Assembly: GCA_014240455.1 (NCBI GenBank)
Contig: JAAZWY010000002.1
Span: 38,209-74,802, forward strand
Length of the DNA stretch: 36,594 bases
Direction of reading: 5' to 3'
DNA from: Nanobdellota archaeon
GTDB lineage: Archaea; Nanobdellota; Nanobdellia; UBA10117; ARS21
Part shown: positions 1-36,594 of the stretch, in pieces
Layout of the letters: every line of letters starts with the position of its first letter
How positions within the stretch are numbered: position 1 is the first letter of the stretch
Notes under the pieces: model-generated
What the model was told of the DNA's origin: nothing
The model's input: the letters and a program-made list of their open reading frames with translations, nothing else
The model's database searches: none
Position numbers and translations under genes: made by a program

Positions 1-137
1 GTGAAGGAAGATCACGAAACTTTGGTAACGGACGGCCAAGAAATAATGATTCTAAGCCTAGTGAAGGAAGATCACGAAACTTTGGTAACGGACGGCCAAG
101 AAATAATGATTCTAAGCCTAGTGAAGGAAGATCACGA
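1..137. repeat. 60-bp direct tandem repeat (2.3 copies)
   Basis: Bases 1-60 and 61-120 are identical, and the first 17 bases of the unit recur at 121-137. The unit is 20 codons long, so it lengthens the protein tail without shifting frame. The left end of the window lies inside the repeat, so the true copy number cannot be known from this sequence. Confidence 0.97.
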
Positions 138-257
138 GGTCCAAGACGGTTTGGAAATAAGAAAGCTAGACCTTCAAGTTTTTCAAGACCTTCTAGAAAC
201 AAGAATCCAAAAGCAAGCAGGGTTGGTAGTACAATGCCAAATCCAAGATCTCGCTAA
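3..257 (+). CDS. C-terminal tail of an Arg/Gly/Asn-rich disordered protein (5' end missing)
   Basis: The frame starting at base 3 reads a low-complexity tail rich in Arg, Gly, Asn, Ser and Pro, ending at TAA 255-257. Residues 1-20 (EGRSRNFGNGRPRNNDSKPS) repeat exactly, and a third unit begins with EGRSRG. Such basic RG-rich tails are typical of RNA-binding proteins, for example C-terminal extensions of DEAD-box helicases, but no folded domain is inside the window, so the parent protein is unknown. Base 1's frame is also open through the repeat but gives an unremarkable acidic/hydrophobic product, so I take it as the shadow. The protein is truncated by the window edge. Confidence 0.6.
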   Translation, partial: EGRSRNFGNGRPRNNDSKPSEGRSRNFGNGRPRNNDSKPSEGRSRGPRRFGNKKARPSSFSRPSRNKNPKASRVGSTMPNPRSR

Positions 258-277
258 TATTTTCAGTAAAGAAATTG

Positions 278-284
278 TTATAAA
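278..284 (+). promoter_or_regulatory. TATA box of the 306 gene
   Basis: TTATAAA is centred about 25 nt before ATG 306. At that distance transcription should begin at or next to the start codon, giving a leaderless mRNA. Confidence 0.6.
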
Positions 285-305
285 CAATCTTTTACTACTA
301 TTTTT

Positions 306-479
306 ATGGTAGAATTATCATTTTATGACGTTAAAACAAAGTCAAAATTTACAACAAGCGACTTTGAAGTCAGAGAAAAGAATGGAAGATATTTCGCAGT
401 TTGTAAGTCTCCTGCAAAGGGTGCGACTCACGAATGCTGGAGAATTCTTTCCAAGAAACAAGCTGAAGAATTGAAATAA
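306..479 (+). CDS. 57-aa conserved-looking small protein, function unknown
   Basis: ATG 306 to TAA 477-479 encodes 57 residues starting MVELSFYDVKTKSKF. The composition looks like a small folded basic protein: alternating beta-like segments (KFTTSDFEVREKNGRYFAVCKS), two Cys, and a C-terminal WRILSKKQAEELK. A TATA box at the usual distance precedes it. It lies 48 nt after the disordered-tail gene and before another small gene. It resembles small proteins I associate with DPANN archaea, but I cannot assign a function. It could be a nucleic-acid-binding protein, given its size and charge. Confidence 0.7.
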   Translation: MVELSFYDVKTKSKFTTSDFEVREKNGRYFAVCKSPAKGATHECWRILSKKQAEELK

Positions 480-542
480 TTCGGAAATATTTTGATTAAT
501 CGATACTTTAATATAGTGATATCTATATCGGGTTTTGTTAAA

Positions 543-1109
543 ATGGCAAGAGATAGATTTGATGAATATATTAGATTTCGAAGAGAAGTTTCAGAATTTA
601 TAAAGGAAACAGATCAAGTTATAGAAGATCTTGAAGAATTTCCTTATGGAAAGATTGCAAAGATAATTAATACTTGTTCTACACAAATTAGAGGACTTAC
701 AACTTCTGGTTCGGAACAAATGAGTCATAATGAGAAGCGAACACGAGCATCTGAATATCTTAATCGTGCAATGGAAAGAATCCTTGATGAAAATTATCTT
801 GGACTAACTTTTGCAGCTGATAGTGACAGTTTTGATTTGATGAATCGAATTTCTGGAAAATTGAGTGATACTCGAATGGAAAACGGTAAAATTACGGGTA
901 AATTAGTTGGTTATTCTAGGGACCTTGATAAATTAGAAAATTATATTGTAAAATCACAAGACTTGAACATTAATGTTGATTCAGATCTTGGTGACAATGA
1001 TAACAACTTAGCTAAAGTAGATCCTGTTAAAATTGAATTGAAATATGTTACGCAAGCCACTCCTGACTCTCCTTGTGAGAGTTGTGATGGAAAGTGTAAG
1101 GGAAGATAA
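543..1109 (+). CDS. Helical protein with a C-terminal Cys cluster, unknown function
   Basis: The protein has 188 residues from ATG 543. An in-frame extension back to 492 lacks a better start. The first ~140 residues are predicted mostly helical by eye (many E/K/R/L heptad-like stretches). The C-terminus ends CESCDGKCKGR, a CxxCxxxC cluster that could bind a metal. The 3' end overlaps the next gene by about 23 nt, so the two, and probably the nuclease after them, form one operon. No family was recognised. Confidence 0.7.
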   Translation: MARDRFDEYIRFRREVSEFIKETDQVIEDLEEFPYGKIAKIINTCSTQIRGLTTSGSEQMSHNEKRTRASEYLNRAMERILDENYLGLTFAADSDSFDLMNRISGKLSDTRMENGKITGKLVGYSRDLDKLENYIVKSQDLNINVDSDLGDNDNNLAKVDPVKIELKYVTQATPDSPCESCDGKCKGR

Positions 1110-1545
1110 TCGCTGTACTCAACAAAGTTTTTTAATAAGTACTGCGTATAATTATTTTGTGGTAGAAATAGATTATCGAGAAAGGTTAAGAATTAATAGA
1201 AATAATATTCTTCCTAAAGCAGATGTTGTAATTAATTTAGTTACTTCTGAACCTCGTTCTCTTGGTCAGATAAAAAATGCACTTATTGTACACGGTCACA
1301 CTGACGGAGATAGTATTCGAAAATTGAAACCTTTACTTGATCGTCTTGAAGTTGTTAGATTTCCGTTTATGTGTTCTCCTGACAAGAAAGGAAATAAAAC
1401 AGGTTGGGGTTGGAGATATGGTTTATTGGATAAAATTGTAGAAGATTTTGCTAATTCTCCTGATGATTGTAATTATATTAATAGAACTTCATGGTACCTT
1501 AAACAAACACTCGGAGATCGATTTTATCGTTCTTTATATCAATGA
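1087..1545 (+). CDS. Unknown protein, possible winged-helix-like core
   Basis: The gene has 152 residues from ATG 1087, overlapping the upstream gene by 23 nt. GTG 1159 is an alternative start that would drop an unconvincing N-terminus. The middle reads like a small helix-turn-helix unit: EPRSLGQIKNALIVHG, then SIRKLKPLLDRLEVVRF, then GWRYGLLDKIVEDF. It contains no catalytic motif that I recognise. It ends with an ATGA overlap with the EEP nuclease, so translation is probably coupled. Confidence 0.6.
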   Translation: MESVREDNRCTQQSFLISTAYNYFVVEIDYRERLRINRNNILPKADVVINLVTSEPRSLGQIKNALIVHGHTDGDSIRKLKPLLDRLEVVRFPFMCSPDKKGNKTGWGWRYGLLDKIVEDFANSPDDCNYINRTSWYLKQTLGDRFYRSLYQ

Positions 1546-2204
1546 AAATATTAAACTGGAATACACACCCAAACAATAATAGAACTTCTCAAGCATTGGA
1601 GATGTTTGATGATTTATCTCCGGATATAATAACTTTACAGGAAGTTTCACCGGATTTTTTTGATGAAATTGAAGCTTATGCAAAGAGTAGATCCATGTAT
1701 CTTGATCAGACTCTTGATTGGGTTCGTCGTGGAATTCCTTATTACTTGGTAACTTTGCTGAAAGAACCTTCAGCAGAATCCAAAGGTTTACCTTATGAAA
1801 CTAGAAGAAATGGTCCGCTTTCCAGAGCACTTGGTTGGAAGGAAACTTTGAATTATTCGGTTTCTGAATTGGAATCTCAGACAATAATTAATGGGCATTT
1901 GGAACATCATGCCGGTCCAAGAACTCGGAGAAGGCAGTTGGATGAAATGTTAGATCATTTGGGGACGGGCACAAATATCTTAGGTATTGATTTGAATCAG
2001 TGGTTTCCTTTTGAGAAACGTAGTAATAGAAAACGCCTGCGCAAACATAATTTAACAGATATTGTTCGCGGGCGCACGATTAGTAATGGTTTGCAACTCG
2101 ACGGAATTATTGTTAGTGAGGATCTTGCTCAAAGAGAATATGATTTTGAGAAGCAAGATAGACATGGATCAGATCATTATCCTCTTTTTGTTGAGTTTTA
2201 TTAA
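1542..2204 (+). CDS. Endonuclease/exonuclease/phosphatase (EEP) family protein
   Basis: The 220-residue protein carries the EEP motif series in order: NWNT (residues 5-8), LQEV with metal-binding E34, GHLEHH (118-123), GIDLNQW with D150 and N152, LDG (186-188), and the terminal GSDHYPL with D211/H212. The family (APE1, DNase I, CCR4, sphingomyelinase-like phosphatases) hydrolyses phosphodiester or phosphate monoester bonds using Mg2+. The substrate cannot be told from sequence. It is short and has no signal peptide, so a cytosolic nuclease is more likely than a lipid phosphatase. It starts inside the previous stop codon (ATGA). Confidence 0.85.
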   Translation: MKILNWNTHPNNNRTSQALEMFDDLSPDIITLQEVSPDFFDEIEAYAKSRSMYLDQTLDWVRRGIPYYLVTLLKEPSAESKGLPYETRRNGPLSRALGWKETLNYSVSELESQTIINGHLEHHAGPRTRRRQLDEMLDHLGTGTNILGIDLNQWFPFEKRSNRKRLRKHNLTDIVRGRTISNGLQLDGIIVSEDLAQREYDFEKQDRHGSDHYPLFVEFY

Positions 2205-2229
2205 TATATTATTACTGCTAAGTGAAACG

Positions 2230-2237
2230 TTTATAAT
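2230..2237 (+). promoter_or_regulatory. TATA box of the 2259 gene
   Basis: TTTATAAT is centred about 25 nt before ATG 2259. This suggests the DUF6015-like gene has its own promoter and a leaderless transcript rather than relying on the nuclease operon. Confidence 0.55.
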
Positions 2238-2258
2238 CGTTAAATCCGGTTACTGGTT

Positions 2259-2702
2259 ATGGTTCAGAATGATGCTGATAGACTAATAAATTATAAAACA
2301 TTGGCTGATGCGATTGTTAGATTAGTGGGTATGGCTCCAGAAGAATTTCCTGCAGCAGAAAGCATGGCAGATCATCTTCTTGGTTTTTTTGGTTATCAAG
2401 ATAGAGTTATTGATAATATGCTAGAACCTACTGATAGAAATATGTTTTATCAATTTCAAGATTGGGGACTTCTTAAAACTATAAGTGAAGAAACCACGTT
2501 ATGGGATGGTAGAGAGTGGCGGATTCATTATTGGTTGCTTAACACTGATAAAATATTAAATTGGACTCCTCCTGAAGAACCCGATGTAGATCCTGAAACT
2601 GTTAATATTTATGAAAGTCTTTCTCCTGCAGACTGGGGAATTGAAACATATGATGACGATGATTCCTGGCTTCCTAGAAAACGTGAATTTGATGAATATT
2701 AG
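2259..2702 (+). CDS. DUF6015-like archaeal protein
   Basis: The protein has 147 residues. The segment from about residue 45 to 105 (FFGYQDRVIDNMLEPTDRNMF, then GLLKTISEETTLWDGREWRIHYW) matches what I remember of the archaeal DUF6015 family, a small helical protein with a winged-helix-like core. The function of the family is unknown. The C-terminal ~40 residues are acidic (DDDDS) and probably disordered. The start ATG is supported by TATA-box spacing. Confidence 0.75.
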   Translation: MVQNDADRLINYKTLADAIVRLVGMAPEEFPAAESMADHLLGFFGYQDRVIDNMLEPTDRNMFYQFQDWGLLKTISEETTLWDGREWRIHYWLLNTDKILNWTPPEEPDVDPETVNIYESLSPADWGIETYDDDDSWLPRKREFDEY

Positions 2703-2726
2703 ACATTCGACAAATTGAATAAAGAA

Positions 2727-2734
2727 TTATAAAT
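2727..2734 (+). promoter_or_regulatory. TATA box of the SF1 helicase gene
   Basis: TTATAAAT is centred about 25 nt before GTG 2755. This is the main reason for accepting GTG as the helicase start, with a leaderless mRNA. Confidence 0.6.
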
Positions 2735-2754
2735 CAAGTTAGTAGAGTATTTTT

Positions 2755-4839
2755 GTGGAAGTGTTAGAACTATTTAAATCATATTTAGAAATCCTGCGTG
2801 AGCATCATGCGTCTATAAATTCTGGTCGAAGGAGTTATGGTGAAGTTTCTAATGTTGAAGATTTTGGAAATTATTTGATTGTTGGAATTAAACTAATTGA
2901 TAGAAAGATTAAGTTTCAATCTTCTGAACGAGTTTTGGTAGATGATGGTGATGCAATTGTTGAACATTATCGAAAAGGTAAGTATTATTTTAGAGTTCGA
3001 CCAGATGTTGATTTTTCTCAAGGTTCAAAAGTTTTAGTTAGTTCAACTTCAGATTTAGTTTTTTTAGTTGATAATATGTTGAAGAATCTTGAGGAAGTTT
3101 CTAATTCTAAAGAATACTCTAATTTTGTTAAAAATCTTTATTCTGGAAAAAGTAATGAATCTTGGCAGATTAAAAAAGTTAGTAAACTTGTTGGGAAAGG
3201 TTTTACTGAAAGTCAGAGTGACGTTATTTCAACTGCATTGAGTCTATTGGATTTAGAAAAAGGAATTGTTCCGGTGGAAGGTCCAGGTGGTTCAGGAAAA
3301 ACTGAATGCATTTCGGAGATTTGTAAGCAAGCGATTAAATTGAAGAAGCGTGTTTTGGTTTGTTCTGCTACAAATTTGGCAATAGATAATGTCTTGAGTA
3401 AACTTCTGGATGAAGACGGTGTTTTGAGAATTGGTTCTGATACTTCAATTGAACGTCCTGAAGTAAAAAAGTTTTCACTGAAGAACAAATTAGGAAAGAA
3501 ATTTGATTATGATGCAGTTGTAAAAGAATCTCTAATCATTGGTTCAACAATTGATTCTGTTGGAATTCATTTGAAGCATGAAGAATTTGATTTAGTTATT
3601 ATTGATGAAGCATCTACTGTTGAACTTTCTAAGCTTTTGATTGCTTTGTTGAAAAGTAAGCGTGTTTTGATTTGTGGAGACACTCAACAATTAAGTCAAT
3701 TTATTGATCGGAAGATTTTGAATAAATTAAGTGCTATAATTCCAGAAGAAGAACTTATGACTTTACATAAATCGCCGTTTGAGATGATTTCTAAACAATG
3801 GAATTCTTCTGAAAAGACTTTGTACTTGCGAGATAATTTCAGGAATTCTAAGAAAGTTTTTGAATTCATTAATGATAATTTTTATGAGGGTCGAATGTTG
3901 TTTAAGTCTGAACGAGAATTTAAGGGAACCAAGGCTAAATCTCTTGTTGAGATTGCGAGTGCTAATGAGATAACTTGGATTGTCCCTCATAATTCGGATT
4001 TGGAATTAGACAATCGGGGAATATTTAATCCTGTAAAATTCTCAAGCGGTTTTAGAAATTCATATTTTAATTATGGTAATTTGATTTTGATTGTCACAAT
4101 GTTGAAGGAATTATTGAAAACTTATTCTCCGAAAGAGATTGGAATTATATCTCCGTTCAACGCTCAGGTTTCTTTGATACGTGAGTTTATGATTCGATTT
4201 CCAGAGTATATTCTTGGACGCAAATACAAGAATGAGTTAGAGAAAACCAAACTTGGATTTTATTTGTTGAATAGCTTGAACATTAATACTATCAATAAAT
4301 TTCAAGGTCAAGAAAGAGATGCAATAATTTTTGATTTTACTAGTAATGCAGATTTTCTTTTTAGAGATCATAAGAAATTAAACGTTGTTCTTGGTCGTTC
4401 AAAGAAGCAGATTCTTTTAGTTGGTCTTCCTCCTCGAAGTCCGGTTTATCAGAATCTATTTGAGGCTTCTACAACTTATGGTGATATTGATTTGGCAGAA
4501 TATTCTTTGGCTTTTACTATGACTGATGAAGATGTTGCTGAATTTAAACGCGTGCGTGATTTGGTTTTATCCATTAAGGACTCTGACTTTTCACCGCGAG
4601 ATATTGAGGAACACTTGAAGAAAGAGCTTGTAAACCAGGTAGTTGAGAAATACAAGAAGGATGTTGCTGTTTTTGGACTAAGTAACTCGATTAATGATGT
4701 AGTTTCTGACACCTTGCGTGAGTTTTTTTCCATGGATATTGTTGATGATTTAACGTATGATCAATTGGAAAATGAAATTGATTTGAAAGTCAAAGAAATT
4801 ATTCATCAGAAAAAGCAGGGTCCTCTCTTTGGATTTTAA
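2755..4839 (+). CDS. SF1 helicase, UPF1/DNA2-like
   Basis: The 694-residue protein begins at GTG. Residues 1-110 look like a beta-rich OB/stalk-type domain, as in UPF1/SMUBP-2/DNA2-like SF1B helicases. Motif I is GPGGSGKT (176-183), motif II is DEAS (284-287), motif III is GDTQQLSQF (from 308), motif IV is the ISPFNAQ region, motif V is QGQERDA (517-523), and motif VI is VVLGRSKKQ. All core ATPase residues are present, so it should be an active nucleic-acid translocase. The ~100-residue C-terminal tail is helical and charged with no recognised domain. Candidate roles are R-loop or structured RNA/DNA unwinding. It stands alone, convergent with the histone gene. Confidence 0.9.
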   Translation: MEVLELFKSYLEILREHHASINSGRRSYGEVSNVEDFGNYLIVGIKLIDRKIKFQSSERVLVDDGDAIVEHYRKGKYYFRVRPDVDFSQGSKVLVSSTSDLVFLVDNMLKNLEEVSNSKEYSNFVKNLYSGKSNESWQIKKVSKLVGKGFTESQSDVISTALSLLDLEKGIVPVEGPGGSGKTECISEICKQAIKLKKRVLVCSATNLAIDNVLSKLLDEDGVLRIGSDTSIERPEVKKFSLKNKLGKKFDYDAVVKESLIIGSTIDSVGIHLKHEEFDLVIIDEASTVELSKLLIALLKSKRVLICGDTQQLSQFIDRKILNKLSAIIPEEELMTLHKSPFEMISKQWNSSEKTLYLRDNFRNSKKVFEFINDNFYEGRMLFKSEREFKGTKAKSLVEIASANEITWIVPHNSDLELDNRGIFNPVKFSSGFRNSYFNYGNLILIVTMLKELLKTYSPKEIGIISPFNAQVSLIREFMIRFPEYILGRKYKNELEKTKLGFYLLNSLNINTINKFQGQERDAIIFDFTSNADFLFRDHKKLNVVLGRSKKQILLVGLPPRSPVYQNLFEASTTYGDIDLAEYSLAFTMTDEDVAEFKRVRDLVLSIKDSDFSPRDIEEHLKKELVNQVVEKYKKDVAVFGLSNSINDVVSDTLREFFSMDIVDDLTYDQLENEIDLKVKEIIHQKKQGPLFGF

Positions 4840-4847
4840 AAATATAA

Positions 4848-4865
4848 ATGCCTCTTTCGAGGCAT
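4848..4865. terminator. Perfect hairpin between convergent genes
   Basis: The 7-bp perfect stem ATGCCTC/GAGGCAT has a 4-nt loop: TTTC on the plus strand, which is a GAAA tetraloop on the minus strand. It lies 8 nt past the helicase stop and 14 nt past the histone-like gene stop. On the minus strand it runs into T-rich DNA. It is probably a shared bidirectional terminator or 3'-end stabiliser. Confidence 0.6.
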
Positions 4866-4879
4866 CGTTTATACCGAGA

Positions 4880-5053
4880 TTATAAATCTCGTGACTGAAC
4901 TGTCTTTCGTCCGTTTGCTTGTGCTCTGGTTACTGCATCTTTTACCATAGCAGAAACTCTTTCGCTAAGTGCGTCAGAGAAATTTCCAGCACAGTTGCAT
5001 CCGGAATCTCGAACAGCTTGTCTAACTGCGTTTTGTACAACTAATCTTGCCAT
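4880..5053 (-). CDS. 57-aa histone-fold (mini-histone-like) protein
   Basis: ATG 5053-5051 to TAA 4882-4880 encodes 57 residues. The C-terminal half, NFSDALSERVSAMVKDAV followed by TRAQANGRKTVQSRDL, matches the histone-fold end: long alpha2, then the R-K-T-V loop strand, then the D-L start of alpha3. It is shorter than a standard 65-70 aa archaeal histone, with a short N-terminal helix (LVVQNAVRQAV), and it lacks most of alpha3. It contains CNC at 19-21, unusual for a histone. Its role is probably DNA binding/compaction as a dimer. A DUF1931-type single-fold protein is an alternative label. Its TATA box gives leaderless spacing. Confidence 0.8.
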   Translation of the reverse strand: MARLVVQNAVRQAVRDSGCNCAGNFSDALSERVSAMVKDAVTRAQANGRKTVQSRDL

Positions 5054-5074
5054 AAAACATGGTATAGGTGCTGA

Positions 5075-5083
5075 TTTAAAAGC
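5075..5083 (-). promoter_or_regulatory. TATA box of the mini-histone gene
   Basis: Minus-strand GCTTTTAAA is centred about 26 nt before the ATG at 5053, which predicts a leaderless transcript. Confidence 0.6.
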
Positions 5084-5167
5084 TTTTTGAGTATGAGGCT
5101 TGAGAGTGTATTTCAGGAGGTTTCAGAGCGATAAGCTTTAAAAGAGATGTAGGGAATGATATTTTAT

Positions 5168-5251
5168 GCTGGAGTTCCAGAGCGGTCAAATGGGCTGGAC
5201 TTAAGATCCAGTGGCTTAGTGCCTTCGCAGGTTCGAATCCTGCCTCCAGCA
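5168..5251 (+). tRNA. tRNA-Leu (anticodon UAA)
   Basis: This is a type II tRNA with a long variable arm. The acceptor stem GCTGGAG/CTCCAGC pairs fully with discriminator A5251, the anticodon stem is CTGGA/TCCAG with loop CTTAAGA (UAA), and the T arm is GCAGG-TTCGAAT-CCTGC. Much of its body matches tRNA-Leu(UAG) at 33315-33398, consistent with duplication. A TTTAAAA box lies about 30 nt upstream. Confidence 0.97.
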
Positions 5252-5285
5252 GTATAGACTTAGTTTGTTTAATAGAGTGTATTAG

Positions 5286-5299
5286 AGATGTTTAAGTGA
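5286..5299. repeat. Copy 1 of a 14-bp tag, without an attached gene
   Basis: AGATGTTTAAGTGA occurs here, at 5329-5342 and at 5784-5797. The other two copies each abut the stop codon of a minus-strand gene. This one has no gene before it and looks like the remnant of a deleted unit. Confidence 0.85.
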
Positions 5300-5328
5300 G
5301 AAGTGTAATAAGAGAAGTTATTATTAGA

Positions 5329-5342
5329 AGATGTTTAAGTGA
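5329..5342. repeat. Copy 2 of the 14-bp tag, abutting the stop codon of the 132-aa gene
   Basis: On the minus strand the gene ends TAA followed directly by TCACTTAAACATCT. The same junction occurs at 5784-5800. Confidence 0.9.
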
Positions 5343-5741
5343 TTAATATTCTACTTTGAGTATTTTTTTCTGTTTACTCCAGCCTTTCTGTTGTGAGGAA
5401 TATAAAGCTAAATCCTTTATTAATCCAATTAAATAGTCGGGTATTGGTTTAAGTCCTGACATTCCGTTTACCATTTCTAACGCCTTAGTTGAAGAAATTA
5501 ATACACCTGATTTGATTTCTTTGTCTTCCTTTAGATATTTCTTTAATTCATTAGATACAGGTATCTCGTAAATAAGAGTTGGATATTTCTTCTTCCATTT
5601 CTCAAAACTAATTTTTTCACCCCATTCTCCTGCTTCTTTATCTTCATGTGACAGATATAATGCCTCTAAGTTTCGGTCAGGTAATAAGGTTTTTTTAATA
5701 CTAACCTTTATCAAATTCTCTTCTTTTTCTTTCAAAACCAT
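5343..5741 (-). CDS. 132-aa unknown protein in a duplicated-flank unit
   Basis: It is a charged, Lys/Glu-rich cytosolic protein beginning MVLKEKEENLIKVSIKKTLL, with a conserved-looking middle (WGEKISFEKWKKKYPTLIYE) and a C-terminal SQQKGWSKQKKI. No family was recognised. The upstream region is nearly the same as that of the 44-aa gene at 5798-5932, with identical spacing of TATTTATC to the ATG. The 14-bp tag follows its stop codon. The whole unit sits just 3' of tRNA-Leu, a common place for acquired DNA, but no integrase is visible. Confidence 0.65.
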   Translation of the reverse strand: MVLKEKEENLIKVSIKKTLLPDRNLEALYLSHEDKEAGEWGEKISFEKWKKKYPTLIYEIPVSNELKKYLKEDKEIKSGVLISSTKALEMVNGMSGLKPIPDYLIGLIKDLALYSSQQKGWSKQKKILKVEY

Positions 5742-5760
5742 AACAAATTTAGAACTCTGA

Positions 5761-5777
5761 TATTTATCAAGGTTTTG
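5761..5777 (-). promoter_or_regulatory. Duplicated promoter, copy A
   Basis: On the minus strand the core reads CAAAACCTTGATAAATA, a TATA-like AATA element centred ~25-28 nt before ATG 5741. The same 17 bases occur at 5952-5968 at the same distance from another ATG. Confidence 0.7.
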
Positions 5778-5783
5778 AATTAG

Positions 5784-5797
5784 AGATGTTTAAGTGA
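5784..5797. repeat. Copy 3 of the 14-bp tag, abutting the stop codon of the 44-aa gene
   Basis: It is identical to the other two copies. With flanking bases the match to copy 1 extends to TTAGAGATGTTTAAGTGA. Confidence 0.9.
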
Positions 5798-5932
5798 TTA
5801 TTTTATTTTCCTAATATTATTTAATGCGACCTTTAGAACTTCCATTATTTTTATTTTATTTTCTTCATTTACATTTTTCTTTTCTATAATAGCGTTGAGG
5901 AGATTTAACAATTTTACAATATTTTTGTCCAT
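5798..5932 (-). CDS. 44-aa orphan ORF in a duplicated-flank unit
   Basis: ATG 5932-5930 to TAA 5800-5798 encodes 44 residues, MDKNIVKLLNLLNAIIEKKN and onward. It is amphipathic and likely one or two helices. Alone it would not be convincing. However, its promoter and its sequence after the stop codon are copies of those around the 132-aa gene, and the spacing is preserved. It could be a small regulator or antitoxin-like partner, or the shrunken relic of a duplicated gene. Confidence 0.45.
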   Translation of the reverse strand: MDKNIVKLLNLLNAIIEKKNVNEENKIKIMEVLKVALNNIRKIK

Positions 5933-5951
5933 AACAAGTTTAGTAAAAGGT

Positions 5952-5968
5952 TATTTATCAAGGTTTTG
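5952..5968 (-). promoter_or_regulatory. Duplicated promoter, copy B
   Basis: These 17 bases are identical to 5761-5777. The distance from the TATTTATC core to the CAT start complement is 22 nt in both copies, so the duplication preserved promoter-start geometry. Confidence 0.7.
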
Positions 5969-5970
5969 TA

Positions 5971-6168
5971 TTACTCAGAACTCTCTTCTCGAGTTCCGTC
6001 TTTGTTATACTTGTAAACTTTGCCTTCTTCTTCATCTTTTGTGTTGCGATGAGCTCCGTCACAATAAGGCATATTCTTAGAAATACCACATTGACAGATC
6101 CATTTGTCACCGTCTTTTGTTTCAATCTTGAGCGGTCCTTTATCGGACATAATTACAATTCGTGCCAT
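5971..6168 (-). CDS. CDGSH-type iron-sulfur protein
   Basis: The protein has 65 residues. The motif CQCGISKNMPYCDGAH gives the three Cys (25, 27, 36) and one His (40) that bind a [2Fe-2S] cluster in the mitoNEET/CISD family. No membrane anchor is present, as usual for prokaryotic CDGSH proteins. Likely roles are redox sensing or cluster transfer, but the partner is unknown. The last ~20 residues are acidic and flexible. The superoxide dismutase further on is the only other obvious redox protein nearby. Confidence 0.92.
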   Translation of the reverse strand: MARIVIMSDKGPLKIETKDGDKWICQCGISKNMPYCDGAHRNTKDEEEGKVYKYNKDGTREESSE

Positions 6169-6251
6169 AGTATTATTAATAGTAAAAAGATAAAAGGATA
6201 ACTATCTTGTGAGGGAGCAAACTTAATTAAGTTCAAGCGTTTCATAGTTTT

Positions 6252-6614
6252 ATGAACTATAAAGAACTTTCTCGAGATTTGTTGGCGTTTGGAAGTCCGA
6301 TATTTTATCTTTTGGTTTTTGCGAGAGCACTTGTTGGTCCTTATCCGTTGTTTACTCTACAATTAATTGTTGCAGGAATATTGATATTTTTGGGTGCAGC
6401 AATCTTTAGAGAATTGATTGATTGGTATGTGGTTCGTGCCGGAATCTTGGCTTGGTTAACAACTCTGTTTTATGCTCACGACGGATTTACTTTGTTTGTA
6501 TTAGCAATTTTTACAGGAATCGTTTTGTCGGCATACCATCTTGAGAAGAAACTTGGTACGATAATCTGGGCAGTTGTTTCTGTGCTAGTTATTGGATTGA
6601 TTTCAGTAACATAA
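6252..6614 (+). CDS. Small membrane protein, about 4 TM segments
   Basis: The 120 residues hold hydrophobic stretches near residues 13-30, 36-52, 60-92 and 100-119, with few charges between them. A TATA-like TTAATTAA at 6223-6230 is about 25 nt before the ATG, so it is leaderless. No catalytic motif or known family was recognised. The next gene also begins with a TM segment, with its own promoter inside the 26-nt gap. Confidence 0.65.
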   Translation: MNYKELSRDLLAFGSPIFYLLVFARALVGPYPLFTLQLIVAGILIFLGAAIFRELIDWYVVRAGILAWLTTLFYAHDGFTLFVLAIFTGIVLSAYHLEKKLGTIIWAVVSVLVIGLISVT

Positions 6615-6640
6615 ATAAAGTCTTATTGATTTATAATTCT

Positions 6641-7042
6641 ATGAGTTTAATGGTTGCTATTTTGGTGGTTATGGGAATACTTACTTTGATTGTATCTTTA
6701 GCTAGCGTTGGAATTGTTTCAAAACAGCCAGACCGGAGATTGTGGAGATATATGGACTCACGAGGTTTAATTAAATTCGAGAACTACAATATTATGACTA
6801 CTGTTGAGTATGTTCGACTTCGAGAAGATGCTATGAAAAAGGGTAGAACTTGGAGTAATATTGTTGAGGGTGTTGCAGTTATTGGAACTGCCGAATCTGC
6901 GCGCAATAAAGTTAAGTTCTTAGGTAAGAATTCTAGACTTCTTTGGAGAGGATTACATTCCCGTAAGTTTGAAGGACGAAGAATCATGCTTGCTGAGGCT
7001 GAGAAGATTATTTCTGAAGAAAAAGGTAAACGGCATAATTAG
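6641..7042 (+). CDS. Membrane-anchored protein, unknown cytosolic domain
   Basis: There are 133 residues from ATG 6641. I chose this over an in-frame start at 6626 because ATAAATAAAG (6611-6620) is centred 26 nt before it. Residues 3-24 form one TM helix. The rest is soluble and basic: RRLWRYMDSRGLIKFENYNI, then a helical stretch ending in EEKGKRHN. No family was recognised. Confidence 0.65.
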   Translation: MSLMVAILVVMGILTLIVSLASVGIVSKQPDRRLWRYMDSRGLIKFENYNIMTTVEYVRLREDAMKKGRTWSNIVEGVAVIGTAESARNKVKFLGKNSRLLWRGLHSRKFEGRRIMLAEAEKIISEEKGKRHN

Positions 7043-7064
7043 GCCTTTCGGCACCTTTTTAAAT
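7043..7064 (+). promoter_or_regulatory. Weak hairpin running into a T-rich TATA box
   Basis: GGCC-TTTC-GGC followed by CTTTTTAAAT lies directly after the stop of the upstream gene. The T-run is centred ~26 nt before ATG 7086, so it may serve as both terminator and promoter. The stem is short and imperfect. Confidence 0.4.
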
Positions 7065-7085
7065 TAAATTTAAGAATTTTGGATT

Positions 7086-7253
7086 ATGGTAAAGCAAGAG
7101 AATGGCTACCACGTATGCGATGTCTGTAAATACAGATACGCAGATAATGAGCATGCTTTGACATGTGAAGATAACTGTAGAGCGGGAACTTTTGACCCTG
7201 AATTGGAATCTTATGGAATTCCTCCGGGTGAAGAAGCAGTTGCACAGGAATAG
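7086..7253 (+). CDS. 55-aa small zinc-finger-like protein
   Basis: ATG 7086 to TAG 7251-7253. The sequence YHVCDVCKYRYADNEHA then LTCEDNC gives four cysteines (C11, C14, C27, C31) plus a His, a treble-clef or ribbon-like spacing. The C-terminus is acidic. Function is unknown. It is one of several small Cys-rich proteins in this zone. Confidence 0.7.
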   Translation: MVKQENGYHVCDVCKYRYADNEHALTCEDNCRAGTFDPELESYGIPPGEEAVAQE

Positions 7254-7264
7254 TTTTTTAAATT
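7254..7264 (+). promoter_or_regulatory. TATA box deciding the 7283 start
   Basis: TTTTTTAAATT is centred ~24 nt before ATG 7283 but only ~18 nt before the ATG at 7277. The second ATG is therefore preferred. Confidence 0.5.
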
Positions 7265-7282
7265 CTCGTACCTAGAATGGTT

Positions 7283-7636
7283 ATGGCTAAAGCTAAGAAT
7301 GAAACAAGATTGAGACCTCGATATAGTTCTCTTATATTAGTATTAGTTATTGTACTGGGCTTCTTCTTATTTGAAGCAAATTCTTACAATTCTGATGCTA
7401 CCGGATTTCATGTAATAAATCCTCTTGCAAATCCTACTGAGATTTTTATATTTGAGCGGTCTGTTGATCTTGTTAAAGTTGATGCAGTGACTTGGATCCC
7501 TGATCAAAAATACACAGTAGATGAACACCGTTATTGTATTGCTGATTGTCAGGCCTTTGCAAATGAAAATGGGTTCGAAGTTATTCGATCACACTCTCGC
7601 ACTTGGGGAGAGTGTCTTTGTGAGGTTGCGCTTTGA
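7283..7636 (+). CDS. Membrane-anchored extracytoplasmic Cys protein
   Basis: The protein has 117 residues. A basic N-terminus (KAKNETRLRPRY) precedes a TM/signal anchor at roughly 14-31. The rest should lie outside the cell. Its last third holds four Cys in YCIADCQAFANENGF and TWGECLCE, a spacing suggestive of disulfides and loosely like apple/WSC-type modules, though I cannot assign it. Its stop overlaps a TTG that could start the next gene. Confidence 0.65.
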   Translation: MAKAKNETRLRPRYSSLILVLVIVLGFFLFEANSYNSDATGFHVINPLANPTEIFIFERSVDLVKVDAVTWIPDQKYTVDEHRYCIADCQAFANENGFEVIRSHSRTWGECLCEVAL

Positions 7637-7650
7637 GAAAACCTAAATCT

Positions 7651-8037
7651 ATGAGTGAACTTGTTTATCATACTCGTAGAAAGGATGAGTTCGGAACTGT
7701 TCGAGTTTGGGTTTTCAAGGAGAATTGTACTGAATGTGGCAAGGTTAAGATGGGAAAACCTGTTAATCCTAAAACTGGGAAAGTTAAATCACGATCAAAA
7801 GAATATGTTTGTTCTGAATGCGACCATAGTGTTGAGAAAGAAGCATATGAGGATTCATTGACTGCAAGTATTGAATATACTTGTCCTGAAGGTCATTCTG
7901 GTGAAATTGAAATTCCTTTTGAGCGGAGAAAGCTTACTATTAAAAATTTGAATACTGGGAAAAATAAAAGAAAACCGGGCGTTTCATTTAATTGTAAAAC
8001 TTGTGATTTTGAAATTAAAGTTGTTAAGTTGAAGTAG
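7651..8037 (+). CDS. Multi-zinc-ribbon protein
   Basis: There are 128 residues from ATG 7651. A TTG at 7633 that overlaps the previous stop codon is an alternative and would add six residues. Four Cys/His knuckles occur: NCTECGK, VCSECDH, YTCPEGHSG and FNCKTCDF, enough for two zinc ribbons. The opening MSELVYHTRRKDEFGTVRVW looks conserved and resembles archaeal hypothetical zinc-ribbon proteins. It is likely to bind RNA or protein, but no precise role can be given. Confidence 0.8.
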   Translation: MSELVYHTRRKDEFGTVRVWVFKENCTECGKVKMGKPVNPKTGKVKSRSKEYVCSECDHSVEKEAYEDSLTASIEYTCPEGHSGEIEIPFERRKLTIKNLNTGKNKRKPGVSFNCKTCDFEIKVVKLK

Positions 8038-8169
8038 AATCTTCAATGCGTTTTTATTACCGTTCTTGGCTTCGTCTTTCCAATATTTGACAAGACGCTG
8101 TTCCGTTTTCTCTGTATTATAGTTGTCCTTTATCTTCATTTCTTCTCCGAGGAGAGACATGAAACACAC
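7984..8169 (-). CDS. Doubtful small ORF convergent with the zinc-ribbon gene
   Basis: It encodes up to 61 residues from GTG 8169, or 51 from an ATG at 8139 preceded by GGAG. It overlaps the conserved 3' end of the zinc-ribbon gene by 54 nt. In its favour are an ATATAAA box ~27 nt before the GTG and a charged, protein-like middle (NTEKTEQRLVKYWKDEAKNG). Against it are the overlap and the lack of any recognised family. It fills an otherwise gene-free 207-nt gap. Confidence 0.3.
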   Translation of the reverse strand: MCFMSLLGEEMKIKDNYNTEKTEQRLVKYWKDEAKNGNKNALKILLQLNNFNFKITSFTIK

Positions 8170-8244
8170 TAAGATATTGACACATGTCTTACTTTATATC
8201 AATATCCACTTTAATACACTCCATTATAGAAACCAGTTAAGGAA

Positions 8245-8318
8245 TGCTCGAGAAGAGATTTGAACTCTTGACCTCTGCATTACCAATGCAGCGCTCTACC
8301 ATACTGAGCTACCCAAGC
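8245..8318 (-). tRNA. tRNA-Thr (anticodon GGU)
   Basis: Read on the minus strand: acceptor GCTTGGG/CTCGAGC with two G-T wobbles, anticodon arm CTGCA-TTGGTAA-TGCAG (GGU), T arm AAGAG-TTCAAAT-CTCTT, discriminator A. Confidence 0.95.
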
Positions 8319-8416
8319 ATGAGTTCTGGTGTTTTGGTTTGTTTTTAAGAATTGTTATTTCATAATTTATCGACATATTTTTAAACCGTATAGTCAATCA
8401 GATATTTACAGACTGC

Positions 8417-8491
8417 GGGCCTGTAGCTCAGTCTGGTTAGAGCACGAGGCTTTTAACCTCGGTGTCGCGGGTTCAAATCCTGTCAGGCCCG
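8417..8491 (+). tRNA. tRNA-Lys (anticodon UUU)
   Basis: Acceptor GGGCCTG/CAGGCCC, anticodon arm CGAGG-CTTTTAA-CCTCG (UUU), T arm GCGGG-TTCAAAT-CCTGT, discriminator G8491. TTTTTAAA lies about 35-40 nt upstream. Its wobble U is an expected Elp3 substrate. Confidence 0.96.
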
Positions 8492-8529
8492 TATAATAAT
8501 TATTTTAAGCTTGTATTTTTTATTTCTTT

Positions 8530-9300
8530 ATGCGAGATAAGTTTCTTGATGTTGTTAGATTGATGAAGTTTCATAAGAAACGTGATAAGTTTTCTTTGAA
8601 TTTTTTGAAGAACTATTTATCGGTTGAATATTATCGAAAGGTTTCTCGGAGAGTTAAGCAAGGAAAATCTTCTGTTGAAATTAAACGAATGGGTTATTCT
8701 TTTTTGATATCTGGTCGAGATTTATTACCGCGCATTTATTCTTCAGGGAAGCTTGACAAGAAGTTTAACAAATTAGTTGAGAAGGAATTCTACGCTGAGA
8801 AGTATAAGCAGTTTTCAGGAAATTCTTGGTTAGTGCTACCTGAATTTATTGGTCCTAATGTTCTTGTTGAAAAGAGAATTAAATCCTTGTTGGCGTTGGT
8901 TTTATTTGCTCCAGATTTCAAGTTGAATATTATTGATGATTCTGGAGATGTTAAACCTTTAGTAAATTTTGTAAAGAGTCTTGGCTCAGTTAGGGCCAAG
9001 ACTTCTAAGAAAACTATCAAGCGTAGCGATCTAAATATTATTGAGAAAAATGTTCGATTGGGAAAGTTTAGGGATATTGCAAATCGTGCTGGGAAAAAAG
9101 TTAAAATTGGTGAGGGCGATAAGTTATTCTTGAAAAGATATATTCGTGATGCTCGTAAAATTAAGGTTGAAATCTCTGATAAACTTTTGAAAGAGGTATC
9201 TTCTGATTTGATTCCGTTAGTTAAGGCTTCAGCACAGATGGAACTGAGAAAAGAAGTTAGTTTAGTTGATGTTGAAAGAATTAGAGAATTGAAATTATGA
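8530..9300 (+). CDS. MCM-like protein lacking the ATPase motifs
   Basis: The protein has 256 residues. Residues 106-127 (FIGPNVLVEKRIKSLLALVLFA) align by eye with the MCM segment that precedes Walker A (usually I-A-P-S-I-Y-G-x-x-x-V-K-x-A-L...L-F-G). Residues 199-256 (LFLKRYIRDARKIKVEISDK..., VKASAQMELRKEVSLVDVER) match the MCM C-terminal lid. Where Walker A should be there is NIIDDSGDVKPL, with no GxxGxGK[ST], and no Walker B or arginine finger is visible. It is much shorter than a 650-700 aa MCM. Likely a non-catalytic MCM relative or a degenerate duplicate. It starts at a leaderless TATA spacing. Confidence 0.6.
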   Translation: MRDKFLDVVRLMKFHKKRDKFSLNFLKNYLSVEYYRKVSRRVKQGKSSVEIKRMGYSFLISGRDLLPRIYSSGKLDKKFNKLVEKEFYAEKYKQFSGNSWLVLPEFIGPNVLVEKRIKSLLALVLFAPDFKLNIIDDSGDVKPLVNFVKSLGSVRAKTSKKTIKRSDLNIIEKNVRLGKFRDIANRAGKKVKIGEGDKLFLKRYIRDARKIKVEISDKLLKEVSSDLIPLVKASAQMELRKEVSLVDVERIRELKL

Positions 9301-9347
9301 TTAAGTAAAGCTTTTATTTTATTGGATTGGATTGGAGAACTAATGTT

Positions 9348-9719
9348 ATGAGTAATGAATTGATTAGTGAAGTGCGTTATGTTGATATACGTAGGCGAGC
9401 TTATTGGAAAAAGTCAGTAAGACGGTATCAGGAAGAACAAAGTCTGGAAGATGCTTTTATGGATGAAGAAGAATTTACTAGATTGGAACATATAGTTACT
9501 TCTAGAAAAAATGTTCTTTCTGCAGTTCAAGATTTGGCAAATCACGGATTCATTAGTGTTCCGAGTAAAATAAATATGCGTAGAGACTATTTTAGGGCAA
9601 AAGATACTTTGACTGCTGCAGGAATTCTTACTAACGGTCGTTCTACAAGGCTATCTGACAAAGGTCGGACTTTTTTATTGGAATATGGGCGGAGAAATTA
9701 TGATTCTGTCGAGGCATAA
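9348..9719 (+). CDS. Small HTH-like protein, unknown
   Basis: There are 123 residues from ATG 9348. A start seven codons upstream would overlap the promoter-like TTTTATT. The C-terminal half reads like a winged helix: NVLSAVQDLANHGFISVPSK, FRAKDTLTAAGILTNGRS, LSDKGRTFLLEYGR, the last being typical of a wing followed by a helix. The N-terminal ~50 residues are charged. A role as a DNA-binding regulator is plausible but unproven. Confidence 0.65.
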   Translation: MSNELISEVRYVDIRRRAYWKKSVRRYQEEQSLEDAFMDEEEFTRLEHIVTSRKNVLSAVQDLANHGFISVPSKINMRRDYFRAKDTLTAAGILTNGRSTRLSDKGRTFLLEYGRRNYDSVEA

Positions 9720-9722
9720 GTG

Positions 9723-9753
9723 TTTTATAGAATATTAGTATTTGTTAATTATG
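9723..9753 (+). promoter_or_regulatory. Duplicated promoter-start module, copy 1
   Basis: The 31 bases from TTTTATA to ATG match 9976-10006 at 27 positions. The TATA-to-ATG distance is identical, predicting leaderless mRNAs with the same start geometry. Confidence 0.75.
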
Positions 9754-9969
9754 GCTTTGAGTATTGAAGCAATTATCTTTTACTTCTTGGTTATAGATAG
9801 TGTTGCTGGAAACCTAATTGTTTGGTTTTCTCCGAAACTTTTGAAATGGTATACGAATACTTGGAAGAAATTCTCTAGAGAATTTCCTGCAACTAAAGGC
9901 TGGATGGCTTTCTATCTTATACTGGTACTCTGGATTGGATATAGCTTGAATCGTTTAGGAATTGTGTAG
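9751..9969 (+). CDS. Small 2-TM membrane protein
   Basis: There are 72 residues from ATG 9751. Hydrophobic helices lie at about 5-27 and 49-69, joined by a basic loop (KLLKWYTNTWKKFSREF). No family was recognised. The promoter is a near copy of that of the next gene. Confidence 0.6.
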   Translation: MALSIEAIIFYFLVIDSVAGNLIVWFSPKLLKWYTNTWKKFSREFPATKGWMAFYLILVLWIGYSLNRLGIV

Positions 9970-9975
9970 AAAAGA

Positions 9976-10006
9976 TTTTATACAATATTCGTATTTGTTA
10001 TCTATG
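9976..10006 (+). promoter_or_regulatory. Duplicated promoter-start module, copy 2
   Basis: It is the near copy of 9723-9753 in front of ATG 10004. Confidence 0.75.
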
Positions 10007-10201
10007 GTAATATCACAAGTTAAAGCTGAAAAGGCTGCATTAGAGTTAGGTCTTGGTGATGATTTTATTAAGTGGTTAAACAATAAATTGTCCTATCGGA
10101 TCTTTATGGGTCGAATAACTGCTAAGCGTAAACGTGGCAGTCAAACAATTCAAAGACAAAGAGCTAATGAATTGGAAGAATTTGTAACAAATAAAAGATA
10201 A
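10004..10201 (+). CDS. 65-aa basic orphan protein
   Basis: From ATG 10004, chosen for its TATA spacing, it encodes a soluble basic protein (SYRIFMGRITAKRKRGSQTI) that could bind nucleic acid. No family was recognised. The next gene's GTG follows its stop after one base, so the two are probably co-translated. Confidence 0.6.
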   Translation: MVISQVKAEKAALELGLGDDFIKWLNNKLSYRIFMGRITAKRKRGSQTIQRQRANELEEFVTNKR

Positions 10202-10202
10202 T

Positions 10203-10436
10203 GTGGCAACATATCGTGAATGTAAAGATGCATTGGTTAAACTTAGAGATAGTTTTGTAGCTTCTAAGTCTGTAGCAGAAAGACAGGCACTTCTTAATAC
10301 TGCAATTTCTGATCCTGATTTGAAAGATTGTAAGGCTCTTCAGCGATGGGTGGCTTGGGCATTTGAAAATATTGATTGGAAACTTGTAAAGAAACAAAAA
10401 AAGCGTTCTGGATTTTTTTCAATATTTAAAGAATGA
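10203..10436 (+). CDS. 77-aa orphan protein, GTG start
   Basis: It begins at GTG one base after the previous TAA. It has 77 residues, helical with an aromatic-rich middle (LQRWVAWAFENIDWKLVKK) and a basic end. No family was recognised. It ends two bases before the 3' end of the opposing tRNA-Thr(UGU). Confidence 0.6.
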   Translation: MATYRECKDALVKLRDSFVASKSVAERQALLNTAISDPDLKDCKALQRWVAWAFENIDWKLVKKQKKRSGFFSIFKE

Positions 10437-10437
10437 A

Positions 10438-10511
10438 TGCACCCAGAGGGATTTGAACCCGCGGCCCCCTGCTTACAAGGCAGGTGCTCTACCAGACTGA
10501 GCTATGGATGC
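10438..10511 (-). tRNA. tRNA-Thr (anticodon UGU)
   Basis: Acceptor GCATCCA/TGGGTGC, anticodon arm CCTGC-CTTGTAA-GCAGG (UGU), T arm GCGGG-TTCAAAT-CCCTC, discriminator A. It is the second threonine isoacceptor in the window. Confidence 0.95.
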
Positions 10512-10554
10512 ATGAAGTTTGGTTTTGTTTTTGCTTTTTAAGAGTTTCGCAAAG

Positions 10555-10628
10555 TGGCGAGAGGGGGATTTGAACCCCCGACTTTCCGCTCATGAAACGG
10601 ACGCTCTGCCATACTGAGCTACCTCGCC
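10555..10628 (-). tRNA. tRNA with CAU anticodon (Met elongator, or Ile2)
   Basis: Acceptor GGCGAGG/TCTCGCC, anticodon arm TCCGT-TTCATGA-GCGGA (CAU), T arm GGGGG-TTCAAAT-CCCCC, discriminator A. The anticodon stem lacks the three G-C pairs of initiators, so it is an elongator Met or an Ile(CAU) whose C34 would be modified. Sequence alone does not decide. Confidence 0.93.
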
Positions 10629-10681
10629 AATTTATCTCCCTCATTTGAGTTTATAAATATAACGCTTCAAGTAGGATAGCC

Positions 10682-10689
10682 TTATATAA
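10682..10689 (+). promoter_or_regulatory. TATA box of the sod gene
   Basis: TTATATAA is centred about 24 nt before ATG 10710, which gives a leaderless mRNA. Confidence 0.65.
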
Positions 10690-10709
10690 TTATTTCAGCT
10701 AAGGTTAGA

Positions 10710-11306
10710 ATGGTAAAACAGATTAAATTGAATTATGCTCTTGGAGATTTAGAACCGTATATTGACAAAGAAACAATGAATATACATTATAATAAACATC
10801 ATGCTGCTTATACTAATAAGACTACTGTGATTTTGGATGAATTGAAAATTCGTAGTAATAATCCAAAAGTTGTATTCAAACGAGCATCTAAGAATGCGAG
10901 TCTTAGAAACAATGGTGGTGGCTGGTGGAATCACAATTTCTTTTTTGAAGCCTTGAATAAACCTGCTTCAAATAAAATTTCAGCTGAATTTGAAGAGGTT
11001 ATTTCTGAAAACTTTGGATCGTATGATAAATTTGTTGAGGAATTTTCAAACGCAGCTGCAACTCAGTTTGGCTCCGGCTGGGCTTGGCTCGGAAAGAAAA
11101 AAGATGGTTCTTTAGAGATTTATTCTACTTCAAACCAGGACAATTGTTTCATGGATGTAAATAAAATCTCCTCTATTCCAATTTTATGTTTAGATGTTTG
11201 GGAACATGCATATTATTTGAAGTATCAGAATCGTCGACCAGAATATGTTAAGAACTTCTACAACGTAATTGATTGGTCTGTTGTTGAGGAACGATATAAT
11301 GCATAA
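10710..11306 (+). CDS. sod: Fe/Mn superoxide dismutase
   Basis: The 198-residue protein converts superoxide to H2O2 and O2. Metal ligands are H26 (in MNIHYNKHHAAY), H75 (NHNFF), D162 and H166 (LDVWEHAYY). The closing YQNRRPEYVKNFYNVIDW is the family signature. Metal choice (Fe or Mn) cannot be settled from sequence. Its last eight bases overlap the start of a 34-aa Cys-rich ORF, which suggests translational coupling and a shared transcript. Together with the CDGSH protein and the nitroreductase it implies exposure to oxygen. Confidence 0.95.
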   Translation: MVKQIKLNYALGDLEPYIDKETMNIHYNKHHAAYTNKTTVILDELKIRSNNPKVVFKRASKNASLRNNGGGWWNHNFFFEALNKPASNKISAEFEEVISENFGSYDKFVEEFSNAAATQFGSGWAWLGKKKDGSLEIYSTSNQDNCFMDVNKISSIPILCLDVWEHAYYLKYQNRRPEYVKNFYNVIDWSVVEERYNA

Positions 11307-11403
11307 GAAATGTTTGATTTGTGGTTGTGGAGATCATAAAGTAATTGGTTGTTCAAAGCACAAAGCTAAGAACTGTGGTTGTTTTAAGAAGTCAAAGAAA
11401 TAG
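11299..11403 (+). CDS. 34-aa Cys-rich microprotein overlapping sod
   Basis: ATG 11299 lies inside the last sod codons and the ORF ends at TAG 11401-11403. The 34 residues include six Cys (5, 8, 10, 18, 26, 28) and three His, with CLICGCGDHK, GCSKHK and NCGCF. The remainder is mostly Lys. CxxCxC and CxC pairs are metallothionein- or zinc-knuckle-like. Placement after sod suggests metal handling for the enzyme, but that is inference. It could instead be a small zinc finger. Confidence 0.65.
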   Translation: MHKKCLICGCGDHKVIGCSKHKAKNCGCFKKSKK

Positions 11404-11433
11404 TTTTTTATACTCGGAATTGGGGTCAAAATT

Positions 11434-11841
11434 ATGGTAAGAGATTGGAAAGATAGTTATTTCTCAGTTGATGAGCGAGAGCTAGAAATTATTGACTTTA
11501 ATCCCTTAGAAGACAGATTACCTGATGGATTAATGGAGTTTGAATCAGGCCTATATGGTGCTTGGCCAATTTATGATAATAGTAATATTACTTGGGATTT
11601 TGAACCTGTATCTGGTGAAACAAATGTTATGCCTATGGAACTTGAGGATATAGATGCATTTGATTTTAGATTGTGGTTGGATAATAAACCGGAGAAATAT
11701 CGGATCGGTATCTTGTCAAGATGTGGTGATGATGTTTATTTATTCATGAGTATGCCTCTTGAAGCTAATGGAGGAGTTTATACTTCTGCAGAACATATAA
11801 ATCAATTTCTTAATATGTCTAGACAATTAAACTCTGTCTAA
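11434..11841 (+). CDS. 135-aa acidic orphan protein
   Basis: TTTTATA at 11406-11412 is 25 nt before ATG 11434. The protein is acidic and soluble with many Asp/Glu and aromatic residues (LPDGLMEFESGLYGAWPIYD), and a final helix HINQFLNMSRQLN. No TM segment, no catalytic motif and no family were recognised. Confidence 0.65.
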   Translation: MVRDWKDSYFSVDERELEIIDFNPLEDRLPDGLMEFESGLYGAWPIYDNSNITWDFEPVSGETNVMPMELEDIDAFDFRLWLDNKPEKYRIGILSRCGDDVYLFMSMPLEANGGVYTSAEHINQFLNMSRQLNSV

Positions 11842-11875
11842 ATAAAGCTTATATATTTCTGAGCATAGTGTTACT

Positions 11876-12151
11876 ATGGTACATAACCTTAGAAAATTAG
11901 TTACTCAAATTAATGAGGATTTTGATAAATATAGAAGCTTGGCTGATCCTGGTCGGAAGTTGACATTCAAAGGTCAGCTTTCTGGAAAGATTCAAGAAGC
12001 TAGACGAATGGTTGCAGATATTCAGACTCGAGGTGGTGGAATTCCTGAGAAGTTTGGTGATTTGATTTCTACGAGCGAAATTAAAGAAATAAATGCTAAA
12101 TTGAATTCTGTTGAAAATAGTTTGAAGAAGGATAAATTAGGTAGGCAATGA
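11876..12151 (+). CDS. 91-aa helical orphan protein
   Basis: CTTATATAT (11848-11856) lies ~24 nt before ATG 11876. The protein is helical and charged, with a Gly-rich turn (QTRGGGIPEKFGDLIS) between two helices. It overlaps the next gene by ATGA, so the two form a co-translated pair. No family was recognised. Confidence 0.65.
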   Translation: MVHNLRKLVTQINEDFDKYRSLADPGRKLTFKGQLSGKIQEARRMVADIQTRGGGIPEKFGDLISTSEIKEINAKLNSVENSLKKDKLGRQ

Positions 12152-12474
12152 GTCAAATAATACAGGAAACTGAGATTGTTAAAGATAGTATGAGGGTAAA
12201 AAATCTAAATACTTTATTTAACCAACTTGGATCAAAAGAGTTTTACGGATTCAAATTTAATCGTGTTACTGACGATCGAGAATTCGAGAGTGTTGAGGTT
12301 AAGCCTATTTCTGAATTTAAAGCAAAGAATGCAGAAGATTTGATTTCTAAAATGGAAGATACGGATTTTACATATTTTGGGACGATGGATCAAATCAAAA
12401 ACAAGTATCGATTGAGAGTTTACAATATTGTTAATCGTATAGAATTAATTGAATTCTTTAAACAACTAGTTTAA
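12148..12474 (+). CDS. 108-aa orphan protein, partner of the 91-aa gene
   Basis: It starts inside the stop of the preceding gene (ATGA) and ends with TAA directly before the 3' end of tRNA-Ala on the other strand. It is a soluble alpha/beta mix (GSKEFYGFKFNRVTDDREFE, LRVYNIVNRIELIEFFKQL). No family was recognised. Two-gene coupling and small size are compatible with a toxin-antitoxin-like pair, but no known fold is apparent. Confidence 0.6.
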   Translation: MSQIIQETEIVKDSMRVKNLNTLFNQLGSKEFYGFKFNRVTDDREFESVEVKPISEFKAKNAEDLISKMEDTDFTYFGTMDQIKNKYRLRVYNIVNRIELIEFFKQLV

Positions 12475-12549
12475 TGGACGGGCCGAGATTCGAACTCGGG
12501 GCCTCTCCGCTGCCAGCGAAGCGCTCTGACCGGACTGAGCTAACCGCCC
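12475..12549 (-). tRNA. tRNA-Ala (anticodon GGC)
   Basis: Acceptor GGGCGGT/CCCGTCC with one wobble (3-70) and a T-C mismatch at 7-66, anticodon arm CTTCG-CTGGCAG-CGGAG (GGC), T arm CCGAG-TTCGAAT-CTCGG, discriminator A. Note that the wobble sits at 3-70, the position of the alanine G3-U70 identity pair. Confidence 0.93.
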
Positions 12550-12622
12550 TTGAATTCCGGTTTAATTTTTAGTTTAAGAAGTTTTTGATAAAGTTTAAAT
12601 TGTTTGACTGCTTCGTAAAATT

Positions 12623-12811
12623 ATGAAAGCAAAACAATTAATGCGATTAAACGCCGCACTGTTTACACTTGTATTTGTGCTACACGGATTAAGAATATTA
12701 AATGGTTGGGAAGCGAACGTTTCAACTTGGGCAGTTCCAATGTGGTTGAGCTGGGTTGTAGTGGTTCTTGTAGGATATTTAGGTTGGAATAATTGTAATT
12801 TAAGTAAATAA
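12623..12811 (+). CDS. 62-aa small 2-TM membrane protein
   Basis: Starts at ATG 12623. Two hydrophobic helices, about 9-27 and 38-56, are linked by RILNGWEANVSTWAVPMWLS. The opening MKAKQLMRLNAALF and the W-x-V-P-x-W-L-S centre resemble a widespread family of tiny prokaryotic membrane proteins of unknown function. It ends just before tRNA-Val on the other strand. Confidence 0.7.
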   Translation: MKAKQLMRLNAALFTLVFVLHGLRILNGWEANVSTWAVPMWLSWVVVVLVGYLGWNNCNLSK

Positions 12812-12812
12812 G

Positions 12813-12887
12813 TGGCCCGACCAAGATTCGAACTTGGGATCTTCCCCACGTCAAGGGGACGTCATAACCAGGCTAGACCATCGGACC
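12813..12887 (-). tRNA. tRNA-Val (anticodon GAC)
   Basis: Acceptor GGTCCGA/TCGGGCC, anticodon arm TCCCC-TTGACGT-GGGGA (GAC), T arm CCAAG-TTCGAAT-CTTGG, discriminator A. Its first base directly follows the TAA of the S10 gene on the same strand, so it is probably processed from the S10 transcript. Confidence 0.95.
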
Positions 12888-13196
12888 TTATTCTAGAAGT
12901 TGAATTTCTAAGTTAATATCACTTGGAATTGGTACTCTAAGAACTAAGTGTAATGCTCTTTCATCAGCTGCAAGATCAATCATTCTCTTGTGGATTCTCA
13001 TTTCGTAGTTTTCCCAAGAAGCTTTACCTTCTCCTTGTGGAGATTTTCTTACAGGTACTTTAAGAGTTTTAGTTGGAATCATAATTGGACCTGCGAATTT
13101 TGTTTTTGTTTTTGTTGCAATATCCTTGATTTGATTGATAACTTCGTTTAGTTGATTCAAATCAGTTCCGTACAGTTTTATTCTCGCTGTTGGCAT
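12888..13196 (-). CDS. rpsJ: Ribosomal protein uS10
   Basis: The 102 residues cover the whole small-subunit protein: ARIKLYGTDLNQLNEVINQI at the start, the GPIMIPTKTLKVPVRKSPQGEG loop, and YEMRIHKRMIDL. It belongs to the head of the 30S subunit. In many archaea S10 follows EF-1alpha, and here adenylate kinase is inserted between them. TTTTAAAA at 13220-13227 gives leaderless spacing. No spacer separates its stop codon from tRNA-Val. Confidence 0.97.
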   Translation of the reverse strand: MPTARIKLYGTDLNQLNEVINQIKDIATKTKTKFAGPIMIPTKTLKVPVRKSPQGEGKASWENYEMRIHKRMIDLAADERALHLVLRVPIPSDINLEIQLLE

Positions 13197-13241
13197 TGTA
13201 CAATGATTTGAGTATGTTGTTTTAAAAGAGTTTTGGTTGAC

Positions 13242-13772
13242 TTAGATGACTTTCTCAACTTCTCTAAAAATAGCCTTTATTGAGGGTTCTGCGTTGAGTT
13301 TATGGACGATCTGAGCACCATAATGTTTTAGGAGGGGTTTAGTCTCTGTTTTATACACTTCAAAACGATGATTGATTACTTCTTTTGTATCATCTGCCCG
13401 ACCTTGTCCTCTCTTCATAAGCCGTTCCTTGAATACTGAATTTCTACCCGTAAATGCTATGACTTTAATTACTTCAATCTTATTTTTGATGAGTTTTGCT
13501 TGAGTTATATTTCTTGGAAATCCATCAAGAACTAGAATTTTTTTGTTGGATTTAATATAATTAAGAGTTATTTGGACTGCTAGTTTTGGTGGTATAAAAT
13601 TGCCTTTGTTAATTAATGCGAATACTTTCTTTCCAAGAGTTGAGTTTTTGTTTAATTTTCTTAGAATATCTCCAGTTGATACGTGTTTGTATCCGAACTT
13701 CTTGGCAATCAGTTTAGCCTGAGTTCCTTTGCCTGATCCTGGCGGTCCAACAACTAAAATAGCTTTTTGCAT
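13242..13772 (-). CDS. adk: Adenylate kinase, short form
   Basis: The 176-residue enzyme interconverts ATP + AMP and 2 ADP. The P-loop is GPPGSGKGTQ (9-18), the AMP-binding strand VLDGFPR is near residue 83, and the R-x-D-D-T lid-hinge motif is RADDT. It is of the bacterial-like Adk type with a short lid and no four-Cys zinc lid, not the trimeric archaeal AdkA. A TATA element at 13791-13801 is 24 nt from the ATG. Confidence 0.93.
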   Translation of the reverse strand: MQKAILVVGPPGSGKGTQAKLIAKKFGYKHVSTGDILRKLNKNSTLGKKVFALINKGNFIPPKLAVQITLNYIKSNKKILVLDGFPRNITQAKLIKNKIEVIKVIAFTGRNSVFKERLMKRGQGRADDTKEVINHRFEVYKTETKPLLKHYGAQIVHKLNAEPSIKAIFREVEKVI

Positions 13773-13796
13773 ATAGATAGAACACTCAAGTAGTAT

Positions 13797-13837
13797 AAAA
13801 AAATTTAGAAAAAGTATTAGAGGCTCCGAAGAGCCTC
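13797..13837 (-). terminator. UUCG-loop hairpin terminator after EF-1alpha
   Basis: On the minus strand GAGGCTC-TTCG-GAGCCTC forms a perfect 7-bp stem 12 nt after the EF-1alpha stop, followed by a T-rich stretch. The T-rich part overlaps the adk promoter. Confidence 0.75.
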
Positions 13838-13848
13838 ATAAATTATAC

Positions 13849-15111
13849 TTATTTTTTCAAGTCGATACAGACTCCAGCTGCAACTGTTCTACCCATGTCT
13901 CGGATAGCAACTTTTGCTAATTGTGGGAAGTCTGAGTTCTTCTCAATACAAGTTGGTCTTGTTGGAACACAAACAATTTCCGCAACGTCTCCGTTTCGAA
14001 GTAAGTCTGGGTTTTCCTCAAGAGTTTCTCCTGTTTTAGGATTGATTTTCTTCAAAATCTTTGTAACTCTACAAGATACTTGCGATGTATTAATGTGGAA
14101 TACCGGAGTATATCCAATTGTTAATACACTTGGGTGGTTCAGTACAACAATCTTTGCAGTAAACTCTTTAGCTACTGTTGGTGGATTGTCTGCTGGACCT
14201 AGAACGTCTCCTCGTTTCATATCGCCTTTTCCAAGACCTCGAATAGAGATTCCGACATTGTCACCTGGACCTGCACTTTGCATTTGTTCGTGGTGCATTT
14301 CAATTGTTTTTAATTCTCCTGATTTACCAGAAGGCATTGAAACAATCTTTTGTCCTAGCTTCATGTCTCCAGTTTCAATTCTTCCGACTGGAACTGTTCC
14401 AATTCCTGTGATGGTATAAACATCTTGAATTGGCATTCTCAAAGCAAGGTTTGTTGGCTTCTCTGGTGGTTTCAATTTGTTAAGAGATTCAAGTAAAGTT
14501 GGTCCTGAGTACCAGGACATTTCGCTTGATTTATCCTTAATATTGTCTCCTTTCAGAGCAGCGATTGGGACAAATTCTATCTCATCAGCTTTCCAACCAT
14601 AAGTTGTGATAAGCTTTTTGACATCTGATACTGCTGTATCATATTTGTCCTGAGCATAGCTAACCATATCCATCTTGTTAACTGCTACAATCAATTGTCC
14701 TACTCCAAGAGTTTTTGCTAGGAACGCGTGTTCCTTTGTTTGTTCTTGGACTGAATTGGTTGCTGCAACTACTAAGACAGCTGCGTCAGCTTGTGATGTA
14801 CCAGTGATCATATTCTTAATGAAGTCCTTGTGGCCTGGTGCATCGATAATTGTAAAATAGTATTTATCGGTTTCAAACTTCTTATAAGTTAAATCAATAG
14901 TAACTCCACGTTCACGCTCTTCTTTAACTGTGTCCATTACGTAAGCGAATTCGAATCCAGCTTTTCCTTTTTCAGCTGCTTCTTGCTTATATTTGGATAT
15001 AGTTTGTTCGTCTATAGCTCCTGATTCAAACAGGAGTCTTCCAACTGTTGTGGATTTACCATGGTCAACGTGACCAATGACAACTAAGTTCATGTGTGGT
15101 TTTTCTGCCAT
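13849..15111 (-). CDS. tuf: Translation elongation factor EF-1alpha (aEF-1A)
   Basis: The 420-residue GTPase delivers aminoacyl-tRNA to the ribosome. The G motifs are GHVDHGKST (13-21), DAPGH and NKMD, followed by the two beta-barrel domains ending in [14 protein letters not shown]. Full length for archaea. Unlike most genes here it seems to have a leader: TTTTTAAAC near 15160-15170 is ~54 nt upstream, and AGGT precedes the ATG by about 7 nt. Confidence 0.98.
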
Positions 15112-15186
15112 ATTTTTACCTATTAGGCTTAACGCCGTGATTTGAGTTGATTGATGATGTTTAAAAAGATTGCGGTGTGAGTTGGT

Positions 15187-16173
15187 TTAGTTGGCAATTG
15201 CGGCGAATTCTAGAATAGGATTATAGCTCCATTCAAGTCTTCTTCGCGTGGTTGTGTGTTCTGTTGTTAGTTGATCTAATCTTTGAGCCACTTTTTCTAA
15301 GGAAACGTATTTTCCTTGCATTCTATTTCTTACATCGAATCTTTCTATTAAGTCATCTATTTCATCAATCCTTGAATCAATTAAAGAATATATTTCTCCA
15401 CTTCTTCCAGTTGCTCTTGTTATTGAGGTGTTGAATAATGATTTTAGAATTGCTGCATAACCCGTTGTTTCTCTTGAGATTACTTTTACATCGAATGCTC
15501 GATTGTCTTGGCTAATCGTTGTTCTTGCTGTTTCTTGTAAATCTTCTTCGTTCAATCCTAAAAGATCTAATGCTGTTGACTGGACCAAATTATTGAAAGG
15601 TTTTATTATTTCTTTTGAAAGATGGTCATCAATTCTTTTTGCCTTGAATCTATCTAAGATTGTTCTTTTGTTTAGATTTGAGTAATTTGAAGTGTTAGTG
15701 TAGAAAGTTGTTGTTTCTGGAGATTCATCTGAGATTCCTGCTTCTTCAATTATTTCTTCCTCATTATCAAAATATATTTTTTGCTCGAGAGTTGGATTTG
15801 TTGAATCTTCAACCATTTCGTAGAAATTCTTTACTAATAATTCTGCATTTATTATTTTCTTTCCAGCTTGTTGTTCGTGCTGAATATAATTTGAAAGCTC
15901 ACTAAATACTGTTTTGTATGAAACACTTGAAGTTGGCTTTGATTCAACTCTGCCTGAAATATCGCCAAATTCAAAATGTGTTCTTGTGTGTTCTTCTGGT
16001 CGGTTTTCTTTAGAATATCCGGTCAATTCTTTTAGTGAATTTGTAACTGTTGTGTGGATTGATTTAGCAAATCCTCTTTGTTGTTCTGCTCGTTTTAATG
16101 TTGCCAGTCCGCGTTCTGATATTTCAACAAGAGTTTCTGGAACTTTTAGAGCAATTTGTGTAACTAAATCCAT
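15187..16173 (-). CDS. 328-aa unknown protein between EF-2 and EF-1alpha
   Basis: A soluble, mostly helical, Glu/Thr-rich protein with no TM segment. The N-terminal helix (LVTQIALKVPETLVEISERGL) and C-terminal helices (LIDSRIDEIDDLIERFDVRN, VAQRLDQLTTEHTTTRRRLE) could form coiled coils. The middle has a disordered Ser/Thr/Asn-rich patch (ESPETTTFYTNTSNYSNLNK). It carries its own TATA box overlapping the end of the EF-2 gene. No family was recognised. Location between two elongation factors suggests high expression but not function. Confidence 0.75.
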   Translation of the reverse strand: MDLVTQIALKVPETLVEISERGLATLKRAEQQRGFAKSIHTTVTNSLKELTGYSKENRPEEHTRTHFEFGDISGRVESKPTSSVSYKTVFSELSNYIQHEQQAGKKIINAELLVKNFYEMVEDSTNPTLEQKIYFDNEEEIIEEAGISDESPETTTFYTNTSNYSNLNKRTILDRFKAKRIDDHLSKEIIKPFNNLVQSTALDLLGLNEEDLQETARTTISQDNRAFDVKVISRETTGYAAILKSLFNTSITRATGRSGEIYSLIDSRIDEIDDLIERFDVRNRMQGKYVSLEKVAQRLDQLTTEHTTTRRRLEWSYNPILEFAAIAN

Positions 16174-16203
16174 GTGTTATTGTGGTAAATAAAACTTAAA
16201 AGC

Positions 16204-18390
16204 TTAATCAAGTTCCGGAACTGGAAGTTCTGCCTTCATTCCCTTTCTTTGTCTAATCTTTGCAACTACTCCATTTAGTAATTCTCTTGGAAGCGGTTCG
16301 AAGTTTTGGTCAACAAGGAACCATGCACCTCTACCTCTTGTGCTTTCTCTTAAAGCACCGGTGAAACCAAATGATTCTGCTACTGGAACTCTTGCGGTTA
16401 TTGTTAATACTCCGTCTCCTTGTTCAGTGTCAACTAATTGACCTCTGTTGCTTTGGACTAATTTTGAAACTGCACCTAAATATTCAATTGGTGCATCGAT
16501 TCTCATTGTTTGAATTGGTTCGTAAAGAATTGTTCCTGCCGTTAGCATTGCGTTGTAAATAGAATTTCTCATTGCTGGAATAATTTGAGCTGGACCTCTG
16601 TGGATTGAGTCTTCGTGAAGCTTTGCATCTTTCAGAGTTACAATCATTTTTCCACAAGGTTCTTTTCCGTATGGTCCGCCGTTCATAACTTCTCTGAATG
16701 ACTCAAGAACTAATTCAATAATTTCATTAATATAAACAATACCTCGCGTACCGTCAATGAACATATTTCCGTTGTAAATTTCTTTTACTTTCTTTGCTTT
16801 GTCACGATCCATTCCTGCAGTTGTTAATGATTCTACAACTTCCTTTAGATTCTTCTTTCTGACTTTTACTTCTGGAACGTCACCGTTTGTTATTGCATCA
16901 AACATTTGATCAGTCATTGGTTCAACAATTACATGTAAGTGATTGTGTCTATTTGGAGATTTTCCTACAACTTTTGGAGATTCCTTTGCAACTGTTTCTC
17001 TGTAAACAACAATTGGATCTGAAGTTACAATATCAATTCCTTTTTCTCGAGTGATTAGGTGTTCTTTAATTTCTAAGTGTAGTTCGCCCAATCCGGCGAT
17101 AATATTTTCTCCAGTTTCTTGGTTGATTGTTACTTTCAGAGTTGGATCTTCTTTTGATAATTGTCTCAAAACTTCAATTAGTTTTGGAAGATCTTGTGGA
17201 TTTTTTGCTTCAATAGCTTTGGAAACTACTGGTTCAAATAAGTGTGAGATTGCTTCGAAACCTTCAATGTCTGCAGTTGTTACGGTTTCACCTGCGTGTG
17301 CTGCTTTCAATCCAACAATTCCTGCAATGTTTCCTGCCGGGACTGAATCTACAACTAATCTTGAACCTCCTTTAGCCAGAACAATTTGTTGTGTTCTTGC
17401 TGAAGTATCTGCATTAATTAATTTGACTTCGGAACCTTTCTTCAGTGTTCCTGAAAATACTCGCCCATAAGCAATTTCTCCTGCTTGTGGATCAATAATA
17501 ACTTTAGTTACTACGAAAACTAATGGTCCATTTGGATTGCCTGTGATTAATGACTTTCCGGCTTCGGAATCAATATCTCCGTGCCATAATTTTGGAATTC
17601 TATATTTTTGAGCATCAATTGGTGCTGGTAAGTGATCTACAACCATATCCAGAACTGGTTCGTGTAAAGGTGCTGCTTTTAGCAATCCTTTCATATCATC
17701 TTTTTGGTAGAAATCGTAAACATCTTTGAAACTTACTCCTTTCTTTTTCATGTAATCAACTGAAAGTGCCCAGTTTTGGTAAGCTGAGCCGAAAGCTACT
17801 GATCCATTTTGAACAGATACTTGCCATTTATCTTTGAATTCTTCCGGTGAATATGATCTAATCATTTTGTTTACATTTGCAATAATCTTGACAAATCTTT
17901 CTTGCATTTGTTCAGGAGTTAATTGTAATTCTTTGATTAATCTGTCAACTTTGTTAATGAATAGAACTGGTTTTACTCTTTCTTTTAGAGCTTGTCTTAG
18001 AACTGTTTCAGTTTGAGGCATGCAGCCTTCAACTGCACAAGCAAGTACAACTACTCCGTCAACTGCTCTCATTGCTCTAGTAACTTCTCCACCAAAGTCT
18101 ACGTGACCTGGTGTATCAATAAGATTGATTAAGTGAGGTTTATTTTGTACTTCGTGAACCATAGAAACGTTAGCAGAATATATTGTAATTCCTCTTTCAG
18201 CTTCTTCTTCATCAAAGTCGAGAGCTCTTTGTTTTCCAGCTAATTCTTGAGAAATCATTCCTGCTCCTGCAAGTAAATTATCTGAGAAAGTTGTCTTTCC
18301 GTGATCGATGTGAGCTGCGATACCGATGTTTCGGATATCATCAGGTCTCTTCATTCCGTCAAGAACTTGAGAAGTCATATCTGCTGCCAT
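16204..18390 (-). CDS. fusA: Translation elongation factor EF-2
   Basis: The 728-residue translocase GTPase has G1 AHIDHGKTTF, G3 DTPGHVDFGGEV and G4 NKVDRL. The C-terminal domain IV segment LHEDSIHRGPAQI carries the His that is normally turned into diphthamide. Complete and canonical. TATATAAAA at 18411-18420 is 26 nt upstream. An alternative start four codons in (MTSQVLDGMK) is possible but breaks the spacing slightly. Confidence 0.98.
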   Translation of the reverse strand: MAADMTSQVLDGMKRPDDIRNIGIAAHIDHGKTTFSDNLLAGAGMISQELAGKQRALDFDEEEAERGITIYSANVSMVHEVQNKPHLINLIDTPGHVDFGGEVTRAMRAVDGVVVLACAVEGCMPQTETVLRQALKERVKPVLFINKVDRLIKELQLTPEQMQERFVKIIANVNKMIRSYSPEEFKDKWQVSVQNGSVAFGSAYQNWALSVDYMKKKGVSFKDVYDFYQKDDMKGLLKAAPLHEPVLDMVVDHLPAPIDAQKYRIPKLWHGDIDSEAGKSLITGNPNGPLVFVVTKVIIDPQAGEIAYGRVFSGTLKKGSEVKLINADTSARTQQIVLAKGGSRLVVDSVPAGNIAGIVGLKAAHAGETVTTADIEGFEAISHLFEPVVSKAIEAKNPQDLPKLIEVLRQLSKEDPTLKVTINQETGENIIAGLGELHLEIKEHLITREKGIDIVTSDPIVVYRETVAKESPKVVGKSPNRHNHLHVIVEPMTDQMFDAITNGDVPEVKVRKKNLKEVVESLTTAGMDRDKAKKVKEIYNGNMFIDGTRGIVYINEIIELVLESFREVMNGGPYGKEPCGKMIVTLKDAKLHEDSIHRGPAQIIPAMRNSIYNAMLTAGTILYEPIQTMRIDAPIEYLGAVSKLVQSNRGQLVDTEQGDGVLTITARVPVAESFGFTGALRESTRGRGAWFLVDQNFEPLPRELLNGVVAKIRQRKGMKAELPVPELD

Positions 18391-18410
18391 GGTTTTTTGT
18401 AGAGTGATAG

Positions 18411-18420
18411 TTTTATATAC
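18411..18420 (-). promoter_or_regulatory. TATA box of the EF-2 gene
   Basis: Minus-strand GTATATAAAA is centred 26 nt before ATG 18390. It is the strongest TATA match in the window and is leaderless. Confidence 0.75.
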
Positions 18421-18441
18421 TTTTTGACAAGGCGTGGAGAA

Positions 18442-19860
18442 TTATTTCTTGAACTCAACAATCAATTTAGCTACTTTCTTTCCGTCTGCTTTACCTGCAA
18501 CCTTATTCATTATCTTTCCGATTAGTGCACCTTGGGGAAGGTTTTCATCATAATTATCTTTGATTAACTTTAGAAGTGCTGAATCTGACATTGGTTTGAA
18601 TTCACTTATTATTTTGTCGAAGTCTTCTCCTTTCATGAATCGCTCCATTACTTTTGAAATTGATTCATTTGTAAGTCTTCCTTCATCGAGAGCTTTGAAA
18701 AGTCTTGAATAGAATTCTACTGGAAATATTCCTAGTTCGGTTTTTAGCTTTCTTTTAAGTTCTTTCTCAGTTGATAGTAATGTTGTTGCAACAAGTGTTG
18801 GATTCAAATTTTGCTTTTTCATTGCTCGATCGAAGACTTCATTCTTTTTTGAGTCTGCCATTCGTTTTGAAAGTTCATCATTCAGGCCTAGTTTTTTGTA
18901 TCGATTTATACGCTCTGGAATTAATTCTGGAATATTCATTGTCTTTACTCTGTCCATATCAACTTTGATTGTGGGTATGTCTGTTTCCGGGTACATTCTT
19001 GATGCTCCAGGCATTGGTCTCAAGAATTTTGAAGTTAGATCTTCTTTTACATTTCTAACGTGGCTGTCGGTTTTTCGTTTCATATCAATCTCTGCCTTCT
19101 GTCTCTTTGCTTCAATTTCTGTAATCTTCGGAATTTGTTGTAAGTCCTGAACTCCTTTCAGTTCTACTCTTGCATGACCTTTGATTGAAATATTTACATC
19201 CTGACGAATTGTTCCTATGCCTCTCATAACGTTTCCAGTTGAACGCAGCATTGTTCCAAGAATTTGTGCAACTTCTTTTACTTGATCTGGAGTTTTCATA
19301 TCTGGCGCTGTTGCTATTTCTAATAATGGAATTCCTAATCTGTCCAGTCTATATGTGACTGTGTCTTTTGTTTCGCCAGTTCTTCGTGCTGAATCTTCTT
19401 CCAGCACAACAGTATCGATTCCGACTTTTCCTGCTGAGGTTTTAATATAACCATCTACCCCGACTAAGCAAGTTCTCTGAAACCCTGAAGTATTTGATCC
19501 GTCTACAACCGTCTTTCTCATAACTTGGAGATATGGAATAATTCTACAATTTAACATTTTACAAACCAGAAGTCCAATGTCGAGCGCATCTTGATTAATT
19601 ACTTCTGGTGGCTCTTCATCCATTTCTACTAATGAAGTATTGTTATTATGGACTTCATAAATGTACGTCAGCTTTTTTTCTGCTGCGTGTGCTGCTGCAA
19701 CATCTACTTTTCCCATTTCTCCAGCAAGTGCTCGAAGTCTTCTACTTATTGTAAAATCTGGATTTGATGAAATTAGTTTTGATTGGCATCGTGAGAAAAG
19801 TTTTCCAGTAGCTAACTGCTGGTGAATTTCTATTCCTGATTTTAATCCTAAGTTTTTCAT
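18442..19860 (-). CDS. gatE: Glu-tRNA(Gln) amidotransferase subunit E, lacking the AspRS-like insertion
   Basis: GatE activates Glu on tRNA-Gln and transfers ammonia from GatD. The cradle-domain signatures are present: GLKSGIEIHQQL, VVLEEDSARR, YRLDRLGIPLLEIATAPD, RQDVNISI and RPMPGASRMYPETDIP. A GatB/YqeY-like tail ends at QGALIGKIMNKVAGKADGKKV. At 472 residues it is ~150 shorter than typical GatE. Between KITEIEAKRQ (~253) and FLRPMPGA (~279) only about 25 residues remain, where GatE normally carries its AspRS-like insertion. Its start overlaps the gatD stop by one base. Confidence 0.93.
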   Translation of the reverse strand: MKNLGLKSGIEIHQQLATGKLFSRCQSKLISSNPDFTISRRLRALAGEMGKVDVAAAHAAEKKLTYIYEVHNNNTSLVEMDEEPPEVINQDALDIGLLVCKMLNCRIIPYLQVMRKTVVDGSNTSGFQRTCLVGVDGYIKTSAGKVGIDTVVLEEDSARRTGETKDTVTYRLDRLGIPLLEIATAPDMKTPDQVKEVAQILGTMLRSTGNVMRGIGTIRQDVNISIKGHARVELKGVQDLQQIPKITEIEAKRQKAEIDMKRKTDSHVRNVKEDLTSKFLRPMPGASRMYPETDIPTIKVDMDRVKTMNIPELIPERINRYKKLGLNDELSKRMADSKKNEVFDRAMKKQNLNPTLVATTLLSTEKELKRKLKTELGIFPVEFYSRLFKALDEGRLTNESISKVMERFMKGEDFDKIISEFKPMSDSALLKLIKDNYDENLPQGALIGKIMNKVAGKADGKKVAKLIVEFKK

Positions 19861-21116
19861 TAGTATAAGAATCCATTTGGAACGGATTTTTCTGAGAGTT
19901 CTCCTCTAAGATTTGTTGTCATTAAATCCCTAACTTTGTCTTTGTCTTTTTCCTGTCCAAGAACCCATGAAAGTTTTACAATTGCAGTTTCTGCAAGCAT
20001 ATCTCCTAAATAAACCACTCCGTGATTGAATAAATCTCGTCCTGTTGAATATACGTAAGGATCAACTTTTCCATAATTTGCTTGAGATGTCATTCCAACA
20101 AACATTTTCTTGGTGGCTGCAGTTATTGATTTTAGCCAAGTATTTGCAGATACATGTCCGAGTCCAGTTCCTTCAATTATTACCCCTCGATATCCTTCTT
20201 TTACATAGAAGTCTAGAATTTTTGGAGATAATCCCGGATGATATTTTATTAGAGCAACTTTTTCTTCAAATTGTGATTGAACATTAACTTCTCCTGCGTG
20301 TCTGAGATTTGATCCTCTTAATTTTTCAATCTTACCGGTTTTGAATAACTTTGCATAAGGCATTGAATTTATTGGTCTAAAGGTATTTCTCATAGTGGTA
20401 TGCATTTTCTTTGTTTTTGTTCCTGGGTTTGCAATACAGTAATCGTCTGAAGACGTTCCATGTAGAACTGTTGCTACTTCTGCTATATCTGAATTAGCAT
20501 AATGTGTTCCGCAGATTAAATTCATTGCACCATCGAAACTTCCTCGGTCAGATGATCGCTGTCCACCAACTATCGCGACAGGTTTTCCTAAACCTTCTAA
20601 TGCAAAGGATAATGCTGCTGCAGTATAATGTAAAGTATCTGTTCCATGAGTTACAATTACGCCTCTAACATTTTCTTTGTTTAATTCTCGTCCAACAAAT
20701 CCTGCGAGTTTGGACCAATCGTCAGGACTGAATTCTTCGCTGAACTTTGACATTGCCGGAGTTACTGAAATGTTTGCAATCTTTTTTAGTTCTGGAATTT
20801 GAGATAATAATTCTGCTGGTTTTGTTATTGGATGTACTGCGCCAGTTCTATAGTCAACTCGTGAAGTAATTGTTCCACCAGTTGAAACTAATGAAACATT
20901 TGGAAGTTTTAGATTCTTTTCTGCTTTTAGTTCTGGAAGTTTTTCAACCTGTAAATTTCCCGTAACTGTTACTTTTGAATTTCCTTTTGGAATTCCTACG
21001 TTGTATCCATTACTAAGTTTTAGGACAAAGATGTTATCATCTTTAGATTCGAGCAATATTCCTGAATATTCAAACCCGGCGTGCTTAATTCTTACTCGGT
21101 CTCCTGCAGAACTCAT
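19860..21116 (-). CDS. gatD: Glu-tRNA(Gln) amidotransferase subunit D
   Basis: The 418-residue L-asparaginase-like subunit releases ammonia from Gln or Asn. An N-terminal SH3-like barrel (RVRIKHAGFEYSGILLES) is followed by the asparaginase domain, with catalytic T82 in STGGT and the THGTDT motif (156-161). Full length. CTATATAAAA at 21138-21147 gives leaderless spacing. It forms an operon with gatE. Confidence 0.97.
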   Translation of the reverse strand: MSSAGDRVRIKHAGFEYSGILLESKDDNIFVLKLSNGYNVGIPKGNSKVTVTGNLQVEKLPELKAEKNLKLPNVSLVSTGGTITSRVDYRTGAVHPITKPAELLSQIPELKKIANISVTPAMSKFSEEFSPDDWSKLAGFVGRELNKENVRGVIVTHGTDTLHYTAAALSFALEGLGKPVAIVGGQRSSDRGSFDGAMNLICGTHYANSDIAEVATVLHGTSSDDYCIANPGTKTKKMHTTMRNTFRPINSMPYAKLFKTGKIEKLRGSNLRHAGEVNVQSQFEEKVALIKYHPGLSPKILDFYVKEGYRGVIIEGTGLGHVSANTWLKSITAATKKMFVGMTSQANYGKVDPYVYSTGRDLFNHGVVYLGDMLAETAIVKLSWVLGQEKDKDKVRDLMTTNLRGELSEKSVPNGFLY

Positions 21117-21152
21117 ATTAAGAGCTTATAGTAATCCTATATAAAAATATTG

Positions 21153-21184
21153 AAAAAAAAGTAAATGGTACCCCGAAGGGTACC
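21153..21184 (-). terminator. UUCG-loop hairpin terminator after ftsZ
   Basis: Minus strand GGTACCC-TTCG-GGGTACC, a perfect 7-bp stem, begins 45 nt after the ftsZ stop and is followed within 7 nt by eight T residues. It has the same loop and stem length as the hairpin after EF-1alpha. The gatD TATA box lies immediately beyond. Confidence 0.8.
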
Positions 21185-21228
21185 AGGCTAAGACGTCGTA
21201 AGACAACCTCGGAGGTGCGCCTTAACTA

Positions 21229-22302
21229 TTATATGGTCTCCAAACCAAGTTCGTGGTTCATTTCTAAGGCTTGTGGTGATGGTCGTGCTCTTCCTTTTCC
21301 AAGGACGTACGGAGACTTTACTCCAGTTATGATTGTCATAATCCGAAGTTTTCCTCTCATTTCATCATCAATTCTTGCTCCCCAGATGACATTTGCATCT
21401 GCGTCAAGTCCTGCCGTTATGATTTCACCAACTCGCTCGGCTTCATCAAGAGTCATGTCTGGTCCACCTGTAATGTGGATCATTGCTCCTGTTGAACCAT
21501 CGTAGCTTACATCCAACAATGGGTTGGATAATGCTCGTTTAGTTGCTTCATCAACTCGTTTATCACCATCTGCTTCTCCAATTCCTGTTACTGAAACTCC
21601 GCCAGAAGACATAATTGCTCTTACGTCTGCGTAGTCTAAGTTAATCAAGGATGGTACTGAAATGATTTCTACAATACTCTTAATCATTGTTGAAATTAAT
21701 TCGTTTGCGACAGCGAATGCTTGTCTAATAGGTAAATTTCCTGCAATTGAAGATAATCGATTGTTGTCGATTACAATTACTGTATTGGAAACTTCTCTTA
21801 ATTGCTTAAGTGCGAATTCAGCTTTGTCGATTCTTGCCTTTTCAATACTGAATGGCATTGTGACTACACCAATTACAATTGCGCCTTGTTCTTGTGCAAC
21901 TTGTGCAGCTACTGGTGCTACTCCGCTTCCAGTTCCTCCACCAAGTCCAGCACAAACAAAAACCATGTCTGCACCTTGAATTGCGGCTTTCAATTCGTGA
22001 ATTTGTTCTCGAGCGGATTGTGCTCCAATATCTGGGTTACCTCCTGCTCCAAGTCCACGTGTAGTGTCTCGTCCAATTAGAATCTTTTTGTCAGCTTCTC
22101 TATGATCTAAATGTAGCTTGTCAGTGTTTACAGAAATAACTTCAGCTCCACTAATACCTTTTCGGTATAGCCAGTCAGCCATGTTGTTACCTGCGCCACC
22201 GCAGCCTAATACTTTTATATTTGCTTGTCCAATATTTGAGTCAACAGTAGTATCGGTCGATGTCTCCATCGTGTCCAATGCGTTTTGTACAAGGAAATCC
22301 AT
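21229..22302 (-). CDS. ftsZ: Cell division protein FtsZ
   Basis: The 357-residue tubulin-like GTPase forms the division ring. GCGGAGNN (33-40) binds nucleotide, the tubulin signature GGGTGSG is at 121-127, and the T7 loop [11 protein letters not shown] supplies the catalytic Asp. A short acidic C-terminal tail (NHELGLETI) could be a partner-binding peptide. It has a leader of about 25 nt, with a GGAG that could pair with 16S rRNA about 12 nt before the ATG. One copy only is seen here. Confidence 0.97.
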
Positions 22303-22488
22303 TTCTTTCTTTCTCCGAGGTCAATAGCATTAATTTGCCTTTGACTTGTTTTAAAAATGGAACATTTAATTTAAAAGGGATTATATGTTGGACCATACAG
22401 GTTCCGAGTTTTTATTTTTGAAAACGAGTTACATGGTTGAAGTTTTGTAATTGTATGTTCCAGAATATAGTTTTCACTTTCGGATTAA
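22303..22488. other. 186-nt gap between ftsZ and the nitroreductase gene
   Basis: It holds the ftsZ promoter (minus-strand TTTTTAAAAC near 22347-22357) and leader. It has three scattered GGAACA/TGTTCC-like words (near 22359, 22399 and 22458) but no convincing palindrome or gene. Confidence 0.5.
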
Positions 22489-23163
22489 TCACTTAAAATG
22501 CTTTATGGTCTTTCCAATCTTTTTGATTAACTTGTGTCTTGTCTTTTTTGATCGTTGTTTGGCTCGCCTGATCGTGTTTTGTAACTTAGGATTGCTTGCA
22601 AGTGGAATCATCTTTGAAGATTTGTTTGATTCGCCCCATGCCTCATAGTAAACCAAATCTGTTGCTTGAATTTCTGGAAGTTTCTTTGGATGCTCATCTG
22701 GTTTTCCAAGTGCTACAAGTGCATGAACATTTACTTTATCCATCTTACCCGGTTTCTTAGACAAAACTTTTCTTACTTCTGATTCAGAAAATGCTCCAAC
22801 CCACGTTCCTTGTAATCCATATTCTTGTGCTGCGATAAGTATATTTTGTATAATCGCTGAGGAATTTTGTATTGCATATATTTCTCCTCGAGCGCCATAT
22901 AATTGAGTTAGTCTTTTTGGATTTGAACAAACCGCAATAATTACAGGTGCGTTTTCAATCCAATCTTGATCAACACACGCATCCTTTAGTTTTGTTTTTA
23001 GTTTGTCTGATTCTACTAACACCATCCAAGTACTTGGCACATTTCCGGCTCTTGGTGCACTAACTCCTGCTTCGAAAATATCAAATAATACTCGGTAGGG
23101 AATTGTACTTTTTTTGAACTTTCTAATTGAGCGTCGGCCAAAGATTGCCTCGAGAATATCCAT
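22489..23163 (-). CDS. Nitroreductase-family flavoprotein with basic tail
   Basis: The 224-residue protein opens with AIFGRRSIRKFKKSTIP, the FMN-binding nitroreductase start, followed by ISAP-like VSAPRAGNVPSTWMVLV and AAQEYGLQGTWVGAF. The family reduces nitro groups, quinones or flavins with NAD(P)H. The last ~45 residues are an unusually basic extension (RRAKQRSKKTRHKLIKKIGK), not part of the fold and possibly for nucleic-acid or membrane binding. TATA at 23183-23192 is 24 nt from the ATG. Confidence 0.9.
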   Translation of the reverse strand: MDILEAIFGRRSIRKFKKSTIPYRVLFDIFEAGVSAPRAGNVPSTWMVLVESDKLKTKLKDACVDQDWIENAPVIIAVCSNPKRLTQLYGARGEIYAIQNSSAIIQNILIAAQEYGLQGTWVGAFSESEVRKVLSKKPGKMDKVNVHALVALGKPDEHPKKLPEIQATDLVYYEAWGESNKSSKMIPLASNPKLQNTIRRAKQRSKKTRHKLIKKIGKTIKHFK

Positions 23164-23238
23164 ATTTTTCTATATATTGAGAGAATATAAAGTTTTGCGA
23201 ATAATAAGTCTTTTATTGGTCTTTCATCAATAGGAGCT

Positions 23239-24924
23239 ATGGAATATTCCAAACTAGTGGAGATATATGAGGCTCTATCTGGAACTAGTAAATTGCTTGA
23301 AAAACGGGCAATAATTGCTGGATTTCTGAAAGGTTTGAATTCTGAAGAAGTTGAATCTGCAGTTTTGTTACTTGAAGGTCGGCTTTTCCCTGAATGGGAT
23401 CGACGAAAGATTGGTATCGGAACTCAGACTGTTATTAAATCAATTTCAACAAGCTCAGGTAAAAGTGAGGATTTAATTAAAGCTGACTGGGCTAAAATTG
23501 GTGATTTGGGTCTTGTTGCTGAACGTAATATTTCTTCCAAAACTCAATCTACTTTGTTTTCTGGCAAATTGACAATTGATCAAGTTTTTACAAATCTTCG
23601 TAAGCTTTCTGAAATTGAAGGTGGTGGAAGTACTGGAAAGAAAATTGGTTTGATCGCCGAGTTACTTAGTGCTTCAAGTGGTGTTGGTGCAAAATATATT
23701 GTTCGGACTTGTCTTGAAGATTTGAGAACTGGTGCGGGTTTTGGAGTTTTGCGTGATTCAATCGCTTCAGCATTTGATGTTGAAGTAGCTAATGTTCAAA
23801 CTGCTTATGATTTGACTACTGATATTTCTAGTGTTGCAAAAATTGCTAAGACTAAGAGTAATGAGGGGCTGTTAGCTTTGGAATTGTCCGTTGGAAATCC
23901 TGTGAAAGTAATGTTGTTTAAGAAATCAGAATCTATCGAAGAAGGGTTTGATGTTGTAGGTAAACCTGCGGCAATTGATTACAAATATGATGGGTTCAGA
24001 CTTCAAATTCATCGTTCGGGAAAAGAGATTAAATTATTTACTCGAAACTTGGAAGATGTTACTTCTCAGTTTCCAGATATTGTAAAGATGATTGAGAAAG
24101 ATGTTAACTCTAAAGAATTTATTATTGATTGTGAAGTAATTGGTTATGATAAAAAAACTGGTAAGTGGAAACCTTTCCAAGATATTTCCCAGCGAATTAA
24201 ACGTAAATATGAAATTGAAGAAATGATTAAAGAAGTTCCAGTTATGATTATTGTATTTGATATTATTAATTTAGACGGAGAGAATTTAATCTCAATGCCG
24301 TTTGGTGAACGACGTGATAAACTTTCTAAAGTTATTAGAGAAGATCCTTTGGCAGTTAGTTTAGCTAAGGAAATTGTAACTGATTCTGTTGAAAAAGGTA
24401 AAGAATTCTATGCTAAGGCGTTATCTGATGGTGCGGAAGGAGTTATGATGAAGAAACTTGACAGTGTGTATAAACCTGGTTCTCGAGTAGGGTATGGAAT
24501 TAAAATCAAACCAGTTATGGAAACTTTGGATTTGGTTGTTGTTGGATCTGAATGGGGAACTGGGAAACGTTCAAAGTGGTTAAGTAGTTTTATTCTTGCA
24601 TGTCGTGACGGTAATGACTTCAAAGAGATTGGAAAAATGGGTACTGGATTCAAAGAGAAGGATGAGGAAGGAGTTAGTTTTGGTAAAATGACTGAATTGT
24701 TAAAACCACTGGTTGTTAGTGAGTCTGGTCGAGAAGTGAGAGTTAAGCCGGGAGTTATAATTGAGGTTAAGTATGAGGAGATACAAAAATCTACTAACTA
24801 TGATTCTGGTTTTGCTTTGCGTTTCCCTCGTTTTGTTAGATTGAGAGATGATAAAGGTCTGAAAGATGTTGATGATTTGAAGCGTGTTTCAAAACTTGCT
24901 AAGAGTCAGAGAAGTCGTGGATAA
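23239..24924 (+). CDS. lig: ATP-dependent DNA ligase
   Basis: The 561-residue ligase seals nicks during replication and repair. The adenylated Lys is K249 in DYKYDGFRLQIH. Other motifs are FIIDCEVIG (III), EGVMMKK (IV) and YGIKIKP (V). An N-terminal DNA-binding domain (~1-215) and C-terminal OB fold are both present, as usual for archaeal LigI. TTTTATT centred 25 nt before the ATG implies a leaderless mRNA. Confidence 0.97.
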   Translation: MEYSKLVEIYEALSGTSKLLEKRAIIAGFLKGLNSEEVESAVLLLEGRLFPEWDRRKIGIGTQTVIKSISTSSGKSEDLIKADWAKIGDLGLVAERNISSKTQSTLFSGKLTIDQVFTNLRKLSEIEGGGSTGKKIGLIAELLSASSGVGAKYIVRTCLEDLRTGAGFGVLRDSIASAFDVEVANVQTAYDLTTDISSVAKIAKTKSNEGLLALELSVGNPVKVMLFKKSESIEEGFDVVGKPAAIDYKYDGFRLQIHRSGKEIKLFTRNLEDVTSQFPDIVKMIEKDVNSKEFIIDCEVIGYDKKTGKWKPFQDISQRIKRKYEIEEMIKEVPVMIIVFDIINLDGENLISMPFGERRDKLSKVIREDPLAVSLAKEIVTDSVEKGKEFYAKALSDGAEGVMMKKLDSVYKPGSRVGYGIKIKPVMETLDLVVVGSEWGTGKRSKWLSSFILACRDGNDFKEIGKMGTGFKEKDEEGVSFGKMTELLKPLVVSESGREVRVKPGVIIEVKYEEIQKSTNYDSGFALRFPRFVRLRDDKGLKDVDDLKRVSKLAKSQRSRG

Positions 24925-24940
24925 TTTGGAACAGTTTTTA

Positions 24941-24980
24941 GTTTTTGGAACAATGTTTCAAAAACATGTTCAGTTTTTGA
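24941..24980. promoter_or_regulatory. Two overlapping palindromes (candidate operators)
   Basis: Palindrome 1 (24941-24965, 25 bp) has arms GTTTTTGGAACA and TGTTTCAAAAAC, with a single arm mismatch. Palindrome 2 (24958-24980) has arms TCAAAAAC and GTTTTTGA around a 7-bp spacer and shares one arm with the first. GTTTTTA at 24934 and GGAACA at 24928 extend the pattern outward. This is typical of a dimeric HTH protein binding several adjacent sites. Confidence 0.75.
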
Positions 24981-24997
24981 TATGGTGTTCCTTTCAG

Positions 24998-25021
24998 GAA
25001 ACGCTTTTATAGTTGCGTTTC
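24998..25021 (+). promoter_or_regulatory. TATA box bracketed by a perfect inverted repeat
   Basis: Arms GAAACGC (24998-25004) and GCGTTTC (25015-25021) flank a 10-bp spacer that begins with TTTTATA (25005-25011), the TATA box centred 25 nt before ATG 25033. A protein on this repeat would compete directly with TBP, so autorepression is the simple reading. Confidence 0.75.
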
Positions 25022-25032
25022 AATTATAGAAC

Positions 25033-25554
25033 ATGAAGGGAGATATTCTCAGTAAAGTATTTGATCCTAAGACTGTTGCAGTAATTTATGCACTTCTTGA
25101 TAAGAAAGGTAGATTCTACTTGAGAGACTTATCTCGAGAATCCGGAGTGAGTCTTGCAACTGCCCATCGTATTGTCCAAAAACTTGTTTCAATTGGAATG
25201 GTTCGTAGAGATGAGAGTGATAGAATTAGATTTTATGAGATTGATAGAAGTGCCGACGCATTTAGAGTTCTTGCAGGAGTGCTATTAGATAAAGTCAAAA
25301 CTCCGGCAGAAATATTGAAAGATCGACTTGGAACCTTACATGGCTCTGAACCGAGAATATTTACTGACCGAGATGATCCCAGTAAAATTGTTGTTGTTAG
25401 CTCATTGATTGATAAGCGTGACATTGAAGACATCACTGGCTTTGTAAAAGAGGAGATTGGGATTGAAATCAACCCAGTTTTGTTCTCCAATACGCAGTTT
25501 ATTGAGATGAAAAAGGCTGGATTCGTTGATTCTAGGAAATTAGAGCAAGTATAA
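25033..25554 (+). CDS. Winged-HTH transcriptional regulator, probably autoregulated
   Basis: The protein has 173 residues. The N-terminal ~70 form a winged helix: TVAVIYALLDKKGRFYLRDL, then recognition helix SGVSLATAHRIVQKLVSIGM and wing RIRFYEID. The C-terminal ~80 residues (RIFTDRDDPSKIVVVSSLID, FVKEEIGIEINPVLFSNTQF) resemble the nucleotidyltransferase-like domain seen in some archaeal HTH proteins, without clear catalytic Asp pairs. Its ligand is unknown. The stacked palindromes in its promoter make it the leading candidate for their binder. A second HTH gene follows. Confidence 0.82.
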   Translation: MKGDILSKVFDPKTVAVIYALLDKKGRFYLRDLSRESGVSLATAHRIVQKLVSIGMVRRDESDRIRFYEIDRSADAFRVLAGVLLDKVKTPAEILKDRLGTLHGSEPRIFTDRDDPSKIVVVSSLIDKRDIEDITGFVKEEIGIEINPVLFSNTQFIEMKKAGFVDSRKLEQV

Positions 25555-25604
25555 TAGTTTTAATAGCAGAAATCATTAAAAAGAAAAAATAGCATTACTC
25601 ATCA

Positions 25605-26420
25605 ATGATAATTAACGAGGAATTCTTGAATAGATTACGACGTTCGTTTGGTTTGAATCTTTATGAGGTAAAACTTTGGGCTGCAATTCTTTCAAGAGGA
25701 GTTTCTACGGCAGGAGAACTTAGTGACATTGCGGATGTTCCTCGTTCGCGAACTTATGATGTTCTTGAGAGTCTTGAACGGAAAGGATTTGTTATTGTAA
25801 AACCGGAAAAGCCGATTAAGTATATGGCAATTCCACCACTCGAAGTTCTTGATCGAGTTCATGGAAAGATTCGGGCGGATTTGATTAATCATTCTGAAAG
25901 AATAACTAAACTAAAGGACTCTGAGATGATGGCTGAATTGGGAAACCTACACAAGCAAGGTATTGAGCCAATGCAAGTTACTGATTTTTCTGGAGCTTTG
26001 AAAGGTCGACACAATATTTATGATCAATTAAGTTATGTTTTGAAAGAGGCACGAGCTAGCATTGACTTGGTTACTTCTGAAGAAGGATTAGGCCGTAAAA
26101 TTAGGATGCTTAAACCTCTTATTGAGCGTGCAGTTTCTCGCGGTGTTAAAATTCGAGTTGTTGCTCCTTCGAGTAATGTTGAATTAACGGAAATTATGAA
26201 CGGTTTTGGAGAATTAGTAGAATTTAGAAATAATCCTAACTTGCGTGGAAGATTTTGTGTAGTTGACAAGAAACATATTGTTTTCATGTTGACTGATGAT
26301 GAAGAAGTTCATCCTTCCTATGACATGGGATTCTGGGTAAAGTCTCCTTACTTTGCCGGAACTTTGAATAAAATGTTTGACAAAACTTGGGGCGCTGAAT
26401 TAAGCCCTGACTCCGAATGA
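25605..26420 (+). CDS. TrmB-family transcriptional regulator
   Basis: The 271-residue protein opens with FLNRLRRSFGLNLYEVKLWAAIL and IADVPRSRTYDVLESLERKGFV, the TrmB winged helix. The C-terminal part (LVTSEEGLGRKIRMLKPLIERAVSRGVKIRVVAP) is the TrmB effector domain with its phospholipase-D-like fold, which in Thermococcales binds sugars. No transporter lies nearby, so the target is unclear. Its 3' end overlaps the convergent protease gene by 21 nt. Confidence 0.88.
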   Translation: MIINEEFLNRLRRSFGLNLYEVKLWAAILSRGVSTAGELSDIADVPRSRTYDVLESLERKGFVIVKPEKPIKYMAIPPLEVLDRVHGKIRADLINHSERITKLKDSEMMAELGNLHKQGIEPMQVTDFSGALKGRHNIYDQLSYVLKEARASIDLVTSEEGLGRKIRMLKPLIERAVSRGVKIRVVAPSSNVELTEIMNGFGELVEFRNNPNLRGRFCVVDKKHIVFMLTDDEEVHPSYDMGFWVKSPYFAGTLNKMFDKTWGAELSPDSE

Positions 26421-27287
26421 AGTTTGAGCGTTTAGATTATTTTCTGACAAACCGTAGAATAATTTTCCAAATAATGGTGAAGGTCTCTCATATTTTGTAA
26501 CTCTGTAATCTTCCGCGCCAGATAACTCTGCTGCAATATCTAATGCTTCTTGTTTTCCACCGAGAGAATCAACTAGTTTTCTGCTTAATGCTTCAGTTCC
26601 TAGAAATATTTCTCCCGTTGATTGAGCCCTTACAAATGATTCGGTTAGACCTCTTGATGTTGCTACGTGTTCAACAAACATATCATTTAGAAGATTGATT
26701 TTATTCTGAAGGTATTCTCTTTCTGCATCTGAGACTTCTTTGTATGGTGATCCAGTATCTTTGTATTCTCCAGAAACAAATCTTTCATAAGATACGTTAT
26801 AATCATCAAGCAGACCTGAGAATTGTAAATATGAACCTGTTACTCCGATTGAACCGGTTATTGTTGCGGGATCAGCTACAATATGATCTGTTGATGCTGC
26901 AATCCAATATGCTCCTGATGCTGCATTTTCTCTCATCCAAGTAACTACTGGTTTCTCAAATGCTTCAATTGCATTTGATATTTCTCTTGAACCTACAACA
27001 GTTCCTCCTGGACTGTCAAGTTCTAGAATTACTGCTTTTGTGTTATCGTTTTTAGCTGCAGATTCTAATTGCGAAATTACGTCATCAGAAAATGTGTCTG
27101 GTGAATATCCGTCTGAACCTGAGTAAATTGTTCCAGTTATTGGAATTATTAATATTTCATCTCCAAACTCTTCTGCCGGTCCCGAGACTATCATAAATAT
27201 TGTTATTATTGCGACAGTGTATCCAAATATTCTTAGTGCTTTTTTCCACCAGGTGTCTTTGAACGTATTTCTGCGCTTGAAAAACAT
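26400..27287 (-). CDS. sppA: SppA-type signal peptide peptidase (S49)
   Basis: There are 295 residues from ATG 27287. An upstream in-frame TTG at 27326 is rejected because the TATA box lies within that stretch. One TM helix (~20-35) anchors the catalytic domain outside the cell. DSPGGTVVGS (91-100), the Ser nucleophile S124 (NAASGAYW) and Lys base K176 (SGEYKDTG) form the S49 dyad. The 52-residue Ser-Lys spacing agrees with what I recall for the Thermococcus enzyme. It degrades cleaved signal peptides in the membrane. Confidence 0.9.
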   Translation of the reverse strand: MFFKRRNTFKDTWWKKALRIFGYTVAIITIFMIVSGPAEEFGDEILIIPITGTIYSGSDGYSPDTFSDDVISQLESAAKNDNTKAVILELDSPGGTVVGSREISNAIEAFEKPVVTWMRENAASGAYWIAASTDHIVADPATITGSIGVTGSYLQFSGLLDDYNVSYERFVSGEYKDTGSPYKEVSDAEREYLQNKINLLNDMFVEHVATSRGLTESFVRAQSTGEIFLGTEALSRKLVDSLGGKQEALDIAAELSGAEDYRVTKYERPSPLFGKLFYGLSENNLNAQTSFGVRA

Positions 27288-27308
27288 GTATTGATATGTA
27301 TTCTGTGG

Positions 27309-27316
27309 TATATAAG
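27309..27316 (-). promoter_or_regulatory. TATA box of sppA
   Basis: Minus-strand TTATATAC is centred 26 nt before ATG 27287 and decides the start codon. Confidence 0.65.
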
Positions 27317-27363
27317 AGTTGCTCAATCCTAACTGTTTTAAACTCAGATTTTGGGATTATTTT

Positions 27364-28875
27364 ATGCAAGCATTAATTCAAGAATTAGTTGAAACTAAGA
27401 AGCTGACTAAGAACAAAGTTGAATCCATTAAACGGAAATATGTTCGTGATGGAACTCTTGAAACTTTTCCTTTGAATGTTCATATTTGGAAAGCTTGTAA
27501 TGATTCTCAAAAAGAAAAACTTCGTGCAGTTTTGAATACTAAACCAACTAGAAATATGGCTGGAGTTTCAATTATTGCAATTATGCCTAAACCAAATGGT
27601 TGTCCTGCAAGATGTACTTTCTGTCCTGAGGGTAAAAATGCTCCAAAGAGTTATACTGGTTTTGAACCTTCAACAATGCGTTCAATTAGAAATAATTATG
27701 ATGCTTACAAAACTGTTACTGAAAGAGTTGCAGCTTTGAAACGAACAGGTCACTTGACTGATAAGAATGAAATTATTATTCAGGGTGGAACTTTTCCATC
27801 TTATGAGTGGGATTATCAGAAAGATTTTGTTAAGAGATCTTTTGATGGTTTGAATGGTGAGATTTCTGAAACTCTTGCTGAAGCTCAAGAGAAGAATGAA
27901 ACTTCTGAAAATCGATGTATTGGTCTGACTGTTGAAACTCGACCCGACTGGATTTTCCCTGAACAGTTTTTGGAACTTGGTTGTACTCGAATTGAAATGG
28001 GATTACAATCTATTTCTGATGAAGTTCTTGAAGCAGTAAATCGTGGCCACACGGTTCAACAATTTAAAGATGCAGTTAAGGTTTTGAAAGAAGCTGGTTA
28101 CAAAATTCTTTATCATATTATGCCGGGTCTTCCTAAAACTACTTTTGAAATGGATGTCAAAATGATGACTGAGATTTTTGAGAACGAAGATTTCCGTCCA
28201 GACATGTTTAAGATTTATCCGACTTTAGTTATGCCTGATACTGAATTGTATGATCAATGGAAATCTGGAGAATATGAACCAAAAGACGAGGAGTATTATA
28301 TTAAAGTTATTGAAGAGGCTTATCGAAGAGCTCCGAAATGGACTCGATTGATGAGAGTTCAACGAGATATTCCTGCGCAGTACATTGGTGCTGGACCTAA
28401 GAAAGGAAACTTACGTGAATATGTTGAAGAGAATTTGATTAAGGAAGATTATCCAGTTAAGGAAATTCGATTTAGAGAAGCCGGTCAAGTCTACAAGCGA
28501 ACTGGAAAAGTTGCTAAAAATATTGAATTGTTTGTTGAGAAATATCGATCAAGTGGTGGAGATGAATATTTCATTTCTGCTGAAGATAAAGAGCAAGATA
28601 TTATATTGGGATTTTGTAGATTACGTCTTGGTGAAAGACCTGAAGCAATGATTCGAGAGTTACACATTTATGGAAGCGTGACTGGAATTGGAGACGAGGG
28701 TGAAGATACTCAACACAAAGGTTGGGGAACAAAACTTATGAAAAAAGCTGAAGAAATTGCTCGTGAAGCGGGAAGAGAAAAAATGTTAGTTATCTCCGGA
28801 GTTGGAGTTCGAGAATATTACAAGAATGTTCATGGTTACTCTCGAGATGGTTGGTATATGGGTAAGAAATTATAA
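27364..28875 (+). CDS. elp3: Elp3, tRNA U34 carboxymethyl-forming enzyme
   Basis: There are 503 residues from ATG 27364, for which GTTTTAAAC sits 25 nt upstream. The radical-SAM domain has C80-x3-C84-x2-C87 (GCPARCTFCPEG) for the [4Fe-4S] cluster. The C-terminal GNAT domain has the acetyl-CoA loop HKGWGTKLMKKAEEIA. Archaeal Elp3 acts alone to make cm5U at wobble uridines. Five tRNAs in this window have U34 (both Leu, Lys, Thr-UGU, Gln). It converges with, and overlaps by 6 nt, the wHTH gene. Confidence 0.96.
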   Translation: MQALIQELVETKKLTKNKVESIKRKYVRDGTLETFPLNVHIWKACNDSQKEKLRAVLNTKPTRNMAGVSIIAIMPKPNGCPARCTFCPEGKNAPKSYTGFEPSTMRSIRNNYDAYKTVTERVAALKRTGHLTDKNEIIIQGGTFPSYEWDYQKDFVKRSFDGLNGEISETLAEAQEKNETSENRCIGLTVETRPDWIFPEQFLELGCTRIEMGLQSISDEVLEAVNRGHTVQQFKDAVKVLKEAGYKILYHIMPGLPKTTFEMDVKMMTEIFENEDFRPDMFKIYPTLVMPDTELYDQWKSGEYEPKDEEYYIKVIEEAYRRAPKWTRLMRVQRDIPAQYIGAGPKKGNLREYVEENLIKEDYPVKEIRFREAGQVYKRTGKVAKNIELFVEKYRSSGGDEYFISAEDKEQDIILGFCRLRLGERPEAMIRELHIYGSVTGIGDEGEDTQHKGWGTKLMKKAEEIAREAGREKMLVISGVGVREYYKNVHGYSRDGWYMGKKL

Positions 28876-29136
28876 TCCAAAAGCTTCTTGGAATTCTTTC
28901 ATCTTTTTGTATTCTCTTGAAAACTTTCTACCTTTTTCAGTTATTGTGAAATTCTTTCCTCGTTTTAATGGTTGTTCTTCAATTAGTTTTTTTGCAGTTA
29001 ATTCTGCAACGTATTCTTTCATTAAAGTGTGAGAAAGATTTGATTTGTAAAGAAGATGAGTTGGTTTAATTGCTCCGCCTTTGTTGACAATCGCCAATAA
29101 CATATCATTGATTATGTCAATTCTAGTTCTTCGCAT
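28870..29136 (-). CDS. Small winged-HTH protein paired with a 7-TM protein
   Basis: The 88 residues have the form of an archaeal stand-alone winged helix (PF14947-like): RIDIINDMLLAIVNKGGAIK, then SNLSHTLMKEYVAELTAKKL, then wing FTITEKGRKFSREYKKMKEF. It starts inside the end of the membrane-protein gene (14-nt overlap), so both are made together. The arrangement suggests that the membrane protein senses a signal and this protein responds at DNA, which is inference. Confidence 0.85.
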   Translation of the reverse strand: MRRTRIDIINDMLLAIVNKGGAIKPTHLLYKSNLSHTLMKEYVAELTAKKLIEEQPLKRGKNFTITEKGRKFSREYKKMKEFQEAFGL

Positions 29137-29815
29137 TCTTCACCTTCCTAAATGTGAATAACATTGTTATGAATCCCGCAAGTTGAACTACTTGTGCAAC
29201 CACATATGCAATTGGAATATAAATTGCTGGAATGAAAATTAACTGACTGAACATTAGTAATGTAAATGCTGCCAATGTTTGTTTTGTTTTCTTTGATTTA
29301 TTTCTGAAGTAAGTTCTCAAAGTCATCATTGAGATGAAGAATAGGAAAGCTGCCGCAGTTAAGTGAAATACTAAAGTTACTTGTGTACTAAATACTGAAG
29401 CAATTAATACAAAATACATTAATAATCCTTTAACAGATTTTGAAGTCTTAGCCTTTCTTGATAGGACTAAATATATTCCTAGAAGTGCTGTCAGAGTTAG
29501 AAGTCTATATCCTAATAATCCTGTGCTGAAAAAATTACTTGCCGGTCCGACTGCTTGATGGACTGCTTGAGCAATTCCAAATGAATTCTGTTCAATGAAA
29601 TTGTAATAAATTATTAGATTTGTTAATACTCGTGTTGCGAATGCTGTGGCAAGCATTGCGAATGCTACACCGAAATAGAAATATTTCTTCATGTTGCTGA
29701 TTTTGTAGAATTTGTAGCTAGTTAATGCGATTAATGCCGCAACAGCCATTGTAACTACTTCAAAACCTGCGTCAATTCCTAAGAACCACGCTGGGCTTAG
29801 TATAAAGTTCGCCAT
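29123..29815 (-). CDS. Polytopic membrane protein, about 7 TM helices
   Basis: The 230 residues have hydrophobic helices near 10-34, 44-64, 68-85, 97-119, 130-165 (two) and 185-222 (two), with basic inner loops (KKYFYF, SRKAKTSKSVKG, RNKSKKTK). No transporter or enzyme motif is evident. TTTTAAG about 28 nt upstream of the ATG gives leaderless spacing. It is translationally coupled to the wHTH protein. Confidence 0.8.
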   Translation of the reverse strand: MANFILSPAWFLGIDAGFEVVTMAVAALIALTSYKFYKISNMKKYFYFGVAFAMLATAFATRVLTNLIIYYNFIEQNSFGIAQAVHQAVGPASNFFSTGLLGYRLLTLTALLGIYLVLSRKAKTSKSVKGLLMYFVLIASVFSTQVTLVFHLTAAAFLFFISMMTLRTYFRNKSKKTKQTLAAFTLLMFSQLIFIPAIYIPIAYVVAQVVQLAGFITMLFTFRKVKNAKN

Positions 29816-29924
29816 TAATTACTATTTAGTGATACATCTTAAAAGGGTTATGAAAAGTCATTCTTTAGAGTCCGTTCATAATCTTTTATTAACAGAATAT
29901 TGTACTATTTGTATGCCTTTAAGA

Positions 29925-29994
29925 CCAATCATATTCTCTTGGATTGGGAAAATTTGATGCCGGGAATCCCGTCTATGCCGGGCGGGTTCCATTC
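29925..29994. ncRNA. Candidate structured RNA or regulatory hairpins
   Basis: Within AT-rich intergenic DNA lies a GC-rich patch with two foldable elements: CCAATC (29925-29930) pairing with GATTGG (29942-29947) across an 11-nt loop, and GGAATCCCG pairing with CGGGTTCC within ~29962-29994 (one bulged base). ATGCCGGG occurs twice. The strand is uncertain. A minus-strand TTTAAAAG element could drive it. It is not an obvious C/D box or SRP RNA. Confidence 0.4.
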
Positions 29995-30034
29995 ATCACA
30001 ACTCTTTTAAAGAAATTATTTGATACAACATTAC

Positions 30035-30107
30035 AGCCCTGTAGTGTAGTGGTCAATCATCTGAGACTTTGGATCTCGGGACCCCGGTTCAAATCCGGGC
30101 AGGGCTA
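30035..30107 (+). tRNA. tRNA-Gln (anticodon UUG)
   Basis: The acceptor AGCCCTG/CAGGGCT begins with an A1-U72 pair, as in archaeal tRNA-Gln. The anticodon arm is TGAGA-CTTTGGA-TCTCG (UUG), the T arm CCCGG-TTCAAAT-CCGGG, discriminator A30107. Charged as Glu and then amidated by GatDE. CTTTTAAAG lies about 30 nt upstream. Confidence 0.94.
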
Positions 30108-30112
30108 GAATT

Positions 30113-30790
30113 TTACTTTTTAGCTGCTTTTGCCACTATCTTTTTTTTTGTTTTGGAAGCTGTCTTTGTAGCCTTTGGTTTGGTTTTCTTTTCTTCTTTT
30201 GCTAGTGCTTCTTCTTCAGCTTTCAAAGTTGCTTCAATTGCTTTTTCTAACATTTCCTTGTATTCTTTTCGTTGCACTTCGATACTAGAAATTTGAGTAT
30301 TCAAGTCAGTAATGTTAGTTTCAAGTTGTTTAATAAATTTAGAATTGTTAATTTCAATAAGTGATTTGTTGCTGTCAGGTGCACTGAAATTGTTTGCTAG
30401 TGCTTCATCGTAACTGAATTTTTGTTGTCCGTCTCTTGTTTGGAATGCAAATTCATGTTCATTAGAAAGAGTTTCTTGCGCTTGTTTGACAAGCTTTTGT
30501 TTGTGACGCAAGTAAATGTCAAGGAGTTTCTTTTGATTTAAACTCCAGAAATAAATGTACCACCACTTCTTTTCAGCGTCCTTTTCTTTTGTGTATTCAA
30601 CGAAGCCAATGGTGTGTAGCTTGTAAAGAGATTTTCTTGCAGCATTAATCTTAATATCGAATTTCTCTGCAATCTCGTTTTCAGAAATTATATCCGTTTC
30701 TGAAAGCAGTTTAAGAATTTCCTGAGTCTGTTCATCAAGTTCGATGCCCATATCTTCGACTATGGCAGTTATATCTTTTAATTTTAACAT
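30113..30790 (-). CDS. tfe: Transcription factor E (TFE) with cysteine-free ribbon
   Basis: The 225-residue homologue of TFIIE-alpha assists TBP/TFB in opening promoters. Residues 1-108 are the extended winged helix (ISENEIAEKFDIKINAARKSLYKL, KKWWYIYFWSLN). Residues 112-157 align with the zinc ribbon (FAFQTRDGQQKFSYDEALANNFSAPDSNKSLIE...IKQLE), but every expected Cys is replaced. The protein has no Cys at all. The C-terminal ~65 residues are a coiled-coil-like helix and a Lys/Ala/Thr-rich basic tail absent from standard archaeal TFE. Confidence 0.88.
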   Translation of the reverse strand: MLKLKDITAIVEDMGIELDEQTQEILKLLSETDIISENEIAEKFDIKINAARKSLYKLHTIGFVEYTKEKDAEKKWWYIYFWSLNQKKLLDIYLRHKQKLVKQAQETLSNEHEFAFQTRDGQQKFSYDEALANNFSAPDSNKSLIEINNSKFIKQLETNITDLNTQISSIEVQRKEYKEMLEKAIEATLKAEEEALAKEEKKTKPKATKTASKTKKKIVAKAAKK

Positions 30791-30836
30791 GGATGCCGGG
30801 TTTATATTAACGCACTACTTCTAAATAAAGGTTGCG

Positions 30837-31895
30837 TCATGCTATAAATGGTAGCAGTATCGCTCCAATTAGTAACGCAACACTAAAGAAAGAAAGATAC
30901 ATAAAGATTTTGGAAGCACGCTTTTTGTCTTTTATTATTCCGAATACTGCGTCCTGTAACATTTTCCCACCGTCAAGGATTGGTATTGGTAAGAGGTTGA
31001 ATAGTCCGATTCCTAAGCTTAGAATAAAGAACCAGTTTAGGAATCTTGAGAAGAAAATTAATGGGTTTGAATACCATTTCGTAGGTTCTAAAATGGGTTC
31101 ATAACTGAAGCCGAAGCGCCCAATTTCAGGATTATCTGGATTCTGTGCTGCAGTTATTTCAAGGGTTCGGTCCTCTAGTTGGAAGGTCGCTGAATCTCCT
31201 GGAGTTTTTGAAGATAGAGCTGTGCTGAATTCTTCGAAGTTTGAAATTGGTACTGAATCTACTGCGAGAATTATATCTCCGTCAAGTAATCCTGCTTCTT
31301 TTGCAGGGAATTCTTCTGCAGTTCCTATAATTTCTAATCCAGTTAAATCAAATGCTCCGAATAGTGCGGGAGTTACTAAGAAGATCATTGTGACTGCTGC
31401 TAACGCTGCAGTAGTTATATTCGCCCAAGGTCCTGCTGCATACATTGAAAGTCGGTGTAGAATTGGTGCTTTTCTTAATTGTGCTTCGTCAGGTTTTACG
31501 AATGCAAAAGGCAGTATTGCTAATAATCCAACTCCTGCTGACTTTACTTTGATGTTGTGGACTCTTGCGATTATTCCGTGTCCGCCCTCATGAATTATTA
31601 ACAATGTAAGTATTGCTAGAATTCCTTCCACTAAAGGTACTGTTATTTGTGATCCTGGAATCCTTAATCCGGGGATTACTGGAGATACAACTGGCTGAGG
31701 TGTTGGTTGAATAAATGCTCCGAATAAATAATATAGAATGTATAACATTCCTGCGTATCCAACTAATATTCCTAAGTATGACCAGTATTTTAAAATGGGA
31801 CGAAATGTTTTTGCAATTTTGTCCATCAACTTAATTCCTTTTGTGGTTTCCCACATAAAAATAAGTCCGTGTCTCTTGAATTCTCCAAAAGTCAT
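30837..31895 (-). CDS. Site-2 protease (M50 intramembrane metalloprotease)
   Basis: There are 352 residues from ATG 31895; a TTG three codons upstream has no better spacing. The zinc-binding HEGGH is at 102-106 and the third ligand region NLLPIPILDGGKML near 310, each within hydrophobic helices. A PDZ domain (AGLLDGDIILAVDSVPISNF) lies between. It cleaves membrane-anchored substrates, often regulators. It could act after the SppA or other proteases, but no substrate is identifiable here. Confidence 0.93.
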   Translation of the reverse strand: MTFGEFKRHGLIFMWETTKGIKLMDKIAKTFRPILKYWSYLGILVGYAGMLYILYYLFGAFIQPTPQPVVSPVIPGLRIPGSQITVPLVEGILAILTLLIIHEGGHGIIARVHNIKVKSAGVGLLAILPFAFVKPDEAQLRKAPILHRLSMYAAGPWANITTAALAAVTMIFLVTPALFGAFDLTGLEIIGTAEEFPAKEAGLLDGDIILAVDSVPISNFEEFSTALSSKTPGDSATFQLEDRTLEITAAQNPDNPEIGRFGFSYEPILEPTKWYSNPLIFFSRFLNWFFILSLGIGLFNLLPIPILDGGKMLQDAVFGIIKDKKRASKIFMYLSFFSVALLIGAILLPFIA

Positions 31896-31925
31896 GACTA
31901 ACAATGGTTAGCGAGATTAATAAGT

Positions 31926-32123
31926 TTATCCTCGTTTGTACTTAGAAATTACATCAATAGCGTCGATGTGTCCCATGAAAACTGCTCTGCAACATTGTCT
32001 CTTAAGACCTGCTTTATCTAAAGCTTTCTTTAGATCTCCGCCTTTCTTCATTGCTTCTTTGAAAGCCGGCCACTCTTGGGCAATCGGTTTTCCGCATGCA
32101 AAACATCTTATTGGAATTATCAT
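31926..32123 (-). CDS. rpoN: RNA polymerase subunit RpoN (Rpb10)
   Basis: The 65 residues have the zinc-binding pairs CFACGK (7-12) and RQCCR, and VFMGHIDAIDVI, the family signature. It helps assemble the RpoD/RpoL platform. Last gene of the conserved S13-to-RpoN cluster, starting one base after the S9 stop. Confidence 0.96.
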   Translation of the reverse strand: MIIPIRCFACGKPIAQEWPAFKEAMKKGGDLKKALDKAGLKRQCCRAVFMGHIDAIDVISKYKRG

Positions 32124-32124
32124 T

Positions 32125-32535
32125 TTATCTATAGGATTTTTGTCGCTTAGCTCTTGGAGCTGATTTGTTTGGTTTGTGCGGTTCGTTTCTTCGAACGTCA
32201 GCTACAATTAGGTGTCTGTCGTAATCAAGATAAGCTTTCTTTAAGTCTTCTGACTTTGAGTGTTCAACAAGCGCTCTTGCGATTGCTAAACGTCCTGCTT
32301 CTGTTTGTCCTGATTGACCTCCGCCTTTTATGTTGACTTGGATGTCAACTTTCTGGGCAATGTCACCTGCGATTATGATTGGTTCCTGTAATCTTAATTG
32401 GAACATTTCTGGTTTATATTCTGAAATTGGAGTGCCGTTAATTTTAAGGTTTCCTTTACCTGGCCGTAAAACTGCTCGTGCTATTGCTCTCTTTCTTTTT
32501 CCACTAGCTATAATTACTTTTGATTTACTTGCCAT
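32125..32535 (-). CDS. rpsI: Ribosomal protein uS9
   Basis: There are 136 residues from ATG 32535 (MASKSKVIIASGKRKRAIARA). An ATG three codons upstream is less usual for the family. IKGGGQSGQTEAGRLAIARAL and the C-terminal basic tail KSAPRAKRQKSYR, which reaches the P-site tRNA, are present. It overlaps the L13 3' end by 11 nt. Confidence 0.97.
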   Translation of the reverse strand: MASKSKVIIASGKRKRAIARAVLRPGKGNLKINGTPISEYKPEMFQLRLQEPIIIAGDIAQKVDIQVNIKGGGQSGQTEAGRLAIARALVEHSKSEDLKKAYLDYDRHLIVADVRRNEPHKPNKSAPRAKRQKSYR

Positions 32536-32947
32536 ATTTACCAATTATTGTTGCGAAGTCTCCAATCTTCATATATTTTGCGTATTTTAATTTTGATAGG
32601 TTTGCTGATTTAATTGTTTCTAATTTTGAATCTTTGTGTTCTTCTGGAATTCCTAAGTAGCACATAATTCTTTTGTATGCTGTAATTCCTCTTGAAGTTT
32701 TGTACGGAAGCATTCTTTTGATAGATCGTCTTACGATTCTATCTGGAATTTTTGGAGTAAACGGTCCGTGAAAAGGTTTACCGATATTCTTGAAGTTTTC
32801 AAACTTTGAGATAATTGTATTTTTTGATCCAGTAACAATTGCGTGTTCACAATTTACTATTACTATCTCTTCTCCTAACAATGCTTCTTTTGCGACTTGA
32901 CTTGACAGTCTGCCAAGAACTAAGTCTGTTGCGTCGTATACTTTCAT
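32525..32947 (-). CDS. rplM: Ribosomal protein uL13
   Basis: The 140 residues include VYDATDLVLGRLSSQVAK at the start, EIVIVNCEHAIVTGSK and KIPDRIVRRSIKRMLPYKTSRG. It starts within the L18e stop codon (ATGA), so the pair is translationally coupled. Confidence 0.97.
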   Translation of the reverse strand: MKVYDATDLVLGRLSSQVAKEALLGEEIVIVNCEHAIVTGSKNTIISKFENFKNIGKPFHGPFTPKIPDRIVRRSIKRMLPYKTSRGITAYKRIMCYLGIPEEHKDSKLETIKSANLSKLKYAKYMKIGDFATIIGKYGK

Positions 32948-33279
32948 GCGATTATCCTTAATTTGTCACCCTTGTCGTCCTTTGCTGAAAGGTCGTGTAG
33001 GGAAACTAACTTTGAACCTGATTGTTTTACTTTGCCTAGAACAGCTTCTGAGAATCTCCAACATGCAATGTTAAGTTTCTTTGTAAGTTGTCCGCCTGCG
33101 ACTAGCTTTCCTGGGATAACTACTGTTTCCCCGTCAGCATATTCATTCAAGCTACCTAAATTTACAGTAACTCGTTTTCTTGCAGGTACTGAAAGTTTAT
33201 CTGATACTTGATTCCAAAACTCAGACTTCTTTCTAAGGCTAGCAATTAACAGCTTCAAGTGTACGTTTGTTGCGTTCAT
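32944..33279 (-). CDS. rpl18e: Ribosomal protein eL18 (L18e)
   Basis: The 111 residues show the archaeal/eukaryotic-only large-subunit protein: KRVTVNLGSLNEYADGETV, VIPGKLVAGGQLTKKLNIA. Follows tRNA-Leu(UAG) in the cluster, as in other archaea. Confidence 0.96.
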   Translation of the reverse strand: MNATNVHLKLLIASLRKKSEFWNQVSDKLSVPARKRVTVNLGSLNEYADGETVVIPGKLVAGGQLTKKLNIACWRFSEAVLGKVKQSGSKLVSLHDLSAKDDKGDKLRIIA

Positions 33280-33314
33280 TTTTTCGTTTTTCTCCTTTGT
33301 TGATTGTGATCTTA

Positions 33315-33398
33315 TGCACGAGACAGGATTCGAACCTGCGAAGACACTAAGTCACTGGGACCTAAACCCAGCCCATTTGACCGCTCTGGCACTCGTGC
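33315..33398 (-). tRNA. tRNA-Leu (anticodon UAG)
   Basis: Type II tRNA: acceptor GCACGAG/CTCGTGC, anticodon arm CTGGG-TTTAGGT-CCCAG (UAG), T arm GCAGG-TTCGAAT-CCTGT, discriminator A. It sits between rpoD and rpl18e, a position known in several euryarchaea, and was probably co-transcribed with them. Confidence 0.96.
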
Positions 33399-33407
33399 GT
33401 GAGGGTC

Positions 33408-34055
33408 TTACTTAACCTTCAACTCACTCAAGTTTGCTCCAATGTTAGTTAGAGCCTGCTTAAGCAGTTCTTTTGGTTCAAGCTGTCCCCAGCTTTCGAT
33501 TACAAGTATGAATTTATTTGGTTGGTTTTTAAGCGTTGCTATTTCCTCGTCGTCTACCATTTTTCGCAATTTTTCAAGGTTTTCTGTACCTTTTGCTTTT
33601 GATGGATAGTGGAAGTAGTAAGCATGACCAGCAGACCATTTTACATGTTCTCTTCCTTGTCCTGGAATTGCTACTGCTCTAAACTCAACTTTTTGATTTT
33701 CTGATAGATTAACCAATGGAGTGTTTGGGTAAAGTATTTCTACGCCTTTTCCTTTAGTTTGTAAATCTGCTGAAGTTACTATTTTTGGTCCTTCAACATT
33801 TAATGTGATATCAATCTTTGGATCTTTCATCTTGAAGATTGATGCGTCTACTTTTAGAGGAACTAATCCAATTCTGTGAGCTAGAATTTCATCGTAAAGA
33901 ACAGATGTGTTTTCTTTGAAGTAAACTTCTTCAACTGCGAAAGTTGGTACATCATAAGTTACTGTTCTTCGGATTAGATTCATTAATGCTTCTGAAGCGC
34001 CTTCAACCACAAGTTGAATTTCGCTATCTGTTGAATTAAGTATTTGAAACTTCAT
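33408..34055 (-). CDS. rpoD: RNA polymerase subunit RpoD (Rpb3/alpha-like)
   Basis: There are 215 residues from ATG 34055, which overlaps the S11 stop (ATGA). A longer start 12 codons upstream would lie wholly within S11 and is rejected. The conserved [27 protein letters not shown] is present. No Cys-rich ferredoxin-like domain occurs, so it is the cluster-less form of RpoD. Confidence 0.96.
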
Positions 34056-34453
34056 ACTCGTCTCCCTCTTCGTCCGCCTTTCTTTCGGCATCCGCCGTGT
34101 GGAATTGGTGTAACGTCTTCGATCGATAATATTTTCATTCCGTTTCTTGTTAAAGTTCGGATTGTTGGTTGAGCTCCAGGACCTGGATGTCGTGAACCGT
34201 TGTGTCCGCCTTGCGCTCTGACTCTTACGTGCAGTTTTGTTACGCCTTTTTCTTTTGCGTTTCTTGCTGCTTCTTTAGCCATAACCATTGCAGTGTTTGC
34301 GTGTGCTTCTAATCTTTGTTGTTTTGTAAATTGACCTCCAGAAACTAATGCAATTGTTTCTGATCCAGTCATATCTGTGATGTGTAAGATTGTGTTATTG
34401 TAAGATGAGTAAAGATGTGCAACTCCTGTTTGTGTTTCTTTTGGTGCTGCCAT
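34052..34453 (-). CDS. rpsK: Ribosomal protein uS11
   Basis: The 133 residues include [41 protein letters not shown] and the basic tail [16 protein letters not shown]. It overlaps S4's stop by one base and RpoD's start by four. Confidence 0.98.
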
Positions 34454-35007
34454 TATTCAGTTTTCACCTCTTGGATTTTTACTTCTGCTTTTTCTTCTTC
34501 CTTTGAAGCTTTTTCAACTACCTGTACAAGTACTGGTGAAAAACCTTCTCGGAATGCTACCTTGCTTCCTGCGTTAATTAAGTGAGCTGAGGAAGTTATA
34601 ACTTTTCCATCAACTGTAACTTTTTTGTGTAGAATAAATTGTCTTGCTTGATTTGCTGAATTTGCAAGTCCCATTTTGTAAACAACTGTTTGTAATCTTC
34701 GTTCAAGTAAATCTCTAAGTTGTAAGTTTAAAACATCGTCAGCACTTGCATCTTTTTTTACAAGTCCTAATTTGATTAATTTTGTAATAAGAATTTTAAT
34801 AGCTGCTTCTTTTTTATCTCCTCTAAGACCTACAATATCTCTAGCTTGAGATCTGAAGTTTCTAAGTATCGCTTCCATCTTCCAGATTTGTTTCTTGTTA
34901 GTGAATCCATATTCTTGAGCTAATTTTTGTTCTTCATCTATTCGATCAGCTTGCCATGGATGGTTTGGCGATTGATACTTTTTTCTTTGTCGTCTTGCTA
35001 ATCCCAT
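34453..35007 (-). CDS. rpsD: Ribosomal protein uS4
   Basis: The 184 residues begin in archaeal style (no Cys zinc knuckle) and contain the S4 RNA-binding domain [35 protein letters not shown]. The C-terminus is a charged Glu/Lys tail. One-base overlaps join it to S13 and S11. Confidence 0.97.
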
Positions 35008-35462
35008 TATTTAGTTTCCTTCCTACGAGTTGCGACCGTACCTGTTCTTCCGGTAGATTTTGTGGATTGTCCACGAACTTTCTTGGATTTTGCTGCGTGT
35101 CGTACTCCTTTGTATGATTTGACTTTTCTCATGAATCTTATATCGAATTGTTTTGTAAGATCTAGATCTGAGGATAGAATATGTTTATCTTCTCCAGTTT
35201 CTCGGTCTCGTCTTCGGTTCATAAGCCAAGTTGGAATATTATATTTTGCTGGGTTTCTAATAACGTCTTCAATTTTTTCAACTTCTTTAACTGTGTATTC
35301 TCCGCACTTCTTTTTTATGTCTAAATTTAGAACTTTACATACTGCATTAGCAAACATGTAAGAAGAGCCTTTTGGCTTTGTTAGTGCGTGACCCATTGGG
35401 ACGTTTCCTCGTATATCTTTGTCTCCGAGTCGAATAATTTCTCTGAATTCATTATCAGCCAT
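35007..35462 (-). CDS. rpsM: Ribosomal protein uS13
   Basis: The 151 residues include EIIRLGDKDIRGNVPMGHAL, WLMNRRRDRETGEDKH and the tail YKGVRHAAKSKKVRGQSTKSTGR. First gene of the cluster. CTTTTTAAAG at 35484-35493 is 26 nt before the ATG, so even this ribosomal operon appears leaderless. Confidence 0.97.
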   Translation of the reverse strand: MADNEFREIIRLGDKDIRGNVPMGHALTKPKGSSYMFANAVCKVLNLDIKKKCGEYTVKEVEKIEDVIRNPAKYNIPTWLMNRRRDRETGEDKHILSSDLDLTKQFDIRFMRKVKSYKGVRHAAKSKKVRGQSTKSTGRTGTVATRRKETK

Positions 35463-35553
35463 AGTCTCATTAATTTATGTTTACTTTTTAAAGGTATCGA
35501 TGTAAAACCGCATTACGTGAGTTAAGTGTTCGGTGTTTTACCTTTAAAGGGTA

Positions 35554-35636
35554 CGCCAAGAGTGGGATTTGAACCCACGACCCCCGAAGGGACAGGATTT
35601 CCAATCCTGCGCAATACCAGGCTATGCGACCTTGGC
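35554..35636 (-). tRNA. tRNA-Ser (anticodon GGA)
   Basis: Type II tRNA: acceptor GCCAAGG/TCTTGGC, anticodon arm CAGGA-TTGGAAA-TCCTG (GGA), long variable arm, T arm GTGGG-TTCAAAT-CCCAC, discriminator G. Its 3' part is repeated exactly at the right end of the window. Confidence 0.95.
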
Positions 35637-35691
35637 GTGGTTTTGGTCGTTCTTTTAGCTTTAAAAAACTTGTTCTTGCTCTATCTGAATG

Positions 35692-35700
35692 TTTAAATAT
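35692..35700 (+). promoter_or_regulatory. TATA box of the PH-domain gene
   Basis: TTTAAATAT is centred about 25 nt before ATG 35721. Confidence 0.6.
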
Positions 35701-35720
35701 TTGAAAGTGCATTAATATTT

Positions 35721-36110
35721 ATGACAAAAAAGATTAAACGACACTTACATGAAGGTGAAGAGATTCATTATATTGAGCAACCCTCTTGGTTCAAATATCA
35801 CAAACAATTGAAATGGTCTTTCTTATTGCTCCCATTGGTTGATGCTGCGCTAAAAAAATATAGTACACACTTGGTTATCACTAACAGTAGAGTTCTTTTG
35901 AGACATGGACTTATTGGTGATCATTCAAAAGGAGTTAGTTACAATAACATGACTACTGTAAAAGTTAATCAGAGTGCATTTGGTGCAATGTTTAACTATG
36001 GTCATTTACACGTTCATACTCAGACTGGTGGGCACGCGGACCTAAATTTCCACTTTATTAAAAATCCAATTACAGTTAAGAAACATATTGAGAAGCGAAT
36101 GAGAGGTTAG
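35721..36110 (+). CDS. Prokaryotic PH-domain protein (bPH_2 type)
   Basis: The 129 residues contain one PH-like module: HLVITNSRVLLRHGLIGDHS, then the VSYNNMTTVKVNQSAFGAMF segment and a closing beta hairpin YGHLHVHTQTGG. A weakly hydrophobic stretch (LKWSFLLLPLVDAALKKY) precedes it but is short for a TM anchor. The family often sits at membranes, and its ligand is unknown. It converges on the next gene, sharing bases of the stop codons. Confidence 0.85.
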   Translation: MTKKIKRHLHEGEEIHYIEQPSWFKYHKQLKWSFLLLPLVDAALKKYSTHLVITNSRVLLRHGLIGDHSKGVSYNNMTTVKVNQSAFGAMFNYGHLHVHTQTGGHADLNFHFIKNPITVKKHIEKRMRG

Positions 36111-36493
36111 AAATCTTTTGGAAGCATTATTGGTATTCCGTCTTCAATCTTGAAAACTCGTTTACACTTTCTACAAGTTAGTTTATCTTTATTGTAATCT
36201 AATTCTGATGGAACGTTATCTAACTTAATTATCTTTACATTATTTGATAAGACATAAATATCTTGAGATTCTCTCGCTCCGGGGATTCCTTCTTGAGTTA
36301 ATTCCACCGCAGGTATATCTTGGGTATCATACATCTCACCGGTTTCTGTTACAAAAGAATATTCTGTAACTTCTGTAAACTTTCCAGTAGGATCTGCACC
36401 TATAACTAAGAAGACTAAAACTAATGCACCTACGATTATCCAAGGTAAATATTGATTAAAATCTGTTTTTTTCTTAGAACGTCTTCTAGGCAT
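36107..36493 (-). CDS. Single-TM protein with Trm112-like C-terminal motif
   Basis: There are 128 residues. A basic start (MPRRRSKKKTDF), TM helix at about 14-33, an extracytoplasmic-looking linker, then LTCRKCKRVFKIEDGIPIMLP at the C-terminus. The CxxC...IxDGIPxML(L)P pattern is that of Trm112/YcaR zinc-ribbon proteins, here with only one CxxC pair. A Trm112-like part on the far side of a TM helix is odd. Either the fold is borrowed or the helix places it inside. TATA at 36513-36522 gives leaderless spacing. Confidence 0.75.
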   Translation of the reverse strand: MPRRRSKKKTDFNQYLPWIIVGALVLVFLVIGADPTGKFTEVTEYSFVTETGEMYDTQDIPAVELTQEGIPGARESQDIYVLSNNVKIIKLDNVPSELDYNKDKLTCRKCKRVFKIEDGIPIMLPKDF

Positions 36494-36540
36494 AAAACTT
36501 AGAAGACTTAATAGTATATAAGTTTAGGTAATTGGTTGAA

Positions 36541-36594
36541 CGCCAAGAGTGGGATTTGAACCCACGACCCCCGAAGGGACAGGATTTCCAATCC
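36541..36594 (-). tRNA. Partial second tRNA-Ser copy (3' part only)
   Basis: It is identical to the 3' part of tRNA-Ser(GGA) at 35554-35607, cut by the window end within the anticodon arm. It is either a second gene copy or an assembly effect. Confidence 0.8.

Follow-up and report, generated by a model that had tools for sequence, protein, structure and literature searches.

An unnamed winged-HTH regulator of Nanobdellota archaea with a probable class-wide operator array and a probable site at ftsZ

The 36,594-nucleotide stretch of a Nanobdellota archaeon genome that we analysed (the window) encodes an unnamed 173-aa protein in which a winged helix-turn-helix (HTH) domain is joined to a domain with weak resemblance to a degenerate nucleotidyltransferase fold. 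In our reading, to which we assign a probability of nearly 0.8, this protein autoregulates through an array of operators in its own promoter and, in the order to which the organism belongs, represses ftsZ. The array and the ftsZ site would together probably constitute a division-linked genetic switch. The comparative evidence shows that the array is conserved, that residue 31 of the protein covaries with the operator, that the gene is linked to ftsZ and that the ftsZ promoter carries a matching site. Autoregulating winged-HTH repressors are a known kind of system. In the literature searched, which lacked most subscription papers, we found no account of the family of the 173-aa regulator, of its operator code or of a DPANN regulator tied to ftsZ, nor any of how ftsZ is regulated in DPANN archaea. 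Gene regulation in DPANN is almost unexplored experimentally, and here sequence alone yields a regulator, the probable target ftsZ and an operator code in which a single residue of the protein probably sets specificity. As proteins that differ at Arg31 are predicted to prefer different half-sites, the claim is open to in-vitro tests that need no culture of the organism, which makes division control in ultra-small archaea directly testable.

Operator array of the regulator promoter

The original prediction described four nested repeats in the 94-bp promoter stretch, and all are present with the spacing given: a 25-bp palindrome at 24941-24965 (12-bp arms with one mismatch and a 1-nt centre), a second inverted repeat (24958-24965/24973-24980), a GTTCC/GGAAAC pair at 24987-25002, and the repeat GAAACGC (24998-25004)/GCGTTTC (25015-25021), whose 10-bp spacer begins with TTTTATA at 25005. 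The density of repeats, thought to be unusual, is so with respect to the number of good pairings: seven arm pairings with a score of at least 7, partly overlapping, are found in the 94 bp, and none of 1000 shuffles reached that number. The best lone palindrome, however, is unremarkable: a score of at least 9 was reached by 9 of 1000 shuffles and also by 5 of the roughly 780 real stretches of 94 bp examined. Comparative parsing resolved the region into conserved dyads of GRAAC half-sites, here D2, D3, D4 and D5 (Table 1), in a register that differs from the one first proposed, in which D5 had been overlooked as a unit. The palindrome that was believed to bracket the TATA box could not be retained as a single operator, as one of its arms is the inner half of D4 and the other that of D5, a separate dyad. 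The inverted repeat at 24958-24980 is mostly incidental and falls outside the conserved register. The degenerate D3 has a counterpart in the congener L002 (GTTCA-GTATTT-GAAAT), and the geometry of D5 is that of the ftsZ operators. TATA boxes were assigned by eye.

Table 1. Coordinates of the regulator, its predicted operators and the neighbouring genes in the window
Feature	Position	Strand	Remarks
Linked ftsZ, probable target	21229..22302	-	
ftsZ operator GTTCC-ATTTTT-AAAAC	22348..22363	-	Just past the ftsZ TATA region; R1 match 22347-22372; aligned in relatives
Weaker second operator-like match TTTTTATTTTTGAAAACGAGTTAC, upstream of ftsZ	22408..22431	+	PWM score 13.2
Nitroreductase-family gene	22489..23163	-	Conserved cluster member; family named from sequence inspection
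ATP-dependent DNA ligase gene	23239..24924	+	Conserved upstream neighbour; family named from sequence inspection
Distal isolated half-site GGAAC	24928..24932	+	From sequence; precedes the D2 half-site by 19 bp; position shared with congener L002
Dyad D2, GGAAC-AAT-GTTTC (N3)	24947-24959, within palindrome 24941..24965		R1 matches 24933-24964, 24942-24964
Dyad D3, GTTCA-GTTTTT-GATAT (degenerate N6)	24968..24983		Class-wide array register; R1 match 24968-25011
Dyad D4, GTTCC-TTTCAG-GAAAC (N6)	24987..25002		Inner half over BRE position; most conserved unit of the class
Regulator-promoter TATA box TTTTATA	25005..25011	+	From sequence; aligns with relatives' TTTATATA
Dyad D5, GTTTC-AATTAT-AGAAC (N6), between TATA and ATG	25017..25032		Conserved in all four family genomes
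Regulator gene, 173 aa	25033..25554	+	N-terminal winged HTH, C-terminal degenerate nucleotidyltransferase-like domain
TrmB-family regulator gene	25605..26420	+	Downstream neighbour conserved in the order

Upstream of the orthologues the array follows the consensus RTTYC-N6-GRAAC-N3-GTTYC-N6-GRAA, after which comes the TATA box. Its half-sites are alternately inverted and spaced 8 and 11 bp apart, giving 19 bp per pair, and an additional 19-bp unit is present in some of the promoters. In most orthologue promoters the array lies about 65-72 bp ahead of the start codon, and its register and spacing are kept whatever gene lies upstream (the ligase, a divergent nitroreductase or others). The original prediction would have been refuted had the arms not been conserved ahead of the orthologous genes; a template of four half-sites was significant (p ≤ 0.05 against the shuffles of that same promoter) in 69 of 73 orthologue promoters (94.5%). 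Perfect matches to GRAAC-N3-GTTYC-N6-GRAAC in 56 related genomes were all located at the orthologue promoter, and the three best matches of R1, an operator model built from sequence only, in the window's genome fall within the 94-bp stretch. The array very probably provides the landing sites for the adjacently encoded protein, for which no binding data exist.

The regulator protein and its distribution

The expectation that the downstream gene encodes a winged-HTH protein was confirmed by Pfam, in which the HTH_IclR (PF09339; 34.9 bits, cut-off 22) and TrmB-type (PF01978; 28.2 bits, cut-off 25.6) models both scored above their cut-offs; PF01978 was matched by 23 of 24 orthologues at E ≤ 0.01. 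MarR domains remained below the curated cut-offs (23.7 bits with a cut-off of 27, and 19.9 bits with a cut-off of 24.6). The C-terminal Regulator_TrmB/sugar-binding domain of TrmB (PF11495) had no match in the regulator at E ≤ 0.1, nor was the IclR effector-binding domain matched in Pfam, the C-terminal part being only ~100 aa long. The HTH is the only part recognised in Pfam and NCBIfam, and a fold search with the full regulator returned HTH matches only. The predicted fold of the C-terminal domain (pLDDT 84) weakly resembles minimal nucleotidyltransferases and MNT antitoxins, with weak top Foldseek matches to 1ylq (E 0.034, TMq 0.50), 5yep, 6m6w and 8xeo. The catalytic GS...DxD motif is not conserved; the orthologue consensus reads ILxGxxxxxxAxILxIG and contains no DxD.

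The regulator is single-copy in the window's genome. All 18 sampled genomes of its order have an orthologue, as do 87 of the 378 genomes sampled from the class. In a sample of 194 genomes taken across the phylum, 68 carried one, and each of these belongs to the same class. The genomes that carry them are labelled Nanoarchaeota, Woesearchaeota, Pacearchaeota or unassigned DPANN MAGs, and a few bear other archaeal labels. Several genomes of the class also encode short HTH-only paralogues of ~85-100 aa (G229:C2:8524-8805, G021:C2:10451 and G236:C1:474742), at least one of which has its own operator array (the first, with an operator-model match at G229:C2:8454-8497). One genome scored as lacking the regulator has a strong operator-model match 2.3 kb from ftsZ (G040:C32:16268-16305) and may contain a diverged orthologue that fell below the threshold.

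Control of the regulator gene and of ftsZ

In the proposed mechanism, dimers of the regulator would bind the alternately oriented GRAAC half-sites of its own promoter. There the last half-site of the upstream array falls on the BRE, and the window's family has an additional dyad, D5, in the interval from TATA to the start codon. The occupied sites would exclude TBP, TFB and RNA polymerase, so that the regulator gene would be repressed. In the order, the regulator would also bind the dyad just past the TATA of the linked ftsZ and repress this gene. Repression would presumably be released by a signal sensed by the C-terminal nucleotidyltransferase-like domain, whose role as a sensor is an inference. 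That some sites cover the BRE and others fall between TATA and the ATG suggests that the regulator represses by keeping TFB/TBP and polymerase off the promoter, but in the absence of binding or expression data, physical binding, dimer formation, repression, the direction of control and the signal or ligand are all inferred. Autoregulation is well supported because the arms are conserved upstream of orthologues and residue 31 covaries with the operator (see below). This part of the originally predicted cooperative autorepression stands, and a steric block of TBP/TFB by the dyads that flank TATA is plausible; repression itself, like the cooperativity predicted with it, can only be inferred.

The most serious alternative, though still an unlikely one, is that of a dual regulator, in which the upstream array recruits TBP/TFB for auto-activation and the dyads downstream of TATA repress. 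Archaeal activators also bind sites immediately upstream of the BRE, so auto-activation by the upstream array is possible, and the array does lie directly upstream of and into the BRE throughout the class, whereas at the regulator gene a downstream dyad of the D5 type can be clearly made out in the window's family alone. However, competition with TFB is indicated by the innermost half-site, which is positioned on the BRE and whose outer base (position 34) varies together with Arg31.

Control of ftsZ rests on gene linkage and on a putative site, neither of which was part of the original prediction. Of 75 genomes of the class, 62 have the regulator gene no more than 10 kb from one of their ftsZ copies. 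Common arrangements are a tandem one, with the regulator 160-1100 bp ahead of ftsZ (24 cases), and a divergent one, in which the distance is mostly ~1 kb (23 cases). In the order, promoters of the linked ftsZ contain the dyad GTTYC-N6-RAAC a few bp past a TATA-like box (15 aligned promoters). We compared absolute dyad scores instead of relying on the shuffle test because 8 of 30 ftsZ promoters from regulator-lacking genomes were nominally significant in the latter. A score of at least 11 was reached by 13 of 16 linked ftsZ promoters of the order and by 3 of 30 from regulator-lacking genomes (Mann-Whitney p = 2e-6 for the scores of the two groups), by none of the 16 promoters of the second ftsZ paralogue in genomes of the order, and by none of the 32 promoters of linked ftsZ genes in regulator-positive genomes outside it. 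A class-wide ftsZ operator was thus sought but not found outside the order. The ftsZ site is therefore order-specific, and the self-operator is class-wide. Without a recognisable site, control of ftsZ outside the order would occur by co-transcription or would not exist.

This absence leaves some room for a regulator that controls only itself, with the ftsZ site of the order being real but belonging to another factor or forming a promoter element. We consider this less probable than dual action, since the ftsZ dyads of the order match the regulator's own, are the best or near-best non-self matches genome-wide in several genomes (the best in several of them), and are missing at the second ftsZ.

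The identity of the protein that binds the array was addressed by covariation in 65 protein/operator pairs, in which 173 protein columns were compared. Column 31, located in the HTH, is Arg in 44 proteins and Lys, Gln, Ser or another residue in 21. At least two of the four outer half-site positions are G/C for 42 of the 44 Arg31 proteins and for 1 of the 21 others (Fisher p = 1.6e-13; 1.5e-4 for the next-best column; relatedness ignored). The DNA positions that change most are 19G, 0G, 15C, 16A and 34C, and all four symmetric outer positions are among them. Inner G/C positions do not change with residue 31 and the base composition of the loci is equal, so composition is not a confounder. Residue 31 changed about eight times on the tree, and of four independent pairs on supported branches, on average 3.9 were concordant and none discordant; with only four pairs the sign test (p = 0.125) is incapable of reaching 0.05. 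Arg31 is a probable specificity residue, and its covariation, the strongest evidence available, strongly implies that the array is bound by this protein rather than by some other one, although the evidence is comparative and no binding assay supports it.

The palindromes could in principle be sites of a different protein such as the downstream TrmB-family regulator, whose gene adjoins in the order and whose family is established to bind palindromes that adjoin or overlie the BRE/TATA, as they do at the 173-aa regulator. This is improbable, since the array is kept outside the order where no adjacent TrmB gene was found (in flanks of 1-1.5 kb) and the operator sequence covaries with a residue of the 173-aa protein. 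It can be dismissed that the repeats are A/T-rich palindromes due to chance or that they terminate the upstream ligase gene: lone palindromes of such strength do arise by chance and the region does follow the ligase stop codon (24922-24924), but members of the class maintain the spacing and the register regardless of the upstream gene, and nearly all of the promoters beat their own shuffles.

Known systems, neighbouring genes and further sites

CdrS and CdrL of haloarchaea are ribbon-helix-helix regulators of the cdrS-ftsZ2 locus (PMC7439475, PMC8406309), and CdrS has been reported from all major archaeal groups except DPANN (PMC7439475). Like CdrS, the 173-aa protein is a small transcription regulator that is encoded beside ftsZ and apparently directed at ftsZ expression. 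However, it is a winged-HTH protein (according to Pfam and the predicted model) with a C-terminal nucleotidyltransferase-like domain, and the geometry of its sites suggests repression, whereas CdrS activates ftsZ2. CdrS is its closest functional analogue, but the two proteins are unrelated. The bolder proposal that this uncharacterised family is the missing division regulator of DPANN, sensing a cell-state signal and coupling ftsZ, perhaps together with the S-layer gene, to growth through a self-limiting class-wide array, is tentative, and we would not yet put it at even odds.

Several regularly spaced operators in one promoter, similar to the array described here, are reportedly also found in the Lrp-type archaeal autoregulator Ss-LrpB, which belongs to an unrelated protein family and has a different operator. 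The MNT fold (1ylq; MntA antitoxins 6m6w/8xeo) provides the best though weak likeness to the C-terminal domain (Foldseek E 0.03), which differs from MNT proteins in its non-conserved catalytic motif and its fusion to an HTH. The IclR family (PF09339) shares the N-terminal HTH, without its effector-binding domain being present in the regulator. With the TrmB family (PF01978; PMC4158304) the relationship is likewise confined to the HTH, the C-terminal sugar-binding/PLD-like domain being missing.

Genomes across the order share, whole or in part, the arrangement GatD - ftsZ - nitroreductase - DNA ligase - regulator - TrmB-family gene. The TrmB-family gene, with a PLD-like C-terminal part, follows the regulator gene through most of the order, and the operator type described here was not found ahead of it. 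In some members of the class (loci L019, L020, L022 and L085) the nitroreductase and regulator genes are transcribed divergently and have the intergenic array in common.

A large regulon was not supported: the 13-bp pattern occurred 17 times with at most one mismatch, compared with 9 times for the reversed control, and a further site (C11:122576) lies inside an ORF and was taken as chance. Only the regulator's own promoter, ftsZ and possibly an S-layer gene (PF05124) stand out as sites. In three genomes of the family, the S-layer gene has GTTCC-N6-GGAA upstream of a TATA-like box, and GGAAC-TAT-GTTCT-like sites occur downstream in two; these putative operators are no more than suggestive of a third target. 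The operator-like dyads that flank the S-layer promoter are located at G000:C23:4763-4789 (L207:1764-1790) and L207:1862-1877, and the upstream one is kept in two relatives, L319 and L321.
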